NCBI GenBank assembly: GCA_016189905.1 | Contig: JACPRP010000040.1 | Span: 1 to 64,000 of the forward strand | Reading direction: 5' to 3' | DNA length: 64,000 nt | Source: Chloroflexota bacterium | GTDB lineage: Bacteria > Chloroflexota > UBA6077 > FW602-bin22 > JACPRP01 | In this document: positions 1 to 64,000 of the stretch, piece by piece | Layout: each line of letters starts with the position of its first letter | Numbering within the stretch: position 1 is the first letter of the stretch | Position numbers and translations under genes: made by a program | The notes under the pieces: model-generated | Told to the model about the DNA's origin: nothing | Databases searched by the model: none | The model's input: only the letters and a program-made list of their open reading frames with translations

Positions 1-1
1 C

Positions 2-604
2 GCCTGGGAGCGACCGCTGGACTTCGGCGACAAGGAATATGGAATGTTCTACGTCGGCAACAACTGGTTTCGCTGGCGGGGCATGCAGCGGGTGCTGAAG
101 TCGATCGAGCCGATCCGCGAACAGGTCGGCCGAATTGGGATCGTCGGCCACGGCTGGAGTTCGCCCGCGCCATGGGCCCACCCGTCGCTAACGGAGGATG
201 CCTACTACAATGATCCTGGCTACCTCACGAAGCTCGGCGTGGAGGTCATGCCCCCGATCCACTTTCACGAGGTGATCGCCGGCATGAGCAACGGCACCTT
301 CACCCCGGTGATCTACCGGCCGCTGTTCGATTTTTTGCAACTGGTGACCTGCCGTACATTCGAAACGCTGGCAGCGAGCACGATCCCGCTGTTCACCCAG
401 GACGCTGCCAACGTCGAAGAGGTCTTTGGGGAGAAATCGGTCGAGCTGGTCTTGCCGGAGGATCGAGCGCAGGAAAAGATTCTGGATATCCTGGGCAGAC
501 CCGAGCAGTACGCGCCAATCGTTCAGGGTATTAGACGACACCTGGCCGAAAAGCACTCCTACGCGGCGCGGCTTCGGGAATTGATTCAGATCATCGAGGA
601 GTAG
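2..604 (+). CDS. Glycosyltransferase, CgeB-like, C-terminal part
   Basis: This is the 3' end of a gene entering from the left edge. The frame is open from base 2, so the first ATG at 44 is internal. The visible 200 residues resemble the C-terminal Rossmann domain of CgeB-like group 1 glycosyltransferases. There is a long region on where the strip of targets begins (VMPPIHFHEVIAGMSNG), then the stretch CRTFETLAASTIPLFTQD, and an acidic loop ending near EEVFGEKSVELVL, which is the nucleotide-sugar binding side of such folds. The acceptor is unknown. It lies 5 bp upstream of a glycoside hydrolase and then an ABC exporter, so a role in making or exporting a surface glycan is likely. Family call from motif recognition only. 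Confidence 0.6.
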   Translation, partial: AWERPLDFGDKEYGMFYVGNNWFRWRGMQRVLKSIEPIREQVGRIGIVGHGWSSPAPWAHPSLTEDAYYNDPGYLTKLGVEVMPPIHFHEVIAGMSNGTFTPVIYRPLFDFLQLVTCRTFETLAASTIPLFTQDAANVEEVFGEKSVELVLPEDRAQEKILDILGRPEQYAPIVQGIRRHLAEKHSYAARLRELIQIIEE

Positions 605-609
605 CCGAG

Positions 610-1977
610 GTGTTACAGCCTGATTCATCCGACCCTGGTCAGACCAGAATGACGCGGTCCAGGAAGATAGCGCACCAGGACGCAACCGAGACACGAATGA
701 GGCTCCTATACGGCGTGAACCAGGCGGATCAGTGCTGGGACTTCGCTTTTGGTCCTCAGCGGGAGCGCATCTGGGCGCGGCTCCGCGAGATCGACACGCG
801 CATGATCCGCCTCTTTGTTTTTGATAAGGGTGCCCCAGATCACCTGACAGAGTGGGCGAAGTTTGCGGCATACGTGGAGGCCGTGCTCAAGGTGGGCGCC
901 ACCCCGATGATTACCTTTGGCCGGTTCCGGCGGCCGTTCGATGACTCGCGCGCCATTCGGTGGTTTGCGGAGCAATGTGGCGACATAGTCTGGAGTTGCA
1001 TCGAGCAATGGGGTGGGGAGATGGTGCGCGACTGGTACTGGTGTGTATTGAATGAGCCCAACAACGAGTGGATCAGCGGCGGCCTGGGCTTTGAGCAATA
1101 TCGACGCATCTACGAAGCGGTGGCCGAGCGGTCTATCCGCTGGCTCGAGCCCTACTTGCACAACGGCAAACCATTGATCGGCGGGCCCGCCGTCGAAGGG
1201 TTCCCCCCCTTCTGGTTCGACTGGCCCTGGCGATTCGTGAACGAGATCGACAATGCGCTTATCGGTTTCGTCGATTGGCATCGTTACGCCGACTGGCGGG
1301 ATACTGGCGAGAACGGGGCACCGAACGATGAGGCTACGTATCGGCGACTCATGATGGCCCAGGCGCCAGATTACGAGGCGAGATCGAGTGCGATCGCCCG
1401 GCTTCTGGCCGGGCGTGATATCCTGAACATTTGCGGTGAGCTTAACACTCACTCCCACTACACGATCCCGGTGCGGACGCGCTTTAACCAGTCGGTCTTT
1501 GGGGCGACGTTCTACACGGCCGCTTTGCTGCACTTGATGCGTAGTGGCACCTACGCCGAGATGTTCTGGGTCGGAACGGAGGCCGAGGGAGGCTACGGGA
1601 TGATCGATAAGCACGGGAATCCGTGGCCCGTTTTCCACGCCAAGAAGCTGTGCGCCAGGTACATCCGGTACGGCGACTGGATCTCGTTTCCCACATGGGA
1701 GGAGGGCAGCCCTACTCTGGGGGTCGTCGTCGCTCGTGGTGATGGGGGACGACGGAGTGTCCTAATGGTTCACATACGAGACGACGTGGCGACCTACCCG
1801 GTGTTCGATCTCGATGACAGATTATCGGATTGTCGCCTGATGCTGAAGATCGATGAAGGAACCGGGAATCAGGTGGTCGAGAATTCCTGCGGCGGGACAG
1901 TAACTTTCCACGGCTATGGGGTCGCCGTTGTGACGAACGCGATGGCGCCAACGGACGTTGACGGTGGGGTGGCGTAA
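610..1977 (+). CDS. GH39-like glycoside hydrolase (clan GH-A)
   Basis: A 455-residue protein with the layout of a clan GH-A TIM-barrel glycosidase, closest in appearance to family 39 (beta-xylosidase/iduronidase type). The probable acid/base Glu149 sits in LNEPNNEW after strand 4, and the probable nucleophile Glu277 in CGELNTHSH. A short beta-rich tail follows from about residue 370. No signal peptide is visible, so it should act in the cytoplasm. The GTG at 610 gives a polar N-terminal extension; ATG at 649 or 697 is also possible, and the recognisable domain (MRLLYGVNQAD) starts at 697. It sits between a glycosyltransferase and an ABC exporter in one operon, so it may trim or edit a glycan before export. 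Substrate unknown. Confidence 0.65.
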   Translation: MLQPDSSDPGQTRMTRSRKIAHQDATETRMRLLYGVNQADQCWDFAFGPQRERIWARLREIDTRMIRLFVFDKGAPDHLTEWAKFAAYVEAVLKVGATPMITFGRFRRPFDDSRAIRWFAEQCGDIVWSCIEQWGGEMVRDWYWCVLNEPNNEWISGGLGFEQYRRIYEAVAERSIRWLEPYLHNGKPLIGGPAVEGFPPFWFDWPWRFVNEIDNALIGFVDWHRYADWRDTGENGAPNDEATYRRLMMAQAPDYEARSSAIARLLAGRDILNICGELNTHSHYTIPVRTRFNQSVFGATFYTAALLHLMRSGTYAEMFWVGTEAEGGYGMIDKHGNPWPVFHAKKLCARYIRYGDWISFPTWEEGSPTLGVVVARGDGGRRSVLMVHIRDDVATYPVFDLDDRLSDCRLMLKIDEGTGNQVVENSCGGTVTFHGYGVAVVTNAMAPTDVDGGVA

Positions 1978-2013
1978 ACTTGAAATGTCTCCGAGCACGG
2001 TAAGGGTCATCCG

Positions 2014-3753
2014 ATGGCTGGAGCTACCTATCGCGATTTGAAGCTTTGCCAGCGGCTGATGCATCTGATTCGCCCCTACTGGCCGTATATCGCGGGCGTG
2101 CTCCTGTTTGAGTTGCTGGCCATTCCCCTGGCACTGTTGATGCCCCTACCGCTTAAGATTGCCGTAGACAGCGTCGTGGGAACCCATCCGCTACCCGAAC
2201 GCCTGGATGCATTACTGCCACCGGTGGTCAAAGATTCTGCCAGCGCCATTCTCATCCTCGCAGCCGCACTCGCTATCGCCATCGCCGGCTTGAATCAAGC
2301 ACAGCAACTCTTGAGCGTGATGCTTCGCGCCTACGCTGGGGAGAAGATGCTTATGGACCTGCGATCGCAGCTCTTCAGGCGTGCCCATCAACTCTCGCCG
2401 TCTTATCACGACACAAAGGGGACGGCGGACTGTACTTACAGAATCCATCACGATTCCTATTCGATTCGGTACATAGCCTTCGACGGCACAATCCCGCTTG
2501 TTACGGCCGGCCTGACGGTGGTCGGGATGATCTACGTTACGGCACGGATCAACTGGCAGCTAGCCGCCGTGGCCCTGGCGATCTCACCATTGGTCGTGCT
2601 GATCTCGCACCTGAACCGTCAGAGTCTGCGAAGAAGATGGCGGAAAGAAGTAGAGCTTGAAGCGTCGGCCTTCTCTCTTGTGCAGGAGGTGCTGGGGGCA
2701 CTGCGGGTCGTGAAGGCCTTCGGGCAGGAAGACCGCGAAGAGGGTCGATACATACGTGAGGCAACCGCGGGAATGCGAGCGCGGCTGGGCGCTGTGGCTG
2801 TCGACACAATCGCCGGCCTTCTGGTCGGGCTGACCGCAGCGCTTGGAACGGCAGCCGTCCTCTACGTTGGCGTCACCCTGGTACGATCCGGAGCGGTTAC
2901 GCTCGGCGAACTGCTCCTGGTGATGGGGTATCTGTCGCAACTTTACGAACCGTTAAAGAAAATGAGTAAGGAGATCGCAAGTCTGCAGTTCCACATCTCA
3001 AGCACTGAGCGGGTCTTCGCCCTGCTCGATGAGCCAAGCGGAGTGGTTGAGCGACCAAACGCACGGCCGATATCCCGAATAGAGGGTATCATAGAATTCC
3101 GCGACGTTTCCTTTACCTACAGTGAAGGGCGTCCGGTGCTGCATCACGTCTCGTTTGATATTGAACCGTGGAGTCGGGTAGGGATTGTCGGGGTCACCGG
3201 GTCAGGCAAAACCACCTTGCTGAATCTGCTCACGCGGTTCTACGATCCAACGGATGGACAGATTCTCCTGGACGGAATTGACCTGCGCCACTACAAACTT
3301 GCCGACCTGCGGAGCCAGTTCGCGATCGTTCTCCAGGAACCAGTGCTCCTATCGACCAGCATTGCCGAGAACATCGCATACGCCCGTCCGGGCGCCCAAT
3401 TTTGGGAGATCGTCGAGGCGGCAAAGGCGGCGAGAATTCACGAGTTTGTTAGGAGCCTGCCCGAGGGCTATGACACGCTTGTCGGCGAACGAGGGATGAG
3501 CCTCTCCGGGGGCGAGCGGCAGCGTATCTCCCTTGCCCGAGCCTTTCTCAAAGACGCGCCGATTCTCATCCTAGACGAGCCCACCAGTGCCGTCGATACG
3601 GGCACCGAGGCGGAGATTATGGCGGCGTTGGAGGAGCTCGTGCGTGGGCGCACCAGTATCATAATCACTCACCGTCCGTCGACCCTCAAGAGTTGTGATG
3701 TCGTGCTCAAGATTGAAAACGGCCATTTGCGGCACACACGTCTGAAGTCTTGA
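2014..3753 (+). CDS. ABC exporter, permease fused to ATPase (MsbA-like)
   Basis: A 579-residue half-transporter. Residues 1-320 hold about six membrane segments of the type-1 exporter fold; the nucleotide-binding domain follows. Walker A is GVTGSGKTT (393-401), the signature LSGGERQR (497-504), Walker B ILILDEP (517-523), followed by the D-loop SAVD and an H-loop at IITHRPS. It should work as a homodimer that flips lipids, glycolipids or hydrophobic compounds outward. It is 36 bp downstream of the GH39-like gene in the same direction, which suggests export of a glycan or glycolipid made by the upstream enzymes. The family cannot be narrowed further from sequence alone. Confidence 0.88.
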   Translation: MAGATYRDLKLCQRLMHLIRPYWPYIAGVLLFELLAIPLALLMPLPLKIAVDSVVGTHPLPERLDALLPPVVKDSASAILILAAALAIAIAGLNQAQQLLSVMLRAYAGEKMLMDLRSQLFRRAHQLSPSYHDTKGTADCTYRIHHDSYSIRYIAFDGTIPLVTAGLTVVGMIYVTARINWQLAAVALAISPLVVLISHLNRQSLRRRWRKEVELEASAFSLVQEVLGALRVVKAFGQEDREEGRYIREATAGMRARLGAVAVDTIAGLLVGLTAALGTAAVLYVGVTLVRSGAVTLGELLLVMGYLSQLYEPLKKMSKEIASLQFHISSTERVFALLDEPSGVVERPNARPISRIEGIIEFRDVSFTYSEGRPVLHHVSFDIEPWSRVGIVGVTGSGKTTLLNLLTRFYDPTDGQILLDGIDLRHYKLADLRSQFAIVLQEPVLLSTSIAENIAYARPGAQFWEIVEAAKAARIHEFVRSLPEGYDTLVGERGMSLSGGERQRISLARAFLKDAPILILDEPTSAVDTGTEAEIMAALEELVRGRTSIIITHRPSTLKSCDVVLKIENGHLRHTRLKS

Positions 3754-3863
3754 TATGAGGCCGGCAGCGGCTGGAAGTGCTGCGTGTTGTAGGAATGCTG
3801 ACGAGCGATAGGTGAGATGGTGATATCCAGAGGGGGGATGGTGTTGCAAGGGGCCAGTCATAT

Positions 3864-3892
3864 TTGACATAATCATATACACAGCATATAAT
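3864..3892 (+). promoter_or_regulatory. Sigma-70 promoter for the debranching enzyme
   Basis: TTGACA at 3864-3869 and TATAAT at 3887-3892 are separated by exactly 17 bp. Both hexamers are perfect consensus. It lies about 98 bp upstream of the ATG at 3990. Confidence 0.85.
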
Positions 3893-3989
3893 TTGATGCG
3901 AGCCTAAGCGTTATGACCAAATAAGGTTACTCACTTCGAGGCCAGGGGGTGTTCTCTGGTCTCTTGTGCTAATTGGCTGGGGGATGGGT

Positions 3990-6053
3990 ATGACGGATAA
4001 AGAGATAGCTGTCATCGAAGGCAATACTTTTCTGTTGTCGGATAGTCTGGGTGATGTCGTGGTTGGAACACCCCACGGCCTGTATCACGCCGATACGCGC
4101 TTCCTTTCGGGCTATACGCTAGAGCTTAACGGCCAGGCGCCCCTCCTGCTGAGCGCCGCCAACATCGCGCCCACGGCCGCCAGCTTCTACGCTACCAATC
4201 CGGCCGGTCCGGACCTGCCACAGGGCTCGTTGGCCGTCATCCGCGACCGGATTATCAACGATGTGCTGCACGACGACATCACGATCGTCAACCACAGCAA
4301 CACGCGGCTCGACGTGACCCTGACGTTCACCTTTGCCGCCGATTTCGCCGACGTCTTCGAGGTACGCGGTGGCAACATCGCCAAGGCCGGGACGGTGACC
4401 ATCGAACGTGTCGACGGCTGCGATCTCGCGTTCTGCTATCGCCGGGCTGAGTTCATCCGCTCCACGCTCGTGTCTTTCTCGCAGTCGGCTCAGGTTGAGG
4501 ACAACCGGGCAACCCTGCGGTTTGCGCTCGGGCCGAAAGAGGAGTGGCGGACGTGCGTCAGCGTTCGTCCGGCGATGGATCGGAGGGCGATTCAGACGCC
4601 GAATCGTTCGGAACATCGCGAAGTGGATGATGCTGAGCAGCCTATGCGCCTGACGGCCGGCAGCGCGGTGGCCAGGGGCGATTTCGATATGGACGACGAT
4701 TTCATCCAGCGGGTGCCGGCGCTGTTCACCGACGACGCGCGCCTGCGCTTTGCCTACGATCAGGCGATCAGGGACCTCGCGGGGCTGCGCCTAGCGGTGG
4801 AGGGGGGTCACCAATTGCCGGCAGCCGGTCTGCCCTGGTATATGGCTATCTTCGGGCGGGACTCGATCATCACGGCGATGCAAACCATGCTCCTCGGGCC
4901 GGAGCTGGCCATCGGGGCTTTGCGCATCCTGGCGGGCTATCAATCGCGACGACTCGACGTGTTCAGGGACGAAGAGCCAGGGAAGATCCCTCACGAGATT
5001 CGCTTCGGCGAGCTAGCCAGCCTCGAAGAGGTCCCCCATTCGAGGTACTATGGCACGGCTGATGCCACGCCCCTGTTCGTGGTGCTGCTTTCCGAGGCCT
5101 ATCGCTGGACCGGCGACCTCGAGCTCGTGCGCTCGCTGCTGCCGAACATCGAGGCGGCGCTGCAGTGGATCGACGTATACGGGGATGCCGACGGAGACGG
5201 CTTTGTCGAGTACGCGAGGAAGTCGCTGCACGGCCTGCTGAATCAAGGATGGAAGGACTCGCCGGATTGTGTTTGTTTCGTCGATGGCAATCTGGCAGTG
5301 CCGCCCATCGCGCTGGCAGAGGTTCAAGGATACGTCTACGACGCGAAGGTGCGGGCCGCCGAGCTCTTCGATCTCCTGGGCGACGGCCAGCGGGCGAAGG
5401 CGCTGAGATCGCAGGCGGACGAGTTGAAGGAGCGGTTCAATGAGGCGTTCTGGATGCCCGAGGAAGGGTTCTTCGCCATCGCGCTGGACGCCGACAAGAG
5501 AAGGGTCGATAGTCTCACCTCGAATCCCGGGCACTGTCTGTGGAGCGGCATCGTGGATCACGCCAAGGCAAAGCCGGTGGTCGAGCGCTTGATGTCTGAG
5601 GAGATGTTCAGCGGTTGGGGCATCCGCACGATGTCCTCCCGGATGCGGGCGTACAACCCGCTGTCTTACCACAACGGCAGCGTCTGGCCTCACGATAACT
5701 CGCTCATCGCCGCCGGCATGCTGCGCTATGGCTTTGCAGCCGAGGCCAACGCCGTGATCGACGCGATGCTCGACGCCAGCGCCCATTTCGCGCACCATCG
5801 CCTGCCCGAGCTGTTCTCAGGATTCCCACGACGCGCGCGCGGATTCCCCGTGGAGTATCTCGGGGCAAACGCACCCCAGGCCTGGGCCGCCGGGGCGGTG
5901 GTCTTGATGCTGCAGACGCTGCTCGGCGCGGCGCTATGTGATGGCAGCGTGACCTGCGCCACGCTAAACGGCGCCCCAAGGATTCATCTCAAGAACGTGC
6001 CGTTCCGCGATCAGCGGCTGGATCTTGTTTCCTCGTCTGCAGTCGCCGCCTAA
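3990..6053 (+). CDS. Amylo-alpha-1,6-glucosidase (glycogen debranching enzyme)
   Basis: A two-domain debranching enzyme of the bacterial/archaeal type. The N-terminal beta domain begins EGNTFLLSDSLGDV and includes GLYHADTRFLSGY. The C-terminal (alpha/alpha)6 glucosidase domain contains GRDSIIT, YYGTADATPLF, NQGWKDSPD and NGSVWPHDNSLIA. It should hydrolyse alpha-1,6 branch points left after phosphorylase action in the cytoplasm. I chose ATG 3990 because a GGGGGATGGG stretch lies just upstream; a GTG at 3966 is in frame but has no ribosome site. With TreY/TreZ and a GH57 enzyme nearby, the region looks equipped for glucan turnover and trehalose synthesis. It is transcribed alone from a consensus promoter and ends at a strong hairpin. 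Confidence 0.85.
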   Translation: MTDKEIAVIEGNTFLLSDSLGDVVVGTPHGLYHADTRFLSGYTLELNGQAPLLLSAANIAPTAASFYATNPAGPDLPQGSLAVIRDRIINDVLHDDITIVNHSNTRLDVTLTFTFAADFADVFEVRGGNIAKAGTVTIERVDGCDLAFCYRRAEFIRSTLVSFSQSAQVEDNRATLRFALGPKEEWRTCVSVRPAMDRRAIQTPNRSEHREVDDAEQPMRLTAGSAVARGDFDMDDDFIQRVPALFTDDARLRFAYDQAIRDLAGLRLAVEGGHQLPAAGLPWYMAIFGRDSIITAMQTMLLGPELAIGALRILAGYQSRRLDVFRDEEPGKIPHEIRFGELASLEEVPHSRYYGTADATPLFVVLLSEAYRWTGDLELVRSLLPNIEAALQWIDVYGDADGDGFVEYARKSLHGLLNQGWKDSPDCVCFVDGNLAVPPIALAEVQGYVYDAKVRAAELFDLLGDGQRAKALRSQADELKERFNEAFWMPEEGFFAIALDADKRRVDSLTSNPGHCLWSGIVDHAKAKPVVERLMSEEMFSGWGIRTMSSRMRAYNPLSYHNGSVWPHDNSLIAAGMLRYGFAAEANAVIDAMLDASAHFAHHRLPELFSGFPRRARGFPVEYLGANAPQAWAAGAVVLMLQTLLGAALCDGSVTCATLNGAPRIHLKNVPFRDQRLDLVSSSAVAA

Positions 6054-6067
6054 GTCGGTTTCTGGTT

Positions 6068-6101
6068 AGACCGGCGCGGTCTCCGGAGACCGCGTCGGTC
6101 T
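6068..6101. terminator. Bidirectional terminator hairpin
   Basis: A 34-bp inverted repeat with arms of 17 bp, no loop spacer and a single G-T pair, centred on CGCGGTCTCC/GGAGACCGCG. It lies between two convergent genes, so it can stop transcription from both. There is a T-rich stretch after it on the plus strand. Confidence 0.7.
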
Positions 6102-6128
6102 GGTCCCAATTTCTTCAGCGAAACCCCT

Positions 6129-7259
6129 TTACTCTCCGCGTATGGGCGGGAAGCGCCTGCCTGGCTTGACCTGCACGATGGGATTGTGACCGATGCGTGT
6201 GCCCCCGTCGATTGATAGAGGGGATGCCGTGAGAGGGCTGGCCAGAAGCTTGCGATAGGCGGCTTCGTAGGCGTCGACCATGGCTCGAACGGAGAAACGC
6301 TCCTCGACGTGCTGGCGGCAATCTCGCCGGTCGATGGTGTCGATCTTTTTCAACGAATCCAGAATGTCGTCGACGGTGTCGCAGATGAAGCCGGTCTTGC
6401 CGTGCTTGACCACCTCCGGCACCGAACCACGGCGCATCGCCACCACGGGCGTGCCGCAGGCCATCGCTTCAGTCATCGCCAGGCCAAAGGGCTCGGGCCA
6501 GTTGATCGGAAAGATAAGGGCATAAGCGCCGCCCAGGAAATCACTCTTGGCTTTCTGATCGATCTCGCCGATGTGCTCGATCAGGGGGTCGTCGAGTTTC
6601 GGCTTGATGACGGCTTCGAAGTATTCGCGATCGACCTTGTCCACCTTGGCGGCGATCTTCAGCTTCATTCCCACACGCTTCGCCACGTCGATGGCCACGT
6701 CGACCTGCTTCTCCGGGGCGATCCGTCCCAGGAAAGCCAGATAATCGCCGGGGCGCGTCTGAAGCCGGAAGTCCTCCATGGGGACGCCGTTGTAAACCGT
6801 TGCCAGCCAGTGCGCGTTGGCCAGCGGCAACCTCTGGCTGTTGCTAATGGAGATCAGATTGACCTCTGGATAGACGCTGTAGACGGATTGAAGCTCAGGC
6901 AGGTCGAGCCTGCCGTGCAGTGTGGTGACGGTCGGTGTGTTGGTGTAGCGCAGCAAGGGATAGGTAAAGTAATCCACGTGAGAGTGAATGAGGTCGAATT
7001 CGCCGGCGTTGTCGAAGGCGAGGCCGATCTGTCCGATGAGATGGACGTAGGGGTCCAGGATGGTTGGATTAGTGCGTATCGAGGTGGGGCAGAGCGAGAC
7101 GAGCTTCGCCAAGGTGACCGAGTCGCCGCTGGCGAACAGGGTGACCTCGTGGCCCCTGCGGACCAATTCGTCTGTCAGGTACGAGACAACTCTCTCCGTC
7201 CCGCCATAAAGCTTGGGCGGCACGCTTTCGAACAGTGGAGCTAACTGGGCTATCCTCAT
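6129..7259 (-). CDS. GT4-family glycosyltransferase
   Basis: A GT-B fold glycosyltransferase of about 376 residues. It starts MRIAQLAPLFESVPPKLYGG, with the glycine-rich loop typical of GT4 enzymes, and has the E-x7-E motif EPFGLAMTEA near residue 254 followed by CGTPVVA. It should transfer a sugar from a nucleotide donor to an unknown acceptor in the cytoplasm. I chose ATG 7259; GTG at 7271 is four codons upstream but sits right on the AGG of the ribosome site. It stands alone on the minus strand, convergent with the debranching enzyme and divergent from the GH5-like gene. This layout is seen for GT4 proteins in glucan or trehalose regions, but the product is not determined. Confidence 0.8.
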   Translation of the reverse strand: MRIAQLAPLFESVPPKLYGGTERVVSYLTDELVRRGHEVTLFASGDSVTLAKLVSLCPTSIRTNPTILDPYVHLIGQIGLAFDNAGEFDLIHSHVDYFTYPLLRYTNTPTVTTLHGRLDLPELQSVYSVYPEVNLISISNSQRLPLANAHWLATVYNGVPMEDFRLQTRPGDYLAFLGRIAPEKQVDVAIDVAKRVGMKLKIAAKVDKVDREYFEAVIKPKLDDPLIEHIGEIDQKAKSDFLGGAYALIFPINWPEPFGLAMTEAMACGTPVVAMRRGSVPEVVKHGKTGFICDTVDDILDSLKKIDTIDRRDCRQHVEERFSVRAMVDAYEAAYRKLLASPLTASPLSIDGGTRIGHNPIVQVKPGRRFPPIRGE

Positions 7260-7400
7260 CTGTGGCGTCACCTCAGGTGTATTGCCTCAAGCAACTCGCT
7301 CAGCCTCAAGGCCATTGCTTAGATGGGTAAGGGCAAGAAATATGCCACCGGTACTTCTGGACTGGTACTTCTGTGAGGGGGGCTATTCCTCATTTTGGGG

Positions 7401-7429
7401 TTGACCAATCGGCCACCGTGCTGTATATT
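7401..7429 (+). promoter_or_regulatory. Sigma-70 promoter for the GH5-like gene
   Basis: TTGACC (7401-7406), a 17-bp spacer, then TATATT (7424-7429). It lies about 200 bp upstream of the GH5-like gene in an otherwise featureless 356-bp divergent intergenic region. Confidence 0.55.
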
Positions 7430-7627
7430 AGGCCTGGAAAGCAAGCCAGACACCATCCCTGCCGTTGCAATATAGGCGCTAACCCGCCCCACCACAAGCC
7501 TCACCTAAACTGGTTTGGGAGTGCTCTCAGAAGCCCGCGTTTCTTGGCACTACAGCCGAACATCGCAACCTGTCATTCTGACTGAGCGTGGTCTTGGCCT
7601 GTGTAACCTCCCAGACGTTAAATTGCG

Positions 7628-10123
7628 GTGCGAATGATGAAACGATTAGCCATAGTAGTATCGATGATCGCCACTCTGCTTGGCCCGAGCCTGATCCCAG
7701 AGACGCGCCCCGGGATGGCGCAGGCCGAGGTCTGGAGCCAGCCGCCGACGGATGGCTATATTACGCGAGCCGATGGGTCACGGTTCTTCCTCGTCGCCAC
7801 TAACTACGAAGGCCCGCCGGATCGATCCTGGAAAATGTGGCAGGAAGGGCTGTTCGACGCGGCGCTGATCGAGCAGGATTTCGCCAGGGCGAAGCGAGCG
7901 GGGATCAACGCCCTGCGCATTTTCATTCAGGACCCACTGCCGGCCGATATCAAGGCGGGGAAGTGGGCCAAGCTGGACGCGGTCGTGGGGCTGGCGCGTA
8001 AGTATAACCTGCCCCTGATAATCACGTTCTTCGATTATCGCCAGCCGGACCTGAACGAGGTTGCCGCCATCGACCGGCTTATCGCCCAACGCTATGCCAA
8101 CGAGAGCGCCATTCTGGCGTATGACCTGCGCAACGAGCCGCACTTTCAAGACCTGGTGCAGGCAATCTATCCGAGCGGCGTGAAGCCGCCGCTGCAAAGC
8201 GACGCGATCATCAAGCAATATGGCGAGCGGGTCACGCAGGAGGCGGCGAATGCTTGGCGAACGACCGACCAGGGGAAAGCCCTGATTCCTACCCGGTTCA
8301 CGCCCGCCCAGGCCTATTACGTGGCTAACAACTACCGGATTTACCTGGAGTTCCTCGGCGACGCCGGCGCCTGGGTGGCGGCGCGCTCGTACGACGTTTC
8401 GGTGCTCGACTACATCGATTCGCCCGACTCGGCCAAATGGCGTCCATTACTTCAGGCGCTGAGCGACACATTAGCGGCCTGGATCGCGCCGCAACTGAGC
8501 GCGGTGCGCTCGGTGGCGCCCAAATACCCGATAACCATCGGCTACAGCGACGTGACGCTGGCCAAGCTCGGCGCAAACAAAGCCCTGAGCTTTCAGTCTG
8601 TTCACCGGTATCCGGGCAAGTCGACAAAGGAGTTGCGGCTGTTTTTCAATCTGCTGCAGAACCTCAGGGCAACGTTCCCCGCTCAGCCGCTGGTTCTCGA
8701 GGAGTTTGGCTACTCCAACGACGTGAACTCCCCGGCGGTCAGCGCGATCTACGAAACGGCGCTCTTCCTGAATCTCTGGAAGGAGCGGCTGGCCGGCGGC
8801 GTCAAATGGATGCTGAATGACCTCGATTCCGGCTGGGACGCGCGGCAGGTGAACTACGGGATGTTCAAGGCCGATGGTAGCCCCAAGCCGATAGTGGTGG
8901 CGCTGCGCTCGCTATCGACTTACATTCAAGGGGCGTTGGATGTGGCTGGCAGTCTGAGCGTCGACGCCGACGCGGCGGCCGGTATTCGCTACGTTTATTC
9001 GGCCCGCGACGCGCTTTTCGTGGGCGGTAAGGATTACGCCGACCAGCGGCTGAGGGTGCAGTCTGATGGCCCGACGCAGGTCTTCGTCAGTTGGTCTGAC
9101 CCCAGGAACATGCTCGTCTCCAGCACAGCTCGCGCGCAGATTCGCCTGAGCCCGGCGGCGCTGATCGGCGACCCGTCGCTGCCCGCCAGTTTCACGCTCG
9201 AAAAGGTTCAGCAGGGAAGCAACGTCGCGCAGCCCTTTACGGTCGACGGTGGGTTTGTCGCCTTTACGGCCGAGGCTGGCGAGAGCTATTCGCTGAAGCT
9301 GCCGCGCTCGCTCGTCGACGCGAAGATTCAGATAGTGTGGCCTCAGGGGAATTTGCCCGTGAGTCAGGCCACAAAAGCCAACGTCGGGGTCTATCTCTTC
9401 CAGCAAGGCACGTCGAGCGCGATCTGCACGAGCTGGACGCCGACCGTCAGGCTCTGGCGGGCGCTGAACAACGGCGTCGAGCAGGAGGTTGGCACGGGCG
9501 TGCGTGTCGCCCGCACGTCGTCGGGGCAGACGTACTCCGTGTGGGAGCTCAACGACGTCGACGTGAGCGCGGCCAAAGACCCCGTCAACAAATACTACTT
9601 TCGCGCGAGCGTAGACGGAGCGCTGGGCGAGTACGACAACATCTGGAGCCACGGCGCCGACGCACGGACCTACTTCCCCAACCAGGACGTGCCGTCCGGC
9701 ATCGGCACGGCGGCGCCGCAGGCGGTCGACGCCAAGATCGAGATCCTCTGGCCGCACGATAACCTGCCGGTGAATAAGGCCACCCGGGCCAACATCGCCG
9801 CCTTCCTCTTCGAGAAGGGCTCGTCGAAATCGGTGGCAGCCAACTGGAACCCGTCCGTGCGGCTCTGGCGCGGGCTCAACAACGACCCGCTGCAGCCCGT
9901 GGCCGTGGGCCAGAAGGAGACGAGGTCGGCAGGGGGCGTGAGCTTCCCGGTCTGGACGTTCAACAACGTGGACGTGAGCGCAGCCACGAACACGGCCAAC
10001 CGGTATTACTTCCGCGTGACCGTCGACGGCGTTCCGACGAGGAGCAATGTCTGGAGCCACGGCGTCGACGCGCGCACGTATTATCCTGAGCCAAAGATTC
10101 CGGCCGCGAGCGGTGGGTGTTGA
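7628..10123 (+). CDS. Secreted GH5-like glycoside hydrolase with duplicated C-terminal domain
   Basis: An 831-residue exported protein. Residues 1-36 form a signal peptide (KRLAIVVSMIATLLG core, cleavage near GMAQAE). A TIM-barrel domain of the GH5/clan GH-A type follows, with probable acid/base Glu170 in LRNEPHF and nucleophile Glu359 in LEEFGYSND. After a linker come two tandem copies of a roughly 135-residue domain: 564-700 starts DAKIQIVWPQGNLPV and 701-831 starts DAKIEILWPHDNLPV. Both contain VRLWR and end near WSHG.DARTY. The repeats are probably beta-sandwich binding modules. The start may be GTG 7628 or the ATGs at 7634/7637. It likely degrades or remodels extracellular polysaccharide. 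The substrate is not known. Confidence 0.72.
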   Translation: MRMMKRLAIVVSMIATLLGPSLIPETRPGMAQAEVWSQPPTDGYITRADGSRFFLVATNYEGPPDRSWKMWQEGLFDAALIEQDFARAKRAGINALRIFIQDPLPADIKAGKWAKLDAVVGLARKYNLPLIITFFDYRQPDLNEVAAIDRLIAQRYANESAILAYDLRNEPHFQDLVQAIYPSGVKPPLQSDAIIKQYGERVTQEAANAWRTTDQGKALIPTRFTPAQAYYVANNYRIYLEFLGDAGAWVAARSYDVSVLDYIDSPDSAKWRPLLQALSDTLAAWIAPQLSAVRSVAPKYPITIGYSDVTLAKLGANKALSFQSVHRYPGKSTKELRLFFNLLQNLRATFPAQPLVLEEFGYSNDVNSPAVSAIYETALFLNLWKERLAGGVKWMLNDLDSGWDARQVNYGMFKADGSPKPIVVALRSLSTYIQGALDVAGSLSVDADAAAGIRYVYSARDALFVGGKDYADQRLRVQSDGPTQVFVSWSDPRNMLVSSTARAQIRLSPAALIGDPSLPASFTLEKVQQGSNVAQPFTVDGGFVAFTAEAGESYSLKLPRSLVDAKIQIVWPQGNLPVSQATKANVGVYLFQQGTSSAICTSWTPTVRLWRALNNGVEQEVGTGVRVARTSSGQTYSVWELNDVDVSAAKDPVNKYYFRASVDGALGEYDNIWSHGADARTYFPNQDVPSGIGTAAPQAVDAKIEILWPHDNLPVNKATRANIAAFLFEKGSSKSVAANWNPSVRLWRGLNNDPLQPVAVGQKETRSAGGVSFPVWTFNNVDVSAATNTANRYYFRVTVDGVPTRSNVWSHGVDARTYYPEPKIPAASGGC

Positions 10124-10329
10124 GCGCTGGGCGCGGGGGGGGCGCTCAACACGGAGGCACGGAGACACGGAGAGCGGGAAGATATGGGGTTGTGCCAACG
10201 CAGTGTGGATAAGGTTAAGGCAGGGGCGGCCGGCCGGTCGCCCCTGGGATACGCGAATTGGTGATTGGGAATGGGGGGGAAGCGAGCGATGGGAGCTAGC
10301 TTCAGGTCATAGATAGGGGTTGGTGGACG
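10124..10329 (+). repeat. Intergenic region with dispersed repeat and GC palindrome
   Basis: The gap before the M1 peptidase carries two repeated sequences. At 10139-10156 is GGGGCGCTCAACACGGAG followed by ACGGAGACACGGAGAG; relatives occur at 12474 and 53467. At 10221-10246 is a 26-bp palindrome with one mismatch built on GGGGCG...CGCCCC, related to the perfect one at 42161. Confidence 0.6.
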
Positions 10330-12375
10330 ATGAAGGAGTATCTTCAGCGCATCGGATTGCTTGCCCTGGTGGGCATCAGTCTCCTTTTGCTGCCAATGAA
10401 CACGGCTGGGGCGGAGACGCCGCCTTCGACCACGCAATACAAGATCACCGTCGATCTGGATTACGACGCGGGCACGGTCGCGGCGCTGGAGACGGTGAGT
10501 TACCGGAACGTCACGGGCGTCGCGCTGAGCTCGATAGTGTTCAACGTCACGCCGGCTTATTATCGCGCGTTCACGCTGCGGGGCGCCACTGTCGATGGCC
10601 AGACGGTGCAGCCGATGCTCGACGGCGTCGTGATGGAGGTGCCGCTGACGACGCCGCTGGCACCTGGGGCAACAACCAGGGTCGCGCTGGATTTTCGGCT
10701 CCAGGTGCCTTCGCCCGGCACCTTGCGCTTCGGTAAGAGCGGCGGCATCCTGGCGCTGGGCAACTGGTATCCGGTTATTTCCCCATTCCGGGCGGACCGA
10801 GGCGACTGGGACCGCCATCGGTATACTAATTTTGGCGACGCTTTTTTCACCGAAGTGGCCGATTACGAGGTCAGCCTGAACGTGAACAGGCCCGTCCGCG
10901 TCGCCCACACCGGCACTCCTGACAAGACAGGCGCATCGCAATGGACGTTTTCGGCGAAAGGGGTGCGGGATTTCGCCCTGGCGCTGTCGGATAGATACGA
11001 GAGCAAGTCGGCCACGATCGACGGCATAGAGGTAACGGCGTTCTACCTGCCGCAGCACGCGGCGGGCGGCGAGCTTTATTTGCGCACGGCGGTCGAGACC
11101 GTGAGGTGGGCCAACCGGGTTCTCGGGACGTATCCCTATCCGTATCTGTTCGTGGCCGAGACGACGAGCAACGATCCGGCCGGGGTGGGGCAGGAATACC
11201 CGAACGTCGTGTTCATCAGCAGCCAGATGACCGCGACCGGCGGGGGAATGGGCAGCTACCTGAGCTACCTGGTGGCGCACGAGGTGCTGCACCAGTGGTT
11301 CTACGGGCTGGTGGGCGACGATCAGGTTTACGAGCCGTGGGTGGACGAGTCTCTGGTGGTGAACCTTAGCTACGAGTTCTTTCGCGCCAATTATCCCGAC
11401 CTGTATCCGGGGATGTGGCAGCGCCTGGTCGACGGCGAGCGCGCGGGTGTCAACGCCTACGGTGACAGGAATGTCGATACCTCGATCTATGACTATAGCA
11501 ACGAAGATCATTACTTCGTCGTCGTCTACCGCAAGGGCGCGATCTTCCTGAACGAGCTGCGGAAGATAATGGGCGACGACGCCTACTTCGGCTTGCTCAA
11601 GGAGTTCGCGTCGCGCTTCAGCTATCGCATCGCCACTGGCGCACAGTTCCTCGACCTGGCCGAGGCAAGGAGCAGCGCCGACCTACGGCCGTTGATCGCC
11701 CGGTATTTCAGCTATCCGAAATATCGTGGGGCGGCAGATTACGACCTGCCCAACGGCCGTTTCTACACGCAGACAAGCGGCAGGTCCGCGGGCACAGGTG
11801 CGAAGGGCTTCGCGGTGGTCAACGACGCGGACGCGCCGATGTGGACGGAGTTTCAGCGGCTCGGCGGCGTGGCGGGGCTAGGCTATCCCGTTTCGCGGCG
11901 CTTCAAGTGGGACGGCTTCACGTCGCAGGCGATGCAAAAGGGCGTGCTGCAGTGGCAGCCGCAGAGCGGACGGGCTTATCTGGTGAACGTCTTCGACGAA
12001 ATGAGCAAGAAAGGGATGGATGGCTGGCTCGAAGCCTTCCGCCAGGTGCCGCAGATAGCGGACTGGAGCGCTGACGCCGGCCGCAACTGGCCCGACGTCG
12101 TCCAGGCCCATCGCACGCTGCTGGAAGTGAACCCGGCCATCAAGGCGCGGTATTCCAGTGTCGCCGACCCCGTCAAGCTGTTTGGCCTGCCGATGTCCTT
12201 CGGGGACATGGGCAACAACTACACGCTGCGGGCGCAGCGGGTGGTGATCCAGCAATGGAAAGTCGACGTTCCCTGGGCCGCCGCCGGCGACGTCACCGTG
12301 GCCAACGGCGGAGATATCGCCAAGGAGGCGGGACTCCTGCCGCTGGATGCGCTGATGCCGGAAGAGGCGCCGTAA
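10330..12375 (+). CDS. Exported M1-family metallopeptidase
   Basis: A 681-residue gluzincin. Residues 1-28 are a signal peptide (LLALVGISLLLLP core, cleavage near AGAE). The zinc site is HEVLH (317-321) followed by 18 residues and Glu340 in VDESLVV, the classical M1 spacing; Glu318 is the catalytic base. The N-terminal beta domain (residues 35-200) also fits the family. From about 490 to the end there is an added region with LGYPVSRRFKWDGF, QAMQKGVLQWQP and FGLPMSF, reminiscent of LGFP-like repeat modules that bind cell-wall material in other proteins. It probably cleaves peptides outside the membrane. It follows the GH5-like gene, and both are secreted. Confidence 0.82.
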   Translation: MKEYLQRIGLLALVGISLLLLPMNTAGAETPPSTTQYKITVDLDYDAGTVAALETVSYRNVTGVALSSIVFNVTPAYYRAFTLRGATVDGQTVQPMLDGVVMEVPLTTPLAPGATTRVALDFRLQVPSPGTLRFGKSGGILALGNWYPVISPFRADRGDWDRHRYTNFGDAFFTEVADYEVSLNVNRPVRVAHTGTPDKTGASQWTFSAKGVRDFALALSDRYESKSATIDGIEVTAFYLPQHAAGGELYLRTAVETVRWANRVLGTYPYPYLFVAETTSNDPAGVGQEYPNVVFISSQMTATGGGMGSYLSYLVAHEVLHQWFYGLVGDDQVYEPWVDESLVVNLSYEFFRANYPDLYPGMWQRLVDGERAGVNAYGDRNVDTSIYDYSNEDHYFVVVYRKGAIFLNELRKIMGDDAYFGLLKEFASRFSYRIATGAQFLDLAEARSSADLRPLIARYFSYPKYRGAADYDLPNGRFYTQTSGRSAGTGAKGFAVVNDADAPMWTEFQRLGGVAGLGYPVSRRFKWDGFTSQAMQKGVLQWQPQSGRAYLVNVFDEMSKKGMDGWLEAFRQVPQIADWSADAGRNWPDVVQAHRTLLEVNPAIKARYSSVADPVKLFGLPMSFGDMGNNYTLRAQRVVIQQWKVDVPWAAAGDVTVANGGDIAKEAGLLPLDALMPEEAP

Positions 12376-12450
12376 CGGGGGAACTCTTATCTTCGCAGCA
12401 GCTTGCGTTGCTGTTAGCGTCAATGATAGCAAGGGCTCGGCCCATGAGCA

Positions 12451-12491
12451 GGGCAAAGCATTCGCGCGATGGGGGGGCGCGTTCAACACGG
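12451..12491 (+). repeat. Copy of dispersed GGGCAAAGCATTCGC / CGCGTTCAACACGG repeat
   Basis: GGGCAAAGCATTCGCGC (12451-12467) is followed within 6 bp by GGGGCGCGTTCAACACGG (12474-12491). Both words recur near 53467-53686, and the second also at 10139 in slightly altered form. The words are non-coding in every place. Confidence 0.55.
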
Positions 12492-12602
12492 GAAAACTGA
12501 ATGAGAGTACCCCGTGGTTTGAATACATTTCAGAACCTCACAGCTATGAAGTCTCTCTAGTCAAACAAGCGCCAGAAACAGATGAATTGTCTGCCTACGA
12601 AC

Positions 12603-12770
12603 TCAAAGTACTAAATACGATCCACGAGAAATACGATCCACGAGAAATACGGACGGATGGACAAATGGGCACTCGTTAGACGGACGCATACGCTGCGTGA
12701 ACTGTGCGCCAAGCCCTCTCATAAACCCACTGGGTTTCTTCTTCTTATCTTTGCTTGACCGCTCATTCAT
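12603..12770 (-). CDS. Possible small basic protein, unrecognised
   Basis: A 55-residue reading frame starting MNERSSKDKKKKPSGF, with GAGG and GGAGG motifs just upstream of the ATG. It is rich in Lys and Arg at the N-terminus. I recognise no family. Its 3' end falls in a 16-bp tandem duplication, which suggests the region is unstable. It may be spurious. Confidence 0.22.
   Translation of the reverse strand: MNERSSKDKKKKPSGFMRGLGAQFTQRMRPSNECPFVHPSVFLVDRISRGSYLVL
12613..12650 (+). repeat. 16-bp tandem duplication
   Basis: AAATACGATCCACGAG occurs at 12613-12628 and again at 12629-12644, followed by the first six bases of a third copy. It lies in the 650-bp gap between the M1 peptidase and the NO reductase. 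Confidence 0.7.
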
Positions 12771-12832
12771 ACCTCCATACCTCAAGGATAGCGCCTGTGG
12801 CCCATGCCGTCAATGATGATTGATACACTACC

Positions 12833-12960
12833 GAACCATGCCCCGCTAGGGATGGTTCACAAGAGGGGGTAGATAGGGTAACAGTGTTTTTGGGGGCCCC
12901 GTGGGCGAGCGCCGCTCGCCCCTCCAGTTATGACCGTATTCCTGAACCATGCCCCGCTAG
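12833..12960 (+). repeat. 17-bp direct repeats flanking a GC hairpin
   Basis: GAACCATGCCCCGCTAG occurs at 12833-12849 and 12944-12960, 111 bp apart. Between them is a perfect hairpin of GGGCGAGCG/CGCTCGCCC with a one-base loop (12903-12921). The rest of the gap shows no gene. Confidence 0.65.
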
Positions 12961-12968
12961 TCGCTCGA

Positions 12969-12984
12969 TGGCACGGAAATTGCG
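12969..12984 (+). promoter_or_regulatory. Sigma-54 promoter for the NO reductase
   Basis: TGGCACG, four bases, TTGCG. The GG and GC doublets have the -24/-12 spacing of sigma-54 promoters. The predicted start site is about 12995, 38 bp before the NO reductase ATG. Confidence 0.75.
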
Positions 12985-13032
12985 GCACTTAGTTGGGCGA
13001 GCGGAAGGTCGCATAGGAAGTGCAGGTGAGTT

Positions 13033-15330
13033 ATGGCTGAAGGGCCTCAGCGCCAGATGATCATCTCTCCCCATTGGCTGCAGGCAGCCGTGTTGCTTTT
13101 CGTGATAGGCTTCTCGGTGCTGCTCTTTTCGGCGATTCTGACGTACCAGGATCAGCCACCGATTCCGACCCGTGTAGTGACTGAAGCTGGAGATACCTTG
13201 TTCACCGGCGACGACATTATGGCCGGTCAGAACGTGTTCCAGAAATACGGCTTGATGGAGTACGGGACTTTCCTCGGGCACGGCGCATACCTGGGGCCGG
13301 ATTTCACTGCCGAGTACCTTCACCGCGAGGCAGAAGCGATGGCCGCCTCATACGCCAATTTACCGGGCGCCACGAACGTCGCAGCTATCGACCGAATGAG
13401 ACGTGAGCTTCGGGAGAACAGGTATGATCCGGCCAGCGGCACCTTGACCTTCTCCGCCGGCCAGGCGGAAGCCTTCCAAAGCCTGCTGGTGTATTACTCC
13501 GAGTTTTTCTCCGATCCGGTCGGGCAGGCCGGCCTCCCGCCGCGCCTGATTGTGAGCCGGGATGAGCTTTCCCAGATCACTTCCTTCTTCGCCTGGGGAG
13601 CATGGACGACCACAGCTCAACGGCCCGGCCTGGGTTATTCCTACACGAATAACTGGCCCTACGACCCGATCCTGGGCAATGGCCCGACAGCCGATGCCCT
13701 CATCTGGAGCATACTCTCCATAATCGCCCTGCTCAGCGGCATCGGCCTCACTTTTTATTTCTTCGGCCGCTACGACTGGCTCGGATGGCGTGGCGAAGAG
13801 GAACGAACGACTATAAGCTTCCTCCCGCCCGACAAGGTTGCCCTCACCCCCAGCCAGAAATCGACGGCCTGGTATTTCCTGATTATGGCGCTGCTCTTCC
13901 TGCTCCAGACGCTGATGGGTGGCGTGACGGCGCATTATCGTGCCGAACCGGGAAGCTTTTTCGGGATCAACCTTCCGCAATGGCTGCCATACAACCTGGC
14001 ACGAACCTGGCACGTACAACTGGCCATCTTCTGGGTCGCGACTTCGTACGTGGCAGCCGGCATCTTCATCACGCCGCTGATCGCCTTGCGCGAGCCCAGG
14101 GGGCAGCGAACGCTGTCCTTTGGACTGTTGGGCGCGCTGGTTATCGTCGTCGTGGGCAGTCTGTTAGGCGAGGCGGCAGGAATATTCAACCTGCTCGGCC
14201 CCTGGTGGTACCTGCTGGGCAACCAGGGGTGGGAGTATCTGGACCTGGGTCGCATCTGGCAGATTCTTCTCATCGTCGGATTGTTCCTATGGGCGTTCAT
14301 AATTTTCCGGGGTTTACGGGCCCGGCTGGCCAACGAGCACGTGGGGAACATGCCTTACCTGTTCTTCTACGCATCGCTGTCGATCCCGGTGTTCTACGCC
14401 GTGGGACTGATCGGCGGACAGGGAAGCTCGTTTACCGTGATGGAGTTCTGGCGATTCTGGGTTGTGCACCTCTGGGTGGAGGATTTCCTGGAACTGTTCA
14501 CTACCGCGACGGTGGCCTACGCCTTCGTGCTGCTCGGGATAGTGTCCCAACGCACGGGAACGAGGGTAATCTACCTGAGCGTCATCCTCTACTCCGTCGG
14601 CGGCGTGATCGGCACCCTGCACCATATGTACTTCAATGGGACGCCGGTCAGCGCCCTTGCCCTGGGGGCCTTCTTCTCGGCGATGGAGGTCATTCCGCTG
14701 GTGTTGTTGAGCTTCGAGGCCTGGAGCTTCCTCCGGGCAGGGGGACTGGTCGGGCGCTCCGCGGAGTCCTTTCCTCACTGGTGGGCAGTCTGGTTTCTGG
14801 CAGCGGTCGGCTTCTGGAACTTCCTGGGGGCGGGCGTCTTCGGTTTCCTCATCAACCTTCCGATCGTAAGCTATTACGAGATCGGAACGAATCTCACGGC
14901 CAATCATGGCCATACCGCGTTGTTCGGCGTTTACGGGATGCTGGCCATCGCGCTGATGCTGTTCGGGCTCCGTTATCTGGTTAGATCGGATCGATGGAGC
15001 GATCGCGCGGCAGCGATCTCCTTCTGGTCGCTGAACCTGGGACTGATCTGGATGGCTTTTTTCAATCTCTTCCCGGTGGGTCTGATCCAGATCGCCGATA
15101 GCTTCCAGAACGGATACTACCACGCCCGCGAACTCACCTTCGTGCTATCGCCACTGGTGAACTTCCTGGAATGGGCCCGCCTGCCGGGGGACTGGCTGTT
15201 CATCATCGGCGGGGTACTGCCATTGCTCTACCTCGCGTTGCAGGCCATCCTTCACCCCGGTGGGGGCGGAACGATTCCCGAGGAGCAAGAAATCACCGAC
15301 CGCACTCTGTTCACGGACGTGGAAGAGTGA
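13033..15330 (+). CDS. norB: Quinol-dependent nitric oxide reductase (qNOR)
   Basis: A 765-residue membrane protein with the length and layout of single-subunit qNOR. It has an N-terminal membrane segment, a soluble cytochrome-c-like extension without heme-c motifs (about 40-215), and then a NorB core of about 12 helices. Expected metal ligands are present: His near 327 in ARTWHVQLA, His479 and Glu483 in HLWVEDFLELF, His530-His531 in TLHHMYF, and His625/His627 in NHGHTALFG. It reduces two NO to N2O using quinol electrons at the membrane. No norC, norD/Q or NorR-type regulator is nearby, so the role is likely NO detoxification. A sigma-54 promoter and an AGGTGAG ribosome site precede it. Confidence 0.93.
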   Translation: MAEGPQRQMIISPHWLQAAVLLFVIGFSVLLFSAILTYQDQPPIPTRVVTEAGDTLFTGDDIMAGQNVFQKYGLMEYGTFLGHGAYLGPDFTAEYLHREAEAMAASYANLPGATNVAAIDRMRRELRENRYDPASGTLTFSAGQAEAFQSLLVYYSEFFSDPVGQAGLPPRLIVSRDELSQITSFFAWGAWTTTAQRPGLGYSYTNNWPYDPILGNGPTADALIWSILSIIALLSGIGLTFYFFGRYDWLGWRGEEERTTISFLPPDKVALTPSQKSTAWYFLIMALLFLLQTLMGGVTAHYRAEPGSFFGINLPQWLPYNLARTWHVQLAIFWVATSYVAAGIFITPLIALREPRGQRTLSFGLLGALVIVVVGSLLGEAAGIFNLLGPWWYLLGNQGWEYLDLGRIWQILLIVGLFLWAFIIFRGLRARLANEHVGNMPYLFFYASLSIPVFYAVGLIGGQGSSFTVMEFWRFWVVHLWVEDFLELFTTATVAYAFVLLGIVSQRTGTRVIYLSVILYSVGGVIGTLHHMYFNGTPVSALALGAFFSAMEVIPLVLLSFEAWSFLRAGGLVGRSAESFPHWWAVWFLAAVGFWNFLGAGVFGFLINLPIVSYYEIGTNLTANHGHTALFGVYGMLAIALMLFGLRYLVRSDRWSDRAAAISFWSLNLGLIWMAFFNLFPVGLIQIADSFQNGYYHARELTFVLSPLVNFLEWARLPGDWLFIIGGVLPLLYLALQAILHPGGGGTIPEEQEITDRTLFTDVEE

Positions 15331-15360
15331 GGAATGAGTATGAGAGTAATTTTGAGATCT

Positions 15361-15573
15361 CTAGAACTCCTCTATCGAACACATCACGATGTCGTCTTCC
15401 TTGCGGTTGTCGACGCGGCCGCAGACGGGGCACTTCTTGGTCTCGGCGCCGTCGGTGGCGAACATGTGCCCGCAGTTGCTGCACTTGAAGCACTCTACCG
15501 CCGATTGGGCCGCGTGTGTCGGCTCCGCGACGAAGTGCTTGCCGGCGAAACCTTCGACTTTGCGCTCATGCAT
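15361..15573 (-). CDS. Small zinc-ribbon protein
   Basis: A 70-residue protein with one zinc ribbon: CFKCSNCGHMF and, about 18 residues later, KKCPVCG. This resembles the rubredoxin-like metal site of rubrerythrin-type proteins, without the diiron domain. A strong GGGGAGGCG ribosome site supports the ATG at 15573. It lies 35 bp downstream of treY on the same strand and is convergent with the NO reductase gene, 30 bp away. It could bind Zn or a single Fe; function unknown. Confidence 0.7.
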   Translation of the reverse strand: MHERKVEGFAGKHFVAEPTHAAQSAVECFKCSNCGHMFATDGAETKKCPVCGRVDNRKEDDIVMCSIEEF

Positions 15574-15608
15574 AACAATCGCCTCCCCTTCACTGAAACT
15601 CCGCTACT

Positions 15609-18600
15609 CTAGTGCAATAGGTGTGCCATCGATTCCGGTGCGAGCAGGGCGACCGGGAAGTGGCCGCAGATGGCTGCCAGCGGCAGCCCGGGCAGGCGAC
15701 CGTGAGCGGTGGGCGAGAGGATTTCTCCCGTGAAGAGGTTACGATAGCACTGGCTCGCCAGGGGACCGGGGAGCACGAGGAGCGTGTCTTTCCAGACCTC
15801 CGTTCCCAACGGGAGGCGCTCGACGCCGTCCGTGAGCCGGACGAACAGACGCGGAGCCACCACCAGGGCAGCCTCTTTTCCCCGCGTTCGGGCGAACGCG
15901 CAGACGTTTTCTCGACGGTAGCCCCGGGCATCGAGCGGGACGTAGGCGCCCGCCGCAAACAACTGGGAGTGGGCGCGGCGGAAGCCCAGCGTGCGGTAGG
16001 TCAGGTAAAGCTTGATCCGGCCGTCTCGCGAGCTAGCGAGCAGGGATTGGGCCAGCGCAGCAAGGTCCGCATCGGCACGCTCGACCTGGCTCTTGAGATC
16101 GGACAGCAGAGAACGCCGGCGCTGATAGTCCACGGGCCTGCGGTTATCAGGATCGACCAGACTGAAGCTCCATAGCTCGCTGCCCTGATAGGTATCAGGC
16201 ACGCCGGGCGAGGTGAGCTTCAGCAGTACCTGGGAGAGCGAGTTGAACTGGCCGTAAAAGGCCACGCGCCGCTGAAGGGCGCGCAGGTCGTCGAGGAATC
16301 GATTCTCGCCCCCTGAGGAGAGCAGGCTGACGACGAAGTCGTGAACAGCCGCCTCGTACTCCTCGTTAGGGTTGATCCAACTGGTATGGACCTTGGCCTC
16401 CTTCAACGCCTTGGACATATAGCCGAGGATGCGCTCCTGGAAATCCGCGAACTCCGTCGGGGACGCAGGCTCAGGAGGCCAGGCGCCCAGCAGCGTCTGG
16501 TAAAGCAGATACTCATCGTTGCGGTCGGGCGCAGGCTCACCGTCCACGATTGTCTTCTTGGCGGCGTTAATTCTGCCCCAGCGGCCGACGGCCGCTCGCC
16601 ACTCCTCAGGGATTTCCGATAGCACGTTGACGCGGGCCCGCACGTCCTCGCTTCGCTTGGCATCATGGGTGGAGGTGGCCAGCAGCGAATGGGGCCATTT
16701 CCGGACCCGTTCGGAGTTCTCCCGGTGGAAGGCTCCGACCGGGATGCCAAACCGCTCGGGATTGCCGCCGACCTCGTTCAAAGACACCAGGCGGTTGTAG
16801 ACGTAGAAAGCGGTGTCCTCGACGCCCTTAGCCATCACCGATCCGGTCAGTTGTTGCAGCTTCATCACGAAGTCGACCAGCTTCTTCCGGTCATCTTCGT
16901 AGAAATCTTCGACGTTTTGCAGCAGCAGCGTGTGCTGAATGAAGCTGAATATGGACATTGCTATTCGCGGGTTCCGCTTCTTGGCTATGACGACGGCGGC
17001 CTTGATGTGCGCTTGATCCGCGGGGGACGCGGCATCGGACAATCCTTTGATGTACGTACGGTACACTGGCAGACAGGCGATAACCTCGCGAATGGCAAAA
17101 GTGAGGCTGTTGAGTGTGAAGTCTCGATACAGGCGATTCGTTTTGGCGATGCGCTCGAGGCGATGGCTGAGGGCGTTGATCTCACTCGCCAGTGAGATTT
17201 GCATAATCGTATTCTTGGTGGAGGTCGTCAGATCGTGGAAGTCGATCTGGGCTCCGATGAACTGGGCGTAGGTTCTAACGAGGGCTTTGCGGCTGCGCCC
17301 ATCGACGAAGATGCCGTTCACGCCGTTCAAGAAGTCGTAACCGGTGGTGCCATATACCGCCCAATCCCGGGGCAGGGACTCGTTTTCCGAGAGGATCTTC
17401 TCGACAATCACATAGAGGGGCCAGGGAGGGTTCGATGCTTCCGCGTGGGCGACGCGGTCGGTGAGCCACGCGGCTACGTGTGCGTCGACGTCAGGCAGTA
17501 GTCCGTCATCGCTGTGCTCGGCGAGCCGCGCCTGCACCTTGCGGGCCAGATAGCCATCCTGAAGCTGGCGAAAGTAGCTGGCCGGATCCCACAACCCATC
17601 GGGATGGTCAACTCGCAGGCCGGTCAATTTCTCCTCTGCCAGCAACTGGAAAATGAGCTGGTGCGTCGCCTGCAGCACTTCGGGCAATTCCTCACGGATC
17701 GCGGCCATACTGTTGATGTCGAAGAAGCGACGATAGTTGATCTCCTCGGCGGCGACCCGCCAGAAGGCCAGACGGTACGACTGCGCGTCGAGCAGGGCAT
17801 CCAGCAAGTCGAAGCTTTCGGATAGACCGACTTTGCCGTTGAAAGTGTGCACGGCTGCGTCGATGGCGTCTCGCACCTCGGGGCTAGTAGTGTACAGGAC
17901 GGCGATTCGCCGTCGTATCGCCTCCTTCTCCCGCGTCAGATCGGCCGTCTTCTCAGGCGCCACATCGACGCGGTGTGCCAGAGACATCAGGGCGACCAGA
18001 ATGCTTTCGAGTTCCAACAGATGCTCGTTCTGCTTGCCCAGGCTTCCGATGAGCGTCGTTAGCTGGTAACCAAGAATATTGCTGTAGGTGCGAAGGGCGA
18101 CCGGCAGCTTGGTCTGGTAGTAATGAATGAAGAACGCGCCATCTTCATAGGCGAGCCTGAGCCTGCCTTTCTCCAGCACCTTGCCGTACTGGTCCTCAAG
18201 GATGGGCAGGAGAACCTTGTTCTCGTGCTCGGGCGTGACGGGATGCCAATCGATGTCGAAGTGGGAGGCGTGGATAGAGTTAGGGCCGTTCTCCAGAACG
18301 TCCATCCACCAGATATTGCAGGCGTCGCCGATGCCCATGTGGTTGGGCACGGCATCGAGGATGAGGCCCATATCGCGCGCCCGCAGGGCCGCGACAAACG
18401 CCTCGAAATCCTCCTCGCTACCGAGGGCAGGGTTGAGTTGGCTGTGGTCGCAGATGTCGTAGCCGTGATCGCTATCGGTGCTGGGCTTCAGGAGAGGCGA
18501 CGCGTAGCAATCGGTGATGCCGAGATCATGAAGATAAGGAACCAGAGCCAGCGCATCGCGGAAGGTGAAGGCGCGGTTGAACTGCAGGCGGTAGGTCGAG

Positions 18601-18668
18601 CAAGGGATGCGGCGGCGGTTGAGGATATCTCCGGCGAGCGCCGCGACCACGTCGGTCAGCTCGATCAT
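15609..18668 (-). CDS. treY: Malto-oligosyltrehalose synthase (TreY)
   Basis: A 1019-residue GH13 enzyme that converts the reducing-end glucose of a malto-oligosaccharide into a trehalose unit. The barrel begins IPCSTYRLQFN, the usual TreY start, and shows LDAVPNHMG, GLRVDHPDGL (nucleophile Asp), VIVEKIL (acid Glu) and ATSTHDAKRSEDVRAR. It is somewhat longer than typical TreY (about 750-830), with insertions in the middle. The ATG at 18668 shares its A with the treZ stop (TGATG), so the two are translationally coupled. With TreZ it makes trehalose from glucan in the cytoplasm, likely for osmotic or desiccation protection. Confidence 0.93.
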   Translation of the reverse strand: MIELTDVVAALAGDILNRRRIPCSTYRLQFNRAFTFRDALALVPYLHDLGITDCYASPLLKPSTDSDHGYDICDHSQLNPALGSEEDFEAFVAALRARDMGLILDAVPNHMGIGDACNIWWMDVLENGPNSIHASHFDIDWHPVTPEHENKVLLPILEDQYGKVLEKGRLRLAYEDGAFFIHYYQTKLPVALRTYSNILGYQLTTLIGSLGKQNEHLLELESILVALMSLAHRVDVAPEKTADLTREKEAIRRRIAVLYTTSPEVRDAIDAAVHTFNGKVGLSESFDLLDALLDAQSYRLAFWRVAAEEINYRRFFDINSMAAIREELPEVLQATHQLIFQLLAEEKLTGLRVDHPDGLWDPASYFRQLQDGYLARKVQARLAEHSDDGLLPDVDAHVAAWLTDRVAHAEASNPPWPLYVIVEKILSENESLPRDWAVYGTTGYDFLNGVNGIFVDGRSRKALVRTYAQFIGAQIDFHDLTTSTKNTIMQISLASEINALSHRLERIAKTNRLYRDFTLNSLTFAIREVIACLPVYRTYIKGLSDAASPADQAHIKAAVVIAKKRNPRIAMSIFSFIQHTLLLQNVEDFYEDDRKKLVDFVMKLQQLTGSVMAKGVEDTAFYVYNRLVSLNEVGGNPERFGIPVGAFHRENSERVRKWPHSLLATSTHDAKRSEDVRARVNVLSEIPEEWRAAVGRWGRINAAKKTIVDGEPAPDRNDEYLLYQTLLGAWPPEPASPTEFADFQERILGYMSKALKEAKVHTSWINPNEEYEAAVHDFVVSLLSSGGENRFLDDLRALQRRVAFYGQFNSLSQVLLKLTSPGVPDTYQGSELWSFSLVDPDNRRPVDYQRRRSLLSDLKSQVERADADLAALAQSLLASSRDGRIKLYLTYRTLGFRRAHSQLFAAGAYVPLDARGYRRENVCAFARTRGKEAALVVAPRLFVRLTDGVERLPLGTEVWKDTLLVLPGPLASQCYRNLFTGEILSPTAHGRLPGLPLAAICGHFPVALLAPESMAHLLH

Positions 18669-20533
18669 CAGGATGCGTCCTCTCTCGAAAAAACGACGAA
18701 CGCCCTGCGCTGGATGGTCAAGGTCATCTCGCCCTGTGCCTGTGCCTCTAACGACAGTTGCTGAGGCAGAAGGCTTCCGCCCCCGAGCCACCGCTGCTCC
18801 GAGGAATCCATCTCTTTGCGCCACTGCCCCGGCTGGACCCGTACGGGGACGACCGCTTCGCCATCCCCGAAATTAAACAGCATAAAGACCTGGTCCTGTT
18901 GTGTCCAACGCCGCACGAACAGGGTCTTCGTCTCCTCGTCGCTGGCGACGTCTATACTCTCCAGGCTAAGATGGGCGAGTGGCGGGAGCGCGGCGCGCAG
19001 GCGGATCAGCTCCCGGTAAAACTCCCACAGCGCGCGATGATGGCCGTCGCGGCGCAGATGGTGGCGGAGTTTGGAGCGCAGGAAGGTCGTCTCCGCCTGC
19101 GGGTCAGGCACCTCGCCCTGCCAGTTGAAGGTGGCGAACTCCTCCCGTCGGCCCTTGCGCACCGCTTCGATGAGCGCTCGATCCGAGTGGCTGGTGAAGT
19201 ACTGGAAGGGCGCCGTTTCACCGTACTCCTCGCCCATGAACAGAAGCGGAACGAAGGGAGAGAGCAGGACGGCGCCGGCGGCCAGCTTCAGGCTTTCGAA
19301 GGCGACCAACTGACTGAGACGCTCGCCAAGCATGCGATTGCCGGTCTGGTCATGGTTCTGGCTACAGACGACGAACTGCCTGGCGCTATTGAGGCGGGGC
19401 GAGTTTCCGTGCCGGCACCGGCGGAACGGCGAATACTGGCCCGAATAGACGAAGGCTTCGCGGAAAGCCCTGGCGAGGTGACCGACGCCGCCGAAATCCT
19501 GATAGTACCCGGCCCGCTCCCCTGTGAGCAGCGAGTGCAGGGCGTGGTGAAAGTCGTCGCTCCACTGCGCGTCCAGGCCAAGGCCGCCTATCTCCGGCGA
19601 GCGAATCACTCGGGCGTCGTTGAGGTCGCTTTCGGCGATCAGGTGAAGCCGGCGGTTCAGCCGCTCGGCCAGACTGTGCGTAGCGGTCGCCAGTTCCTGG
19701 AGGAAAGGCGTAGCCGAGAAGTCCTTGATGGCGTGGATAGCGTCCAGACGAAGCGCATCGACGTGAAACTCGGCGAACCAGTGGGTAGCGTTTTCGACGA
19801 AGAAACGCCGAACATCGTCGCTGTCGGGGCCGTCGAAGTTTATGGCTTTGCCCCAGGGCGTCAGGTAGGCATCGGTGAAAAAGGGCGCGAAGTCGGCGAA
19901 GTAGTTCCCCTCGGGGCCCAGGTGATTGTACACGACGTCCAGGACAACCGCCAGCCCACGGAGGTGGCAGGCGTTGACGAGGCGCCGCAGGCCTTCGGGG
20001 CCGCCGTATGAGTGCTGCACGGCGAAGGGCTGAACGCCGTCGTAGCCCCAGTTTCGGCCGCCCGGGAATTGAGCGACGGGCATCAGCTCGATGGCCGTGA
20101 TGCCCAGATCGCGGAGCTCATCCAGGTAGGGAATGATGGCGTCGAAGGTGCCCTCAGGGCTGAACGTGCCCACGTGGAGCTCGTAGATGACGAGGTCCTG
20201 AAGGGGGCGACCGAACCAGTGCTGGTCCTGCCAGGTGAAAGTGGCGGGGTCCACGACCTGTGATGGACCGTGTACGCCATCGGGCTGGTAGCGAGAAGCC
20301 GGGTCGGGGCGTTCCTTCTGGCCGTCGAGGCGATAGAAATAGTGGGCGCCAGGGTTGACGCCCTCCACGACGGCGTGGTGGTAGCCGTGGGTGGCTTGCT
20401 CCATCGCGACGACCTTCTTGTTGCGGCGCGACACGAGGGTTATCTCGACCGTTGAGACGAGTGGGGCCCAGACCAGAAAACTGCATCGGCCGTTTCCCAG
20501 ATACGTTGCCCCCAGGCGTATACGCTGGCTCAT
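18668..20533 (-). CDS. treZ: Malto-oligosyltrehalose trehalohydrolase (TreZ)
   Basis: A 621-residue GH13 protein. An N-terminal beta-sandwich (RCSFLVWAPLVSTVEITLV) is followed by an amylase barrel with VVLDVVYNHLGPEGNYF, DALRLDAIHAI (nucleophile Asp), HLIAESDLND (acid Glu) and CSQNHDQTGNR. It releases trehalose from the maltooligosyltrehalose made by TreY. The start at ATG 20533 has no ribosome site. Its promoter -10 box ends only six bases upstream, so the mRNA is probably leaderless. The frame stays open far upstream but crosses that promoter and encodes nothing recognisable. treZ is first and treY second in the operon. Confidence 0.93.
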   Translation of the reverse strand: MSQRIRLGATYLGNGRCSFLVWAPLVSTVEITLVSRRNKKVVAMEQATHGYHHAVVEGVNPGAHYFYRLDGQKERPDPASRYQPDGVHGPSQVVDPATFTWQDQHWFGRPLQDLVIYELHVGTFSPEGTFDAIIPYLDELRDLGITAIELMPVAQFPGGRNWGYDGVQPFAVQHSYGGPEGLRRLVNACHLRGLAVVLDVVYNHLGPEGNYFADFAPFFTDAYLTPWGKAINFDGPDSDDVRRFFVENATHWFAEFHVDALRLDAIHAIKDFSATPFLQELATATHSLAERLNRRLHLIAESDLNDARVIRSPEIGGLGLDAQWSDDFHHALHSLLTGERAGYYQDFGGVGHLARAFREAFVYSGQYSPFRRCRHGNSPRLNSARQFVVCSQNHDQTGNRMLGERLSQLVAFESLKLAAGAVLLSPFVPLLFMGEEYGETAPFQYFTSHSDRALIEAVRKGRREEFATFNWQGEVPDPQAETTFLRSKLRHHLRRDGHHRALWEFYRELIRLRAALPPLAHLSLESIDVASDEETKTLFVRRWTQQDQVFMLFNFGDGEAVVPVRVQPGQWRKEMDSSEQRWLGGGSLLPQQLSLEAQAQGEMTLTIQRRAFVVFSREDAS

Positions 20534-20539
20534 AATTAA

Positions 20540-20568
20540 ATCTAACTGGCGGGGGTGGGCTTTGTCAA
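20540..20568 (-). promoter_or_regulatory. Promoter for treZ-treY, probably giving a leaderless mRNA
   Basis: On the minus strand, TTGACA (20563-20568), a 17-bp spacer and TTAGAT (20540-20545). The start codon lies six bases after the -10 box. Confidence 0.7.
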
Positions 20569-20599
20569 GAGCACGAAGTCGCTCAGACAGATTGCTTCT

Positions 20600-20628
20600 T
20601 TGATCGCCTTGCCGGAATATGCTATACT
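20600..20628 (+). promoter_or_regulatory. Promoter for the toxin-antitoxin pair
   Basis: TTGATC (20600-20605), a 17-bp spacer, TATACT (20623-20628). It is 32 bp upstream of the antitoxin GTG and divergent from the treZ promoter. Confidence 0.6.
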
Positions 20629-20660
20629 CTCGCCGATCGTAAGTTGGGGGGTGAACGAAA

Positions 20661-20954
20661 GTGGCAAAGGAACTTAAGCACGTTGACATCACCCATAAGC
20701 TAGAGCTTCTGGAGGTCGTCGAACAAGTGAAGAGTGCCGACGAACCGCTGATCTTAAGCAAGGGAAATGAGGATGTGGCAATCGTGCGTCCAATTAAGCG
20801 TTCAGCACACAGGCGTGTTATCAAAGGACGCCCAACCAGTGCTGACGATCCATTGTGGGAAATCATTGGGATGGCCGAGTCCGAAGGCCCAGGAGATGTA
20901 TCTGAAAATGTGGACAAATACCTGGCCGAGGCGTACCTGCCCAAAGAGAAATGA
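20661..20954 (+). CDS. Antitoxin, Phd/YefM-like
   Basis: A 97-residue protein whose N-terminal half (DITHKLELLEVVEQVKSADEPLIL, then EDVAIVRPI) matches the DNA-binding fold of Phd/YefM-type antitoxins common next to PIN toxins. The C-terminal half, rich in acidic residues, would wrap the toxin. It starts with GTG after GGGGGGTGA. Its stop overlaps the toxin start (ATGA). It should neutralise the PIN RNase and repress its own promoter. Confidence 0.72.
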   Translation: MAKELKHVDITHKLELLEVVEQVKSADEPLILSKGNEDVAIVRPIKRSAHRRVIKGRPTSADDPLWEIIGMAESEGPGDVSENVDKYLAEAYLPKEK

Positions 20955-21391
20955 GAAATCTTCACACGTTTACCTCTCGGCGGGTCCTCGTCGATACCTC
21001 CGCCTACTTTGCCTTGTCGGATCGCACGGAATCGCGTTTTCCGGACGCCCAGGCGGTTCACGGTCGTCTCGTCGCCGAGCGCTGGCGCCTGTTTACGACC
21101 AATTTCATCGTCGCCGAGACCCATGCTCTCTTACTGACGCGGCTGGGCTACTCATACGCGCTGCGCTTTCTCAACCAATTGGACCAAAGTCCAACCGTCG
21201 TCGTACGCGTTGCCGTCCGTGATGAACAGCAGGCTCGCACGATCCTTCACCAATATACGGATAAAGCGTTCTCCCTCACTGACGCCACTAGCTTCGCCAT
21301 CATGGAGCGGCTCAAGATTCCATCTGTCTTCACCTTTGATCACCACTTCGCACATTACGGCTTTTCTCTCCTTACAGCCACCCACTCTTAG
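20951..21391 (+). CDS. vapC: PIN-domain toxin, VapC type
   Basis: A 146-residue PIN-domain RNase. The four acidic active-site positions are visible: Asp in VLVDTSAYF, Glu in VAETHALL, Asp in SLTDATSF, and Asp in FTFDHHF. Length and order fit VapC. It overlaps the antitoxin by four bases, the usual arrangement for coupled translation. The target RNA is unknown. Confidence 0.85.
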   Translation: MRNLHTFTSRRVLVDTSAYFALSDRTESRFPDAQAVHGRLVAERWRLFTTNFIVAETHALLLTRLGYSYALRFLNQLDQSPTVVVRVAVRDEQQARTILHQYTDKAFSLTDATSFAIMERLKIPSVFTFDHHFAHYGFSLLTATHS

Positions 21392-21500
21392 CACATCCTC
21401 TCGGCGCTCTTGAAGAATTGCCGCGCATGCAACTGCAACTGCCAGGCAACTTTGAGAAGGCCCTGTCGATCTGCAGATGGTTTGAACTTAGGGAACGTCC

Positions 21501-22991
21501 ATGGTAATCTGGAAGTATGGAGGTGCTATCTTGAGCAACAGAATCGTGGATGGATGGCCGGTGGTGACGGGTCACGAGGAAGAGATCGCCCGAGCGATGG
21601 CGCTAGAGGGGCCTTTTTATGCGCCGGCCACCGGTGTGCAGATAGCTGACGTGCAGGCGGCATTCGGGATGGCGCTGCACATGCATCAGCCAATCGTTCC
21701 CGAGGGGAGGCCCGATGGCGGGAGCCTGCGCGACGCCGACCTCACCAGCTATCTGGACTACATGATGAGGCATCAGGCGATACATGATAACCACAATGCG
21801 CCGGTCTTCGAGTGGTGCTATCGACGTATGGGGCACATAGTCCCCGAGCTTGTGGACGCGGGGAAGAACCCGCGGATAATGCTGGACTACTCAGGGGATT
21901 TGCTCTGGGGACTAGCGAAGATGGGAAAAGGCGATGTCCTCGACGACCTGAAGAATGTTACCCTGGATCGGCGCTACTGGCCGTATGTGGAATGGCTGGG
22001 AACCTTCTGGTCACACCCGGTGGCGCCTTCCACCCCGGCCAACGATCTGCGGCTGCACATTCGCGCCTGGCAGGAGAACTTCGCCGCGATCTTTGGCTTC
22101 GAAGCCCTGTCGCGCGTGCGGGGCTTTTCGCTGCCCGAGATGGCGCTGCCCAACAATCCGGACCAGTGCTATGAGATGGTGAAGGCTCTGGTCGAAGCAG
22201 GCTACCGGTGGGTGATGGTGCAAGAACATACCGTGGAGAACCTCGATGGCTCGCCGATTAAGCGGCCCCACCTGCCACACGTGCTGGTGGCCAGGAACTC
22301 CAGAGGGCAGGTAGCGCGGATTGTGGCGCTGGTGAAGACCCAGGGGAGCGACACCAAGCTAGTCGCGCAGTTGCAGCCTTTCTACGAGGCGCAATCGCTG
22401 TCGGGGCCGCAGGAGTTGTGCGGCAAGCCGGTTCCGCGGTGCGTTTTCCAGATCGGAGACGGCGAAAACGGCGGGGTGATGATGAACGAGTTTCCGCCGA
22501 AATACAAGAGCGTTTTCGGGCACGAGATCGAACGCTCGGGGGTCATCTCGCTAAACGGCTCCGAGTACCTGGAGCTGCTGGCCGGGCTGGAGTGCTGCCA
22601 GGATAAATTCATTGCCATTCAGCCGGTATGGCAGCATCGGGTGTGGGCCAGGGTAGGCAATAGCCCTTCGCCAGAGGCGGTGGCGAAGGCCATCGAGGAA
22701 TGCCGAAAGGAAGACGGGCGATTCTATATGGACCGAGATGGGGGCAACTGGACGCAGAGTATTAGCTGGACCAAAGGGTATGAGCGCGAGCTGAGCGAGA
22801 TCGAGAACGTGAGCGCCCTCTTTCACGAGAAGTTCCCGGACCCGCAACCGCAGTCCGAGCGATACCGGCGGGCGCTGATCCATTTGATGCTCTGCGAGAC
22901 GAGCTGTTTCCGCTATTGGGGGCAGGGGATTTTCACCGAATACGCCCGCGAGTTGGTGCGGCGCACGCGGGCCATCCTCGAACAGGGTTAG
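21501..22991 (+). CDS. GH57-family glycoside hydrolase
   Basis: A 496-residue enzyme with GH57 motifs. Motif 1 is ALHMHQPI (His60, His62), and the motif with the probable nucleophile Glu213 is GFSLPEMALP. The later aspartate motif is likely QIGDGENGGVMMNEF. GH57 enzymes act on alpha-glucans (amylase, branching or 4-alpha-glucanotransferase), which suits the trehalose and debranching genes nearby. The exact activity cannot be read from sequence. ATG 21501 has only a weak AGGGA site; TTG at 21531 has a better GGAGGTG site and may be the true start. Its stop overlaps the end of the convergent kinase gene by four bases. Confidence 0.75.
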   Translation: MVIWKYGGAILSNRIVDGWPVVTGHEEEIARAMALEGPFYAPATGVQIADVQAAFGMALHMHQPIVPEGRPDGGSLRDADLTSYLDYMMRHQAIHDNHNAPVFEWCYRRMGHIVPELVDAGKNPRIMLDYSGDLLWGLAKMGKGDVLDDLKNVTLDRRYWPYVEWLGTFWSHPVAPSTPANDLRLHIRAWQENFAAIFGFEALSRVRGFSLPEMALPNNPDQCYEMVKALVEAGYRWVMVQEHTVENLDGSPIKRPHLPHVLVARNSRGQVARIVALVKTQGSDTKLVAQLQPFYEAQSLSGPQELCGKPVPRCVFQIGDGENGGVMMNEFPPKYKSVFGHEIERSGVISLNGSEYLELLAGLECCQDKFIAIQPVWQHRVWARVGNSPSPEAVAKAIEECRKEDGRFYMDRDGGNWTQSISWTKGYERELSEIENVSALFHEKFPDPQPQSERYRRALIHLMLCETSCFRYWGQGIFTEYARELVRRTRAILEQG

Positions 22992-24595
22992 GCCAGGGGC
23001 AACGTGAAGTAGAAGGCGCTGCCGTCGCCGGGCTCGCTCTTGACCCAGATGCGCCCCCGGTGCGCTTCGACCAGCATTTTCGTTATGTAAAGACCCAGAC
23101 CTAATCCTTCGGCGGACCGGGCGGCTTTCGATCGGTAGAAGCGCTCGAAGATGTGCGGCAGGTCCTCGGGACTCACACCCACGCCACGATCGATCACCGA
23201 GACCACCACATCTTGGGCCTGCCTCTCCATGTTCACCCGGACTTCTGTCTCAGTTGGAGAGTATTTCAGCGCGTTGCTGATCAGGTTGAGCATGATGCGC
23301 TCCAGGCGGTCGGGGTCGGCGTTCACCGGGGGAAGGTCTGGCGGCATCTGCACCTGGACTCGACTGATATCCATAAGCCCAGTCGCTCGCCGCAACAGGC
23401 TTGAAAAGAAGGCGTTCAATCCCACGGACCAACGCTGCAGTCGCAACTGCCCCGCCTCCAGACGGGCAGAGTCGACCAGGTCCTGGATCATCACATTCAT
23501 CTGGCGGGCGCCGGTCTCGATCGCCTCGGAGCTGTATCGCACCATGTCCAGCTTATCGGCGAACCGCTGGATCATCTGCGCCTGGCCCTGAATGACCGTG
23601 AGCGGCGCGCGCAGGTCGTGGGAGATCGTGTGGATGTACTCCTCTTGCTGCTCCTGAAGTCGGCGGAGGGCCGTGATGTCGGTGAAAACGACCACGGCGC
23701 CCAGCACGCCGCTGTCGGGCACGATAAATGGCGCCACGCTGGCGGAAAGCCAGATGGTGCTGTCGGGGGAGGGGTGGATGATGGTCAGGATGCCCTGGAC
23801 GGCCTCGCCGGACAACGCTTCCCAGGGGAGCAAGCCCGCGGAGATCGGCTTGCCATCGGGCGTCTCAGCGTGCATCACTTCCAGCCGCTGTGACAGCGAA
23901 AGCTCGGCCTCTGCCGGCCCGCACCCCAAAAGCTGTCTGGCAGCGGGGTTCGCGCGAATAATCTCCCCTTTTGAGCCATAGATGATGAGGGCGTCGGGAA
24001 TCGACGTGACGATGGTATCCAGCTCGATAGCCCGGCGTTGAACTTCTGCCAGGAGTCGCTCCCGTTCTTCCTGAGCGCGTTGACGCTCGCCGATTTCGGT
24101 GCGCAACTGCTCGTTGGCTCTTGCCAGCTCGGCAGTCCGCTGCTCGACCCTTCGCTCCAGCTCATCGCGAGTTTCTCTCTCGAACTGTATCCGCTCCGAG
24201 ATATCCCTCGCCTGCTCCATAACATAAAGGACCTGTCCCTGGTCGTCTTTGATGGGGTGGGTGATGATCTCGGCGTAGGTGATCCCACCCTCTTTGTCCA
24301 GGCCCGTGTGAATCACGGTGGCAGTTTCGCCGGTTCGGAAGGTGGTTGCGGTGGGGCAATCAGGGCAGATTTCGTCACGAACGTGGATCAGCCGATGGCA
24401 GAGCTGCCCGCGCATCTCCTCGGCCGAACGCTTCAACCAGTCCTGCACGAACTTGTTGGCCATTTGAACGCGATACTCGCGATCGACGATGAGAATGCCG
24501 GTCTGCAGGCTATCGATGATCGACGGATGAAGAGTAGCCAGAGGGTCGGGAACGTGCGTAGAGGATGTGACAAGGTGGCTGGATTCAGGTTCCAA
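22988..24595 (-). CDS. PAS-domain sensor histidine kinase, cytoplasmic
   Basis: A kinase of about 535 residues with no membrane segment. The first PAS (IDSLQTGILIVDREYRVQMAN) includes CPDCPTATTF, a cysteine-containing insert that might bind a cofactor. A coiled coil rich in Glu/Arg follows, then a second PAS (IVTSIPDALIIYGSKGEIIRAN). The HisKA phospho-acceptor is in TISHDLRAPL, the N-box is NLISNALKYS, and the glycine boxes are DRGVGV and GLGLGLYI. The TTG at 24595 has an AAAGGAGGG site six bases upstream. An ATG at 24805 is in frame, but it overlaps the promoter. No partner regulator is adjacent. The signal is unknown. Confidence 0.85.
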   Translation of the reverse strand: MEPESSHLVTSSTHVPDPLATLHPSIIDSLQTGILIVDREYRVQMANKFVQDWLKRSAEEMRGQLCHRLIHVRDEICPDCPTATTFRTGETATVIHTGLDKEGGITYAEIITHPIKDDQGQVLYVMEQARDISERIQFERETRDELERRVEQRTAELARANEQLRTEIGERQRAQEERERLLAEVQRRAIELDTIVTSIPDALIIYGSKGEIIRANPAARQLLGCGPAEAELSLSQRLEVMHAETPDGKPISAGLLPWEALSGEAVQGILTIIHPSPDSTIWLSASVAPFIVPDSGVLGAVVVFTDITALRRLQEQQEEYIHTISHDLRAPLTVIQGQAQMIQRFADKLDMVRYSSEAIETGARQMNVMIQDLVDSARLEAGQLRLQRWSVGLNAFFSSLLRRATGLMDISRVQVQMPPDLPPVNADPDRLERIMLNLISNALKYSPTETEVRVNMERQAQDVVVSVIDRGVGVSPEDLPHIFERFYRSKAARSAEGLGLGLYITKMLVEAHRGRIWVKSEPGDGSAFYFTLPLA

Positions 24596-24781
24596 GGAAG
24601 GCCCTCCTTTCGAATCCTGGAGCGGTGCTGGTCGAGCCGGTCTCGACCCTGCCCCCACTCCACCCGCGAAGAGCACCCACCTCACGGTCTGTTTTCGCCG
24701 AAAACCGCCGAGAGGTCCCGCAGCATCATCGCTGAGGACTGAAACAACATAACCTTGTCGTCGAATGTGCTGCCGTCTGCT

Positions 24782-24810
24782 ATTATAAGCTCCAGCACCC
24801 GACATGGCAA
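24782..24810 (-). promoter_or_regulatory. Promoter for the PAS histidine kinase
   Basis: Minus strand TTGCCA (24805-24810), 17 bp, TATAAT (24782-24787). It overlaps the upstream in-frame ATG, which argues for the downstream TTG start. Confidence 0.6.
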
Positions 24811-24835
24811 GCCCTGACCCATCCGTAACAACTTG

Positions 24836-24850
24836 GGCACGGTTCTTGCA
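24836..24850 (+). promoter_or_regulatory. Sigma-54 promoter for the small Lys/Glu-rich protein
   Basis: GGCACG, four bases, TTGCA: the core of the -24/-12 consensus with correct spacing. Predicted start near 24861, 58 bp before the ATG. Confidence 0.7.
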
Positions 24851-24918
24851 AAACGCTCGGTGTGTCGAGTCGGCGTGACCGACGTCGATCGTGAACGTGG
24901 AGAAGGGAGGTGTTTGTG

Positions 24919-25056
24919 ATGTCCGCGATGGAGAAGGCGAAGCAGAAGATCAAAGGAGCTACCGAAGAGGTCAAGGAGAAGGCGAAAATCGGCAAGGAGA
25001 AGGCCGGCGAGAAGACCCGCGACGTGACCGAGAAGACCAAGCAGAAGATGAAATAG
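24919..25056 (+). CDS. Small Lys/Glu-rich stress-type protein (CsbD/LEA-like)
   Basis: A 45-residue protein, MSAMEKAKQKIKGATEEVKE onward, made almost wholly of alternating Lys and Glu/Asp with 11-residue-like periodicity. This is typical of CsbD-like or LEA-like stress proteins that stay unfolded until dry or bound. GGGAGG lies eight bases before the ATG. It has its own sigma-54 promoter and ends before a strong hairpin, so it is a complete single-gene unit. Related small proteins are general stress proteins in other bacteria. The assignment is by composition, not by a firm motif. Confidence 0.7.
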   Translation: MSAMEKAKQKIKGATEEVKEKAKIGKEKAGEKTRDVTEKTKQKMK

Positions 25057-25086
25057 CCATACTTCTTGATGAATTGTAGGTCTTTT

Positions 25087-25123
25087 AGCTAGGGGGTGCG
25101 GACCAAGACCGCGCCCTCTAGCT
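25087..25123 (+). terminator. Terminator hairpin
   Basis: AGCTAGGGGGTGCGG pairs with CCGCGCCCTCTAGCT across a 7-base loop, allowing two G-T pairs, and is followed by TTCTT. It lies between the small stress-type gene and the convergent cysS, so it may serve both. Confidence 0.65.
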
Positions 25124-25129
25124 TCTTGC

Positions 25130-26533
25130 TCAGGACCTCGTCTTGCCCGCTTTCCAGACGGTGCCCTCGGGACGGTCTTCGAGCGTGACCCCCAGATCGG
25201 CGAGTTGCTTACGAATCTGATCGGCCAGCGCGTATTGTCTGGCCGTGCGCAGCTCTCGGCGAACATCGATGAGCAACTGGATGAATGGCGCCGCTGCGAC
25301 CTCTTCGACCTGGGCGGCCCGCAGAGTGAAGCCGAGCACGCCAGCCAGCTCGGTCAAGACCGCCTGTGCCTCCGCCAGCGCCCCGGCCGCCACATTCTGC
25401 TCTTTCGTCCGATTGATCTCCCTGACCAGGTCGAACAGGGCGGCCAACGCCGCCGCGGTGTTGAAGTCGTCGTCCATCGCCGCGACAAACCGTGCGCGGG
25501 CATCCTGGGCAGCGGCGTGCAGAGCGGTATTCGCCTCGGCTGGCGCCTCGCTCGGCGCATAGCCTTCGACGGCGAACCGCATCCGCTCGATGCCACGCTC
25601 TGCCGCCAGCAGAGTCTCATCGCTATAAGTCAGAGGCGCTCGGTAGTGTGATGAGAGCACAAACAGACGCAGCGCATCGGCGCTGGCGCGCGACAGAGCC
25701 TCTTTGATGGAGATCAGATTGCCGAGGGACTTGGACATCTTCTCGCCGCCGAGCTGGAGCAGTCCGTTGTGCATCCAGTACCTCACGAAGGGCAATTTGT
25801 TCGTGAATGACTCGGACTGCGCTATCTCGTTTTCGTGATGCGGGAAGACGAGGTCCTGTCCGCCACCGTGGATGTCGATGCGCTCCCCCAGATATTTCAA
25901 GATCATCGCCGAGCACTCGATGTGCCAGCCGGGCCGACCATCGCTCCAGGGGCTCTTCCAGGATGGCTCACCTGGCTTCGATGCCTTCCACAGCGCGAAG
26001 TCCATCGGGTTTTCCTTTCGTGCATCGATCTCGACGCGGGCGCCGGCCATCATATCATCGAGGGGTCGATGAGACAGCTTCCCGTAGTCGGGGTCGGTGC
26101 CGACGCGGAAGTAGACATCGCCGTCCGATACGTAGGCCTGATCCTGGGCGATCAGCCCTGCGATCACCTCCACGATCTTATCGATCTCTTCAGTGGCGCG
26201 CGGATAGATATCCGCGCGCTTGATGTTCAGGGCATCCATGTCTTTGAAATACTCGGCGATATGCTTCTCGGCAAGCGCCTTCGGCGTGACGCCCAGGCGC
26301 TGGGCCCGGGCGATGATCTTGTCGTCGATATCGGTGAAGTTCTGGACGTGCTTGACGTCATAGCCTTGGAACTCGAAATAGCGCACCACCATGTCGAAAA
26401 TGATATACGACATCGCGTGGCCGATGTGCGCGTCGTCGTAGGGTGTGACACCGCACACGTACATCTTGACCGTCATGCCAGCGGGCTCGAATTCCTCCTT
26501 CTGGCCGCTCATCGTGTTGTAAATTTTCATCAT
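25130..26533 (-). CDS. cysS: Cysteinyl-tRNA synthetase
   Basis: A 467-residue class I synthetase that charges tRNA-Cys. Visible features: zinc Cys in [10 protein letters not shown], the HIGH motif as AHIGHAMS, further zinc ligands in HIECSAM and PHHENEIAQ, the KMSKS motif in [10 protein letters not shown], and the usual C-terminal helical domain. Length is normal. Its ATG overlaps the cysE stop by one base (TAATG), preceded by a GAGGAT site. It is the last gene of a five-gene operon starting at the yacL-like gene. Confidence 0.97.
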
Positions 26534-27246
26534 TATCCTCCAGCGGAAGGCCCGCTTCTCGTTCTTTCCAGCTCGTGGTTTCGGTCTGCCTCGTTGCCCT
26601 GCCTTGCCTCCAGCAAAGCGTTCTCGAGGAGTATAATGCGGTCCTCGAGCTCGACGATCTTCCGGTGCAGACAGCCGAGCATCTCGGCCTCGGGGTCTGG
26701 CAGGTTCTCGACCCGTCTCGTCGAGCCGCTGCCCGGGTCGCGAAACACGACCACTTTGGCGGGAACGCCGATGGCGGTGGCGTTCGCCGGGACGTCGTTA
26801 AGGACCACGGAGCCGGCGCCCACGCGAACGTTCTGCCCCAGGGCGATGGCGCCCAGCACTTTCGCCCCAACACCCACGGTCACGTTGTCGCCTAGCGTGG
26901 GATGTCGCTTCCCTTTCTGCTTGCCGGTGCCCCCCAGGGTCACGCCCTGATAAAGCGTGACGTTATCGCCGACCTCTGCCGTTTCGCCGATAACCACGCC
27001 CATGCCGTGGTCGATGAATACACCGCTGCCGATTTTCGCTCCCGGATGGATTTCGATCCCCGTGAGAAAGCGGCCCGCGTGCGAGATCAGCCTCGGAATC
27101 AACGGGACGCCGTGAACGTGCAGCCAGTGAGCGATACGGTGCATGAGCAGCGCGTGAAATCCGGGATAGGCGAGCAAGACCTCCCAGATATTCGCGGCTG
27201 CCGGGTCTCTTTCAAATATGGCTGCTATATCGGCTCGAATCGACAC
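26533..27246 (-). CDS. cysE: Serine O-acetyltransferase
   Basis: A 237-residue left-handed beta-helix acyltransferase. Hexapeptide repeats run from [21 protein letters not shown] to [15 protein letters not shown], with the catalytic His in IDHGMG and the CoA loop at [14 protein letters not shown]. It makes O-acetylserine from serine and acetyl-CoA, the first step of cysteine synthesis. A short C-terminal extension (coiled, [17 protein letters not shown]) is present. It couples to cysS, a pairing also seen in Bacillus. Confidence 0.95.
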
Positions 27247-27255
27247 GGTATCCTC

Positions 27256-27750
27256 TTAAACTGTTTTCAGCAGCGCCACCGCGTAGGCCGTGATGCCCTC
27301 GCCGCGGCCGGCGAAGCCCAGGCCTTCGTTGCTCTTGCCTTTCACACTCACCCGGTCGACGGTTGTCTTCAGCGCGCCGGCGATGCTTTGTCGCATCGCC
27401 GGGATGTGCGGCAGGAGAATCGGCGCCTCGGCGACGACGGTGGCGTCGACGTTCCCCACGTGAAGCTCGCGCTGCAAGAGCATTTCGTTGGCTCGCTCGA
27501 GAAGAAAGAGGCTCGAAATATCCTTGAAGCGCGGGTCACCGGGCGGGAAGTGCTGGCCGATATCCCCCAGGGCAGCCGCGCCGAGCATCGCGTCGATTAT
27601 CGCGTGAAGGAGCACGTCGGCGTCGGAGAAACCGAGCAGCCCCAGATGATGCGGAATTGCGACGCCGCCGAGGATGAGCTTCCGGCCCTCCACCAGCCGG
27701 TGTACGTCGTAACCTATTCCTATGCGAAAGCCAGCGTCGCTTCCGGTCAA
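27256..27750 (-). CDS. ispF: 2-C-methyl-D-erythritol 2,4-cyclodiphosphate synthase
   Basis: A 164-residue enzyme of the MEP isoprenoid pathway. It shows GYDVHRL (metal Asp and His), GFSDADVLLHAIIDA (third metal His) and the ends KGKSNEGLGFAGRGEGI, all standard. It forms a trimer that cyclises CDP-methylerythritol phosphate. The TTG start overlaps the ispD stop (TTGA) with AAAGGGAG upstream. It acts two steps after the upstream ispD product; ispE is not in the window. Confidence 0.96.
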   Translation of the reverse strand: MTGSDAGFRIGIGYDVHRLVEGRKLILGGVAIPHHLGLLGFSDADVLLHAIIDAMLGAAALGDIGQHFPPGDPRFKDISSLFLLERANEMLLQRELHVGNVDATVVAEAPILLPHIPAMRQSIAGALKTTVDRVSVKGKSNEGLGFAGRGEGITAYAVALLKTV

Positions 27751-28436
27751 GTGACTCCCTTTGCCGTTCTTCGTCGCAGAATCGCCTCGGCGATCTCCAG
27801 GTCTTCTGGAGTGGTGATCTTAATGTTGTCGTACGATCCCATATAGATTTTCACGGGCGATCCCGCCAGCTCGACGGCCTGCGCATCGTCTGTGACCTCC
27901 GTTTCGAGCCGGCGATAAGCGTCGAGAATGAGGCCGCAGCGGAACACCTGGGGGGTTTGCGCCGCCCAGAGTGTACCGCGATCCGGCGTGCTGACCACGA
28001 AACCACTTCGATCCACCGATTTGATGGTGTCTTTAACGGGCACCGCCGCCACTGCGGCCCCGGCTGCGGCGGCCGCGTCGAGGCCGCAGGCTATCAGCTC
28101 GCGTTCCACGAAGGGCCGTGCGCCATCGTGAATGAGCACCCAATGGCAATCGTGCAGGTGCTCGATGCCCCGAAGCACCGAATCCTGCCGTCGCGCCCCG
28201 CCGCCGCACACGCCGGTGACCTTTTGCCAGCCAAATTGTCCTACAAGGCTCCTGCCCCATTCCAGGTTCAGGTTGCCCACGACCAGCACGATCTCGTCCA
28301 CCTGCTGGCATTCCTCGAATACGGCCACGGTACGCGCCAGGAGGGGCACGCCACCCAGGTCGGCCATCAGCTTGTCAAAGCCCATCCTGCGGCTCGCACC
28401 GGCCGCGGCGATGATCGCGCCAGTTTTCTTGTCGAT
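27747..28436 (-). CDS. ispD: 2-C-methyl-D-erythritol 4-phosphate cytidylyltransferase
   Basis: The enzyme adds CMP to methylerythritol phosphate in the MEP pathway. The conserved CTP-binding N-terminus, AIIAAAGASRRMGFDK, lies upstream of the first canonical start codon in this frame (ATG 28385), which would cut it off. No ATG, GTG or TTG occurs between that motif and the in-frame stop at 28476-28478. A strong AAGGAGG site sits five bases before an ATC codon at 28436, so I place the start there (229 residues). ACG at 28439 is another option. Other motifs: VLIHDGARPF, PVKDTIKSV and TPQVFR, all typical. Confidence 0.9.
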   Translation of the reverse strand: MDKKTGAIIAAAGASRRMGFDKLMADLGGVPLLARTVAVFEECQQVDEIVLVVGNLNLEWGRSLVGQFGWQKVTGVCGGGARRQDSVLRGIEHLHDCHWVLIHDGARPFVERELIACGLDAAAAAGAAVAAVPVKDTIKSVDRSGFVVSTPDRGTLWAAQTPQVFRCGLILDAYRRLETEVTDDAQAVELAGSPVKIYMGSYDNIKITTPEDLEIAEAILRRRTAKGVT

Positions 28437-28452
28437 CGTGTCCTCCTTGCAC

Positions 28453-29502
28453 TCAGTCTTTCGTGTGTGCGAAGATCATTCGGCCTGCTACCGTTTGCAG
28501 CACCCTGGTCACGACGATCTCTATTTCGCTGTTGATGAACTTACGTCCCCCCTCGACGACCACCATCGTGCCGTCATCCATATAGCCCACGCCCTGTCCG
28601 TGCTCCTTGCCCTCCTGGATCACTCGCACGACCATCTCCTCGCCAGGCAGCACGACCGATTTGACGGCGTTGGCCAGCTCGTTGATGTTGAGCACGCGGA
28701 CGCCCTGAATGGCGGCGACACGGTTGAGGTTGAAGTCGTTGGTGACGATCGGGCAACGGAGCTGCTTCGCCATTTTCACCAGCTTGCCATCGACGTCTCC
28801 CACTCCGTTGATCTCTATCTCGACCACCTTGATGGGGACGATGGCTTCCTTTTGCAGCCTGTTTAGCATCTCCAGCCCGCGCCGCCCTCGGTTGCGTCGC
28901 AGCGCGTCCGCCGAATCCGCGACGTGTTGCAACTCGTTCAGCACAAACCGGGGCACGACGAGCGCCCCGGAGATGAACCCCGTCTGGCTGATATCGGCGA
29001 TGCGTCCGTCGATGATCGCGCTCGTGTCGACGATGACCTGCATTGACTGGCTATGCTCGCCGCCTTCGCCCGCCGGGCCAGCCAATCGGCTGCCGAATAA
29101 GCCGAAGATATCGCGCTTACGCGCCACCATGGTTACCACTCCCAGGTAACCGAAGAAGATGGCGGCAGCGAATGGCAGGAGTCTGCCGAAATAAGAGGGC
29201 AGCATCGACAAGGGGATGGCCAGGAGCACCGAGATAATCAGGCCAATCACGAGGCCCATCGTCGCCGCCACCAGATCTTGCGCGGGAATCTTGCGGATGT
29301 GATCGCGCAACCAGATCATAGGATAAAGGGTGATATAGGGAGTGAGCAGCAGACCCAGGCCGAATCCTGCGACCGAGATGGCGATCACGTAGCGCAACTG
29401 TTGCCCCTCGCCGGCTGTGGCGGCCAGACCCGCCCCAACCGACCATCCGCCAATCGCCGCGCCGATCGCGCCAAGGACGCGAAAGATAAGTTCGACCTTC
29501 AT
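28453..29502 (-). CDS. PIN/TRAM membrane protein, YacL-like
   Basis: A 349-residue protein of the YacL family. Four membrane segments occupy residues 1-130. A PIN domain then begins at IVDTSAIIDGRIADI, with further acidic sites in LNELQHVADS and VTNDFNLNRVA. A C-terminal TRAM domain (LPGEEMVVRVIQEGKEHGQGVGYMDDGTMVVV) follows and should bind RNA. It is probably a membrane-bound RNase; the target is not known. GAAGGAGGTG precedes the ATG. In Bacillus the same gene sits between radA/disA and ispD, exactly as here without disA. Confidence 0.9.
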   Translation of the reverse strand: MKVELIFRVLGAIGAAIGGWSVGAGLAATAGEGQQLRYVIAISVAGFGLGLLLTPYITLYPMIWLRDHIRKIPAQDLVAATMGLVIGLIISVLLAIPLSMLPSYFGRLLPFAAAIFFGYLGVVTMVARKRDIFGLFGSRLAGPAGEGGEHSQSMQVIVDTSAIIDGRIADISQTGFISGALVVPRFVLNELQHVADSADALRRNRGRRGLEMLNRLQKEAIVPIKVVEIEINGVGDVDGKLVKMAKQLRCPIVTNDFNLNRVAAIQGVRVLNINELANAVKSVVLPGEEMVVRVIQEGKEHGQGVGYMDDGTMVVVEGGRKFINSEIEIVVTRVLQTVAGRMIFAHTKD

Positions 29503-29772
29503 AGGAACACCTCCTTCGGGGGTATCCTACGCTTGTCAACCAGCCGATCGTCCATTAGTTGCGACTGCGGGTGCGGAGACGTACGCTCACGGAGTGACTG
29601 AGCTGGAGCGTATGCTCGTTTGCTGGTTTGCTAATAGGCCAATGAAAGCGGATGATAATAGATAATTCCTTCTGATAGCGGCCTAACAGCAGTCATCGTG
29701 CCGTCGTCGGTTTAATGGTCGATCAATTATTGAAGCATAGATGGCTAGCTAGCGACATCGGTAGTCAAGCCT

Positions 29773-29802
29773 ATACTAGCACAACCCCAAAACCGTTGTC
29801 AA
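29773..29802 (-). promoter_or_regulatory. Promoter for the yacL-ispDF-cysES operon
   Basis: Minus strand TTGACA (29797-29802), an 18-bp spacer and TAGTAT (29773-29778). The -35 box overlaps the radA stop codon. The remaining leader to 29503 holds nothing else I can identify. Confidence 0.6.
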
Positions 29803-31175
29803 AAATCGGGGTCCCAGGCGATTTCCAGCGCCTCGCTCACCGTCGCTGCGCCGATGGTCTCGATGCCGTGCAGCCTGGAGAGCTTCGCGACATCCATGGA
29901 TTTCGGCAGCAGGCAGCGCTTGAAGCCAAGCTTGGCAACTTCTGCCAGACGCTTCTCGATCTGCGCTGTTCGCCTCAGTTCTCCCGAAAGACCGATCTCG
30001 GCGATGGCTACCAGATCGGGCGCGATGCGCACGTCTCTGAAGCTAGAGGCGATGGCCAGCGCGACGCTGAGATCTATCGCGGGCTCGGCGACCTTAAGCC
30101 CACCGACGACGTTGACGTAGATATCCTGATTGGATAACCCCAAGCCCACCCTTTTGGTCAGCACGGCCGTGAGCATAAGCAGCCGGTTATAGTCGACGCC
30201 GTTAGCGGTGCGCCGGGGGAGACCAAAGCTGGTGGTCGTCGTCAGGGCCTGAACCTCGATCAGCACCGGTCGTGTTCCCTCGACGGTCACGGCGATGGCC
30301 GTTCCGAGGCTATCGCCCGTGTGCTCCGAGAGGAATATCTGCGAAGGGTTGTCTACTTCCTGCAACCCATCGCCCTGCATTTCGAACACACCGATCTCGT
30401 TAGTCGAACCGAAGCGATTCTTCACGCCCCGGAGGAGGCGATATGAGTGGAAGCGCTCGCCTTCGAGATAGAGCACCGTATCGACGATGTGCTCGAGCAC
30501 CCTCGGGCCGGCGATCGCGCCCTCTTTCGTCACGTGACCGACGAGAAAAACTGGTACGTGCGTCGACTTCGCTACGCGCATCAAGGTCATAGCGCACTCG
30601 CGCAACTGGCCAATGCTACCGGCGGCGGATTGGAGCTCATCGAGGTAGACCGTCTGAATCGAGTCGACCACGGCGAGGACCGGGCGTGTTTCCAGAATCG
30701 CCTGGATAGCGCAGCTCAGGTTCGTCTCAGCGAGAACATAGAGGTTCTCCGTGGTGATGCCGAGGCGCTCGGCACGCATCTTGATCTGCTGCGCCGATTC
30801 CTCGCCCGAGACGTAAAGGACTTTGCCGCTGAAACTCGCCGCCAATCCCGAGACCTGAAGCAGCAGCGTGGATTTGCCGATGCCGGGATCGCCGCCGATG
30901 AGGACGAGCGAGCCCGGGACTATGCCGCCGCCCAGGACGCGGTTGAACTCCTCGATCGGCACTCGCAGCCGTTGGAAGCTGGTGAGGGCGATGTCTGGCA
31001 AGGGCTCGGGCTGATTACGGGGCGCGCCCGTCGCGGTCGTGGCGCCACCGCTGCTCTCGAACGTCTCGACCAGGCTGTTCCATGCCGCACAGCTCGGACA
31101 GCGCCCGGCCCAGCGGGTGTTCTCGGCGCCACATTGCTGGCAAACGAAGATGGTTTTCGCGCGGCTCTTAGACAT
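29799..31175 (-). CDS. radA: DNA repair ATPase RadA
   Basis: A 458-residue RecA-like ATPase. It has the N-terminal zinc finger CQQCGAENTRWAGRCPSC, Walker A GGDPGIGKST, the family-specific KNRFG motif in GVKNRFGSTNEIG, and the C-terminal Lon-like domain (VNVVGGLKVAEPAIDLSVALA). It helps branch migration in recombination. I start at ATG 31175, with GGGGG eight bases upstream; the TTG/GTG eight codons earlier has no site. It heads the conserved block that continues into yacL. Confidence 0.96.
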   Translation of the reverse strand: MSKSRAKTIFVCQQCGAENTRWAGRCPSCAAWNSLVETFESSGGATTATGAPRNQPEPLPDIALTSFQRLRVPIEEFNRVLGGGIVPGSLVLIGGDPGIGKSTLLLQVSGLAASFSGKVLYVSGEESAQQIKMRAERLGITTENLYVLAETNLSCAIQAILETRPVLAVVDSIQTVYLDELQSAAGSIGQLRECAMTLMRVAKSTHVPVFLVGHVTKEGAIAGPRVLEHIVDTVLYLEGERFHSYRLLRGVKNRFGSTNEIGVFEMQGDGLQEVDNPSQIFLSEHTGDSLGTAIAVTVEGTRPVLIEVQALTTTTSFGLPRRTANGVDYNRLLMLTAVLTKRVGLGLSNQDIYVNVVGGLKVAEPAIDLSVALAIASSFRDVRIAPDLVAIAEIGLSGELRRTAQIEKRLAEVAKLGFKRCLLPKSMDVAKLSRLHGIETIGAATVSEALEIAWDPDF

Positions 31176-31296
31176 ATCAATCCCCCGATGGCTCCCCACG
31201 TAGATCGCGACCCCGATTAGCCAAGTTATTTTACATTATTTGTTGGTTATCTACCACAAAGTTTTCAAGATCGGGGCCAAGATCGACGGCAGACGG

Positions 31297-31325
31297 TTGA
31301 CTTTTTGGTTGCGAAGCCTTATCAT
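31297..31325 (+). promoter_or_regulatory. Promoter for the membrane histidine kinase
   Basis: TTGACT (31297-31302), 17 bp, TATCAT (31320-31325), about 100 bp upstream of the kinase ATG. Confidence 0.5.
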
Positions 31326-31423
31326 TGTAACGTTAGACACTTAATGGCGAGGTGGTCTGGGTAAGAATCAAAGAGCGTGCATAGCTCGCTGGCTGGAGGG
31401 CTGCACGGGGATGGGGGGCTGCA

Positions 31424-32641
31424 ATGCAGACGCAGTCGGAATCGGTCTGCAACAAGTGGTTCGCTCTGCCTGTGGTCTCGATGCTGGCGTTGGTGAGTTC
31501 CGCGGTGTACGCGGGTTTGCCCGCGTATCCTGTTGCCGGGCTATACACGCTTCCGGTCTTCCTGGCCGCAACCTTCTTCGGCGTCCATGGGGCAATCGGC
31601 AGCTCTGTCTCATCCGTCTTCCTTCTGGCCGTTTTCGGTTATGCCTTGAGGGGAATTTCCTGGCCTGACCCCGTTCAAATCGCCTCCCAGGGCGTTATTT
31701 TCCTCGTCCTCGGCCTCCTGGTCGCGAGCTACCGCTTCGGTCGTTCGCCAAAGAACGACACGGCTGAAGACCTGAAGGCAAAGAACGTCGATCTTCTCGA
31801 GATCGTTAACTCGCTGACCTCCGCCAATAACTCGCTGGCCACTATCAACGACGAGCTGGCGCGGGAGAGCGCCAGGTCGAGCATGGTGCGTGAGACGACG
31901 ATCCAGTTTGTTGGCTCGGTAGCGCACGACCTGAGGACGCCGATAACGGCGGTGAAGGGTAATGCCCAGGCCCTACTGCGCTCAGGAGCGCGGCTGAACG
32001 CCGAGGTACAAGCCGAGATGCTGCAGAGCATCGTGTACGGGGCGAATCAGATGTTGAATGCCGTCGATAACCTGCTCGACGCCTCCCTGATAGAGGCGGG
32101 GCACTTCGTGCTGGCGCGACGGGAGGCGAGCGTACACAAGCTTGTCGGCGAATGTACGCGCATGTTGGCGGGCGCGGCCGGAGAGCAGGTTATCGAGCTG
32201 GATATCGCGCCGGACGTGCCAGCGGTTTACGCTGACCCCGAGAATATCGCGCAGGTCCTTCTCAACCTCATCACGAACGCGATGAAATACTCCCCATCCA
32301 GAAGCAAGATCGTGGTGAAAGTCAGGACCATCGGGGAAGTTGTGGCGGTCTCCGTGAAGGATGAGGGAATCGGCATCGTGCGAGAGGACCTCGAGCACAT
32401 CTTCGAGCGGTACTATCGAACCGAAGATGCCCAGGGAAGTCGCATCCGGGGAGCGGGATTGGGGTTGAGCATCAGCCGTGACATCGTGCGGGCGCACGAT
32501 GGAGACATCAAGGTCGAGAGCAAACCCGGTGAAGGTAGCACGTTTTCTTTCACGCTGCCGATCTTTCGGGAAGAGGCTTCATCTCACGCCTCGCAGACCG
32601 ACGGGGCCGGCGAGCGTGACGGCGGCGTCCGGGTAGCGTAG
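31424..32641 (+). CDS. Membrane sensor histidine kinase
   Basis: A 405-residue kinase. Residues 12-105 form about three to four membrane segments with almost no periplasmic loop, so it likely senses membrane or intracellular cues. A coiled coil (LLEIVNSLTSANNSLATIN) leads to HisKA with the phospho-acceptor in SVAHDLRTPI. The catalytic domain has NLITNAMKYS, KDEGIGI, and GAGLGLSISRDIV. The C-terminal 20 residues are Asp/Gly-rich and unstructured. No response regulator lies next to it; the lone receiver at 62274 is far away. Confidence 0.88.
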   Translation: MQTQSESVCNKWFALPVVSMLALVSSAVYAGLPAYPVAGLYTLPVFLAATFFGVHGAIGSSVSSVFLLAVFGYALRGISWPDPVQIASQGVIFLVLGLLVASYRFGRSPKNDTAEDLKAKNVDLLEIVNSLTSANNSLATINDELARESARSSMVRETTIQFVGSVAHDLRTPITAVKGNAQALLRSGARLNAEVQAEMLQSIVYGANQMLNAVDNLLDASLIEAGHFVLARREASVHKLVGECTRMLAGAAGEQVIELDIAPDVPAVYADPENIAQVLLNLITNAMKYSPSRSKIVVKVRTIGEVVAVSVKDEGIGIVREDLEHIFERYYRTEDAQGSRIRGAGLGLSISRDIVRAHDGDIKVESKPGEGSTFSFTLPIFREEASSHASQTDGAGERDGGVRVA

Positions 32642-32736
32642 TGCCCTACAGCGGTTGGCGATAGGTTCTAGCAAGCGCCCGGGCGGCGTAGGGGCAATCC
32701 CCAACACCAGATATACAGATTTTGATGCTTGCTCAT

Positions 32737-32765
32737 TTGCTAATGCTTGACAGATGATGTATACT
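32737..32765 (+). promoter_or_regulatory. Possible promoter for the zinc-ribbon gene
   Basis: TTGCTA (32737-32742), 17 bp, TATACT (32760-32765). A TTGACA also overlaps this region but has too short a spacing to the same -10 box. Confidence 0.4.
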
Positions 32766-32901
32766 ACGCGCAGTGGTATGCACTAGGTTAGCGGATGCCC
32801 AGGCATTCATATCCAGCACTCGCCGTTGTGTGCGGGTCTTGAAGCTGTCCGACTAGCTCCCGTCGACCAAGCGTGCCCAATAACTCCAGAAGGAGGTTAG
32901 C

Positions 32902-33213
32902 GTGAGCTACGGGGACAAAACCTTGAAGTGCCGCGAGTGCGGAGCCGACTTCGCCTTCACAGCCGGCGAGCAAGAATTCTACGCCGCACGCGGTCTTCAG
33001 AACGAACCTGGTCGCTGCCCCGAGTGCCGTGCTTCCCGCCGCGCCCAGCGGTCCGGTGGATCGTCCTGGGGCGGTGGTTACTCTCGCGCACCGCGAGAGA
33101 TGCACTCCGCCGTCTGCGCGGAATGCGGCGCTCAAACTCAGGTTCCGTTCGTGCCAAGGAACGACAAGCCGATCTACTGCAGCCCTTGCTACGACAAAGT
33201 TCGGCGTCGGTAA
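32902..33213 (+). CDS. Double zinc-ribbon protein
   Basis: A 103-residue protein with two Cys4 ribbons. The first is CRECGADFAFTAGEQEFY...RCPECRASRR; it matches the probable zinc-binding domain found in many Chloroflexota and other environmental genomes. The second is CAECGAQTQVPF...YCSPC. A Gly/Ser-rich linker joins them. The GTG start has AGGAGG six bases upstream, and a strong bidirectional terminator follows. It is probably a nucleic-acid or protein-binding accessory factor; the role is not known. Confidence 0.78.
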   Translation: MSYGDKTLKCRECGADFAFTAGEQEFYAARGLQNEPGRCPECRASRRAQRSGGSSWGGGYSRAPREMHSAVCAECGAQTQVPFVPRNDKPIYCSPCYDKVRRR

Positions 33214-33235
33214 CCAGCACGATAGCTTAGCGACG

Positions 33236-33268
33236 TAAAAAGCAGCCAATCACGGTTGGCTGCTTTTT
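33236..33268. terminator. Bidirectional rho-independent terminator
   Basis: AGCAGCCAA, loop TCACGG, TTGGCTGCT, with A5 before and T5 after. It serves the convergent zinc-ribbon and CorC genes. Confidence 0.92.
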
Positions 33269-33273
33269 CGTGT

Positions 33274-34551
33274 TCATGTGCCAGGCGCCGGGGCCGCGAG
33301 GTTATCGGGGTGGCTGTTGACCTTGATTTTCCTGATGCGGCGGCCGTCGGTGGCCAGCACCGTGATGGATACGCCGTCAATCCTTACCTCGTCCCCGGCC
33401 GTCGGCATCTTGCCGAGCTGCGTGTACACGAGACCGCCAATGGTGTCGACGCCCTCGGCCTCTAGCTTCAAGCCCAGGGTATCGTTTACATCGTCGATGG
33501 TCACGGTGGCATCAAAAACAGCCTCTCCTTCACCCAGCTCGACTATCCGCGCCTCTTCGATGTCGTATTCGTCCTGAATCTCGCCGACTATCTCTTCGAG
33601 AAGATCTTCGATGGTCACGAGCCCGGCCGTGCCGCCATACTCGTCGACGACGATGGCGATGTGGACCTTTCGCTGCTGCAGCTCGCGCAACAGCTCGTCG
33701 ATCTTCTTCGATTCCGGTATGAAATACGCGGGCCGAACGATGTCGCGAACCGGCGTTGTCGTCGCGTCCTGTTTGAGATGTTTGAAGATATCCTTGGCGT
33801 AGAGAATGCCGATTATCTCGTCGATCGAGCTCTCGTACACCGGAATGCGCGAGTAGCCATTGTTCACGACGGTGTCGATCGCAGCGGCGATGTTCTCGTT
33901 GGCGTCCAGGGCGCAGATGTCGATGCGCGGCACCATGATTTCGCGCGCCGTCGTGTCTTCGAGCTCGAAGATGCCGTGAATCATCTCGCGCTCCTCTTCC
34001 TCGATGATACCTTCTTCCTCGAAGATCATCCGAAGCTCCCCCTCAGTAATGAAAGGGGTTTCAATCCAGCGCCGCACGCCGAGCACGCTGCCCACACTGC
34101 CGGTAGCCATCTTGGCCAATTTGATGAACGGCGATAGCACGACTGCGATGAGCTCGATCGGACGAGCGATCAGCGCAGAGACGCCCTCGGCCCCGTGCGG
34201 GATGATGAGGCGGGGTGCTAATTGAGAAAAGGCAAGAAACACCACAAAGGCGAGTCCTGCCAGGATGATGGTTCCGTAACGGTTCGAGAAATTGCGCAGC
34301 ACGAGAACAGTGGCAAAGATCGACGCGGCTATGATCGCGAGAGTGTTAACCAGGACGATGGTCGAGGCGAGCGTGCCGGATCTTTCGAGAAAGCTCTCGA
34401 CTGCTTGCGGTCTGGGCACGCCCTCTTCTATCATCCGTTGAAGCTTTGCCCGGTTGACCAGGCGCAGGGCGGTGTCGGCCATCGCCACATACACAGCCAG
34501 CGCCAGACTAAAGAAGACGGCGAGTAGTTCTATCCAACTGTCTGGGTCCAA
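33274..34551 (-). CDS. CNNM/CBS transporter-family protein (HlyC/CorC type)
   Basis: A 425-residue protein: a CNNM membrane domain with three to four segments (residues 8-150), two CBS domains (about 200-325: REIMVPRIDICALD, VRDIVRPAYFIPES) and a C-terminal CorC/HlyC domain (from EEARIVELGEGEAVFD). Such proteins move or sense Mg2+/Co2+, or regulate efflux, and the CBS pair can bind adenine nucleotides. The start is TTG 34551 after GAGAGGAT. It follows glmU in the same direction, separated by a repeat-rich 119-bp gap. Confidence 0.9.
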   Translation of the reverse strand: MDPDSWIELLAVFFSLALAVYVAMADTALRLVNRAKLQRMIEEGVPRPQAVESFLERSGTLASTIVLVNTLAIIAASIFATVLVLRNFSNRYGTIILAGLAFVVFLAFSQLAPRLIIPHGAEGVSALIARPIELIAVVLSPFIKLAKMATGSVGSVLGVRRWIETPFITEGELRMIFEEEGIIEEEEREMIHGIFELEDTTAREIMVPRIDICALDANENIAAAIDTVVNNGYSRIPVYESSIDEIIGILYAKDIFKHLKQDATTTPVRDIVRPAYFIPESKKIDELLRELQQRKVHIAIVVDEYGGTAGLVTIEDLLEEIVGEIQDEYDIEEARIVELGEGEAVFDATVTIDDVNDTLGLKLEAEGVDTIGGLVYTQLGKMPTAGDEVRIDGVSITVLATDGRRIRKIKVNSHPDNLAAPAPGT

Positions 34552-34572
34552 TAATTATCCTCTCACAGGGCC

Positions 34573-34661
34573 TGATACATTTCAAGGTCACCTCAAGTTC
34601 ACCGTGATGTATCGGGACAGGGTCTCGATACATCACAAATTCGTCACGATGTATCGGGACA
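34573..34661 (+). repeat. Hairpin and direct repeats of GATGTATC
   Basis: TGATGTATCG (34605-34614) and CGATACATCA (34626-34635) form a perfect 10-bp stem with an 11-base loop. CACGATGTATCGGGACA repeats at 34645-34661, and TGATACAT occurs at 34573. The gap lies between glmU and the CorC gene. No T-run follows the stem, so it may be an operator or a mobile remnant, not a terminator. Confidence 0.55.
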
Positions 34662-34670
34662 AGCCACGCG

Positions 34671-36029
34671 TCATTTGCTTTTTCTTAGCTTCCGCACTAC
34701 TCGGGCCGGGACGCCCACGGCCAGACTGTCGGCAGGGATATCCCTGGTGACGACCGAACCGGCGCCGGTGGCCGCACCGTGCGCGAGGGCTACGGGCGCG
34801 ACCAGAAGCGTGTCGCTGCCCAGGGCGACATCGTCTTCGAGGACCGTTCGGCTCTTCTTCCCTGTCTCACTGTCGAAATTGCACGTGATGCTGCCGGCGG
34901 CAATATTCACCCGGCTGCCCACGGTCGCATCGCCAAGATAGCTGAAATGGTGCATCTTGGTGGCCTGGCCGATGGAAGAGTTCTTCGCTTCGGCGAAGTT
35001 GCCGATATACACATCCGCCGCAAGATGAGTTCCCGCCCTGAGACGGGAGAACGGCCCGACGCTCACCCGGTCGTCGACCGTAGAGTTCTCGACGACCGAG
35101 GCGAACACCGTACACGCGGACCCAATCGTCGAATCGACAATATAGGTGTTCGGCCCGATTGCGCAGTCTTCGCCGATTGTGGTGTCGCCTTTGATGAAGG
35201 TCCCGGGATAGACGACTGTGTCACGGCCTATCTCGACGCCGTCGTCGACGAATATCGTGGACGGCTCCATTAGCGTTACCCCTGAGAGCATCAGCGTCCG
35301 GCGCACTCGCCAGCGCAGGATGGCTTCTGCCTCGGCCAGTTGGACGCGATCGTTCACTCCCATCGCCTCGGCCAGATCGTCGAGGGCAAGACAGGCTATC
35401 GTCCGGTTTTCGTGGGCCGCCATGGCTATCAGATCGGTCAGGTAGTACTCGCCTCGGGCGCTCTTCTCCAGGCGAGGCAAACGATCTCGCAGCCAGCCGG
35501 TCTGGAAGCAGTAGATGCCGCTGTTGACCTCGTCGATGGCCTTCTGCTCGTCGCTCGCGGCCCCTTGTTCTACAATGCCGACAATGGCACGGTCGACGCG
35601 CATGATCCGACCGTAGCCCTGCGGGTTGTCCGTTCTCGCCGTCAGCATCGTGATCGTGGCACGCGATTCCATATGCTGTCCAAGAAGCGCTCGCAGGGTC
35701 TCGGCCCTGATCAGCGGGGTATCCCCGCACATCACCAGAACGTTTTCAACCTCATCGCCGACCCAGGGCATAGCCTGGATGACGGCGTGGCCTGTGCCGA
35801 GTTGCGGACTCTGGCTGGCAAACTCGACGTTGTCGCCGAGATGCTGCCTGACCTGCTCAGCTTCGTGGCCAATGACCAGTATAACGCGCTCCACCCCCGC
35901 GGACTTGACGGCATCGATCACATAGCGAACCATCGGCTTACCCGCTAACTGGTGCAGCACTTTACTCTTCTTTGATTTCATTCTAGTGCCCTGGCCTGCC
36001 GCCAGGATGATTGCCACACTATTCTGCAT
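34671..36029 (-). CDS. glmU: Bifunctional UDP-GlcNAc synthesis enzyme GlmU
   Basis: A 452-residue enzyme. The N-terminal pyrophosphorylase domain begins SVAIILAAGQGTRMKSKKSK, with the nucleotide loop and GTGHAV. The C-terminal left-handed beta-helix acetyltransferase has GTFIKGDTTIGED, HFSYLGDATVG and the CoA region GVPARVVRKL. It makes UDP-N-acetylglucosamine for peptidoglycan. I start at ATG 36029; a TTG nine codons earlier (36056) is unlikely. Confidence 0.95.
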   Translation of the reverse strand: MQNSVAIILAAGQGTRMKSKKSKVLHQLAGKPMVRYVIDAVKSAGVERVILVIGHEAEQVRQHLGDNVEFASQSPQLGTGHAVIQAMPWVGDEVENVLVMCGDTPLIRAETLRALLGQHMESRATITMLTARTDNPQGYGRIMRVDRAIVGIVEQGAASDEQKAIDEVNSGIYCFQTGWLRDRLPRLEKSARGEYYLTDLIAMAAHENRTIACLALDDLAEAMGVNDRVQLAEAEAILRWRVRRTLMLSGVTLMEPSTIFVDDGVEIGRDTVVYPGTFIKGDTTIGEDCAIGPNTYIVDSTIGSACTVFASVVENSTVDDRVSVGPFSRLRAGTHLAADVYIGNFAEAKNSSIGQATKMHHFSYLGDATVGSRVNIAAGSITCNFDSETGKKSRTVLEDDVALGSDTLLVAPVALAHGAATGAGSVVTRDIPADSLAVGVPARVVRKLRKSK

Positions 36030-36230
36030 CGCTACATCCTGAAAAGAAAAAGACAATGACCGGTGGTTTAGTCGGGACCGCTCGTGCCTAGCTCAGACTG
36101 GCAGCCGCGGGCCGGCAGCGCCTCAATCATCGTCTTCATTATAGCATCAGGCGGATCGCCCGAAGACGCCTCCTCCAGAATAACCCTCATCCGTGATGGA
36201 ATGGGCGGTTAAAGATCGTAGCTCCGTTAA

Positions 36231-36259
36231 ATACTATACCATAGCTCCAGGCCTGTCAA
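36231..36259 (-). promoter_or_regulatory. Promoter for glmU
   Basis: Minus strand TTGACA (36254-36259), 17 bp, TAGTAT (36231-36236), about 200 bp upstream of the glmU ATG. It lies just past the end of the TctC-like gene. Confidence 0.6.
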
Positions 36260-36281
36260 GATTTGCTGCCGAGCTGCCGAG

Positions 36282-37316
36282 TTACTTAACTGTCTTATAC
36301 TTTTCAAATATGGCGTCGACCCGTTCCGCCAGAGACTTATTAGCCTTCATCGCGGCGATCGTGTCCTGCAGCTCCTTGCCAGACCCAAAGGGATTCGGCG
36401 CGCCCACAATGGCCTCCATCTCCTTCTGCAGGTCCTGGTTGTCGCTGGTCCTGGCGAAAGCCTTTCTCAGGTATTCCACCCTATCCTGTGGCACGCCTGG
36501 AGGCAGCGCTGTGGCCTGGCCCGAGGCCAGGATGAAATCCAGTGGCACTTGCAACTCTTGCCGAACGTTCACGCCAAGCTCATACCAGGTGGGCAAATCA
36601 GGGAGCGCCGGACTCTTTTCTTTGTTGAGGACTGCCAGATTCACCTGGTGCCCATCTGCCGCGTCTCTCTTCGCAGAGTTATCCGATGATACCTGGACGT
36701 CTATCTCGCCGCGGCTAACAGCCAGGGTAAGGTCTTTAGTACCTTTGAATCCGGTGACGATCTGGCCATCAAGGCCGAGGATCTCCATCGTCACCGCCGC
36801 CCCGGTGGCGATAGACCCCTTGGCCGAGGTGCCGCCTGCTCTCAAGCCTTTGGCCTGGCGGAGACCATCCAGGGTCTTGTTAGGGAACTTGGGGGACACC
36901 GAAAGCACTCTACGGCTCGGGTTAACGTCGGACACATAATTGAACTTCTCGCTTTCATAGAGCACGCCGGGCGCCTTCAGGATGTCGTTGGCGATCACGG
37001 CGCCCGTGCTCTTCACCACAATGGTTAACCCATCTCGCGGCGCCTCGTTGTACACGTAGTTGACCCCCTCGTCGGTGCCCAAATTCTCTATCTTAACCGT
37101 GGCCCCGAGCTCCTTCGCCAGATATGGCATCACGGCGCGGACGATGAGGTCCGCACCGCTACCGATGTCGTTCACTGATACCCAGATGAAAGTCTTGCCA
37201 CGGTAGAACTCCTCGGCAGTCTGCACCTTGGGCCCTTGAGCGCAGGCGACGAATATGCCGAGGATCAGACTCAGGACAACCGCGAATGCCATCGACCGGG
37301 TCACGCAAGGTCTCAT
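36282..37316 (-). CDS. TctC-family substrate-binding lipoprotein
   Basis: A 344-residue solute-binding protein of the tripartite tricarboxylate transporter (Bug/TctC) type. A lipoprotein signal ends in ILGIFVACA, with Cys as lipid anchor. The body carries EEFYRGKTFIWV, the family-typical opening, and the GGTSAKGSIATGA loop that usually clamps a carboxylate. It has no TctA or TctB partner anywhere in the window. It follows a NitT-like binding protein by 55 bp on the same transcript. Close relative: the protein at 52377 (same length, same motifs). Ligand unknown; organic acids are typical for the family. Confidence 0.82.
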   Translation of the reverse strand: MRPCVTRSMAFAVVLSLILGIFVACAQGPKVQTAEEFYRGKTFIWVSVNDIGSGADLIVRAVMPYLAKELGATVKIENLGTDEGVNYVYNEAPRDGLTIVVKSTGAVIANDILKAPGVLYESEKFNYVSDVNPSRRVLSVSPKFPNKTLDGLRQAKGLRAGGTSAKGSIATGAAVTMEILGLDGQIVTGFKGTKDLTLAVSRGEIDVQVSSDNSAKRDAADGHQVNLAVLNKEKSPALPDLPTWYELGVNVRQELQVPLDFILASGQATALPPGVPQDRVEYLRKAFARTSDNQDLQKEMEAIVGAPNPFGSGKELQDTIAAMKANKSLAERVDAIFEKYKTVK

Positions 37317-37371
37317 GATACTCCCTTCCTTTCCATCGATAGAACTGATTCACTCGATCGCCCTTGATTGC

Positions 37372-38568
37372 CTATCGCTTGTACTTACCCAATGTCTGTA
37401 CGACGTAATCCGCGAACTGATTGTCGATGAGGTCCTTGAGGTCGACCTTTTGTGAAAGGAAGCCATTGGCGGCGTACCAGTCCTGATCCTGTGCAATGCT
37501 TTCGGCGTTCACATAGGCATCGGGGTTCAGCCCAGAAAACACTACCTTATCGTAGAGGTCCCGCTGCTTCAACGAGGTTCGCTTCATCATAATGCTGATG
37601 ACCTCTTCGCGCGCCTTCGGATCCTTTTTTACAAAGGCGTCGTTGTAATCTCTGTAGGCCTTGATGTAAGCCAGAAGGAAGCGCTTACCTACATCCGCCC
37701 GCTCCTGAGCGAACTTGCCCGAGTAAATCAGGACGGCTACCTGATGATTGGGGTAGATCTCGTCAGTGCCTTTCCAGCGCACGTGCAGGCCCTGGTCGAT
37801 GCCCATCGTCAGAAAGGGCTCCATCACAAACCCCGCGTCGACCGATTTCCCGGCGAAGGCGGCGTTCATGTCGGCGAAGCCTAGATCAACGATATTCACG
37901 TCTTTCCAGGTCAGACCGACTGTGTTCATCACAATGTCGAGTTCCGGATGATTCGCGGCGCCCGCCTTGCCTGCAGGTACTGCGACGTTCTTGCCCTTCA
38001 AATCCTCAACTTTTCTGATAGCGCCGCTATCCCAGAGGTCTTTCCTCACGACCAGCCAGATATAGCCCATGCCCGGCGGCACACTCGCTTTATCCGCCAC
38101 TATCTTCATAGGGATGCCCCGCTGAACGGCATTGAAGAGACCGGGAGTGGCGCTCAAGCCAGCTATCTCGACTTCACCAGTAGCCAGCAACTGGATCATC
38201 TGCGGGGCCTGCGTGGCCCCCACCACGGTGAGATCGATGTTCTGCTCTTTGAAGTAGCCCTTCTCATCGCCGATAAAGTAGCCTGCATCCGAGGCCCGGC
38301 CCGCCGGGTCCACCGCGATCTTCACCGTTGCCGCCGTGGGCTTCGGTGCGGCCGCCGCCTTGGTGGGTGCAGGCGCCGCCTTGGTCGGTGCGGCCGCCGC
38401 CTTTGTCGGTGCAGCCGCTGCTTTGGTGGGCGCAGCCGCCGGCGCCTTTGTCGGCGCGGGCGCGGAAGTCGGTGTCGGCGTAGGCGCCGCGGCGCACGCA
38501 ACCACGAGCGACAGAAGCAGGGCAAAGGTTACCGAGAGTCCCAGGGAGACCGATCGAGTACGATCCAT
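37372..38568 (-). CDS. NitT/TauT-type ABC substrate-binding lipoprotein 1
   Basis: A 398-residue lipoprotein. The signal ends LLSLVVACAAAPT with a lipid-anchored Cys. A long low-complexity spacer of APTKAA-like repeats (about residues 28-75) keeps the domain away from the membrane. The binding domain starts VKIAVDPAG and has the NMT1/SsuA-like fold pattern (GYFKEQNIDL, LKGKNVAVPAG, FVMEPFLTMG). No permease or ATPase lies nearby. GGAGGTG precedes ATG 38568. It is about 75 percent similar by eye to the protein at 38977, and both have nearly identical 5' leaders, so they are recent duplicates. Ligand unknown. Confidence 0.84.
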   Translation of the reverse strand: MDRTRSVSLGLSVTFALLLSLVVACAAAPTPTPTSAPAPTKAPAAAPTKAAAAPTKAAAAPTKAAPAPTKAAAAPKPTAATVKIAVDPAGRASDAGYFIGDEKGYFKEQNIDLTVVGATQAPQMIQLLATGEVEIAGLSATPGLFNAVQRGIPMKIVADKASVPPGMGYIWLVVRKDLWDSGAIRKVEDLKGKNVAVPAGKAGAANHPELDIVMNTVGLTWKDVNIVDLGFADMNAAFAGKSVDAGFVMEPFLTMGIDQGLHVRWKGTDEIYPNHQVAVLIYSGKFAQERADVGKRFLLAYIKAYRDYNDAFVKKDPKAREEVISIMMKRTSLKQRDLYDKVVFSGLNPDAYVNAESIAQDQDWYAANGFLSQKVDLKDLIDNQFADYVVQTLGKYKR

Positions 38569-38639
38569 TCTTTCACCTCCGAAGATGTGCGTTGAGATCG
38601 TCGCCGATGAACCAAGGGATCAAACCAAGTAATCGATTC

Positions 38640-38800
38640 GTCAGAAGATAGCGACTTAAGGAGTCACTTATGAATCCCACGCTACAATGCGGAGGCCCCA
38701 CGGCGGGTATGGATAACTTAGCTACGGGTCGTTACTCTACGGTGAGCCGTTATCGGTAAAATAAGAGGCATAAGGTGCTGCGGTGAAAGCCTCTTAGCTA
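38640..38800 (-). ncRNA. Structured leader RNA, copy 1
   Basis: The 5' leader of NitT-like gene 1. On the RNA strand, UAAGAGGC (38796-38789) pairs with GCCUCUUA (38769-38762) around a 19-base loop, followed by a CCG-AUAA-CGG hairpin (38756-38747) and a third stem around GGGGCCUCCGCA with CCCGC/GCGUGGG arms (38707-38675). The leader is nearly identical to copy 2 at 40250 although it precedes a different gene. Loops are as conserved as stems. I do not recognise a known riboswitch class. This is an inference from comparison of copies inside the window. Confidence 0.6.
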
Positions 38801-38805
38801 CGCGC

Positions 38806-38834
38806 AATATAACATCTGGACAGTGGCTTGTCAA
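38806..38834 (-). promoter_or_regulatory. Promoter of NitT-like gene 1 and the downstream TctC gene
   Basis: Minus strand TTGACA (38829-38834), 17 bp, TATATT (38806-38811). The same arrangement occurs at four other units here. Confidence 0.8.
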
Positions 38835-38877
38835 TCCGTGGTGGTGCTCCTCCTCTCCTCTCCTCTACAAAAGGACG

Positions 38878-38909
38878 AAGGGTCTCGGCCTTCGAGCGCC
38901 GAGACCCTT
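38878..38909 (-). terminator. Terminator after NitT-like gene 2
   Basis: AAGGGTCTCGGC and GCCGAGACCCTT form a perfect 12-bp stem with an 8-base loop. In the minus direction it is followed by CGTCCTTTTGT, so it can end transcription of the gene that stops at 38977. Confidence 0.75.
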
Positions 38910-38976
38910 CCCACCAGCTAAGACGACCGTTCGCTTCGTCGAGGCTGCCTCGCATGTTCGAAGCGAAGCGGAGAGT

Positions 38977-40167
38977 CTATTTTTTGTACTTGCCCAACGT
39001 CTGCACGGCGTAATCCGCGAACTGGTTGTCGATCACGTCTTTGAGGTCAACCTTCTGCGGGAGATAACCGTTGGCAGCGTACCAATCTTGATCTTTGGCG
39101 ATGCTCTCGGCGTTAGCGTAGCCGTCGGGATTCAAGCCAGGGAATATGAGCTTGTCGTACTGATCACGCTGTTTGAGCGACGTGTTCTTCATCAGGATGT
39201 CGATGACCTCCTGACGTGCTTTCGGGTCTTTCTTCACAAAGGCGTCGTTATAATCGCGAACGCCCTTCAGGTAGGCGTTGTAGAATCTTTTGGCGACTTC
39301 GGTTCGCTCCTGAGCGAACTTGCCCGAGTAGATCGAGACGGCGACCTGGTGATTGGGGTAGATCTCGTCGCTGCCCTTCCAGCGCACGTACAGACCCTGC
39401 TCGAGGCCCATCGTGAGCAGCGGCTCCATCGGGAAGCCCGCGTCGACGGATTTTCCGGCGAAGGCGGCGTTCATATCGGCGAAGCCGAGGTCAACGATGT
39501 TTATGTCTTTGATGCTCAGGCCGACCGTCTGCAATAAGAGGTCGACCTCGACGTGATTGGCGGCGCCGCCCTTGCCAGCGTTCAGGGTGACGTTCTTGCC
39601 CTTCAAATCCTCGACTTTCCTGATGGCGCCGCTATCCCAGAGGTCTTTCCTCACCACGAGGGCGATGTAGCCCATTCCAGGGGACACGCTCGCCTTGTCG
39701 GCGACCACCTTGAGGGGGATGCCCCGGCCGATGGCGTTGAACAGGGCAGGACTGATGCTGCCACCGCCGGCCTCGATCTCGTTCGTCGCCAGCAACTGGA
39801 CCATCTGAGGCGCCTGCGTGATGCCCAGCTCCTCGACCTGAATGTTCTGTTCTTTGAAGTAGCCTCTCTCGCGGGCGATGAAGTAGCCGGCATCGGAGGA
39901 TCGACCGACGGGGTCAACCCCAAACTTCACCGAAGCCGCCGCGGGCTTTGGTGCGACCGCCGCCTTTGTCGGCGCCGGGGCCGCCTTGGTAGCCTCGGCC
40001 GCTACTGTGGGCGCGGCCGCCTTGGTGGGTGCAGCCGCCGGCGCCTTGGTCGGCGCAGGCGCGGATGTCGGTGTTGGCGTGGGCGCCGCGGCACACGCAA
40101 CTAACAGCGATACGAGCAGGGCTGAGGTTACCACGAGACCAAAGGAGACTAATCGAGCACGATCCAC
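38977..40167 (-). CDS. NitT/TauT-type ABC substrate-binding lipoprotein 2
   Basis: A 396-residue lipoprotein and close paralogue of the one at 37372. Signal ends LLVSLLVACAAAPT; an Ala/Pro/Thr/Lys-rich spacer follows; the binding domain begins VKFGVDPVG. The main differences from paralogue 1 are around the pocket: QAPQMVQLLATNEIEAGGGSIS replaces QAPQMIQLLATGEVEIAGLSAT, which may shift ligand choice. GTG 40167 lies four bases after GGAGGTGG; the ATG upstream at 40221 is inside the leader. It forms its own unit with a terminator at 38878. No transport partner is visible. Confidence 0.84.
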   Translation of the reverse strand: MDRARLVSFGLVVTSALLVSLLVACAAAPTPTPTSAPAPTKAPAAAPTKAAAPTVAAEATKAAPAPTKAAVAPKPAAASVKFGVDPVGRSSDAGYFIARERGYFKEQNIQVEELGITQAPQMVQLLATNEIEAGGGSISPALFNAIGRGIPLKVVADKASVSPGMGYIALVVRKDLWDSGAIRKVEDLKGKNVTLNAGKGGAANHVEVDLLLQTVGLSIKDINIVDLGFADMNAAFAGKSVDAGFPMEPLLTMGLEQGLYVRWKGSDEIYPNHQVAVSIYSGKFAQERTEVAKRFYNAYLKGVRDYNDAFVKKDPKARQEVIDILMKNTSLKQRDQYDKLIFPGLNPDGYANAESIAKDQDWYAANGYLPQKVDLKDVIDNQFADYAVQTLGKYKK

Positions 40168-40249
40168 TTTTCCACCTCCGAAGATGTGCGTTGAGATTAT
40201 CGTCGACGACCCAGGGATCAATTCAAGCGATCGATTCGTCAGATAGCGA

Positions 40250-40395
40250 CTTAGGTGTTACTTTGGGAATCCCACGCTACATTGCGGAGGCCCCACGGCG
40301 GGCACGGATAACTCAGCTACGGGTCGTTACTCTACGGTGAGCCGATATCGGCAAATTAAGAGGCATAAGGTGCTGCGGTGAAAGCCTCTTAGCTA
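40250..40395 (-). ncRNA. Structured leader RNA, copy 2
   Basis: The leader of NitT-like gene 2. P1: UAAGAGGC (40391-40384) with GCCUCUUA (40364-40357). P2: the self-complementary GCCGAUAUCGGC (40352-40341). P3: CCCGC (40302-40298) with GCGUGGG (40277-40271), enclosing GGGGCCUCCGCAAUGUA. Conservation with copy 1 extends across about 170 bases; the first gene-proximal bases diverge more. Confidence 0.6.
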
Positions 40396-40400
40396 CGCGC

Positions 40401-40429
40401 AATATAACATCTGAACAATGGCTTGTCAA
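40401..40429 (-). promoter_or_regulatory. Promoter of NitT-like gene 2
   Basis: Minus strand TTGACA (40424-40429), 17 bp, TATATT (40401-40406). The sequence around it matches the copy at 38806-38834. Confidence 0.8.
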
Positions 40430-40477
40430 TCCGTGTTGGTGCTCCTGTGGATGGTCTATGATCGCGAAGCGGCGCGA

Positions 40478-41140
40478 TCAGCGGCGATTGTGGTGGTCCT
40501 TGCTTTTACGTTTCCGCTTGCGTTTCGGAGGCGCTGGAGACTGCGCGAGACGCTCCGCTTCGTCGATGGCCTTGGTCAGAATGCGCTCGGCAGAGCGGCC
40601 TCCAGGCGCTTTGCCGAGGTCGCCGATACCCACCACCGGCACCTCGATTCCATTGAGCGCGTCGACTGTGTCGCCCCTGACGACCCGATTCGGCTTCGGC
40701 TGGCCTCTCTTGTTCACGCCCTTGTGGACGATCTTGCCGCGCACGGTCACAGATTCCGTGACCCTGATGCCCCTCACACCTCGCGTATCGGAGGCAACAG
40801 CGATGGCAGCATTGATGTGGCCTTTGCGAGCGAGCTCCACGATCACGCGCTCGCCTGGTCCGGGGCCGCAGTCGCCGGCGTCGTCAGCCATCACCAACAC
40901 TGTCTTGGCCCGGCTCCTCTCGACGGCCTCGACGATGTCCTTGGGCTCCGCTCTGGTCGGCGCGCCGGCCGTCGTGGCGATAGCTTCCGCTCCAGTGGCG
41001 GCCGCGACACGTGTGACGATGCGCACGGCCTTGGCGTCGCCGTCGGTGATAACAATCGTCGTCTTTAGCTGCCCCCTTCGGCGCGATGGTCGTGAGCGCT
41101 TATTGGTCGGTTCAGACCTTCGTTCGGGCTCTTTGCCCAC
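40478..41140 (-). CDS. SpoVAE-like domain protein
   Basis: A 220-residue protein. After a basic N-terminus (GKEPERRSEPTNKRSRPSRR) comes a domain matching what I recall of stage V sporulation protein AE. It starts TIVITDGDAKAVRIV, has VLVMADDAGDCGPGPGE and INAAIAVASDTRG, and ends VRGDTVDALN then VPVVGIGDLGK. In Bacillus that family is encoded with the dipicolinate channel. Nothing else here concerns sporulation, so it may be a nucleotide- or phosphate-binding stress protein. The C-terminus is a Lys/Arg tail. GTG 41140 has GGAGGG six bases upstream; a TTG at 41173 is less likely. A sigma-54 promoter precedes it. Confidence 0.62.
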   Translation of the reverse strand: MGKEPERRSEPTNKRSRPSRRRGQLKTTIVITDGDAKAVRIVTRVAAATGAEAIATTAGAPTRAEPKDIVEAVERSRAKTVLVMADDAGDCGPGPGERVIVELARKGHINAAIAVASDTRGVRGIRVTESVTVRGKIVHKGVNKRGQPKPNRVVRGDTVDALNGIEVPVVGIGDLGKAPGGRSAERILTKAIDEAERLAQSPAPPKRKRKRKSKDHHNRR

Positions 41141-41204
41141 GCTGATCCCTCCCTCTTTGGCCGCTTTCGTCAAGCGGCGGGTGGGGCACAGTGTCTGGTA
41201 GGCG

Positions 41205-41221
41205 ATGCACGTTTCGTGCCA
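41205..41221 (-). promoter_or_regulatory. Sigma-54 promoter for the SpoVAE-like gene
   Basis: Minus strand TGGCACG, four bases, GTGCAT. This matches the promoter at 63797 almost base for base. It is about 65 bp upstream of the GTG start, and divergent from the next one. Confidence 0.65.
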
Positions 41222-41249
41222 GGGTTGGCCTCAGTCACAATTACTTTCC

Positions 41250-41265
41250 TGGCACGGACCTTGCA
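41250..41265 (+). promoter_or_regulatory. Sigma-54 promoter for the BON-domain gene
   Basis: TGGCACG, GACC, TTGCA: the full -24/-12 consensus. Predicted start near 41275, 64 bp before the ATG. Confidence 0.85.
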
Positions 41266-41338
41266 GAGGCTTCGGTGCCTGATTTGATCCTGAGTACACG
41301 ACTTTATGTAAACTATCATAAGAGGAGGTACGACAAGA

Positions 41339-41962
41339 ATGCAGTACGGATTCACAACGCCAGGCGCGTGGGGACAGCCAATGCCCTGGGGACAGCCAAT
41401 GCCAATGGGCTTTGGCTGCGCGCCCGGTCCAGGAATGACGCCTGGCTTCGCGGCGGGCGGCTTCGGCACGTCCGCCTGTCCGACCTGTGGCTACGGTGCG
41501 CCGGCCTGGCAAACGGGCTTTACGCCGATGGGGTACAATCCCGGCTTCGCCCCGTCTTTCTACCCGATGGCCCCGGGATGGGCGCAGGGCCCATGGGGTA
41601 TGGCTGGCTGGGGCCTGGGCGGCTTGCGCAAGTGGGGCGGAACCTATTCCCCCCAGTACACATCCACAGGACTGCCGACAGATGAGGAGATCACGGAGAT
41701 GATCTACGATGCCATCGACGTCGATCCGCTCATCCCTTACGACGCCGATATAAACATCGACGTCGAGGCGGGCGTCGTGACGCTCTCTGGCACCGTGCCC
41801 AACAAAGACATCAAGCACGCCGTTGGCGATGACTCATGGTGGGTGCCCGGCGTCGTCGACGTCAGGAACAACCTGACGGTCAGCGGGCGCAGAAGAGTTA
41901 AGGGCGCGCCAACCGAGGGCGAGACGGCACCGTCACCGGGGCCGATGCGCCGGCGACGCTAG
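41339..41962 (+). CDS. BON-domain protein with Gly/Pro-rich N-terminus
   Basis: A 207-residue protein. Residues 1-105 are rich in Gly, Pro, Met, Trp and Phe, with GQPMPWGQPMPMGFG and a CPTCGYG pair that could be half a metal site. A BON domain fills about 115-180: TDEEITEMIYDAIDVDPLI, then INIDVEAGVVTLSGTVPN and VVDVRNNLTV, the usual beta-alpha-beta signature that binds phospholipid or small ligands. The tail is basic. AGGAGGT precedes the ATG. There is no signal peptide. Similar proteins are stress-related envelope or cytoplasmic factors. It shares a sigma-54 control region with the SpoVAE-like gene. Confidence 0.75.
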   Translation: MQYGFTTPGAWGQPMPWGQPMPMGFGCAPGPGMTPGFAAGGFGTSACPTCGYGAPAWQTGFTPMGYNPGFAPSFYPMAPGWAQGPWGMAGWGLGGLRKWGGTYSPQYTSTGLPTDEEITEMIYDAIDVDPLIPYDADINIDVEAGVVTLSGTVPNKDIKHAVGDDSWWVPGVVDVRNNLTVSGRRRVKGAPTEGETAPSPGPMRRRR

Positions 41963-42005
41963 CAGCGGTTTCCGGTTACTCTTAGATCCTCTCTCGTCGA
42001 TCTCT

Positions 42006-42097
42006 TATAGCAGTTTGCAAAGGATTTTGGCTAGCGGAGCAGCCACCGATATGTCGAGCGTATGCAATGTAGCCATATCAAAATGCAAACTGCTATA
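42006..42097. mobile_element. MITE-like element, copy 1 (92 bp)
   Basis: A 92-bp non-coding element with perfect 14-bp terminal inverted repeats (TATAGCAGTTTGCA). The second copy at 54064-54155 is the same length and differs at about 3 positions. No reading frame for a transposase fits, so a full-length partner elsewhere would have to move it. Confidence 0.8.
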
Positions 42098-42160
42098 GGA
42101 AATGCTGGAGCCGAGACCGCCGTATGTGCCAGGCCAAATTCGGGGAGGGGGAAAGGATAT

Positions 42161-42190
42161 CGTAGGGGCGACCGGCCGGTCGCCCCTACG
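42161..42190. repeat. Perfect 30-bp GC-rich palindrome
   Basis: CGTAGGGGCGACCGG and its exact reverse complement abut with no spacer. It sits 13 bp beyond the end of the FAD oxidoreductase gene, so it may also end that operon. A 26-bp relative with one mismatch is at 10221. Confidence 0.75.
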
Positions 42191-42203
42191 AAAGCAAACC
42201 GAT

Positions 42204-43721
42204 TCAGGGCAGCCTCGGCTCGGCGGCGGCGTTCTGGCCGGCGATTCTGCCCGAGGTGAAGCACTCGCTGAGATTGCCTCCCAACTGGTAGAGGTGGCCA
42301 AAGAAAGAGCCAAGCTCGCCGACGGCGTAAAGGCGCGGGATCGGCTGGCCGAACGCGTCGATGACCTGTTGCCTGGCGTTGTGCACCGGGCCTCCCTGAG
42401 TATTCGTGATCATCGGCCAGACCTGCGCCGCATAAAATGGCGGCTGCACCAGCGGCATCATCGTGCCCGGAGGGCGATTGAACCTGTCCTTACCGGCCTC
42501 CACGCTGACGTTCCACTCGGCTACAGTCGCCGCTAACCGCTCGGCGTCCATCCTCCCCTCGTTCTCGGGGAAGCGCTCCCTGATGGCCTCCGCCAGCCCG
42601 GCGACGCTATCCGCTTTGACGATCCAGCCTTTCTCGATCTCTTGACTGTTATCTTCGCTCCACTCATATTCGTAGCCAGGGAAGGCCATCGGGCGGGCGA
42701 TAGGGCCAGCCTCCCGGCCCTTCTCATCAAAGAGCATATAAGAAGGAATGCGCGGGTAACCTGGCAGATCGGGATCGAAGATCTCCATCGGGCGATATCC
42801 AGTATCCTGCGGCGCCGGCGGATACTCGTCCATGTATCTCGAACCCAGCTTGTCGACCACGACCCACGGCATCTTTCGTTTAGGGTTGCGATAGCCCGGA
42901 ATCGAGTGCCGGTAGGCGATGGGGGAATCGGGTGTCTTGAAGCCGTAGGAGCCGTGAAGGAGCCACATGTGCCACAGCGCCGCGCCCACCTTTTGCGCCA
43001 TGAGAATGCCGTCCCCTGTGTGCGTGAGTGGACCCATCGAGTAAAATGGAATGCCCTGCAGGTATTGCTTTTTAAGCCAGTCGTTCTGCTCGAAGCCGCC
43101 GGTGGCGAGGATCACGGCTTGACGGGCACGGATGGCGAGTTCTTGTCCGTCTTTTTCGACGATTGCGCCGACCACAGCCCCCGAATCGTCGGTCTCCAAA
43201 CGACGGGCCGGCGTGGAGAGCATCGCCTTTATGCCTCGGGACTCGACGTTGTCGACGGTCACTTTGATAAGATTCACCCCCGCGAGCTTGTTGCGGCAGA
43301 GCAGCCAGTCGAAGCCGTCGAAGCCGGGGACCCTGGGCACTCGAATGCTGTACCAGGTTTCCTGGCCGGGATAGGGATAGCTGCCCTGTTGGCCAGGCAC
43401 CCTCCTGACCTCGGCGCCGTCGATGGCCCCCAGTTCGCGGATGAAGGCCTCGTTTCCCGCGAGGGCCTCGGCGAAAGTGCGAATGATGTCGGTTTCCATT
43501 CGCCCACCCGAGATGGCCGTGAGGTACTGGAAGGCCGCCTCCGCGTCCGCCGCGCACAGGATCTGCCCGCCGGCGAAGATCGAGCATCCGCCCGGGTACT
43601 GGTTCTTCTCGACGATGAGCACGTCGGCTCCGCCGTCTCGGGCTATGACAGCCGCCACGCCGCCAGCCAGTCCATAGCCGACGACGAGCACATCAGTTTC
43701 AATATCCCAAGCTTGTCGCAT
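42204..43721 (-). CDS. FAD-dependent oxidoreductase, FAD_binding_2 type
   Basis: A 505-residue flavoprotein of the fumarate reductase / ketosteroid dehydrogenase superfamily. It starts with a Rossmann loop, DVLVVGYGLAGGVAAVIA, then IVEKNQYPGGCSIFAGG, has VILATGGFEQND in the middle and ends RLYAVGELGSFFGHLYQLGGN. It should oxidise or reduce a C=C bond next to a carbonyl; I cannot name the substrate. It is the last gene of the dehydratase operon, with AGGAGG overlapping the preceding stop. A role in reducing or desaturating the product of the radical enzyme is a reasonable guess. Confidence 0.85.
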   Translation of the reverse strand: MRQAWDIETDVLVVGYGLAGGVAAVIARDGGADVLIVEKNQYPGGCSIFAGGQILCAADAEAAFQYLTAISGGRMETDIIRTFAEALAGNEAFIRELGAIDGAEVRRVPGQQGSYPYPGQETWYSIRVPRVPGFDGFDWLLCRNKLAGVNLIKVTVDNVESRGIKAMLSTPARRLETDDSGAVVGAIVEKDGQELAIRARQAVILATGGFEQNDWLKKQYLQGIPFYSMGPLTHTGDGILMAQKVGAALWHMWLLHGSYGFKTPDSPIAYRHSIPGYRNPKRKMPWVVVDKLGSRYMDEYPPAPQDTGYRPMEIFDPDLPGYPRIPSYMLFDEKGREAGPIARPMAFPGYEYEWSEDNSQEIEKGWIVKADSVAGLAEAIRERFPENEGRMDAERLAATVAEWNVSVEAGKDRFNRPPGTMMPLVQPPFYAAQVWPMITNTQGGPVHNARQQVIDAFGQPIPRLYAVGELGSFFGHLYQLGGNLSECFTSGRIAGQNAAAEPRLP

Positions 43722-43730
43722 AGAAACCTC

Positions 43731-45158
43731 CTAAGCACATGAAAGCATCTCGACGAACGCTTCGATGCGGTTATCGGTTTGTTCGACCGATTCGCCGCGT
43801 CCCAGGGCATCGCTGAAAATGGTCATGCAGGGGATGTCGCTTTCCTTCTGCACGATGTCGCAGACCAGGCGCGCAACCGCCGACTGGAAGTTGCACCCCC
43901 ATTGATAGCCGAAGATCAGCCCGTCGGCGCGCGACTGCTTGACCTGATCGACCACCCAGCGCGCGCGCTCCTCGGTGGGCAGATCGTAGGGCTCCAATAG
44001 AGTGCCGCGAGCATAGTTCCCGTAGGGATCGCCCTCCTCGTGCACGTCAGGCATCCAGACGTAGCTCCAGCGATCGTCGGCGCCGACGAGGACACCGCCG
44101 GCGCTATCCAGCTTGTGCAGATTCGGATCGAAGCAGGAGCCACACTTGAAAACCCGCACCGGACGCGCGGCTAGCTCGGCGCCGCTCTGCGATCTGGCGA
44201 CCCTCTCGCGCACCTCATCGCGCATCTGTGCGAGCACGTGCTCGGCGGCGACCGGATCGGCATCACAGTCTTTGCCCATCGCGAGGATGCCGTAGAACAT
44301 GGCGCTGCCGGTGGGCGGAACTGCGGCCGATCTGAATAGCTCGACGATCTCACGGGTCAGCCCGCGAATCCGATTGTGAGCGCGAATCTGAGCCCGAAAC
44401 TCTTCGTCTGTCGTCGTCCGGCCGGTCACCTCATCCAGCTTCGCTATCAAACGCCGGATGCCGGCGGCCACGTAGTCCACGGCCCAGCTCTTGTGGCGCT
44501 CATAGTTTGGCGGATAATCCACCAGCAAGCTCTCGGTTTTCAGCGGATTGGAGCGGTGGGATTCGACGAGGAAGGTCACGTCCGAACAGCGCGTGCGCGT
44601 GTAGGGCGCCAGTAACGAGACCGGCACGACACCGTTACGAATCGCCGTGTGGCATGTAACCTGACGACAGGTCTCGTAAGCAACCACGCGGTTCCCTTCC
44701 TCGTGAATATCGGCTTTTTTCCAGTCCTTGTTCCGCAGGTTCAGCCCCTCGGCCACGTAGTAGCACGCCAGGGTCGTCATATCGCCCGGTCGCAGCGGAA
44801 CCACGTCGGCCGCGTAGTAAGGCTCTAGCGTCTGTCCACCCTGCACGTAAATCAGAGGCTTTCCCTGCTGCCGCAGCTTCTCCACCCTGAACCGTCGTGA
44901 GATAACCAGATAATTCAGCTTGAGGCCGCTGATCAGATCGACGTAATAGGGCAAGCGCTGCGGCGAATTCGGGTTGCTGGTAAACACGAAGGGGAACTTG
45001 CGCGGGCCCTCGTCAGTCATAAACTCCCAGATTTCCTCTGGCGAAACCGTTGTGCCGTCCCGAAGAGGCAGCGGACCTGTCGCGAGAAACTGCTCCTTGA
45101 TCTCTTGCGGATAATAAAGCAGGTCGTTCTTGACCACCATCGGATAGATATCCGGCAT
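43731..45158 (-). CDS. 2-hydroxyacyl-CoA dehydratase-family protein, long form B2
   Basis: A 475-residue protein of the HgdB/BcrBC family, about 80-100 residues longer than usual subunits. Candidate Fe-S cysteines are in YETCRQVTCHTAI, FKCGSCFDPN and GYQWGCNFQSA. The C-terminus (IPCMTIFSDALGRGESVEQT...RIEAFVEML) is the family ending. It resembles the long forms at 45209 and 50214 (about 65-70 percent identical by eye) but is the most divergent of the three and starts with a different sequence. Such subunits pair to hold the site where a one-electron reductant drives elimination of water or ring reduction on a CoA ester. Substrate unknown. Confidence 0.82.
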   Translation of the reverse strand: MPDIYPMVVKNDLLYYPQEIKEQFLATGPLPLRDGTTVSPEEIWEFMTDEGPRKFPFVFTSNPNSPQRLPYYVDLISGLKLNYLVISRRFRVEKLRQQGKPLIYVQGGQTLEPYYAADVVPLRPGDMTTLACYYVAEGLNLRNKDWKKADIHEEGNRVVAYETCRQVTCHTAIRNGVVPVSLLAPYTRTRCSDVTFLVESHRSNPLKTESLLVDYPPNYERHKSWAVDYVAAGIRRLIAKLDEVTGRTTTDEEFRAQIRAHNRIRGLTREIVELFRSAAVPPTGSAMFYGILAMGKDCDADPVAAEHVLAQMRDEVRERVARSQSGAELAARPVRVFKCGSCFDPNLHKLDSAGGVLVGADDRWSYVWMPDVHEEGDPYGNYARGTLLEPYDLPTEERARWVVDQVKQSRADGLIFGYQWGCNFQSAVARLVCDIVQKESDIPCMTIFSDALGRGESVEQTDNRIEAFVEMLSCA

Positions 45159-45180
45159 TGCCTTGCCCCCTTTCCTAACC

Positions 45181-45203
45181 AGAAAGCGCCGACCTGGCGG
45201 CGC
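45181..45203 (-). terminator. Hairpin with T-run between dehydratase genes
   Basis: On the minus strand GCGCCG, loop, CGGCGC, then TTTCT. A matching hairpin follows the duplicate gene at 50186. It lies inside the operon, so it may reduce expression of the two genes after it. Confidence 0.6.
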
Positions 45204-45208
45204 ATCAG

Positions 45209-46639
45209 CTACGCGGCGTAGGAGAGCATCTCGACAAAGGCCGCGATGCGATTTTGGGTTTGTTCGGTCGATTCACCACGCCCCAGCTCGTCGAGACTGA
45301 GGGTGGTCGCGGGGATATCGGTTTCCTTCTGCACTATGTCGCAAACCATACGCGCGACGGCTGACTGGAAGTTGCACCCCCACTGGTAACCGAAGATCAG
45401 ACCCTCGGCTCGCGACATCCTGACCTGATCGACGATCCAGGCCGCGCGGTCCTCCGTGGGAAGATCGTACGGCGCCGACAGGGTCGTCCTGGCATAGTTC
45501 GCGAAGATATCGCCTTCCTCCTCTACGTCTGGCGTCGAGATATCGCTCCACCAGTCATCGGCGCTGACGAGCGCGCCTCCTGCCCGGTCCAGCGCGTGAA
45601 AGTTTATGGCGATGCACGAGCCACACTTAAATATGCGGGCAGGCCGCTCGGCCAATTCCCCACCCTTCAAAGGCACCGCCGTTCGCTCCCGCACCTCATC
45701 ACGCAATTGTGTCAGTACGTGCTCCGCCGCCACCGGATCGCCATCGCAATCCTTGCCCAGCGCGAGAATGCGGTAGACCAGCACGCTGGACGCAGGCGGA
45801 ACAGGCGCGGCCCTCCAGACCTCGATCGTCTCGCGCGCCAGGCGCCGAACGCGGTTGTAGGCGCCTATCTGCCGGCGGAAATCATCGGCCGTCGTCGTCT
45901 TGCCCGAAATGGCGTCAATTCTGGCGATCAATTGTCGGATGTTCTCGGCCACGTACTCCACGGCCCACGTCTTGTCAGGCGCGTAGTTGGTAGGATAGTC
46001 CACGAGGAAACAGTCAACCTTCCTCGAGCTGTCGCGATGGGACTCGACGAGGAAGGTCGCGTCCGAGCAGCGCACCCGCGTGTAAGGGGCGACCAGATCC
46101 ACCGGCACCACGTTGTTGCGGATCGCCGCGTGGGTGGTGATCTGATGGCAGGCCTCCATCGAGACGGTGCGGCTTCCTTCCTCGCGGATGTCTATCTTCT
46201 TCCAATCCTTGTTCCGAATGTCCAGGCCTTCGGCCACGTAGTAGCACGCCAGCTCCGTCATATCGCCGGGCCGCAGGGGAAGAGCATCGGCGGCGTAATA
46301 AGGCTCCAGCGGCTGGCCACCCTGCACCAGCACCAGAGGCTTGCCTAGTTTTCGCATCTTCTCCACCCTGAAGCGCCGCGAAATGATCATGTAGTAAAGC
46401 TTGATGCTGCCGATCAGATCGACGTAGTAGGGCAGGCGCTGCGGAGAGTTGGGATTGCTGGTGAACATGTAGGGGAACCTGCGCGGTCCCTCGTCGGTCA
46501 TAAACTCCCAGATTTCCTCCGGCGACGCCCGCGTCCCGTCCCGAAAGGGCAGCGGGCCGGTGGCCAGAAACCGCTCTTTGATCTCTTCAGGGTAGAGCAG
46601 CAGGCCGTCTCTCTCCACCATGCTGTAGCTCTCTAGCAT
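45209..46639 (-). CDS. 2-hydroxyacyl-CoA dehydratase-family protein, long form B1
   Basis: A 476-residue HgdB/BcrBC-family subunit. It begins MLESYSMVERDGLLLYPEEI; cysteines appear in FKCGSCIAINF, GYQWGCNFQSA and RMVCDIVQ. It is nearly the same as the protein at 50214 (over 85 percent by eye). The AAGGAGGCGGC ribosome site, the ATGCTAGAGAGC start and the downstream hairpin are also shared, so one is a copy of the other. ATG 46639 overlaps the preceding stop by seven bases. It probably pairs with the 394-residue short subunit encoded just upstream. The frame continues upstream, but the shared ribosome site fixes this start. Confidence 0.84.
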   Translation of the reverse strand: MLESYSMVERDGLLLYPEEIKERFLATGPLPFRDGTRASPEEIWEFMTDEGPRRFPYMFTSNPNSPQRLPYYVDLIGSIKLYYMIISRRFRVEKMRKLGKPLVLVQGGQPLEPYYAADALPLRPGDMTELACYYVAEGLDIRNKDWKKIDIREEGSRTVSMEACHQITTHAAIRNNVVPVDLVAPYTRVRCSDATFLVESHRDSSRKVDCFLVDYPTNYAPDKTWAVEYVAENIRQLIARIDAISGKTTTADDFRRQIGAYNRVRRLARETIEVWRAAPVPPASSVLVYRILALGKDCDGDPVAAEHVLTQLRDEVRERTAVPLKGGELAERPARIFKCGSCIAINFHALDRAGGALVSADDWWSDISTPDVEEEGDIFANYARTTLSAPYDLPTEDRAAWIVDQVRMSRAEGLIFGYQWGCNFQSAVARMVCDIVQKETDIPATTLSLDELGRGESTEQTQNRIAAFVEMLSYAA

Positions 46640-47817
46640 GCCGCCGCCTCCTTTTCCTCTCGCTGCATGTAAATCACGTCGATGAAGCTCTCCACACGCG
46701 TCCGCAGCGCCTCCACATCGGACGGAGAGTATTCGGTGTGTATCTCGAGGAAAGGCACGCCGAGCTTTTCCTGCATATATTTCATCGTGGCATTGGCCTT
46801 GAAGGTGAACGGGTCGCAGAAGCGCAGCGTGTGGTAGATCATGCCCTCTGCCCGGTGCTCTTTGGCCAGTTGGACCATCGTCGTGAAGCGCTTGTCTTCG
46901 TCCAATGGCAAGAGGCACGGCAGGGAGGCGCACGGGATGCGATCGAGGTAGGCATCGGCGAGGCCATCCAGCGAGTGGTCGTGCACCATCAGCTCCTTGT
47001 GGAAGCGCAAGCCGGTGCAGAGATCGTCGACGACGATCCGGCCCCCCAGTTGCTCGATGAGGTCGATGATCTTTGTGTCCCCTGGCGCCAGTATGCTGCC
47101 AGAAACGAAGATGCGCGGTCGGTTATTAGGCTTAGCCGTCTCTCCCACCGACTCGACCTCGGTCAGAAGGTCCTTCAACAGCGACAGATATTGCCGGCGA
47201 TCCAGGTAGAAACCTGCCTGGACCACATCGAATATGTCACGCCAACTGATCGGCGATGCATCCCGCGATTGACGCGCGTAGAGCTCGAGGATGGCTTCAC
47301 GAATCTGCCGATACAATTCTATCGACTCGCTCAGTCGCCCAGGCTCAAGCGTGCGCCCAGTCATCGCCTCGACCTGTCGGACGAAGTCGGCCATCTCGTG
47401 CCTGAAGAACACCCTGCCCTCGGGCAGGTAGAAGTTGCGGGGCACTCCCAGGGCCACCACTTCTGGCTTGAAGTAGTATTTCACTAGCTCCGACAGTCGG
47501 AACATCTGGATGCACGTGCCGGCCACCGCGACGAAGTCCGAGTTCTGCACGTAGGGGTCCTTCCCGTCGGCGAAAAGCCCCACGGATTCCCTGATGAACA
47601 CGCAGTTGTTCGTCGACACGTAGCGTGCGCCCAGGTCGACGAGTGTCTCATCGCCCCCACGCCCCAGCCGCACGGGAATCAGTCCCAACGCGTCGATTAT
47701 CTCTTCGGGTATGTAGCAGCAGAAATAGCCCAGCACTTTCTCGCCTCTGGCCCTCGCCTCTATCAGCTCGCTCGGCCGACGCTCTACTGCCTGACGGATG
47801 CGTTCCAATGTTTTCAT
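46633..47817 (-). CDS. 2-hydroxyacyl-CoA dehydratase-family protein, short form A
   Basis: A 394-residue subunit of ordinary family length. It contains VLGYFCCYIPEEIIDALGLIPVRLG, the usual N-terminal pattern, and three cysteines expected to bind a [4Fe-4S] cluster: STNNCVFIRE, VAGTCIQMF and LRFCDPFTFK. The ATG at 47817 overlaps the activator stop (ATGA), which fixes the start. A longer frame exists upstream but runs antisense-like through the activator gene. Short plus long subunit pairs occur in benzoyl-CoA reductases of the Bzd type and in hydroxyacyl-CoA dehydratases; this sequence alone does not separate the two. Confidence 0.86.
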   Translation of the reverse strand: MKTLERIRQAVERRPSELIEARARGEKVLGYFCCYIPEEIIDALGLIPVRLGRGGDETLVDLGARYVSTNNCVFIRESVGLFADGKDPYVQNSDFVAVAGTCIQMFRLSELVKYYFKPEVVALGVPRNFYLPEGRVFFRHEMADFVRQVEAMTGRTLEPGRLSESIELYRQIREAILELYARQSRDASPISWRDIFDVVQAGFYLDRRQYLSLLKDLLTEVESVGETAKPNNRPRIFVSGSILAPGDTKIIDLIEQLGGRIVVDDLCTGLRFHKELMVHDHSLDGLADAYLDRIPCASLPCLLPLDEDKRFTTMVQLAKEHRAEGMIYHTLRFCDPFTFKANATMKYMQEKLGVPFLEIHTEYSPSDVEALRTRVESFIDVIYMQREEKEAAAC

Positions 47818-48599
47818 CCTCGCGCTGCCCTGCCTTTCGCGATAATTGCCGCGCCGATCGCGCCGACGAGCTGTGGATCGCCCGGCAGGCCAATCGGCGC
47901 GATACCCAGAAGCTCCCCGACGACAGATTGCATGCCGACATTCTTGCCCACGCCGCCGGTGAAGGCCAGCTCCGACTCGACACCCACGCGCGAAAGCAAT
48001 CCGGCTACACGCCGTCCGACGGAATAGTGGACCCCGGCGACGATGTTCTCGGGTTTTTCGCCCCTGGCCATCAGGCTGATGCACTCCGATTCGGCGAAGA
48101 TGGTGCAGGTGCTGCTCACCGGAACCCGTTCGGTCGCCGTGTTGCACAACTGGCCCAGCTCCGCGACCTCTACCTCGAATACTTTTGCGACCACTTCCAG
48201 GAAGCGGCCGGTGCCGGCGGCGCACTTGTCATTCAGGACGAAGTTGACCACCTGTCCTCTTTCCCCAACACGTATCGCCTTGCAATCCTGTCCGCCGATG
48301 TCGAGCACCGTCCTCACTTTGGGGTTCAGGTAGTACGCTCCCATGGCGTGGCAGGTTATCTCGGTGGTCGTGCCGTTGGCGAACGGGGCGACAATACGCC
48401 CATAGCCAGTGGCCACGGTGAATCGAACATCGTCAGAGCGCAGATTTGCCTTTTCCAGGGCCTGTTCGAGGGCCATTCGTCCGCTCCGCTCGGAGCTAAC
48501 CCTCGTAGGCACCACCGCGTGGGACAGAATGTCCCGATCGTTCATAATGACCGCCTTGGCGGCCACGGACCCAATGTCTACTCCCGCAAAAGCTCCCAC
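47814..48599 (-). CDS. Dehydratase/reductase activating ATPase (HgdC/BcrAD family)
   Basis: A 261-residue ASKHA-fold ATPase. It starts MGAFAGVDIGSVAAKAVI and has VLDIGGQDCKAI, NDKCAAGTGRFLE, CTIFAESECISL and TGGVGKNVG. The two half-sites of a homodimer share one [4Fe-4S] cluster through the conserved Cys. It uses ATP to push one low-potential electron into the dehydratase or reductase. The GTG at 48599 is nine bases after AGGAGG. One activator for several partner subunits is economical and suggests the paralogous subunits swap on one machine. Confidence 0.92.
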   Translation of the reverse strand: MGAFAGVDIGSVAAKAVIMNDRDILSHAVVPTRVSSERSGRMALEQALEKANLRSDDVRFTVATGYGRIVAPFANGTTTEITCHAMGAYYLNPKVRTVLDIGGQDCKAIRVGERGQVVNFVLNDKCAAGTGRFLEVVAKVFEVEVAELGQLCNTATERVPVSSTCTIFAESECISLMARGEKPENIVAGVHYSVGRRVAGLLSRVGVESELAFTGGVGKNVGMQSVVGELLGIAPIGLPGDPQLVGAIGAAIIAKGRAARG

Positions 48600-48649
48600 A
48601 GACACTTCCCTCCTCACAACATCGTCTATTTTTTCGCCGTCGAACCTGC

Positions 48650-49819
48650 CTACTGGTATCGGCCAAGTTGCTGGATCGCGTAATCTACGTACTGGCTATC
48701 GACGAAATCCTCGGGCTTTGGCTTCTCTTTGATCTGCCCGGTTTGCAAGAGCCAGTCCACCTGTTGCATCAGGCTGTCCATGTTGAGATAGCCGTCAGGG
48801 TTCAGCCCGGGAGGCGCTATCTTTTCCCATAGGGCGGCGTCCTTCATCGTCGTCGCCTGAACGAGCATCCTGATTATCTCGGACTTGCTCTTGTTCTTCA
48901 TAAAGGCGTCGTTGTAATCCCTGGCGCCCTTGATGTAGGCGATCATGAAGCGCCTGGCTACGTCGGGCTTTTCCTTCATAAACGCCTCTGAATACGATAT
49001 CCCCGTGAGTTGGTGATCGGGGGTCGCCTCGTCGAAGCCCAGAACACGAACGGCGACGCCCGCCTCAATGGCCTTGACGACCGTTGGCTCCGACACCACC
49101 CCAGCGTCGATGCTGCCTCCGGCAAACGCCGCTGGCATATCGGTGATCTTGAGATCGACCAGGTCGACGTCGTCCATCGTGAGCCCGACCGTCTTAAGCG
49201 CAGTATAAAGATTGTAGCCGTTGACGCTGGCCTTGGCAGGTGGCGCGATGGCAACCTTCATGCCCTTCAGGTCAGAAAGGCCTTTGTACTTTCCCTGATC
49301 CACCAGGTCTTTGCGCACCAGGAGGGCGATGAAACCGTTACCTTTCGACAATCTTCCCTTGTCGGCGACGCCCTTCACGCGGACGCCTCGCGCCAGCGCG
49401 TTGTAGAAAGCGGCGCTGCCCATCACTCCGGCCACTTCTAACTGGCCTGTCGACAGGGCAGGCACCATCTCTCCCGCCGCGCTGAACGGCTCGAACTGAA
49501 ACTGGATACCTTGCTCTTTGAAGTAGCCCCTGCCATCGGCGATAAAAAGGCTCGCGTCAGAGGCCCCCCCTTGCAGCCCAACGCGCACGACGGCGAGGTC
49601 TTTGGGGGCCGAAGCAGCAGCAGCGGGGGTGGCGGACTCTGTCGCCGGCGTCGCCGCCTTCTCCTGTTGTTCCACCTTGGCAGCCGCCGTCGGCTTCGGC
49701 TGCTCGGAGGACGGCTTCGCCTTTTCGACGGGCGGCGCAGACTGCGTACAGCCTGCCAGACCCAGAGTTAAAGCCACGACAGCGATAACGCCTGTGAGGA
49801 TCAGGTAGTTTCTGCTCAT
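48650..49819 (-). CDS. NitT/TauT-type ABC substrate-binding lipoprotein 3
   Basis: A 389-residue lipoprotein. The signal ends LTLGLAGCTQSAP with Cys as anchor; a short Lys/Pro/Glu-rich spacer follows. The domain begins VVRVGLQGGASDASLF and has GYFKEQGIQFQFEP and LKGMKVAIAPPAKAS. It is the first gene of the dehydratase operon, 50 bp before the activator, which ties ligand binding directly to the radical enzyme. It is more distant from paralogues 1 and 2. The start is ATG 49819 with AAAGGAG upstream. No permease or ATPase accompanies it. Confidence 0.84.
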   Translation of the reverse strand: MSRNYLILTGVIAVVALTLGLAGCTQSAPPVEKAKPSSEQPKPTAAAKVEQQEKAATPATESATPAAAASAPKDLAVVRVGLQGGASDASLFIADGRGYFKEQGIQFQFEPFSAAGEMVPALSTGQLEVAGVMGSAAFYNALARGVRVKGVADKGRLSKGNGFIALLVRKDLVDQGKYKGLSDLKGMKVAIAPPAKASVNGYNLYTALKTVGLTMDDVDLVDLKITDMPAAFAGGSIDAGVVSEPTVVKAIEAGVAVRVLGFDEATPDHQLTGISYSEAFMKEKPDVARRFMIAYIKGARDYNDAFMKNKSKSEIIRMLVQATTMKDAALWEKIAPPGLNPDGYLNMDSLMQQVDWLLQTGQIKEKPKPEDFVDSQYVDYAIQQLGRYQ

Positions 49820-49924
49820 CGCCACTCCTTTGCGCACAAAACCTATGTGTACTAGCCCTGCACCTGATAGAGGCTAACGACAGTTTGAACCGCCGAACCT
49901 CGACAGTGACGTCCTGTGGGCGAT

Positions 49925-50080
49925 AATCGATCGGGAGAATCTCGCGCCGTGGTGCGGATTCCGTGGCAGGCACAAAGATAGCATTAATTCATTAACCATC
50001 ATTGCTGCGACGATGCAGATAACGTTGCCGTCGTGGCAACCCAAACAAGAGGATTTCTCCTGCGGACAATGTGCGTTATA
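49925..50080 (-). ncRNA. Structured leader RNA, copy 4 (divergent)
   Basis: The leader of NitT-like gene 3 and the dehydratase operon. RNA strand: GUCCGCAGGAGAAAUCCU (a small AGGA/UCCU hairpin, 50061-50050), CUCUUG, then UUGCC-ACGAC-GGCAA (50039-50025), and further down GUGCCUGCC...UCCGCACC...GCGCG (49972-49932). The first 40 bases align with copy 5 at 52060, and the 3' part with copies 1-3. Weaker than copies 1 and 2. Confidence 0.45.
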
Positions 50081-50086
50081 CAAGAG

Positions 50087-50115
50087 AATATAGTACCTTA
50101 TGGAATGCTTGTCAA
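50087..50115 (-). promoter_or_regulatory. Promoter of the dehydratase operon
   Basis: Minus strand TTGACA (50110-50115), 17 bp, TATATT (50087-50092). Spacer begins AGCAT as in the promoter at 52025. Confidence 0.8.
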
Positions 50116-50185
50116 CATGATGAACTTGTCATATGAATGAAAGCGGGCAGTTTCTAAACCGAACGTCGACCCGTTAACGCTACCA

Positions 50186-50208
50186 AGAAAGCGCCGATCT
50201 GGCGGCGC
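50186..50208 (-). terminator. Terminator after long form B3
   Basis: Minus strand GCGCCG, loop, CGGCGC, TTTCTT. It is the counterpart of the hairpin at 45181, duplicated along with the gene. Confidence 0.7.
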
Positions 50209-50213
50209 ATCTG

Positions 50214-51644
50214 TTACGCGGCGTAGGAGAGCATCTCGACGAAAGCCGCGATGCGATTTTGGGTTTGTTCGGTCGATTCGCCACGTCCCAGCTCGTCGAG
50301 GCTGAGGGTTGTCGTGGGAATGCCGGCTTCCTTCTGCACGATGTCACAGACCATGCGTGCAACCGCCGATTGAAAGTTACATCCCCACTGATAACCGAAG
50401 ATCAGCCCCTCGGCTCGCGACTGCCTGATCTGGTCCAGGATCCAACGCGCTCGCTTCTCGGTTGGAAGCTCGTAGGGCGCTGATAGCGTCGCGCGGGCAT
50501 AATTCTCGAATATGTCGCCTTCCTCTTCGACGTCTGGTATCGAAACATCGCTCCAGCCGTCGTCGGCGCTGACGAGCGCGCCTCCCGCACGGTCCAGCGC
50601 GTGAAGGTTCAGGACGACGCACGAGCCGCACTTGAATATACGCGCCGGCCGCTCCGCCAGTTCTCCACCCTTCAAAGGGATCGCCGTTCTCTCCCGTACC
50701 TCATCCCGGAATTGTGTGAAAATGTGCTCGGTGGCCACCGGATCGCCATCGCAATCCTTGCCTAGCGCGAAAAGACGGAACAACAGCACGCTGGCAGCCG
50801 GAGGAACAGGCGCGGACCTCCAAGCCTCGACCGTCTCCCGTGCCAGGCGGCGAATGCGGTTGTAAGCGCGAACCTGCCGGCGGAAATCGTCCGCCGTCGT
50901 CGTCCTACCCGAAACGGCGTCTGTCCTCGCGATCAATCGCCGGACGTTCTCGGCGACGTACTCCACGGCCCACGTCTTGTCAGATATATAGTTAGTAGGG
51001 TAGTCCACGAGAAAAGTGTCGACCTTCCTGGGGCTATCACGGTGGGCCTCGGCGAGGAAAGTCACGTCGGAGCAGCGCGCGCGTGTGTAAGGCGCGATCA
51101 GGTCCACCGGCACCACGTCGTTGCGGATCGCCGCGTGGGCGGTGATCTGGTGGCAGGCCTCCATCGACACGGTACGGCTCCCCTCCTCGCGGATGTCTAT
51201 CACCTTCCAATCCTTGTTCCGGATATCCATTCCCTCGGCGACGTAGTAGCACGCGAGTTCCGTCACGTCGCCGGGCCGCAGGGGAAGAGCATCGGCGGCG
51301 TAATAAGGCTCCAGCGGCTGGCCACCCTGCACCAGCACCAGGGGCTTCCCCTGTTTTCGCAGCCGCTCTACCCTGAAGCGCCGCGAGACGATCAGGTAGT
51401 AGAGCTTGATGCTGCCGATCAGATCGACGTAGTAGGGCAGGCGCTGTGGGGAGTTGGGATTGCTGGTGAAGATGTAGGGGAACCTGCGCGGTCCCTCGTC
51501 GGTCATAAACTCCCAGATTTCCTCCGGCGACGCCTGCGTTCCATCCCGAAAGGGCAGCGGGCCGGTGGCCAGAAACCGCTCCTTGATCTCTTCAGGGTAG
51601 AGGAGCAGGCCATCCCGCTCCACCATTCTATGGCTCTCTAGCAT
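50214..51644 (-). CDS. 2-hydroxyacyl-CoA dehydratase-family protein, long form B3
   Basis: A 476-residue near-copy of the protein at 45209, starting MLESHRMVERDGLLLYPEEI with the same ribosome site. Candidate Fe-S cysteines in FKCGSCVVLNL and GYQWGCNFQSA are kept, so it looks functional. Unlike B1 it is a single-gene unit with its own promoter and a structured leader, so its level can change apart from the operon. It may replace B1 in the complex under some condition. The substrate is not known. Confidence 0.84.
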   Translation of the reverse strand: MLESHRMVERDGLLLYPEEIKERFLATGPLPFRDGTQASPEEIWEFMTDEGPRRFPYIFTSNPNSPQRLPYYVDLIGSIKLYYLIVSRRFRVERLRKQGKPLVLVQGGQPLEPYYAADALPLRPGDVTELACYYVAEGMDIRNKDWKVIDIREEGSRTVSMEACHQITAHAAIRNDVVPVDLIAPYTRARCSDVTFLAEAHRDSPRKVDTFLVDYPTNYISDKTWAVEYVAENVRRLIARTDAVSGRTTTADDFRRQVRAYNRIRRLARETVEAWRSAPVPPAASVLLFRLFALGKDCDGDPVATEHIFTQFRDEVRERTAIPLKGGELAERPARIFKCGSCVVLNLHALDRAGGALVSADDGWSDVSIPDVEEEGDIFENYARATLSAPYELPTEKRARWILDQIRQSRAEGLIFGYQWGCNFQSAVARMVCDIVQKEAGIPTTTLSLDELGRGESTEQTQNRIAAFVEMLSYAA

Positions 51645-51774
51645 GCCGCCGCCTCCTTATACGGCTTCTTAATGACGCCGCTGTCATCCAACTCCTTCAT
51701 TATGCGCATATCGATAGTGTACTATCGAAATAGCTCTGGTGATCTGCTTGTCAGGCATCGATCAGGGGCCCTTC

Positions 51775-51921
51775 AAGAACCCTATGCTACGCTGCGGAGG
51801 CCCAAATAGGGGGCATCGGTAACACCACCTTTGGTGTTGTCCATTCGCCACGATGAGGCAGAGATCACAAGCCCAAGAGAAAAGGCAGGACTAGTTGTCT
51901 CGAAAGCATTTGGACTAGGCG
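51775..51921 (-). ncRNA. Structured leader RNA, copy 3
   Basis: The leader of long form B3. The 3' stem is CCCUAU (51811-51806) with AUAGGG (51785-51780), a different sequence from CCCGC/GCGUGGG in copies 1-2 but the same pairing. The enclosed loop keeps GGGCCUCCGCA and GUAGC. Between stems there is an ACAACACC...GGUGUUAC hairpin not seen in the others. The first stem is less clear than in copies 1, 2 and 5. Confidence 0.55.
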
Positions 51922-51922
51922 G

Positions 51923-51951
51923 AATATAGCATCTGTCCGGTTGATTGTCAA
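51923..51951 (-). promoter_or_regulatory. Promoter of long form B3
   Basis: Minus strand TTGACA (51946-51951), 17 bp, TATATT (51923-51928). It is divergent from the promoter at 52025. Confidence 0.8.
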
Positions 51952-52024
51952 CGATCTGAGTCTTGAAACGATCTGAGTTTTGAAAACAGGAAAACAGGAC
52001 CTTCATGAAAACAGGACCTTCGTA

Positions 52025-52053
52025 TTGACAAGCATACTATAAGATACTATATT
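52025..52053 (+). promoter_or_regulatory. Promoter of the TctC-like gene at 52377
   Basis: TTGACA (52025-52030), 17 bp, TATATT (52048-52053). Confidence 0.8.
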
Positions 52054-52059
52054 CCGCAT

Positions 52060-52200
52060 GGACTACGCGTCGTCCGTAAGAGAAGCCCTCTTGATGGTTG
52101 CCAACGTCGGCAAAATCTAGCGGGTTGTAAGAGAACTGCGCAACAGCGGCCGTCGCCTGCACTTCCACAGCTAGGGAATCCATTATTTACGTGGTTCTGA
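52060..52200 (+). ncRNA. Structured leader RNA, copy 5 (divergent)
   Basis: AAGAG/CTCTT hairpin with a five-base loop (52078-52092), then TTGCC/GGCAA with a six-base loop (52098-52113). Their order, spacing and flanking GTCCG and CTCTTG match copy 4. Further on, GCCTGCAC...AGCTAGGGAATCC (52157-52180 region) loosely resembles the third stem of other copies. Confidence 0.45.
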
Positions 52201-52323
52201 ATCTACGTGGTTCTGACAATCGAACCGCGTGTCACACTTGTCGTAGAGAACAAACGCAACACAGGCACATTCGGTAAGCCTATCGATATTATTGAAATCC
52301 CACAGGCGAGAAGGGAGCTCAGC

Positions 52324-52380
52324 ATGGTGAACGCGCAACGTAAGACAATTGCACTGGAACTAGGTGGAGAGGGATTATGA
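52324..52380 (+). CDS. Possible leader peptide before the TctC-like gene
   Basis: An 18-residue frame, MVNAQRKTIALELGGEGL, with GAAGGGAG ahead of its ATG. Its TGA stop overlaps the ATG of the downstream gene (ATGA). That geometry is typical of translational coupling. It might be chance because it is so short. Confidence 0.35.
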   Translation: MVNAQRKTIALELGGEGL

Positions 52381-53414
52381 TGGAACGACGGATACTGAAA
52401 CCATTAGCAATCATCGCCGTTTTGGGTCTTGCCCTGGGGTTGGCGATCGGATGCACGCAGGCATCCACCGTGGCTACCCCTCAGGAGTTCTACCGAGGGA
52501 AGACTATCAATTGGATAGTTTCCAGCGTTCCGGGCGCCGACACGGATCTCCTGGCGAGGGCGCTCGCCATTCATCTGAGTAAGGAGACCGGGGCGACAGT
52601 GAAAGTCGAGAACATGAACACCGACGAGGGTCTCAACTATGTGTACGCCGAGGCCAAACGGGACGGCCTGACCATGGTGATCAACAGCACTGTCGCTATC
52701 ATCGCAAACGATATTCAGAAGGCCCCCGGGGTTCTCTACGAGACCGAGAAGTACAACTTCGTCGCCGACGTTAACCCTTCGGGGACCGTGATGCAGCTAT
52801 CTGTCAAGAGTCCTCATAAGACCCTGGAGGCGCTACGCCAGGCCAAAGGCTTGAAGGGAGGCGGGACATCGGCCAAAGGTGCTCTCGTGACAGGCGCCGC
52901 CGTGATGACCGAAATCCTCGGGCTGGACGCGAAAGTTATTACCGGTTACAAAGGGAAGAGAGAGCTCACGCTGGCCCTTGGGCGGGGTGAGGTAGACTTC
53001 ATGGTCACATCGGACAGCATGGCCCAGAAGGATGCAGACGATGGCTTTATCGTAAACCTGTTTTCCGTAACCGACAAGCGAAGCGCGGTAGTCCCCGACC
53101 TGCCGACGATCTTCGAGCTTGGAGTAAAGATCCCGAAAGAGCTAGACGCCGCACATAAATTCATAACCGGCAGCGGGACATCCACCCTCCTCCCGCCAGA
53201 GGTGCCGCAGGACAGGGTTGACTATTTGCGCAATGTGTTCTTGAAGATGAGCGACAGCAAGGACGTGCAGAACGACGTGGCGAAGATCTCGCCAGTATGG
53301 ACCCCTTTCGTATCAGGCAAAGAGATGCAGGAAAGAATGATTGCCATCAAGGGAAACAAGGATCTCGCGGATCAACTGGACGCGATATTCGCCAAGTACA
53401 AGGCAACCCAGTGA
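52377..53414 (+). CDS. TctC-family substrate-binding lipoprotein 2
   Basis: A 345-residue solute-binding protein. The lipoprotein signal ends LGLAIGCTQAS. The body repeats the pattern of the protein at 36282: EFYRGKTINWIVSS, NMNTDEGLNYVYAEA, KAPGVLYETEKYNFV, KGGGTSAKGALVTGA. About 55 percent of positions agree by eye. No TctA/TctB genes are present. It has its own promoter and long leader with conserved hairpins, so it belongs to the same regulon as the dehydratase genes on the other strand. Ligand unknown. Confidence 0.82.
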   Translation: MMERRILKPLAIIAVLGLALGLAIGCTQASTVATPQEFYRGKTINWIVSSVPGADTDLLARALAIHLSKETGATVKVENMNTDEGLNYVYAEAKRDGLTMVINSTVAIIANDIQKAPGVLYETEKYNFVADVNPSGTVMQLSVKSPHKTLEALRQAKGLKGGGTSAKGALVTGAAVMTEILGLDAKVITGYKGKRELTLALGRGEVDFMVTSDSMAQKDADDGFIVNLFSVTDKRSAVVPDLPTIFELGVKIPKELDAAHKFITGSGTSTLLPPEVPQDRVDYLRNVFLKMSDSKDVQNDVAKISPVWTPFVSGKEMQERMIAIKGNKDLADQLDAIFAKYKATQ

Positions 53415-53466
53415 TCCATAAAGCTGAGCGCCAACTTGGCGAGGCTTTCTCTAAGGTAAGGGCCCT

Positions 53467-53504
53467 GGGGCGCGTTCAACACGGAGACGCGGAGACACGG
53501 AGAG
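53467..53504 (+). repeat. Dispersed repeat GGGGCGCGTTCAACACGGAG
   Basis: Third copy in the window (others at 10139 and 12474), followed by ACGCGGAGACACGGAGAG, a run of ACGGAGA-like heptamers. Confidence 0.6.
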
Positions 53505-53616
53505 TTTTTGTGGGCCTGCCTGGCGAGGCTTTCTTTGAGGATGGGTTGGGACCCGCAAGCGGGAGGGGCTAAGCGCCTCTATCAGGTCGAGCTGCCGTAC
53601 GATCGCCAATCTGGTA

Positions 53617-53686
53617 GGGGCAAAGCATTCGCGCTATTGCTTTATAGAATGCTTCGATAATACGACGCGAGCGAATGCTTTGCCCT
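53617..53686. repeat. 70-bp inverted-repeat element
   Basis: GGGCAAAGCATTCGC (53618-53632) and its exact reverse complement (53671-53685) flank a 38-bp middle. A single arm occurs at 12451. Perhaps a small mobile element or a strong hairpin; no coding capacity. Confidence 0.6.
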
Positions 53687-53696
53687 CTCCGCACCT

Positions 53697-53909
53697 CTAC
53701 TTGGCGGCGCTGTACTTTGTCACCAGGTCCTCCAGTTGTTTCGACAGGTTCTGGTTCGTCTTCAGGCCGACCATCTTGGCCTGGAGCTCCTTGCCTGACA
53801 TAAACGGCGCCCAGACGTCCGTTGCCTTGGCCATATCTTTCTGCAGCTCAGGATCATTGACTGCGCGGGATATAGCAAGTATACTAACTGGCCGAACGTT
53901 TGTCAACAC
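53697..53909 (-). pseudogene. Truncated TctC-like binding protein gene
   Basis: The last 55 residues (SRAVNDPELQKDMAKATDVW, then FMSGKELQAKMVGLKTNQNL) match the C-terminus of the protein at 52377. The signal peptide and most of the domain are missing. A TTGACA (53901-53906) and TATACT (53878-53883) with a 17-bp spacer now lie inside the fragment, so a deletion has brought a promoter-like sequence against the gene end. It cannot fold as a binding protein. Confidence 0.7.
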
Positions 53910-53964
53910 GCTTTTCGCCGGGGTTGGGGCAACAACGGATGTGGCAACGGATCCCTTCCAGGAT

Positions 53965-53999
53965 GGCCGCGCCCGTTTATAGGTGAGAAGGGCGCGGCC
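53965..53999. repeat. Strong GC hairpin
   Basis: GGCCGCGCCC (53965-53974) pairs with GGGCGCGGCC (53990-53999) around a 15-base loop. AAAACGG follows. It lies upstream of the TctC remnant on the minus strand and beyond the methyltransferase end, and might stop transcription. The rest of 53910-54063 shows no gene. Confidence 0.5.
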
Positions 54000-54063
54000 G
54001 AAAACGGATTTGTGTCTTTTCCGCGTCTCCGTGCTCGCCCGTCCCTTCTCGACTGCAGACGCC

Positions 54064-54155
54064 TATAGCAGTTTGCAAAGGATTCTGGCTAGCGGAGCAG
54101 CCACCGATATACCGAGCGTATGCAATGTAGCCATATCAAAATGCAAACTGCTATA
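54064..54155. mobile_element. MITE-like element, copy 2 (92 bp)
   Basis: Same length and same 14-bp terminal repeats as copy 1 at 42006. It ends two bases before the stop codon of the methyltransferase gene, so insertion just missed, or supplied part of, the gene's 3' end. Confidence 0.8.
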
Positions 54156-54157
54156 GC

Positions 54158-55363
54158 TCAGCGGCAAGCCACGATCCAGACGTGCTCGACGTTGTGGGAG
54201 CGATGGGAGTATCGTTGGCTGCTGACGCGGTATCTCTTGTAGGGCAGGCTGACGCTCGTAACTTCTCCACGGCGCTCGAGCGCCTCTAACAACGCCTCCA
54301 GCGGAATGATGCCATCGGTGCTATAGCTGACCAGGACAAACCTGGCGTCGATGGTGAAAATCAGCTCGGTGAAGGCGGCGAGCGCGGTCGCCCGATAATT
54401 GTAGGGAGACCGCCGCGCGGTTCGCCAGTCGGTGCGGATAGCCGATTTGTTAACCGTCCGCCCATCGATCAGAACGTGCTCGTCGACGGGGGGCTTGTCC
54501 CACAGAGCGACCGTATTGAGCAGATGATAGTTGCTGCCATACGGGTGCTGGTTATACGGGGGATCGACGTAGGCGATATCGCAGGAGACTTCTCGAGCCA
54601 GTCGTTGCGCGTCGACCATCGTGACGACGTTAACCTGACCGTTGTCGAACAGCACCGGTGGCCGAACGGCGATGTCGCTGAGTATGCGATAGAGAGCTGT
54701 CCGGGTCTGTCCGCCCCAGCCGTTGTGATACGCCTTGAAAACCCCGCTGGTATTGCTCACATAGCTGACCGCGTAGAGTAAAGGAGCGAGCAGGTAAGCC
54801 CGTTCGTACGTCGTGAGCGATCCTGCTTCCTCCCATTCGGCTATCTTGGTGCGCATGGCATCGATCGCCGTGCCATTGTGGTGGGTGAAAAACATCCGCT
54901 CGCGGTGCGGGTCCGGCTTCTCATCATCCTCTGGGCAGTAGTGACGGGTGACGTACCCCTCGATGGGTGGCAGGTTGTTCAATACCTCAAAAGCGGCTTG
55001 ATAGCCGCCGAGCGCCTCGAAGGGCGGTGGCTGATTGCAGCCGACGCAGGCCGTATTGATGTCGCGGGAGTAGGGCTCCCAGTCGTTGGTCGTCACGGCA
55101 AAGCCCAGCGTCTTGGCCAGACGGGAAACGACGCCGCTGCCCGCGAAGAAATCGACGAAGTGCCCTCCCGCCAGCCCGGTCTGGCGCACCGCCTGGGCGA
55201 TCAATGGTAGGAGCTTACGCTTGTTGCCGATGTAGGGAATCAATTGACTGTAAAGATATTCATCCGTCCTCGCCGCCGCGTGTAACCGAGGGATGTGTCG
55301 CACGGGGGGGAAACACGTCTTCAACCCTGCGCCTCCAGCTTTTCTACTGGCTAATTCTATCAC
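54158..55363 (-). CDS. D12-class DNA adenine N6-methyltransferase
   Basis: An up-to-401-residue methyltransferase. The SAM-binding motif is FVDFFAGSGVVSR after YIGNKRKLL, and the catalytic DPPY motif is in IAYVDPPYNQHPYG. Order and spacing fit the Dam-like D12 class that methylates adenine. No restriction gene lies next to it, so it is probably an orphan methylase or a remnant of a restriction system. The true start may be about 35 codons downstream of the first ATG, since the conserved region begins SQLIPYIGNKRK. A MITE-like element abuts its end. Confidence 0.85.
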   Translation of the reverse strand: MIELASRKAGGAGLKTCFPPVRHIPRLHAAARTDEYLYSQLIPYIGNKRKLLPLIAQAVRQTGLAGGHFVDFFAGSGVVSRLAKTLGFAVTTNDWEPYSRDINTACVGCNQPPPFEALGGYQAAFEVLNNLPPIEGYVTRHYCPEDDEKPDPHRERMFFTHHNGTAIDAMRTKIAEWEEAGSLTTYERAYLLAPLLYAVSYVSNTSGVFKAYHNGWGGQTRTALYRILSDIAVRPPVLFDNGQVNVVTMVDAQRLAREVSCDIAYVDPPYNQHPYGSNYHLLNTVALWDKPPVDEHVLIDGRTVNKSAIRTDWRTARRSPYNYRATALAAFTELIFTIDARFVLVSYSTDGIIPLEALLEALERRGEVTSVSLPYKRYRVSSQRYSHRSHNVEHVWIVACR

Positions 55364-55371
55364 GAAAACGC

Positions 55372-55400
55372 TTTACAACAAGCCAGAAAACGTGTAACAT
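55372..55400 (+). promoter_or_regulatory. Promoter for the MFS transporter
   Basis: TTTACA (55372-55377), 17 bp, TAACAT (55395-55400), 48 bp before the ATG. Confidence 0.5.
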
Positions 55401-55447
55401 ATCGCCTGCACGAGCGCTCGTTCATCCAGGTCAGTTGAGGTAGACAA

Positions 55448-56740
55448 ATGAACAACATTCCCCCGGTGGATGAGCCGGCAACATCAAGCTCCGGCTCGGC
55501 GGTGGCAATGCCCCTCGATAGCTCGACCACGGCCCAGGCTTCCGAAGAAATGAACCGCAAGATCATTCTAGGCGTCGTCAATACATCCCACCTGCTGAAT
55601 CACACCAACTCTGGGTTAGGATCGGTCTTGTTCCCGGTGATGATGCAGTCAATGGGCTTCGACTTTCTCCAACTGGGGCTGATAACGAGCGTGAACAATG
55701 TGGCGGCCCAGGGAATGCAGGTTGTCTATGGCCTGCTGGCCCAGTATTTCCGTCGTTCGATGCTTCTGGGCTCAGCCAGCTTCATCGTGGGGCTTGCCGG
55801 CGTCATCACTGGATTCACTCAGACTTACTTGCAGTTGCTCATGGTGCGCGTGTTCGCCGGCGTTGGCTCGAGCGCCCAGCATCCGCTGGGCGCGGCTATT
55901 CTGACCACCACGTTTCGCGGGGCGAGAGGCCAGGTGCTTGGCGCGCATCACACGTTTGGCAACGTCGGGTCATTGATCGCGCCCCTGCTGGCCGTAGCCT
56001 TGCTCACCTTCTTCGATTGGCGCATGGTGTGGATTATCGTCGGCATCCCCAGCGTGCTGATGGCCTTCGCCTATATCTTCTTCCGCGATGCCGTCTCGAA
56101 CCCCACTGGCTCCAAGAAGGCCGCCGCTAAGATCGGACTGAGCAGCTATCTCACCTGCCTCAAGAACCGTGAGGTAATGGTCGTTTCCGCGATCCAGATG
56201 GTGGGTGCGGCTGGGCGCGGCACCGGCATCAATAACACTTATTTCGTTCCGTTTTTTATCGTGGCGCTGCGGGTCGACACGCAGACGGCCGGTCTGCTTT
56301 TGGCGGTGCTGCAGCTTGGCGGCATTGCTGGTCCAATCGGCATCGGCTGGCTTGCCGATCGCTTCGATCGCCGGCTCGTGATCTGCAGCGTTCTGCTGCT
56401 ATCGACTATGACCACGGTATCGCTGGTCTTGCACTCGCAGATCAGCGTAGCGTTGTTCCTCAATCTGCTGGTCTATGGCGCTGTGGTCAACGCGCGCGGA
56501 TCGGTCACGCAGGCGATGATAGCCGACGCCGTGCCCGACGAGCACGCGGACGCGGCGTTCAGCCTCTACTATTTCATCGGCTTCATCTCGGCGCCGATCT
56601 GGACGGTGCTCACGGGCTACCTGGTGGACACGCGCGGCTTCACCACGGCGTTTGTGACCATCAGCGTGACATATCTGCTGGGGCTGATCCTCATCGCGCT
56701 GCTGGCGCCCAAGCGGAAGAGGACCGTCGGGGTGGCGTGA
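55448..56740 (+). CDS. MFS transporter
   Basis: A 430-residue membrane protein with twelve predicted helices in two halves. It has a polar N-terminus of 35 residues, the Gly-rich loop GIGWLADRFDRRLVI between helices 8 and 9 (motif A-like), and VFAGVGSSAQHPLG in helix 4-5, which resembles fosmidomycin-resistance or sugar-phosphate type exporters. Substrate not determined. GAGGTAGACAA precedes the ATG. It is convergent with the HD-GYP gene and stands alone. Confidence 0.82.
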   Translation: MNNIPPVDEPATSSSGSAVAMPLDSSTTAQASEEMNRKIILGVVNTSHLLNHTNSGLGSVLFPVMMQSMGFDFLQLGLITSVNNVAAQGMQVVYGLLAQYFRRSMLLGSASFIVGLAGVITGFTQTYLQLLMVRVFAGVGSSAQHPLGAAILTTTFRGARGQVLGAHHTFGNVGSLIAPLLAVALLTFFDWRMVWIIVGIPSVLMAFAYIFFRDAVSNPTGSKKAAAKIGLSSYLTCLKNREVMVVSAIQMVGAAGRGTGINNTYFVPFFIVALRVDTQTAGLLLAVLQLGGIAGPIGIGWLADRFDRRLVICSVLLLSTMTTVSLVLHSQISVALFLNLLVYGAVVNARGSVTQAMIADAVPDEHADAAFSLYYFIGFISAPIWTVLTGYLVDTRGFTTAFVTISVTYLLGLILIALLAPKRKRTVGVA

Positions 56741-56820
56741 AGGGAGACACAGAGCAGGCGAATCAGCTTAATACGCTGCAGAAGAAATTCGGTAGGGTCA
56801 GTGACAAGGGTTACTCGATT

Positions 56821-58719
56821 TCACGAGAGCGTCTGCTTCGACATGCTTTTCGGACAGTGTATGGCAGTGGGGACCCCGTCACGCCGAAACTGAACCTCGG
56901 AGACCAACGGCGGAGACTCGGTCTTGCGCTCGTCGATAGCCTTGATGAACGCGTCCACCACGGCGGCATCGAACTGGCTGCCTGCCCCGGCCCGCAATTC
57001 GCCGATGGCGTAATCCCTGGTCAACGCCTTGCGGTACGGGCGGTCCGAGACCATGGCATCAAAGGCATCGACGACCGCGATTATCGCCGAAAGCCTCGAA
57101 GTCCCGCAGTCAAGCCCATCTGGATACCCGCTGCCATCTGGGCGCTCGTGGTGGGAGCGAATGATCGGGATGGTCTCGGCGAGCGTGGGCACGTGCTTCA
57201 AAATACTCTCCGCCAGCGCGGGGTGGCGCCTGACGAGTTCCCTCTCCTCCTCGGTCAATGGACCATCCTTGCCGAGCACGTTCTCGGGGATGCCGATCTT
57301 GCCGATATCGTGAAACAGGGCGGCGAGCTCCAGGGTATTGAGATCGTCGGGCGGCAGCCCCATCCGCGTCCCGGTCGCGATGGCGAGGTCGCGGACGCGC
57401 TCTGAATGGCCCCGCGTATACGGGTCTTTGGCTTCGACGGTTGCGACCAGGACGGCGATGGTGCTGAGATAGGCGCTATGGACCTGCTTGTAAAGCGCAG
57501 CGCTGTGGATTCCGGCGGCGGCCTGCTCCGCGAAGGTCTCTAGCACGGTCAGCTCGCTGTTCGAGAAAACGTGGGGCTCAATGAAAGTTACATCCAGCAC
57601 CCCGACAACCTCATCGCCGACGGAGAGCGGCAGACAGGCCGCGGCGACCACGCCTTCTTCGGCGGCCGCCCGGCTCAAGAGATCGCTGTTGGCGATGTCT
57701 CCATCCAAGACGAAGCGGCGTCTTTCGTTGATGGCCCTAAACGCCGGACCGTTCAGGGAAAGCTCTGGCGCCTGAGCATAGCTTTCGCGCAAGCCTGATT
57801 GGCAGCCCAGGCTTAGCGTCTTTCGCCCCCTGTCATACACGAACACAGCCACGCCATGCGCCCGCATCAGGGCTCTCACGCTTTCGACGACGTATGCGAG
57901 CATCTCACGAAGCTCAACCGTACCATTTAGCACCAAGCCGGTACGATAGAAGGCGTCCATCTCCTCGATGCGCCGCTGCAGATTGGCATTGGCTTCCGCT
58001 AGTCTGGCATTCACCTCGGTAAGCTCGGCGTTGCGGGCGAGGACGTTCTTCGTCTGAGCGATATACATCCGCGTGGAGACCCACGGCATTAACAGCGGCA
58101 ACAAGAATGCGAGGAGCCCCGGCCATCCCATCGACTGGAAGCCCAATGCCGCCATCAAGCTGATCGCGGCTACCGTGACATAGTGAAGGCCCAGCCACCG
58201 ATGATTTTCGTCGAAGACCTTGCGGAAGCTGGTCGCCGTCGACAGGCTTACGGCAAGAGAGACCAATACTGTGTTGGCGAGAAAGTAAGCTATCGCCGCG
58301 GCCGCGGAAGGAATAGCGGCGGACTGGATGTTTTGCACTGACCAGGCCCCGCCTGTCAACGCGTAAACCCCGCCCGCGATGGCCGCCGAAATCGTGAATA
58401 CGCTGGCGTTGAAGATGATCTTGTACCAGACCCTGCGGACTGGATACAGGGCATACGTGAGCGCGCTGCCAAGGTTCGCTACGACAGCGCCGAAAGGGCC
58501 AAACAGGAGTAGCGCAATGAAGGAGATCGCGAAGGCGAGGGAAACGCTGCTGCTCGTAAAGAGAGGCACGGAGATCGTTTGGGCCAGGGCGCCCAGGGAT
58601 ACCAGGACGATCAGCACCTCGACCCTCTCGCCCGGGGCCTTACTCAGCCATCCATAGGACAGTCCGAGAAGACCACCTAAGCCGACTAGCGTGATATAGG
58701 CCTTCGTCGCACCGTTCAC
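56821..58719 (-). CDS. Membrane HD-GYP phosphodiesterase with GAF domain
   Basis: A 632-residue signalling protein. About seven membrane helices fill residues 1-220, similar to a MASE-type sensor. A coiled coil (VNARLAEANANLQRRIEEMD) joins to a GAF domain (280-420), and an HD-GYP domain follows with HSERVRDLA, HDIGKIGIPE, HHERPDGSGYP and VDAFDAMVSDRPYR. All metal ligands and the GYP triad are present, so it should break down cyclic di-GMP. The ligand of the sensor part is unknown. Confidence 0.9.
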   Translation of the reverse strand: MNGATKAYITLVGLGGLLGLSYGWLSKAPGERVEVLIVLVSLGALAQTISVPLFTSSSVSLAFAISFIALLLFGPFGAVVANLGSALTYALYPVRRVWYKIIFNASVFTISAAIAGGVYALTGGAWSVQNIQSAAIPSAAAAIAYFLANTVLVSLAVSLSTATSFRKVFDENHRWLGLHYVTVAAISLMAALGFQSMGWPGLLAFLLPLLMPWVSTRMYIAQTKNVLARNAELTEVNARLAEANANLQRRIEEMDAFYRTGLVLNGTVELREMLAYVVESVRALMRAHGVAVFVYDRGRKTLSLGCQSGLRESYAQAPELSLNGPAFRAINERRRFVLDGDIANSDLLSRAAAEEGVVAAACLPLSVGDEVVGVLDVTFIEPHVFSNSELTVLETFAEQAAAGIHSAALYKQVHSAYLSTIAVLVATVEAKDPYTRGHSERVRDLAIATGTRMGLPPDDLNTLELAALFHDIGKIGIPENVLGKDGPLTEEERELVRRHPALAESILKHVPTLAETIPIIRSHHERPDGSGYPDGLDCGTSRLSAIIAVVDAFDAMVSDRPYRKALTRDYAIGELRAGAGSQFDAAVVDAFIKAIDERKTESPPLVSEVQFRRDGVPTAIHCPKSMSKQTLS

Positions 58720-58836
58720 TGCCCTGCTCCTTTCTACGTGAGTTCCGGTTGGCCATCGCCGCGCGCTAAGAACACCGATGCTATACTTCCAGTTCCTGGT
58801 ACAAAATCAGCACGTGTAGCGGCGAAACGGTTTCAC

Positions 58837-58928
58837 CGCAAAGAGCGCAAAGAACGCAAAGAAACCAATAGACGGTTCGAATCGGGAGGGCCCCTGGATT
58901 CCCGTCCTTCTCCGGAAGGACGGGAATG
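58837..58928 (+). repeat. Dispersed AAAGAACGC repeats and an ATTCCC stem-loop
   Basis: CCGCAAAGAGCGCAAAGAACGCAAAG (in two pieces from 58837) is a heptamer-type repeat seen widely in bacterial intergenic DNA. At 58899-58928 a 13-bp arm (ATTCCCGTCCTTC) and its complement enclose TCCG. The 316-bp gap 58720-59035 contains nothing else I can assign. Confidence 0.6.
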
Positions 58929-59035
58929 ACGGAGCCGCTTTTCCACCAGCTACGTGTTATCCCAAATCGCTTTAGTAAGCACTCAACAACGAGCTCCAGG
59001 ATGCGCTATCCCGGCCAATGCTGTCCCGCGTCAGG

Positions 59036-60781
59036 TTAATCCCAGGTCACGTTATCCCAGGTCACATTATCCCAGGTCACATTGTCCCAGGTCACATTGT
59101 CCCAGGTCACGTTGTCCCAGGTCACGTTGTCCCAGGTCACGTTGTCCCAGGTCACGTTATCCCAGGTCACATTATCCCAGGTCACGTTGTCCCAAGTCAC
59201 GTTGTCCCAGGTCACGTTATCCCAGGTCACGTTGTCCCAGGTCACGTTGTCCCAGGTGACATTATCCCAGGTCACGTTATCCCAGGTGACGTTCGACCAC
59301 GCTGTTCCGCGTGAATCGACCCCGCCGTTGTAGCTCAGGTCTTTCCAGACTAATGGCGTTCTCCCCTTGATCAGAGGAAGCGCGACTACCGCGAAGGAAT
59401 CGGCGGGGCGAATACTCTGCCTGCCGTTGGCTTTGCTCCTGACGGCTCCCGCCGCATCTACGTACCCGGCGCCCACAGTATTGGCATCATACCCCCGAAT
59501 CGCGCTGGCACTGACCATCAATCGGCGCTTCGCCTGATCTGGGGTGATGCCTGGAGCCGCGTTCACCATCAGCGCAGCCACGCCCGAGACCGCGGCGGCC
59601 GCCTGTGATGTCCCACTCAGGCGAAAATACACATCGTCGACCACTCGATCGGGAAGCAATTTGTCCAGGAAGCTGCCCACAACACGGGTCGAGACGATCT
59701 TGCGCCCGGGCGCCACCACATCAGGCTTGGTCAAGCCATCATTCGTTGGACCACGAGAGGAGTATGACAGGGGCAGATCATCAGCCCGGCTCGCGGTGGC
59801 GTTCATATCCAGGCCACCGACGGTCACGATGTAAGGATCATGGCCGGGGGTCACGATCGTTCCTGCGCCGGGGCCCAGATTGCCCGCCGCCGCCACAACC
59901 ATGATACCGGCGTGCCAGGCTACTTCCACCGCCGCAGCCAGGGGATCTTGCCTGTAGGAGCCGAACGCTGGCCCACCTAAAGACAGGTTCAGTACGCGAA
60001 TGCCGTAGGCCTTCCGATTCTGAACTGCCCATTGAATCCCCTGGATCACCGTGGACATCCGCGCGTTGCCGTTGCGATCGATCACTCGCACAGAGGCGAT
60101 GTTAGCCTCGGGGGCGATCCCGCTCCAGTTAGCGTCGCGCCCGGCCGCGATGCCAGCCACGTGGGTGCCGTGGCCACCTGGATCAGGAGAAGACGGCGGG
60201 CCGCCAACCAGATCGATGGAGGCGACGAGACGCCTGGGATCGATGCCGTTGGGCAGCGCCGCCACTCCGGAATCCAGCACCGCTACCGTAACGCCCGAGC
60301 CAGAGAATCCCGTCGCCCATACATCATCGGCATTGAGGGCCTTGGTGTAGTCTATCAGGTCCCCACCATACGGTCCTCCGGTTGCAACGAGGCGCGCATC
60401 CAGGGAAATGTAGCGAACGGCAGGCTCCCGGCTCAGTGCGGCCAGACGTCTGAGGTTGATCTTGCCACTAGCGCCGCCCACGATTCCCAGGCTCCGCGAC
60501 GCCACACCGCCGTGTTTCGCGATTTTCCCCTTCGCATCACGCTCAGGTTTGTCTGACACACTGGAAATAGGCGACGGTGCGCTCATCTGGACGATGATAT
60601 TGACTTCACCTGCCGCATTTGACGTGAGCGCCTGCCGTAACTCGATGGAAAGCTTGCTCCAATCGGCGTCTTGCCGAGGACTGGTTCTACCCTCCTGCGC
60701 TGCCAGGGTCGATGGGCCAAGCAGCAGGACCACCGCGGTTATGACATTGGCCAACAATTTCACTACGCGCTGAGACCGCAT
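59036..60781 (-). CDS. Subtilisin-like serine protease with NVTWD repeats
   Basis: A 581-residue exported S8 peptidase. Signal peptide 1-28 (LLANVITAVVLLLGPSTLAAQ). A propeptide-like region (about 40-130) precedes the catalytic domain: Asp170 in AVLDSGVAA, His204 in GGHGTHVAG, and Ser392 in SGTSQAAAAVSG. A short linker then leads to 17 tandem copies of the pentapeptide NVTWD, which run to the last residue before the stop. The repeats may form a regular ladder or a wall- or sugar-attachment tail. The gene is 70 bp downstream of an LCP-family gene on the same strand. Confidence 0.92.
   Translation of the reverse strand: MRSQRVVKLLANVITAVVLLLGPSTLAAQEGRTSPRQDADWSKLSIELRQALTSNAAGEVNIIVQMSAPSPISSVSDKPERDAKGKIAKHGGVASRSLGIVGGASGKINLRRLAALSREPAVRYISLDARLVATGGPYGGDLIDYTKALNADDVWATGFSGSGVTVAVLDSGVAALPNGIDPRRLVASIDLVGGPPSSPDPGGHGTHVAGIAAGRDANWSGIAPEANIASVRVIDRNGNARMSTVIQGIQWAVQNRKAYGIRVLNLSLGGPAFGSYRQDPLAAAVEVAWHAGIMVVAAAGNLGPGAGTIVTPGHDPYIVTVGGLDMNATASRADDLPLSYSSRGPTNDGLTKPDVVAPGRKIVSTRVVGSFLDKLLPDRVVDDVYFRLSGTSQAAAAVSGVAALMVNAAPGITPDQAKRRLMVSASAIRGYDANTVGAGYVDAAGAVRSKANGRQSIRPADSFAVVALPLIKGRTPLVWKDLSYNGGVDSRGTAWSNVTWDNVTWDNVTWDNVTWDNVTWDNVTWDNVTWDNVTWDNVTWDNVTWDNVTWDNVTWDNVTWDNVTWDNVTWDNVTWDNVTWD
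59039..59294 (-). repeat. 17 tandem 15-bp units encoding NVTWD
   Basis: Each unit is CCCAGGTCACRTTRT on the plus strand. Differences between units fall only at synonymous positions. Because 15 is a multiple of three, all three forward plus-strand frames also stay open through the array, which creates false genes. Confidence 0.95.
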
Positions 60782-60812
60782 ATCGTTGCCTCCTTCTCGT
60801 GCGACTGAAGAC

Positions 60813-60836
60813 GCGTTCTTCAGGGGCGAAGAACGC
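60813..60836. repeat. Hairpin in the leader of the protease gene
   Basis: GCGTTCTTC pairs with GAAGAACGC around a 6-base loop. It lies between LCP and the protease gene. No T-run follows on the minus strand, so it may be an mRNA processing or stability element. Confidence 0.45.
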
Positions 60837-60851
60837 TGTCCCCGCCAAAGG

Positions 60852-62192
60852 CTAATTAGCCGTCCTGAGCTGGGCGTCTAGGCCAAGTATTACTAATATA
60901 TCGACATCGCTCTTGTCTTGAGACGACATAGAGCGGATACTCTTTGGCGAGACTTTCAAGAGATTGGCGATAGCATCCGAAGTCGCCTTCTTGCCTGAGT
61001 AGTCGATAATCATCGTATCCTTATAGTCGCTGCTCGCGTTGCCTACCCTGGGCACAGAGTAGCCGGCGTCCTTGAGGAGAGCGGCGGCCGAGGCTGCCAG
61101 CCCTGCCCTATCTGTCCCGTTCTGCACCTCGATATTCGCTTCCTCTCGCTTCACACGATAGCCGTAAAACACCTGGTTGACCACTTTTGCCACGTCTTCG
61201 CGCTGCACCGTTAACGCGGCCATACCATTGCGATTGACATCGCGGACCATCGTTTCGTCGAAGGCGGCGCTGACGATGCTGCTGGTATCGACGTCTTTCG
61301 CCAGTCTCGCCAACCCAAGCAGATCGGATGGCGAGAGGTCAGTTTGGAAGGACTGCAGCAGGGTGTTCAGCATACCCGGGAGCCGTGGCAGCAAGTCAAG
61401 ACGCAGGGCCTGCTGTCTCGCGGCCATCAGCACAGCCCGCTGGCGGGCCACGCGCCCCAGATCGCTATCGGCGTGGCGCGAGCGCGCGTATTGCAGCGCC
61501 AATCTACCATCCATGTGTTGAATTCCCGCGGGGACGTAAACACGTTGGATGCCATAGTTCTCAGTCGGATACTCGTCATCCTTGAGGGGCCTGGGGACGT
61601 CGATGGTCACTCCGCCAACGGCGTTGATCAACTGCTCGAACCCCTGGAAATCGATTCTCGCGTAATAGTGAATCGGCACGCCGAGGAAGTTCTGCACGGT
61701 TTGTTTGGCCAAAAGAGGGCCACTGCCCTTCCGCTCGGCCTCCCCAAAAAAGTGTGCCGTGTTAATCTTCTCCTCACCATATCCAGGAATTGACACCAGC
61801 AGGTCCCGTGGAATCGACAGCATACCCGCGGATTTGGCCACCGGATCTATGGTGAGCACGATTATGGTGTCACTACGAGTGGGTTGGCCGCGCTCGTCAG
61901 GACGCTGGTCGAGGCCGAGCAGAAGGATATTGATGCGTTCGGTGCCTTTCCATGCCGGCAGATTATCCCATTGGCCGATGGGCACAGGAGGACGCGGAAC
62001 CGGTATCCAGGCGAACATTGTCGTAACCGAGTTGATGAAGACGCAGCCGAAATAGAGGCCGCCGGCGATGAACACGACGAACAGAGTGGTGATGCTCAGG
62101 AAAGCCGGCGAAAGCTTCTGCCGGTTTCTCCTGGCTCTGCCTTCAATTTCGCGCCGTGGCCGTTCACGACCGAGGTCCCGATGCTGCCGCAC
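60852..62192 (-). CDS. LytR-CpsA-Psr (LCP) family wall-polymer ligase with LytR_C domain
   Basis: A 446-residue protein with one N-terminal membrane segment (LSITTLFVVFIAGGLYFGCV). The LCP domain follows, starting ERINILLLGLDQRP, with RSDTIIVLTIDP, MLSIPRDLLV and the Arg-rich LQYARSRHADSDLGRVARQR, the phosphate-binding sites of the family. The C-terminal LytR_C domain (about 345-440, starting ANIEVQNGTDRAGLAA) binds an unknown partner. LCP proteins move lipid-linked glycans onto peptidoglycan. It is preceded by a perfect palindrome that overlaps its -10 box. Confidence 0.92.
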   Translation of the reverse strand: MRQHRDLGRERPRREIEGRARRNRQKLSPAFLSITTLFVVFIAGGLYFGCVFINSVTTMFAWIPVPRPPVPIGQWDNLPAWKGTERINILLLGLDQRPDERGQPTRSDTIIVLTIDPVAKSAGMLSIPRDLLVSIPGYGEEKINTAHFFGEAERKGSGPLLAKQTVQNFLGVPIHYYARIDFQGFEQLINAVGGVTIDVPRPLKDDEYPTENYGIQRVYVPAGIQHMDGRLALQYARSRHADSDLGRVARQRAVLMAARQQALRLDLLPRLPGMLNTLLQSFQTDLSPSDLLGLARLAKDVDTSSIVSAAFDETMVRDVNRNGMAALTVQREDVAKVVNQVFYGYRVKREEANIEVQNGTDRAGLAASAAALLKDAGYSVPRVGNASSDYKDTMIIDYSGKKATSDAIANLLKVSPKSIRSMSSQDKSDVDILVILGLDAQLRTAN

Positions 62193-62206
62193 GCTATGCC
62201 CTCTGA

Positions 62207-62234
62207 GTGCTATAATCGGCCACGATTATAGCAC
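62207..62234. promoter_or_regulatory. Palindromic operator/promoter upstream of LCP
   Basis: GTGCTATAATCG (62207-62218) and CGATTATAGCAC (62223-62234) form perfect 12-bp arms. Each arm contains TATAAT on its own strand, so the -10 box for the LCP gene on the minus strand lies within the palindrome. Confidence 0.55.
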
Positions 62235-62273
62235 ATTCTGTAGGGAAATCCTACAATATCTGGGGCAGGCTTT

Positions 62274-62630
62274 CTAGCCGCTGAAGCTATTCACGACCTT
62301 GAGCAGATCATCGATGTCAAAAGGCTTCTGGAGATAGGCTTTTGCGCCTATTTCTCGGGCTATCTGCCGTGCGTTCAGCGCGGTCATGACGACGACAGGG
62401 ATACTGCCATTGAATCGAGCGCGCAACTCTTTCGCAAACTGCCACCCGTCCATCTTTGGCAGACGCATATCAAGCAGGATAAGTGCAGGCTTGTGCTGCG
62501 CAACCTCCTGGATCGCCTCGTAGCCATCGCCTGCACCGACAACCTGATATCCCTCGGCCCCTAACACGGCCTCGACGAAGCCTCGCAGGTCGGTCTCATC
62601 CTCCACGACCATTATCAGCTTGTCAGCCAA
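62274..62630 (-). CDS. Single-domain response regulator (receiver only)
   Basis: A 118-residue CheY-like receiver with no output domain. It has the acidic pair EDE, the phospho-acceptor Asp in LILLDMRLPKMDG, Thr in VVVMTALNA, and Lys in LQKPFDIDD. It should relay phosphate from a histidine kinase by protein contact. GTG 62636 has the ribosome site too close; TTG 62630 has better spacing (AAGGAGG, about six bases). It lies between the CDF and LCP genes. Confidence 0.9.
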   Translation of the reverse strand: MADKLIMVVEDETDLRGFVEAVLGAEGYQVVGAGDGYEAIQEVAQHKPALILLDMRLPKMDGWQFAKELRARFNGSIPVVVMTALNARQIAREIGAKAYLQKPFDIDDLLKVVNSFSG

Positions 62631-62705
62631 AGCCACCCCTCCTTCGTAACGATTACCGGTGATGCACCGGGTAACGCCCGGGCTCTCGGCGCTGCCTCAC
62701 CGGGG

Positions 62706-63608
62706 TCACAAGTAGTGCTTCTTGTGAGTCTCTATATCTTCGAGCTCGAGCTGAAGCGTGCAATGAGTGAGACCGAACTCCCTGGCCAGAGCCGAACATA
62801 TTGCTTCCAGAACAGTCTGACGGTCTACGGTCTGGTCGACCACAACGTGGCCGCTCATCGATACCAGTCCTGATGTGACGGTCCAGACGTGCAGATCGTG
62901 CACCGATCTGACCCCGTGCGTTTTCAAAATCGTCTCCTCGAGCGTCTTTAGATTGATGTGCCCCGGCGCGGCCTCCATCAGAACGTCGACCGACTCCATA
63001 ACCAGTCGCCAGGCGTTGTACATAATCAATACGGCGATGAGCACCCCGATGGCTGGGTCCGCGACGGTTGCGCCAGTGGCAAGTATGATGATGCCGGCTA
63101 CGACCGTGCCGATCGAGGCGGTTGCGTCGCTAATGACGTGAGCGAACGCCGCCTTGATGTTCAGGCTATCCTCGACGTGCCCTGACAGCACGAACGCGCT
63201 GGCGACGTTTGCCGCGAGCCCAACGAGCGCAACGCCGAGCATCACCTGGCCGTCCACCCTCTCGGGCCTGCCGAATCTGTTGAATGCCTCATAAAGAATG
63301 GATAGCGCGACCAGCACCAGCAGAACGCCGTTTGCCAGGGCGGCCAGGATTTCGGTTCGATAGTACCCATAGGTTTTCTGTGGCGGAGCGGGTTGCGTGG
63401 CCAACCAGAGGGCGAACAGGCTCAGCGCGAGGGCAACGATGTCTGTGAACATATGGGTCGCGTCGGCAATCAACGCGAGACTGTTGCTGAGAATGCCGCC
63501 GATCAGCTCGAAAAGAAACACAGCGACCGTTATGCCGAGCGCGGTGACCAGGCTAGTCTTGTCCCGCGCGACAACGCTGCCATGGTCGCCGTCGCTATGG
63601 CCACGCAT
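62706..63608 (-). CDS. Cation diffusion facilitator (Zn2+/Cd2+ exporter)
   Basis: A 300-residue CDF transporter. Six helices are predicted. The metal site motifs are ALIADATHMFTDI in helix 2 and FAHVISDATASIG in helix 5 (HxxxD). The cytoplasmic domain has VHDLHVWTVTSG. It should swap zinc or a similar cation for protons. A His-containing N-terminus (RGHSDGDHG) may help bind metal. I start at ATG 63608, since GGGAGGGG lies just upstream. Confidence 0.92.
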   Translation of the reverse strand: MRGHSDGDHGSVVARDKTSLVTALGITVAVFLFELIGGILSNSLALIADATHMFTDIVALALSLFALWLATQPAPPQKTYGYYRTEILAALANGVLLVLVALSILYEAFNRFGRPERVDGQVMLGVALVGLAANVASAFVLSGHVEDSLNIKAAFAHVISDATASIGTVVAGIIILATGATVADPAIGVLIAVLIMYNAWRLVMESVDVLMEAAPGHINLKTLEETILKTHGVRSVHDLHVWTVTSGLVSMSGHVVVDQTVDRQTVLEAICSALAREFGLTHCTLQLELEDIETHKKHYL

Positions 63609-63796
63609 CGTCAAACGAACCCCTCCCAACGTCCGCGGCCGGCATCATAAACCGCCAATGAATAGCGGACCACGAACCTGCAATGTCCAGGTTAGGCAAG
63701 GCGTAAGGGCCAAAACTGGCCTTTGCCAGGGCTAGCCGAGTCGACCTGCTCAGCTAAACTAGGCAAGTTTTGTACCACGGTCGTTTGCCGGGAACC

Positions 63797-63812
63797 TGGC
63801 ACGAATCGTGCA
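63797..63812 (+). promoter_or_regulatory. Sigma-54 promoter for the thiamine-binding-family gene
   Basis: TGGCACG, AATC, GTGCA. It differs from the perfect consensus by G for T at the first base of the -12 element, like the one at 41205. The ATG is 75 bp downstream. The rest of 63630-63886 shows a small AAGGGCCA/TGGCCTTT stem near 63705 but no gene. Confidence 0.65.
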
Positions 63813-63886
63813 TCCCTGGAGGGGCATAGGTAAGGGTGTGCACATCGTGGACTGGACAGTCATTCACTAAACATAGGAGGTGTTCA

Positions 63887-64000
63887 ATGGTTGTAGCAGA
63901 AGTCAGTTTTGAGCCTATCGGAACGGCCGATCCTAGCTACAGTGACATCGTGACCGCTTGCGTCAGCGTTCTCAATCGACAGAAGGACGTGAAGTTCGAC
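63887..64000 (+). CDS. Thiamine-binding (MTH1187/YkoF-like) protein, 5' part
   Basis: The window ends after 38 codons. The visible MVVAEVSFEPIGTADPSYSD start and TACVSVLNRQ match the opening strand and helix of the small thiamine-binding-family proteins of about 100 residues. AGGAGG lies seven bases before the ATG. These proteins bind thiamine or related pyrimidines in the cytoplasm, but the function is poorly known. The call rests on the N-terminus alone. Confidence 0.7.
   Translation, partial: MVVAEVSFEPIGTADPSYSDIVTACVSVLNRQKDVKFD

Follow-up and report, generated by a model that had tools for sequence, protein, structure and literature searches.

Two tandem units with near-identical leaders

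The window, that is, the whole stretch of 64,000 nucleotides analysed here, comes from a Chloroflexota genome represented by a single draft assembly (86% complete). On its minus strand it carries two tandem units, each with a promoter, a 5' leader and a gene for an NMT1/THI5-like substrate-binding lipoprotein:

40401-40429, minus strand: promoter of lead1, TTGACA-17-TATATT, same sequence as in lead2
40168-40400, minus strand: 5' leader lead1, 233 nt, extending as far as the GTG start codon of its NMT1 gene
40329-40342, minus strand: lead1 hairpin Pb, GCUC-ACCGUA-GAGU, hexaloop with A1/G4
40275-40286, minus strand: lead1 hairpin Pd, CGC-AAUGUA-GCG, hexaloop with A1/G4
38977-40167, minus strand: NMT1/THI5-like substrate-binding lipoprotein gene behind lead1 (PF09084, E 2.2e-18)
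38877-38910, minus strand: intrinsic terminator separating the two tandem units
38806-38834, minus strand: promoter of lead2, TTGACA-17-TATATT
38569-38805, minus strand: 5' leader lead2, 237 nt
38734-38747, minus strand: lead2 hairpin Pb, GCUC-ACCGUA-GAGU
38680-38691, minus strand: lead2 hairpin Pd, CGC-AUUGUA-GCG
37372-38568, minus strand: NMT1/THI5-like substrate-binding lipoprotein gene behind lead2, 75% identical paralogue

We infer that the lead1 transcript starts directly 3' of the -10 box. As the preliminary description had it, both leaders follow the same promoter; the two identical TTGACA-17-TATATT sites, each with TG preceding the -10 box, were the only sigma-70-like ones in the region. 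Its match of about 170 bases, loops included, was likewise confirmed: lead1 and lead2 showed about 92% identity across 170 bases. The ungapped alignment, ~170 nt long, begins about 12 nt 5' of the -35 box; identity was 92-100% per 50 columns over the promoter and the first ~110 leader bases, about 83% beyond that, and finally about 75% within the genes. The two encoded proteins are 75% identical, and their genes agree at 56% of third codon positions. As four-fold sites are only 55% identical, leader identity stands far above that of near-neutral gene sites. Nucleotides 1-57, the most variable part across the wider family described below, are also near-identical between the two leaders, and hence gene conversion or recent re-duplication probably contributes to their likeness, beside constraint.

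Further copies of the element in the genome

When the leader was searched by blastn against its own and 60 related genomes, just these two copies were returned, plus chance matches. A profile of lead1 and lead2, run on the loci of the NMT1 genes of the genome, found further copies, and the search was extended by iteration, a pattern search for TCCGCANYGTNGC, a profile from seven copies and a covariance model (R1). Lead1 and lead2 are members of a set of at least 13, and probably 15, diverged RNA elements in this genome. The window holds two others, w51 and the weaker C12_49:

51645-51951, minus strand: third window copy, w51, promoter TTGACA-17-TATATT and 278-nt leader (leader 51645-51922; R1 E 1.1e-14, seed)
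51845-51858, minus strand: w51 hairpin Pb, AUCGUG loop, imperfect stem
51821-51838, minus strand: w51 hairpin Pc, AACACC-AAAGGU-GGUGUU
51785-51796, minus strand: w51 hairpin Pd, CGC-AGCGUA-GCA
50214-51644, minus strand: HGD-D (2-hydroxyacyl-CoA dehydratase D-component) family gene behind w51 (PF06050, E 6.7e-39)
49820-50115, minus strand: fourth, weaker window copy, C12_49, TTGACA-17-TATATT and leader (leader 49820-50086)
48650-49837, minus strand: NMT1-type binding-protein gene behind C12_49 (PF09084, E 4.2e-19), its true start probably being the ATG at 49819

Elsewhere in the genome, copies were found at C116:45314, C116:52730, C52:35962, C117:7729, C106:46296, C57:43161, C47:25094, C113:2382 and C19:9592, with two weaker ones on C25 and C105. 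The eight seed copies of R1 scored E 1e-12 to 1e-17, as they must by construction, and R1 added five copies in this genome, with per-genome E-values of 3e-4 (C57), 1.3e-3 (C47), 1.6e-3 (C113), 0.03 (C12_49; 7.7e-4 for the set searched) and 0.32 (C19). In 15 of 15 copies a sigma-70-like promoter spaced by 17 nt can be read from the hexamers directly upstream, and Pb begins 51-69 nt past the -10 box. Since R1 did not include the promoter, this promoter-proximal position provides independent support for the weak members. Pattern matches to Pd at C46, C58, C66 and C73 were rejected as coding or chance. An isolated near-perfect Pb motif, CTCATCGTAGAGGAAACAC, lies divergent from a binding-protein gene on the minus strand of C117 (11868-11886); no open reading frame was found behind it, and it is possibly a decayed copy of the element.

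About eleven NMT1-type binding-protein genes lie behind the element, as compared to 51 NMT1 matches over the Pfam cut-off genome-wide. Other copies precede genes for an HGD-D dehydratase component (w51), a TPP enzyme (C113) and UbiD (C19), and the C106 copy is followed by an arylmalonate decarboxylase gene and then a binding-protein gene. Duplication had been offered as part of the explanation; since copies also stand before unrelated, non-homologous enzyme genes, gene duplication alone is insufficient. Nor does the element simply follow the gene, because no recognisable copy accompanies paralogues fairly similar to the window proteins, at C116:98042 (58% identical) and on C10 (51%).

The surroundings also deserve description. 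Window positions 42204-51644 contain four HGD-D-like genes, a BadF/BadG ATPase gene (47814-48617) and one gene each for an FAD-binding and an NMT1-type binding protein, and likely form one catabolic island. At 59036-60781 (minus strand) an open reading frame encodes a subtilisin-like protease with many near-perfect TWDNV repeats at its end. In a relative of the same class (G018), 64 matches to the same NMT1-type protein were counted.

Control by a translated leader peptide was considered for the tandem pair. A 16-codon frame, MPLILPITAHRVTTRS / MPLNLPISAHRVTTRS (38730-38805 and 40325-40400, minus strand), is open in both lead1 and lead2, with its stop kept via a TAA to TGA change, and its translation could control the gene behind by attenuation. 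However, the ATG and the frame are missing from w51 and other copies, no Shine-Dalgarno sequence lies ahead of the frame, and the two versions differ by two amino-acid changes, one of them I to N; we find this mechanism scarcely credible.

The Rfam search of the leaders gave nothing, in line with the earlier remark that no common class could be recognised. None of the matches to Rfam 15 in the window and in seven loci with other copies reached a gathering score, and lax thresholds brought up just unrelated snoRNA, miRNA and sRNA models. A covariance-model search of the phylum had been proposed as a check, and its outcome was divided: the genome itself holds many copies with covarying stems, but no copy was found in 399 other genomes of the phylum, the large-scale searches using stricter filters that are able to lose weak matches. 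R1 matches in eight genomes (G018, G013, G012, G025, G276, G344, G154 and G278) and Pb-pattern matches in six (G001, G002, G008, G009, G011 and G014) lay inside open reading frames and were rejected, as was a Pd-like match in G020 (L006) which overlaps open reading frames; the remaining R1 matches in other genomes had E 0.2-1. The case shows that an RNA class can multiply inside a single lineage and still escape Rfam.

Structure and covariation of the common core

Three hairpins make up the common core: Pb, with an RNYGYN hexaloop; Pc, which is variable; and Pd, whose hexaloop reads ANYGUN. The loops of Pb and Pd lie near one consensus, purine-N-pyrimidine-G-pyrimidine-N, with A1/G4. Pb, with a 4-bp stem, was placed in 15 of 15 copies, its stem being mismatched in w51, C116b, C117, C57 and C113; it takes the form CCUC-AUCGUA-GAGG, with the stem variants CUGC/GCAG, CUUC/GAAG, CCUU/AAGG and UCUU/GAGG. 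G4 of its loop is present in every copy and A1 in all except C116a, C52 and C106, which have G1. Pc stems include AACACC/GGUGUU and ACAGC/GCUGU. Pd, of the form GAAUC-CGC-ANYGUN-GCG-nnn-GAUUC (stem CAC/GUG in C106), was placed in 11-12 of the 15 copies and was unrecognisable in C57, C105 and C19; A1 occurs in all recognised loops and G4 in all except C12_49, whose hairpins read CUGC-AUCGUC-GCAG (Pb) and CGC-ACCACG-GCG (Pd). The spacing from Pb to Pd is 42-48 nt (62 nt in C25), and two unpaired stretches are conserved, GGAAAGAC following Pb and CCC preceding Pd. A further hairpin, Pa (CGC-NUYGYN-GCG, mostly without A1), is joined to Pb by a 4-nt linker; it was rejected as a universal third hexaloop, being present in just four copies. 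In C116b (L124) a hexaloop hairpin, CGC-AUCGUA-GCG, lies four bases 5' of Pb, and with its 4-nt linker this Pa-Pb pair looks like a classical dual hexaloop.

The three hairpins of the preliminary description were borne out only in part, the supported helices emerging from comparison across the wider family and not from single sequences: folds of lead1 and lead2 were no better than those of shuffles (z -0.30, +0.65) and differed between the copies. RNAalifold on MAFFT alignments likewise yielded hardly any consensus structure, so the helices were placed by eye on the sequences at issue and afterwards tested. In alignment A2, which MAFFT built using only the sequences, pairing is seen in 79% of cells and six pairs show double changes; covariation was 0.173 as compared to 0.106 ± 0.018 in shuffles (0/500), a control that yields no probability for related sequences. 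Sliding the partner by 1-3 columns gave far lower covariation in every case, although this control is somewhat favourable by construction, the helices having been assigned on the same sequences. In alignment A4 (14 copies, Pb and Pd) 89% of cells pair, covariation was 0.262 against 0.139 in shuffles (0/500), and each of the four Pb pairs, as well as the stem of Pd, showed double changes. Alignment A3 agrees with A2 and A4, but was fitted to the model. Hairpins with ANNGNN hexaloops on stems of at least 3 pairs numbered 19 against 5.2 expected, an excess whose significance is overstated because the copies are homologous; the hexaloop reading was also formed after the sequences had been seen. 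Six other classes of first and fourth loop base were not clearly enriched.

A rival reading is a spreading promoter-leader cassette without RNA function, copied before many genes, in which likeness reflects shared descent only. Promoter and leader do move together, homology of lead1 and lead2 starting about 12 nt before the -35 box; the pair is near-identical even in the family-variable parts, and no copies were found in other genomes. Against this, loops and stems of the core have been kept, with compensatory changes, where the flanking leader has strongly diverged, and drift would not preserve Pb in every copy, so that we consider a functionless cassette very unlikely. The cis-acting RNA claimed at the outset was upheld, on stronger grounds than the tandem pair: diverged copies stand at transcript starts before non-homologous genes, show compensatory changes and belong to no Rfam family. 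We are confident that the leaders represent a genuine structured cis-regulatory element.

The ANTAR protein as candidate reader

A1/G4 hexaloops on stems of at least 3 pairs are the published signature of ANTAR targets (PMC3369931, PMC8164766). The genome encodes exactly one ANTAR protein (PF03861, E 1.4e-22), a PdtaR-like REC-ANTAR regulator whose gene adjoins that of a PdtaS-like HisKA_2 histidine kinase. Its closest solved relatives are Rv1626 of M. tuberculosis (1s8n) and EutV (6wsh/6ww6). The EutV residues contacting the RNA loops are listed in PMC8934654; read from an alignment with EutV, whose chain numbering runs two above that of the paper, most of them are conserved in the regulator: R142, K143, K149, E160, M172, N173 and R175 are kept, and K147R, Y164F, R168Q and R177S are changed. 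Rv1626 likewise has F at 164 and Q at 168.

The spacing of the two loops, 42-48 nt, falls outside the linker range of 2-25 nt published for actinobacterial ANTAR targets (PMC8164766), and induction fell sharply once the linker of eutP had been altered to 3 or 14 nt (PMC3369931). A long spacer is tolerable because the ANTAR dimer contacts each hexaloop separately, a single hexaloop being the minimal target (PMC8934654). Of 29 genomes in the class, 23 have the ANTAR pair; since these include the nearest relative, which is without the RNA, the element cannot be predicted from the protein. Reading of the element by the ANTAR protein of this genome is the best explanation, at about even odds.

The loops may instead be recognised by another RNA-binding protein of the host. 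The loop consensus is repeated in Pb, Pd and, in four copies, Pa, and relatives possess the ANTAR protein without the RNA; the A1/G4 hexaloops are, however, those published for ANTAR targets and a matching ANTAR protein is encoded in the genome. We regard a different protein as decidedly unlikely.

The main rival to the ANTAR reading is a new class of small-molecule riboswitch, in which the loops, together with the joining segments GGAAAGAC and CCC, would form a pocket for a metabolite tied to the imported or degraded compounds, the ligand altering translation or transcription. The conservation of these unpaired segments, the promoter-proximal position, the resemblance of the downstream uptake and catabolic genes to a substrate-responsive regulon and the Shine-Dalgarno pairing in lead1, lead2, C52 and C113 all agree with it. 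Yet there is no conserved closing stem to enclose an aptamer; the hairpins are short and stand independently; Pc varies, and some copies have no Pd; one consensus in two loops is more in keeping with a repeated protein site than with a pocket; and differing downstream enzymes suggest differing substrates. The riboswitch implied in the preliminary description is therefore not the best reading, and we hold it to be unlikely; the loop signature points to an RNA-binding protein of the ANTAR type.

As to the mode of control, an intrinsic terminator was looked for in the lead1 and lead2 leaders and none was found. The Pd region can pair with the Shine-Dalgarno sequence in lead1, lead2, C52, C113 and perhaps w51, but not in other copies; in lead2, CCUCCG overlapping Pd has this alternative pairing with CGGAGG. 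General Shine-Dalgarno sequestration was rejected (mean unpaired 0.22 vs 0.26 with shuffled leaders). The predicted pairing suggests translational control for lead1, lead2 and a small number of others, not in general.

From the observed element, its structure, its loop signature and the presence of the protein, we infer a course of events in which a signal would lead the kinase to phosphorylate the PdtaR-like regulator, a dimer of which would dock on the leader, first at Pb and next at Pd, with the A1/G4 hexaloops as docking sites, and stabilisation of Pd would alter how the gene behind is expressed. The wider picture, which we put forward tentatively, is a lineage-specific regulon of at least 15 mRNAs with widely spaced repeated hexaloops, through which one PdtaSR-type ANTAR system may co-ordinate orphan binding proteins and unrelated catabolic enzymes by means other than intrinsic termination. 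In the literature, we found no described target for the ANTAR two-component system in this class of bacteria, in which it is widespread, and the element gives a testable target set for it. If true, hexaloops can be recognised across long spacers, which the 2022 EutV structure permits, and the co-ordination of a subset of some 50 NMT1-type binding proteins with catabolic enzymes is explained.

Comparison with known systems

The NMT1-motif RNA is the xanthine-I riboswitch. The element resembles it in lying upstream of NMT1-type binding-protein genes, but differs from it and from other Rfam riboswitch families in reaching no Rfam 15 gathering score. With the targets of EutV (eut leaders), NasR (nasF) and AmiR (amiE) it shares two hexaloop hairpins with A1/G4 on stems of at least 3 pairs, a position in the 5' leaders of genes for uptake and catabolism, and a REC-ANTAR regulator with a kinase in the genome. 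In contrast to those targets, its loops are separated by 42-48 nt that include a third hairpin, no terminator was found overlapping its second hairpin, loop position 1 is sometimes G, and it was found in one genome only. Because of the spacing, the search that found no terminator, the Shine-Dalgarno pairing confined to some copies and the relatives without the RNA, we call the element ANTAR-target-like but stop short of counting it among the members. ANTAR RNAs of mycobacteria and actinobacteria, with PdtaR (Rv1626), have linkers of 2-25 nt, different downstream genes and diverged sequences; they are like the present case in that Rv1626 is the nearest solved structure to the regulator and that control need not act by termination.

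Follow-up and report, generated by a model that had tools for sequence, protein, structure and literature searches.

The leader preceding a dehydratase-like gene in the window (the whole 64,000-nt stretch of DNA analysed here) belongs to a family of structured 5' leaders, of which pattern and profile searches revealed at least 14 confident members in the genome, the window containing four. It is a real, conserved cis-regulatory RNA structure encoded on the minus strand, and the 14-member regulon that it defines goes beyond the original finding both in size and in support. Control by an RNA-binding response regulator of the ANTAR type is the leading explanation of its action, with a riboswitch or an antitermination RNA as live rivals. 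The three copies given in a preliminary description of this DNA, denoted m1, m2 and m3, all hold; a fourth copy in the window, m14, and ten located elsewhere in the genome had been missed. The features of the window are collected in Table 1.

Table 1. Leader copies, their promoters and adjacent genes in the window
Feature	Position	Strand	Remarks
m3 promoter, TTGACA-17-TATATT	51923..51951	-	TG before the -10 box; 11/12 consensus
Leader m3 with its promoter	51951-51760	-	strong promoter, followed by ~272 nt of leader and the ATG of the HGD-D gene
m3 structured core, P2-P5	51761..51868	-	R2, 83.5 bits with filters off, m3 being in R2's own set; exact pattern also matches
m3 P2, CCUC[AUCGUG]GCGA	51845..51858	-	hexaloop with A1 and G4; outer pairs weakened
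m3 P3, AACACC[AAAGGU]GGUGUU	51821..51838	-	predicted fold
m3 P4, GCCC/GGGC	51800..51814	-	predicted probability 0.97; competes with the stem described earlier
m3 P5, CGC[AGCGUA]GCA	51785..51796	-	hexaloop with A1 and G4; stem of two pairs, against three in most copies
Stem described earlier, CCCUAU (51811-51806)/AUAGGG (51785-51780)	51780..51811	-	sequence present, helix not conserved
Gene after m3, HGD-D family protein	50214..51644	-	PF06050, 6.7e-39
m14 promoter	50087..50115	-	
Leader m14	49930..50028	-	found with R2; P2 is CUGC[AUCGUC]GCAG
Gene after m14, NMT1-type solute-binding protein	48650..49819	-	PF09084, 4.2e-19
m2 promoter	40401..40429	-	
Leader m2	40251..40352	-	copy 2 of the earlier description; 81.0 bits
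Gene after m2, NMT1-type solute-binding protein	38977..40167	-	
m1 promoter	38806..38834	-	
Leader m1	38656..38757	-	copy 1 of the earlier description; 81.9 bits
Gene after m1, NMT1-type solute-binding protein	37372..38568	-	
Truncated relative of the m14 promoter and 5' domain	52025..52113	+	no P2-P5; local alignment score 70, maximum 27 in 300 shuffles

Copies of the Leader in the Genome

The bases originally quoted are all present on the minus strand: CCCTAT and ATAGGG of m3, and the 11-mer GGGCCTCCGCA, which occurs in the window exactly three times, each time on that strand. The 11-mer is not rare once one mismatch is allowed. In the 3.53-Mb genome the 17-mer GGGCCTCCGCANNGTAG is matched perfectly at exactly three places and TCCGCANNGTAGCNNNGGNTTC at four, and in a search of 101 genomes the reversed TCCGCANNGTAGCNNNGGNTTC, used as a control, gave no match in the leaders' own genome, even at one mismatch.

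A sequence-only model, R1, was built from six leaders found by pattern, and the genome search with it returned these six together with seven new copies (m7–m13), each located behind the same promoter type. R2, a structure model derived from 13 copies, added m14 with E=3e-4 within the window, m14 being absent from the model. The final model, R3, gives the fourteenth copy 39.9 bits, against 19.1 bits for the best match after it, which lies inside a coding sequence. The copies used in model building match by construction, m7–m13 are independent of R1, and m14 is independent of both R1 and R2.

Every copy is headed by a sigma-70-type promoter of the same type, and, counted from the inferred transcription start, hairpin P2 begins between about +46 and +64. 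Of the 13 copies with a P5 candidate, 12 have hairpin P5 placed 42–48 nt after P2 and one, m12, has it 62 nt away; P5 is absent from m11. The start codon lies anywhere between 48 and 252 nt beyond P5. No intrinsic terminator was found between the transcription start and the start codon in any of the 14 leaders. Further degenerate copies, retaining the promoter type and fragments of P2, are located upstream of other NMT1 genes (C105:4038, C117:12332 and C116:98315); they score below the noise and are not counted. The truncated relative at 52025-52113 is divergently oriented and lies upstream of a gene for a TctC-type binding protein, and a decayed small ORF seems to come next.

Conserved Structure

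The consensus of P2 is the hairpin CCUC[AUCGUN]GAGG (loop in brackets), followed in order by P3, P4 and P5. With the copies aligned by the loop only, all four pairs of P2 show double, compensatory changes (CCUC/GAGG, GCUC/GAGU, CCUU/AAGG, CUUC/GAAG and CUGC/GCAG), to an extent attained by none of 500 shuffles and not even approached in any slid register; in m3, m5 and m7 the pairing of P2 is weak. The structure of P2 is thus under selection. P5, with the consensus CGC[ANNGUN]GCG, is paired in 92% of cells and shows one double change, CAC/GUG, P4 (CCC/GGG) is paired in 77% of cells family-wide, and P3 (e.g., AACACC/GGUGUU or CAGCA/UGCUG), which varies in length and is partly captured, in 62%. 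The structure as a whole beats every shuffle and every slid register in an alignment that was fitted to structure and leans towards it. Outside the hexaloops the segments AAAGAC, UUAUC, GGAAUCC and GAUUC are conserved.

A different helix had been named as the conserved stem, one formed by CCCGC/GCGUGGG in m1 and m2 and by CCCUAU/AUAGGG in m3. It is paired in 55% of cells against a shuffle mean of 58%, and 439 of 500 shuffles reach its value. This pairing of CCC with GGG beyond P5 can be drawn on paper in m1–m3 only, where its predicted probability does not exceed 0.022; the CCC pairs locally with the GGG of P4 instead, and P4 or P5 dominates. The preliminary description was thus right about the pattern of a conserved RNA structure, but the compensatory changes are those of P2, and the helices concerned are other than the stem named.

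Both P2 and P5 carry hexaloops of a defined type. In the P2 loop G4 is present in all 14 copies and A1 in 11, with G1 in m4, m6 and m8, while in the P5 loop A1 is present in 13 of 13 and G4 in 11 of 13 copies (m13 and m14 lack it), positions 2, 3 and 6 varying freely. Within their first 170 nt the 14 leaders contain 17 strict A1/G4 hexaloop hairpins, compared with 1.9 expected and a maximum of six in 300 shuffled sets, a count that is only descriptive because the copies are related. Two strict hairpins with three perfect pairs occur in only four leaders; apart from m11, most of the others have one perfect hairpin and one that is mismatched or has G1. In m5 (L045, C116:52811-52832, minus strand) an extra perfect A1/G4 hairpin, CGC[AUCGUA]GCG, lies just upstream of P2, giving a short-linker tandem; m6 and m10 have hairpins similar to this one, with U1.

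Genes Downstream of the Leaders

Genes for NMT1-type solute-binding lipoproteins lie behind 10 of the 14 copies (m1, m2, m4, m5, m6, m9, m10, m11, m12 and m14), and enzyme genes behind the remaining four, including m3, for which this had been stated from the outset. The m3 gene encodes an HGD-D protein (2-hydroxyacyl-CoA dehydratase/benzoyl-CoA-reductase-like) with weak, below-cut-off NCBIfam matches to double-cubane reductases and benzoyl-CoA reductase C. Behind m7 is the gene of a TPP enzyme resembling benzoylformate decarboxylase and acetolactate synthase, m8 precedes a gene for an arylmalonate-decarboxylase-like protein, and m13 one for a UbiD decarboxylase resembling the beta subunit of phenylphosphate carboxylase. 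The earlier proposal of a single signal linking uptake with metabolism is supported, since the same leader stands before transport and enzyme genes alike, and the evidence favours an RNA regulon for nutrient uptake and aromatic-acid breakdown, in which uptake by NMT1-type proteins is linked to catabolism by HGD-D, UbiD, TPP and arylmalonate-decarboxylase-like enzymes. At the m5 locus the order is leader, NMT1 gene, Amdase gene and a second NMT1 gene.

The genome has 51 NMT1 protein matches, 38 of them at E below 1e-15 compared with 12 in the sister genus. Most of the 51 genes are without a leader of this kind, and many are operon-internal or located behind other enzymes. The leader offers a handle on this unusually expanded set of binding proteins, because genes sharing it should answer the same signal. 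Another member of the class, G018, has at least 70 NMT1-type solute-binding proteins.

Several further observations concern the surroundings of the leaders. Within the window, at 42204-48225 on the minus strand, genes for three more HGD-D proteins and a flavocytochrome c/ketosteroid-dehydrogenase-like flavoprotein lie in tandem, an arrangement that suggests a cluster for anaerobic acyl-CoA or aromatic reduction. A fluoride riboswitch (RF01734, 39.6 bits, L054 2802-2876, plus strand) is located near m12 and is unrelated to the family. Two contig ends (L135, C116 at ~99 kb, and L053, C19 at ~9.9 kb) share the stretch TCAAGCATTAAGAGTTCACTTTTCAGTCGTTACTGACA, probably a repeat that broke the assembly; it immediately precedes the promoter of an NMT1 gene in one case and leader m13 in the other.

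Distribution

Among the genomes searched the leader is confined to this one. Outside it, the pattern search in 101 genomes gave coding or noise matches only, as did R2 in 29 members of the class, and in 400 genomes of the phylum R2 found this genome alone at E<=1e-6. A degenerate pattern run over the GTDB species gave 23 scattered, chance-like matches (the best of 21 bits), and no copy was seen in the NMT1 upstream regions of the sister genus (8) or of an NMT1-rich class member (12); these negatives reach as far as the sensitivity of the models and the content of the collections, in which the leaders' own genome may be missing.

Possible Control by an ANTAR Protein

One ANTAR protein over the cut-off is encoded in the genome (C41:10182-10775; ANTAR match at C41:10584-10742, E=1.1e-22); it combines REC and ANTAR domains and is PdtaR/EutV-like. 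Its best PDB matches are 1s8n ('putative antiterminator', 8e-61), which we take to be Rv1626/PdtaR, and 6wsh/6ww6 (EutV, 3e-43). In an alignment read by eye for the residues named in PMC8934654, Lys143, Met172, Asn173 and Arg175 are kept, and Lys147, Arg168 and Arg177 are replaced by Arg, Gln and Ser, respectively. The adjoining gene encodes a kinase with GAF_PdtaS and HisKA_2 domains. According to published work, ANTAR binding is determined by A1 and G4 of hexaloops (PMC3369931, PMC8164766), and in the EutV complex G4 makes the sole base-specific contact (PMC8934654). The ligand-binding riboswitch implied in the preliminary description receives no support from the anatomy of the leader: both conserved hairpins have A1/G4 hexaloops, which favour an RNA-binding ANTAR response regulator over a small ligand, the less probable alternative.

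The chances are evenly balanced that the leaders are signal-controlled ANTAR leaders of unusual architecture, with a long structured linker and no terminator. The hexaloops of P2 and P5 would be bound by the single ANTAR response regulator of the genome once it is phosphorylated, the adjacent PdtaS-like kinase being the putative phosphoryl donor. The variable distance of P5 from the start codon and the lack of an intrinsic terminator would place control on the nascent transcript, at the level of elongation, Rho access or stability. Since P5 lies far, and at a variable distance, from the start codon, the leaders are unlikely to act in general by directly covering the ribosome site.

Several features count against this explanation. 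The linker of 42–48 nt, with P3 and P4 inside it, exceeds the 2–25 nt of the known ANTAR targets (PMC8164766), and longer linkers in the eut leaders reduce or abolish function or antitermination (PMC3369931, PMC8934654). In none of the 14 leaders does an intrinsic terminator overlap the second hairpin, as it does in targets of the firmicute/proteobacterial type, and the conservation outside the hexaloops is greater than ANTAR binding needs. The weak P2 of m3, m5 and m7, the missing P5 of m11 and the loss of G4 from P5 in m13 and m14 also fit poorly. As expected of ANTAR targets, A1/G4 hexaloop hairpins are present and an ANTAR protein is encoded in the same genome, the latter being non-specific: 23 of 29 members of the class have a PdtaR-like ANTAR protein, and since the leader is confined to one of the searched genomes, co-occurrence lends no support. 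The leaders are therefore not filed in the classical dual-hexaloop family; what is claimed, at about even confidence, is that they work like ANTAR-controlled leaders.

Alternative Explanations

A somewhat less probable view, though one to be taken seriously, is that the family represents a new regulatory RNA class, which would serve as an aptamer for a metabolite or else act on RNA polymerase from a position close to the promoter, and which has spread in one lineage to at least 14 uptake and catabolic operons. Its first form, a new metabolite riboswitch with P1–P5 folded into an aptamer that binds an aromatic or organic acid, or the CoA ester of such an acid, common to the controlled operons, and acts in cis without a protein, is possible but rather doubtful. 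The leader does have a conserved structure under selection, as a metabolite riboswitch should, conservation extends into the single-stranded segments between the helices, the regulon is coherent around acid uptake and decarboxylation, and there are several independent copies in the genome that match no Rfam family. A1/G4 hexaloops in both conserved hairpins would, however, be an unlikely coincidence for an arbitrary aptamer, the distance between P5 and the start codon is highly variable, and absence from the other lineages searched is unusual for riboswitches. In m1, m2, m4 and m6 a predicted pairing between the ribosome-binding site and the P4/P5 region made it attractive to think of an anti-Shine-Dalgarno switch operating through CCUCC of P5; the match is no better than in swapped pairs (permutation P=0.058, the pairs being related), and the switch was not accepted.

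The second form, in which an RNA close to the promoter would modify RNA polymerase along the entire operon by processive antitermination, in the manner of HK022 put or the EAR/LoaP leaders, is unlikely. It would agree with the fixed distance of the structure from the transcription start, the variable distance to the gene and the lack of a local terminator, and such RNAs are known (PMC9378689, PMC12691694). The genome also encodes a second NusG-domain protein (L197 1288-1827, minus strand), but its gene adjoins, as judged by eye, one for a CpsB/CapC-type phosphatase-like protein, a setting typical of polysaccharide loci, so this paralogue is likely an elongation factor of such a locus and is not favoured as the effector of the leaders. 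Moreover, the ops-like motif GTAGCGT is not kept in all copies, and there is no independent hint of contact with the polymerase. Intrinsic antitermination was rejected, no terminator having been found in the leaders.

That the copies are recently duplicated promoter/5'UTR cassettes, similar by descent only and devoid of a regulatory RNA function, is highly improbable. The near-identity of m1 and m2, which are recent duplicates, the truncated relative on the plus strand and the presence of all copies in one genome fit this notion; the other copies, however, have diverged strongly and yet keep the pairing of P2 through double changes (0 of 500 shuffles), their loop positions are fixed and the P2–P5 spacing is constant. 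A chance resemblance confined to a segment of 35 bases in m3, for which only its short length and the tolerance of the 11-mer to a mismatch could speak, is practically excluded, since promoter, leader of ~110 nt and hairpins P2–P5 of m3 align with the other copies, and the alignment, found by the models and not by the 11-mer, extends over ~150 nt from promoter to P5 at 14 loci.

Significance

If the ANTAR explanation is true, at least 14 distinct operons for uptake and catabolism in one uncultivated bacterium are governed through their RNA by a single two-component system, a one-signal, many-operon circuit of RNA control that would be new to description. A long, structured linker of constant length without a terminator would escape the present searches for ANTAR RNAs, limited as they are to linkers of 2–25 nt, and the question would arise by what means an ANTAR protein can regulate where no intrinsic terminator is present, which is relevant to the PdtaS/PdtaR branch. 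If the ANTAR explanation fails, the family is a new class of structured leaders.

Comparison with Known Systems

The NMT1 motif (xanthine) riboswitch, too, has been reported upstream of NMT1-type binding-protein genes. Unlike it, the leaders match no Rfam family at E up to 5-10: the covariance models of 4227 families, applied with gathering and permissive thresholds, matched none of the copies, and the scan of the window gave only one sub-threshold chance match. With the RfaH ops element and the LoaP and put leaders the family shares a promoter-proximal position. The sequence GTAGCGTG of m1 and m2 resembles ops; it is not kept across the copies, where GUGGC, GUUGC, GUAAC and GUCGC occur.

The eutP/EutV, nasF/NasR and amiE/AmiR systems (PMC3369931, PMC8934654) likewise have A1/G4 hexaloop hairpins in the 5' leaders of uptake or catabolic operons, and a further point in common is the REC-ANTAR regulator and the HisKA_2-family kinase encoded in the genome. 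In those systems a short single-stranded linker separates the hexaloops, whereas here 42–48 nt and two additional conserved hairpins intervene; no intrinsic terminator overlaps the second hairpin, and the leaders occupy at least 14 loci in one genome, to which the kinase/regulator pair is unlinked. The actinobacterial ANTAR RNAs differ in their linkers of 2–25 nt and in that ~37% of them overlap the ribosome site or start codon (PMC8164766), P5 being located here 48–252 nt upstream of the start. With the actinobacterial PdtaS/PdtaR system the genome nevertheless shares a close PdtaR homologue and a PdtaS-type kinase, and many of the actinobacterial targets are, like the leaders described here, free of a terminator (PMC8164766).
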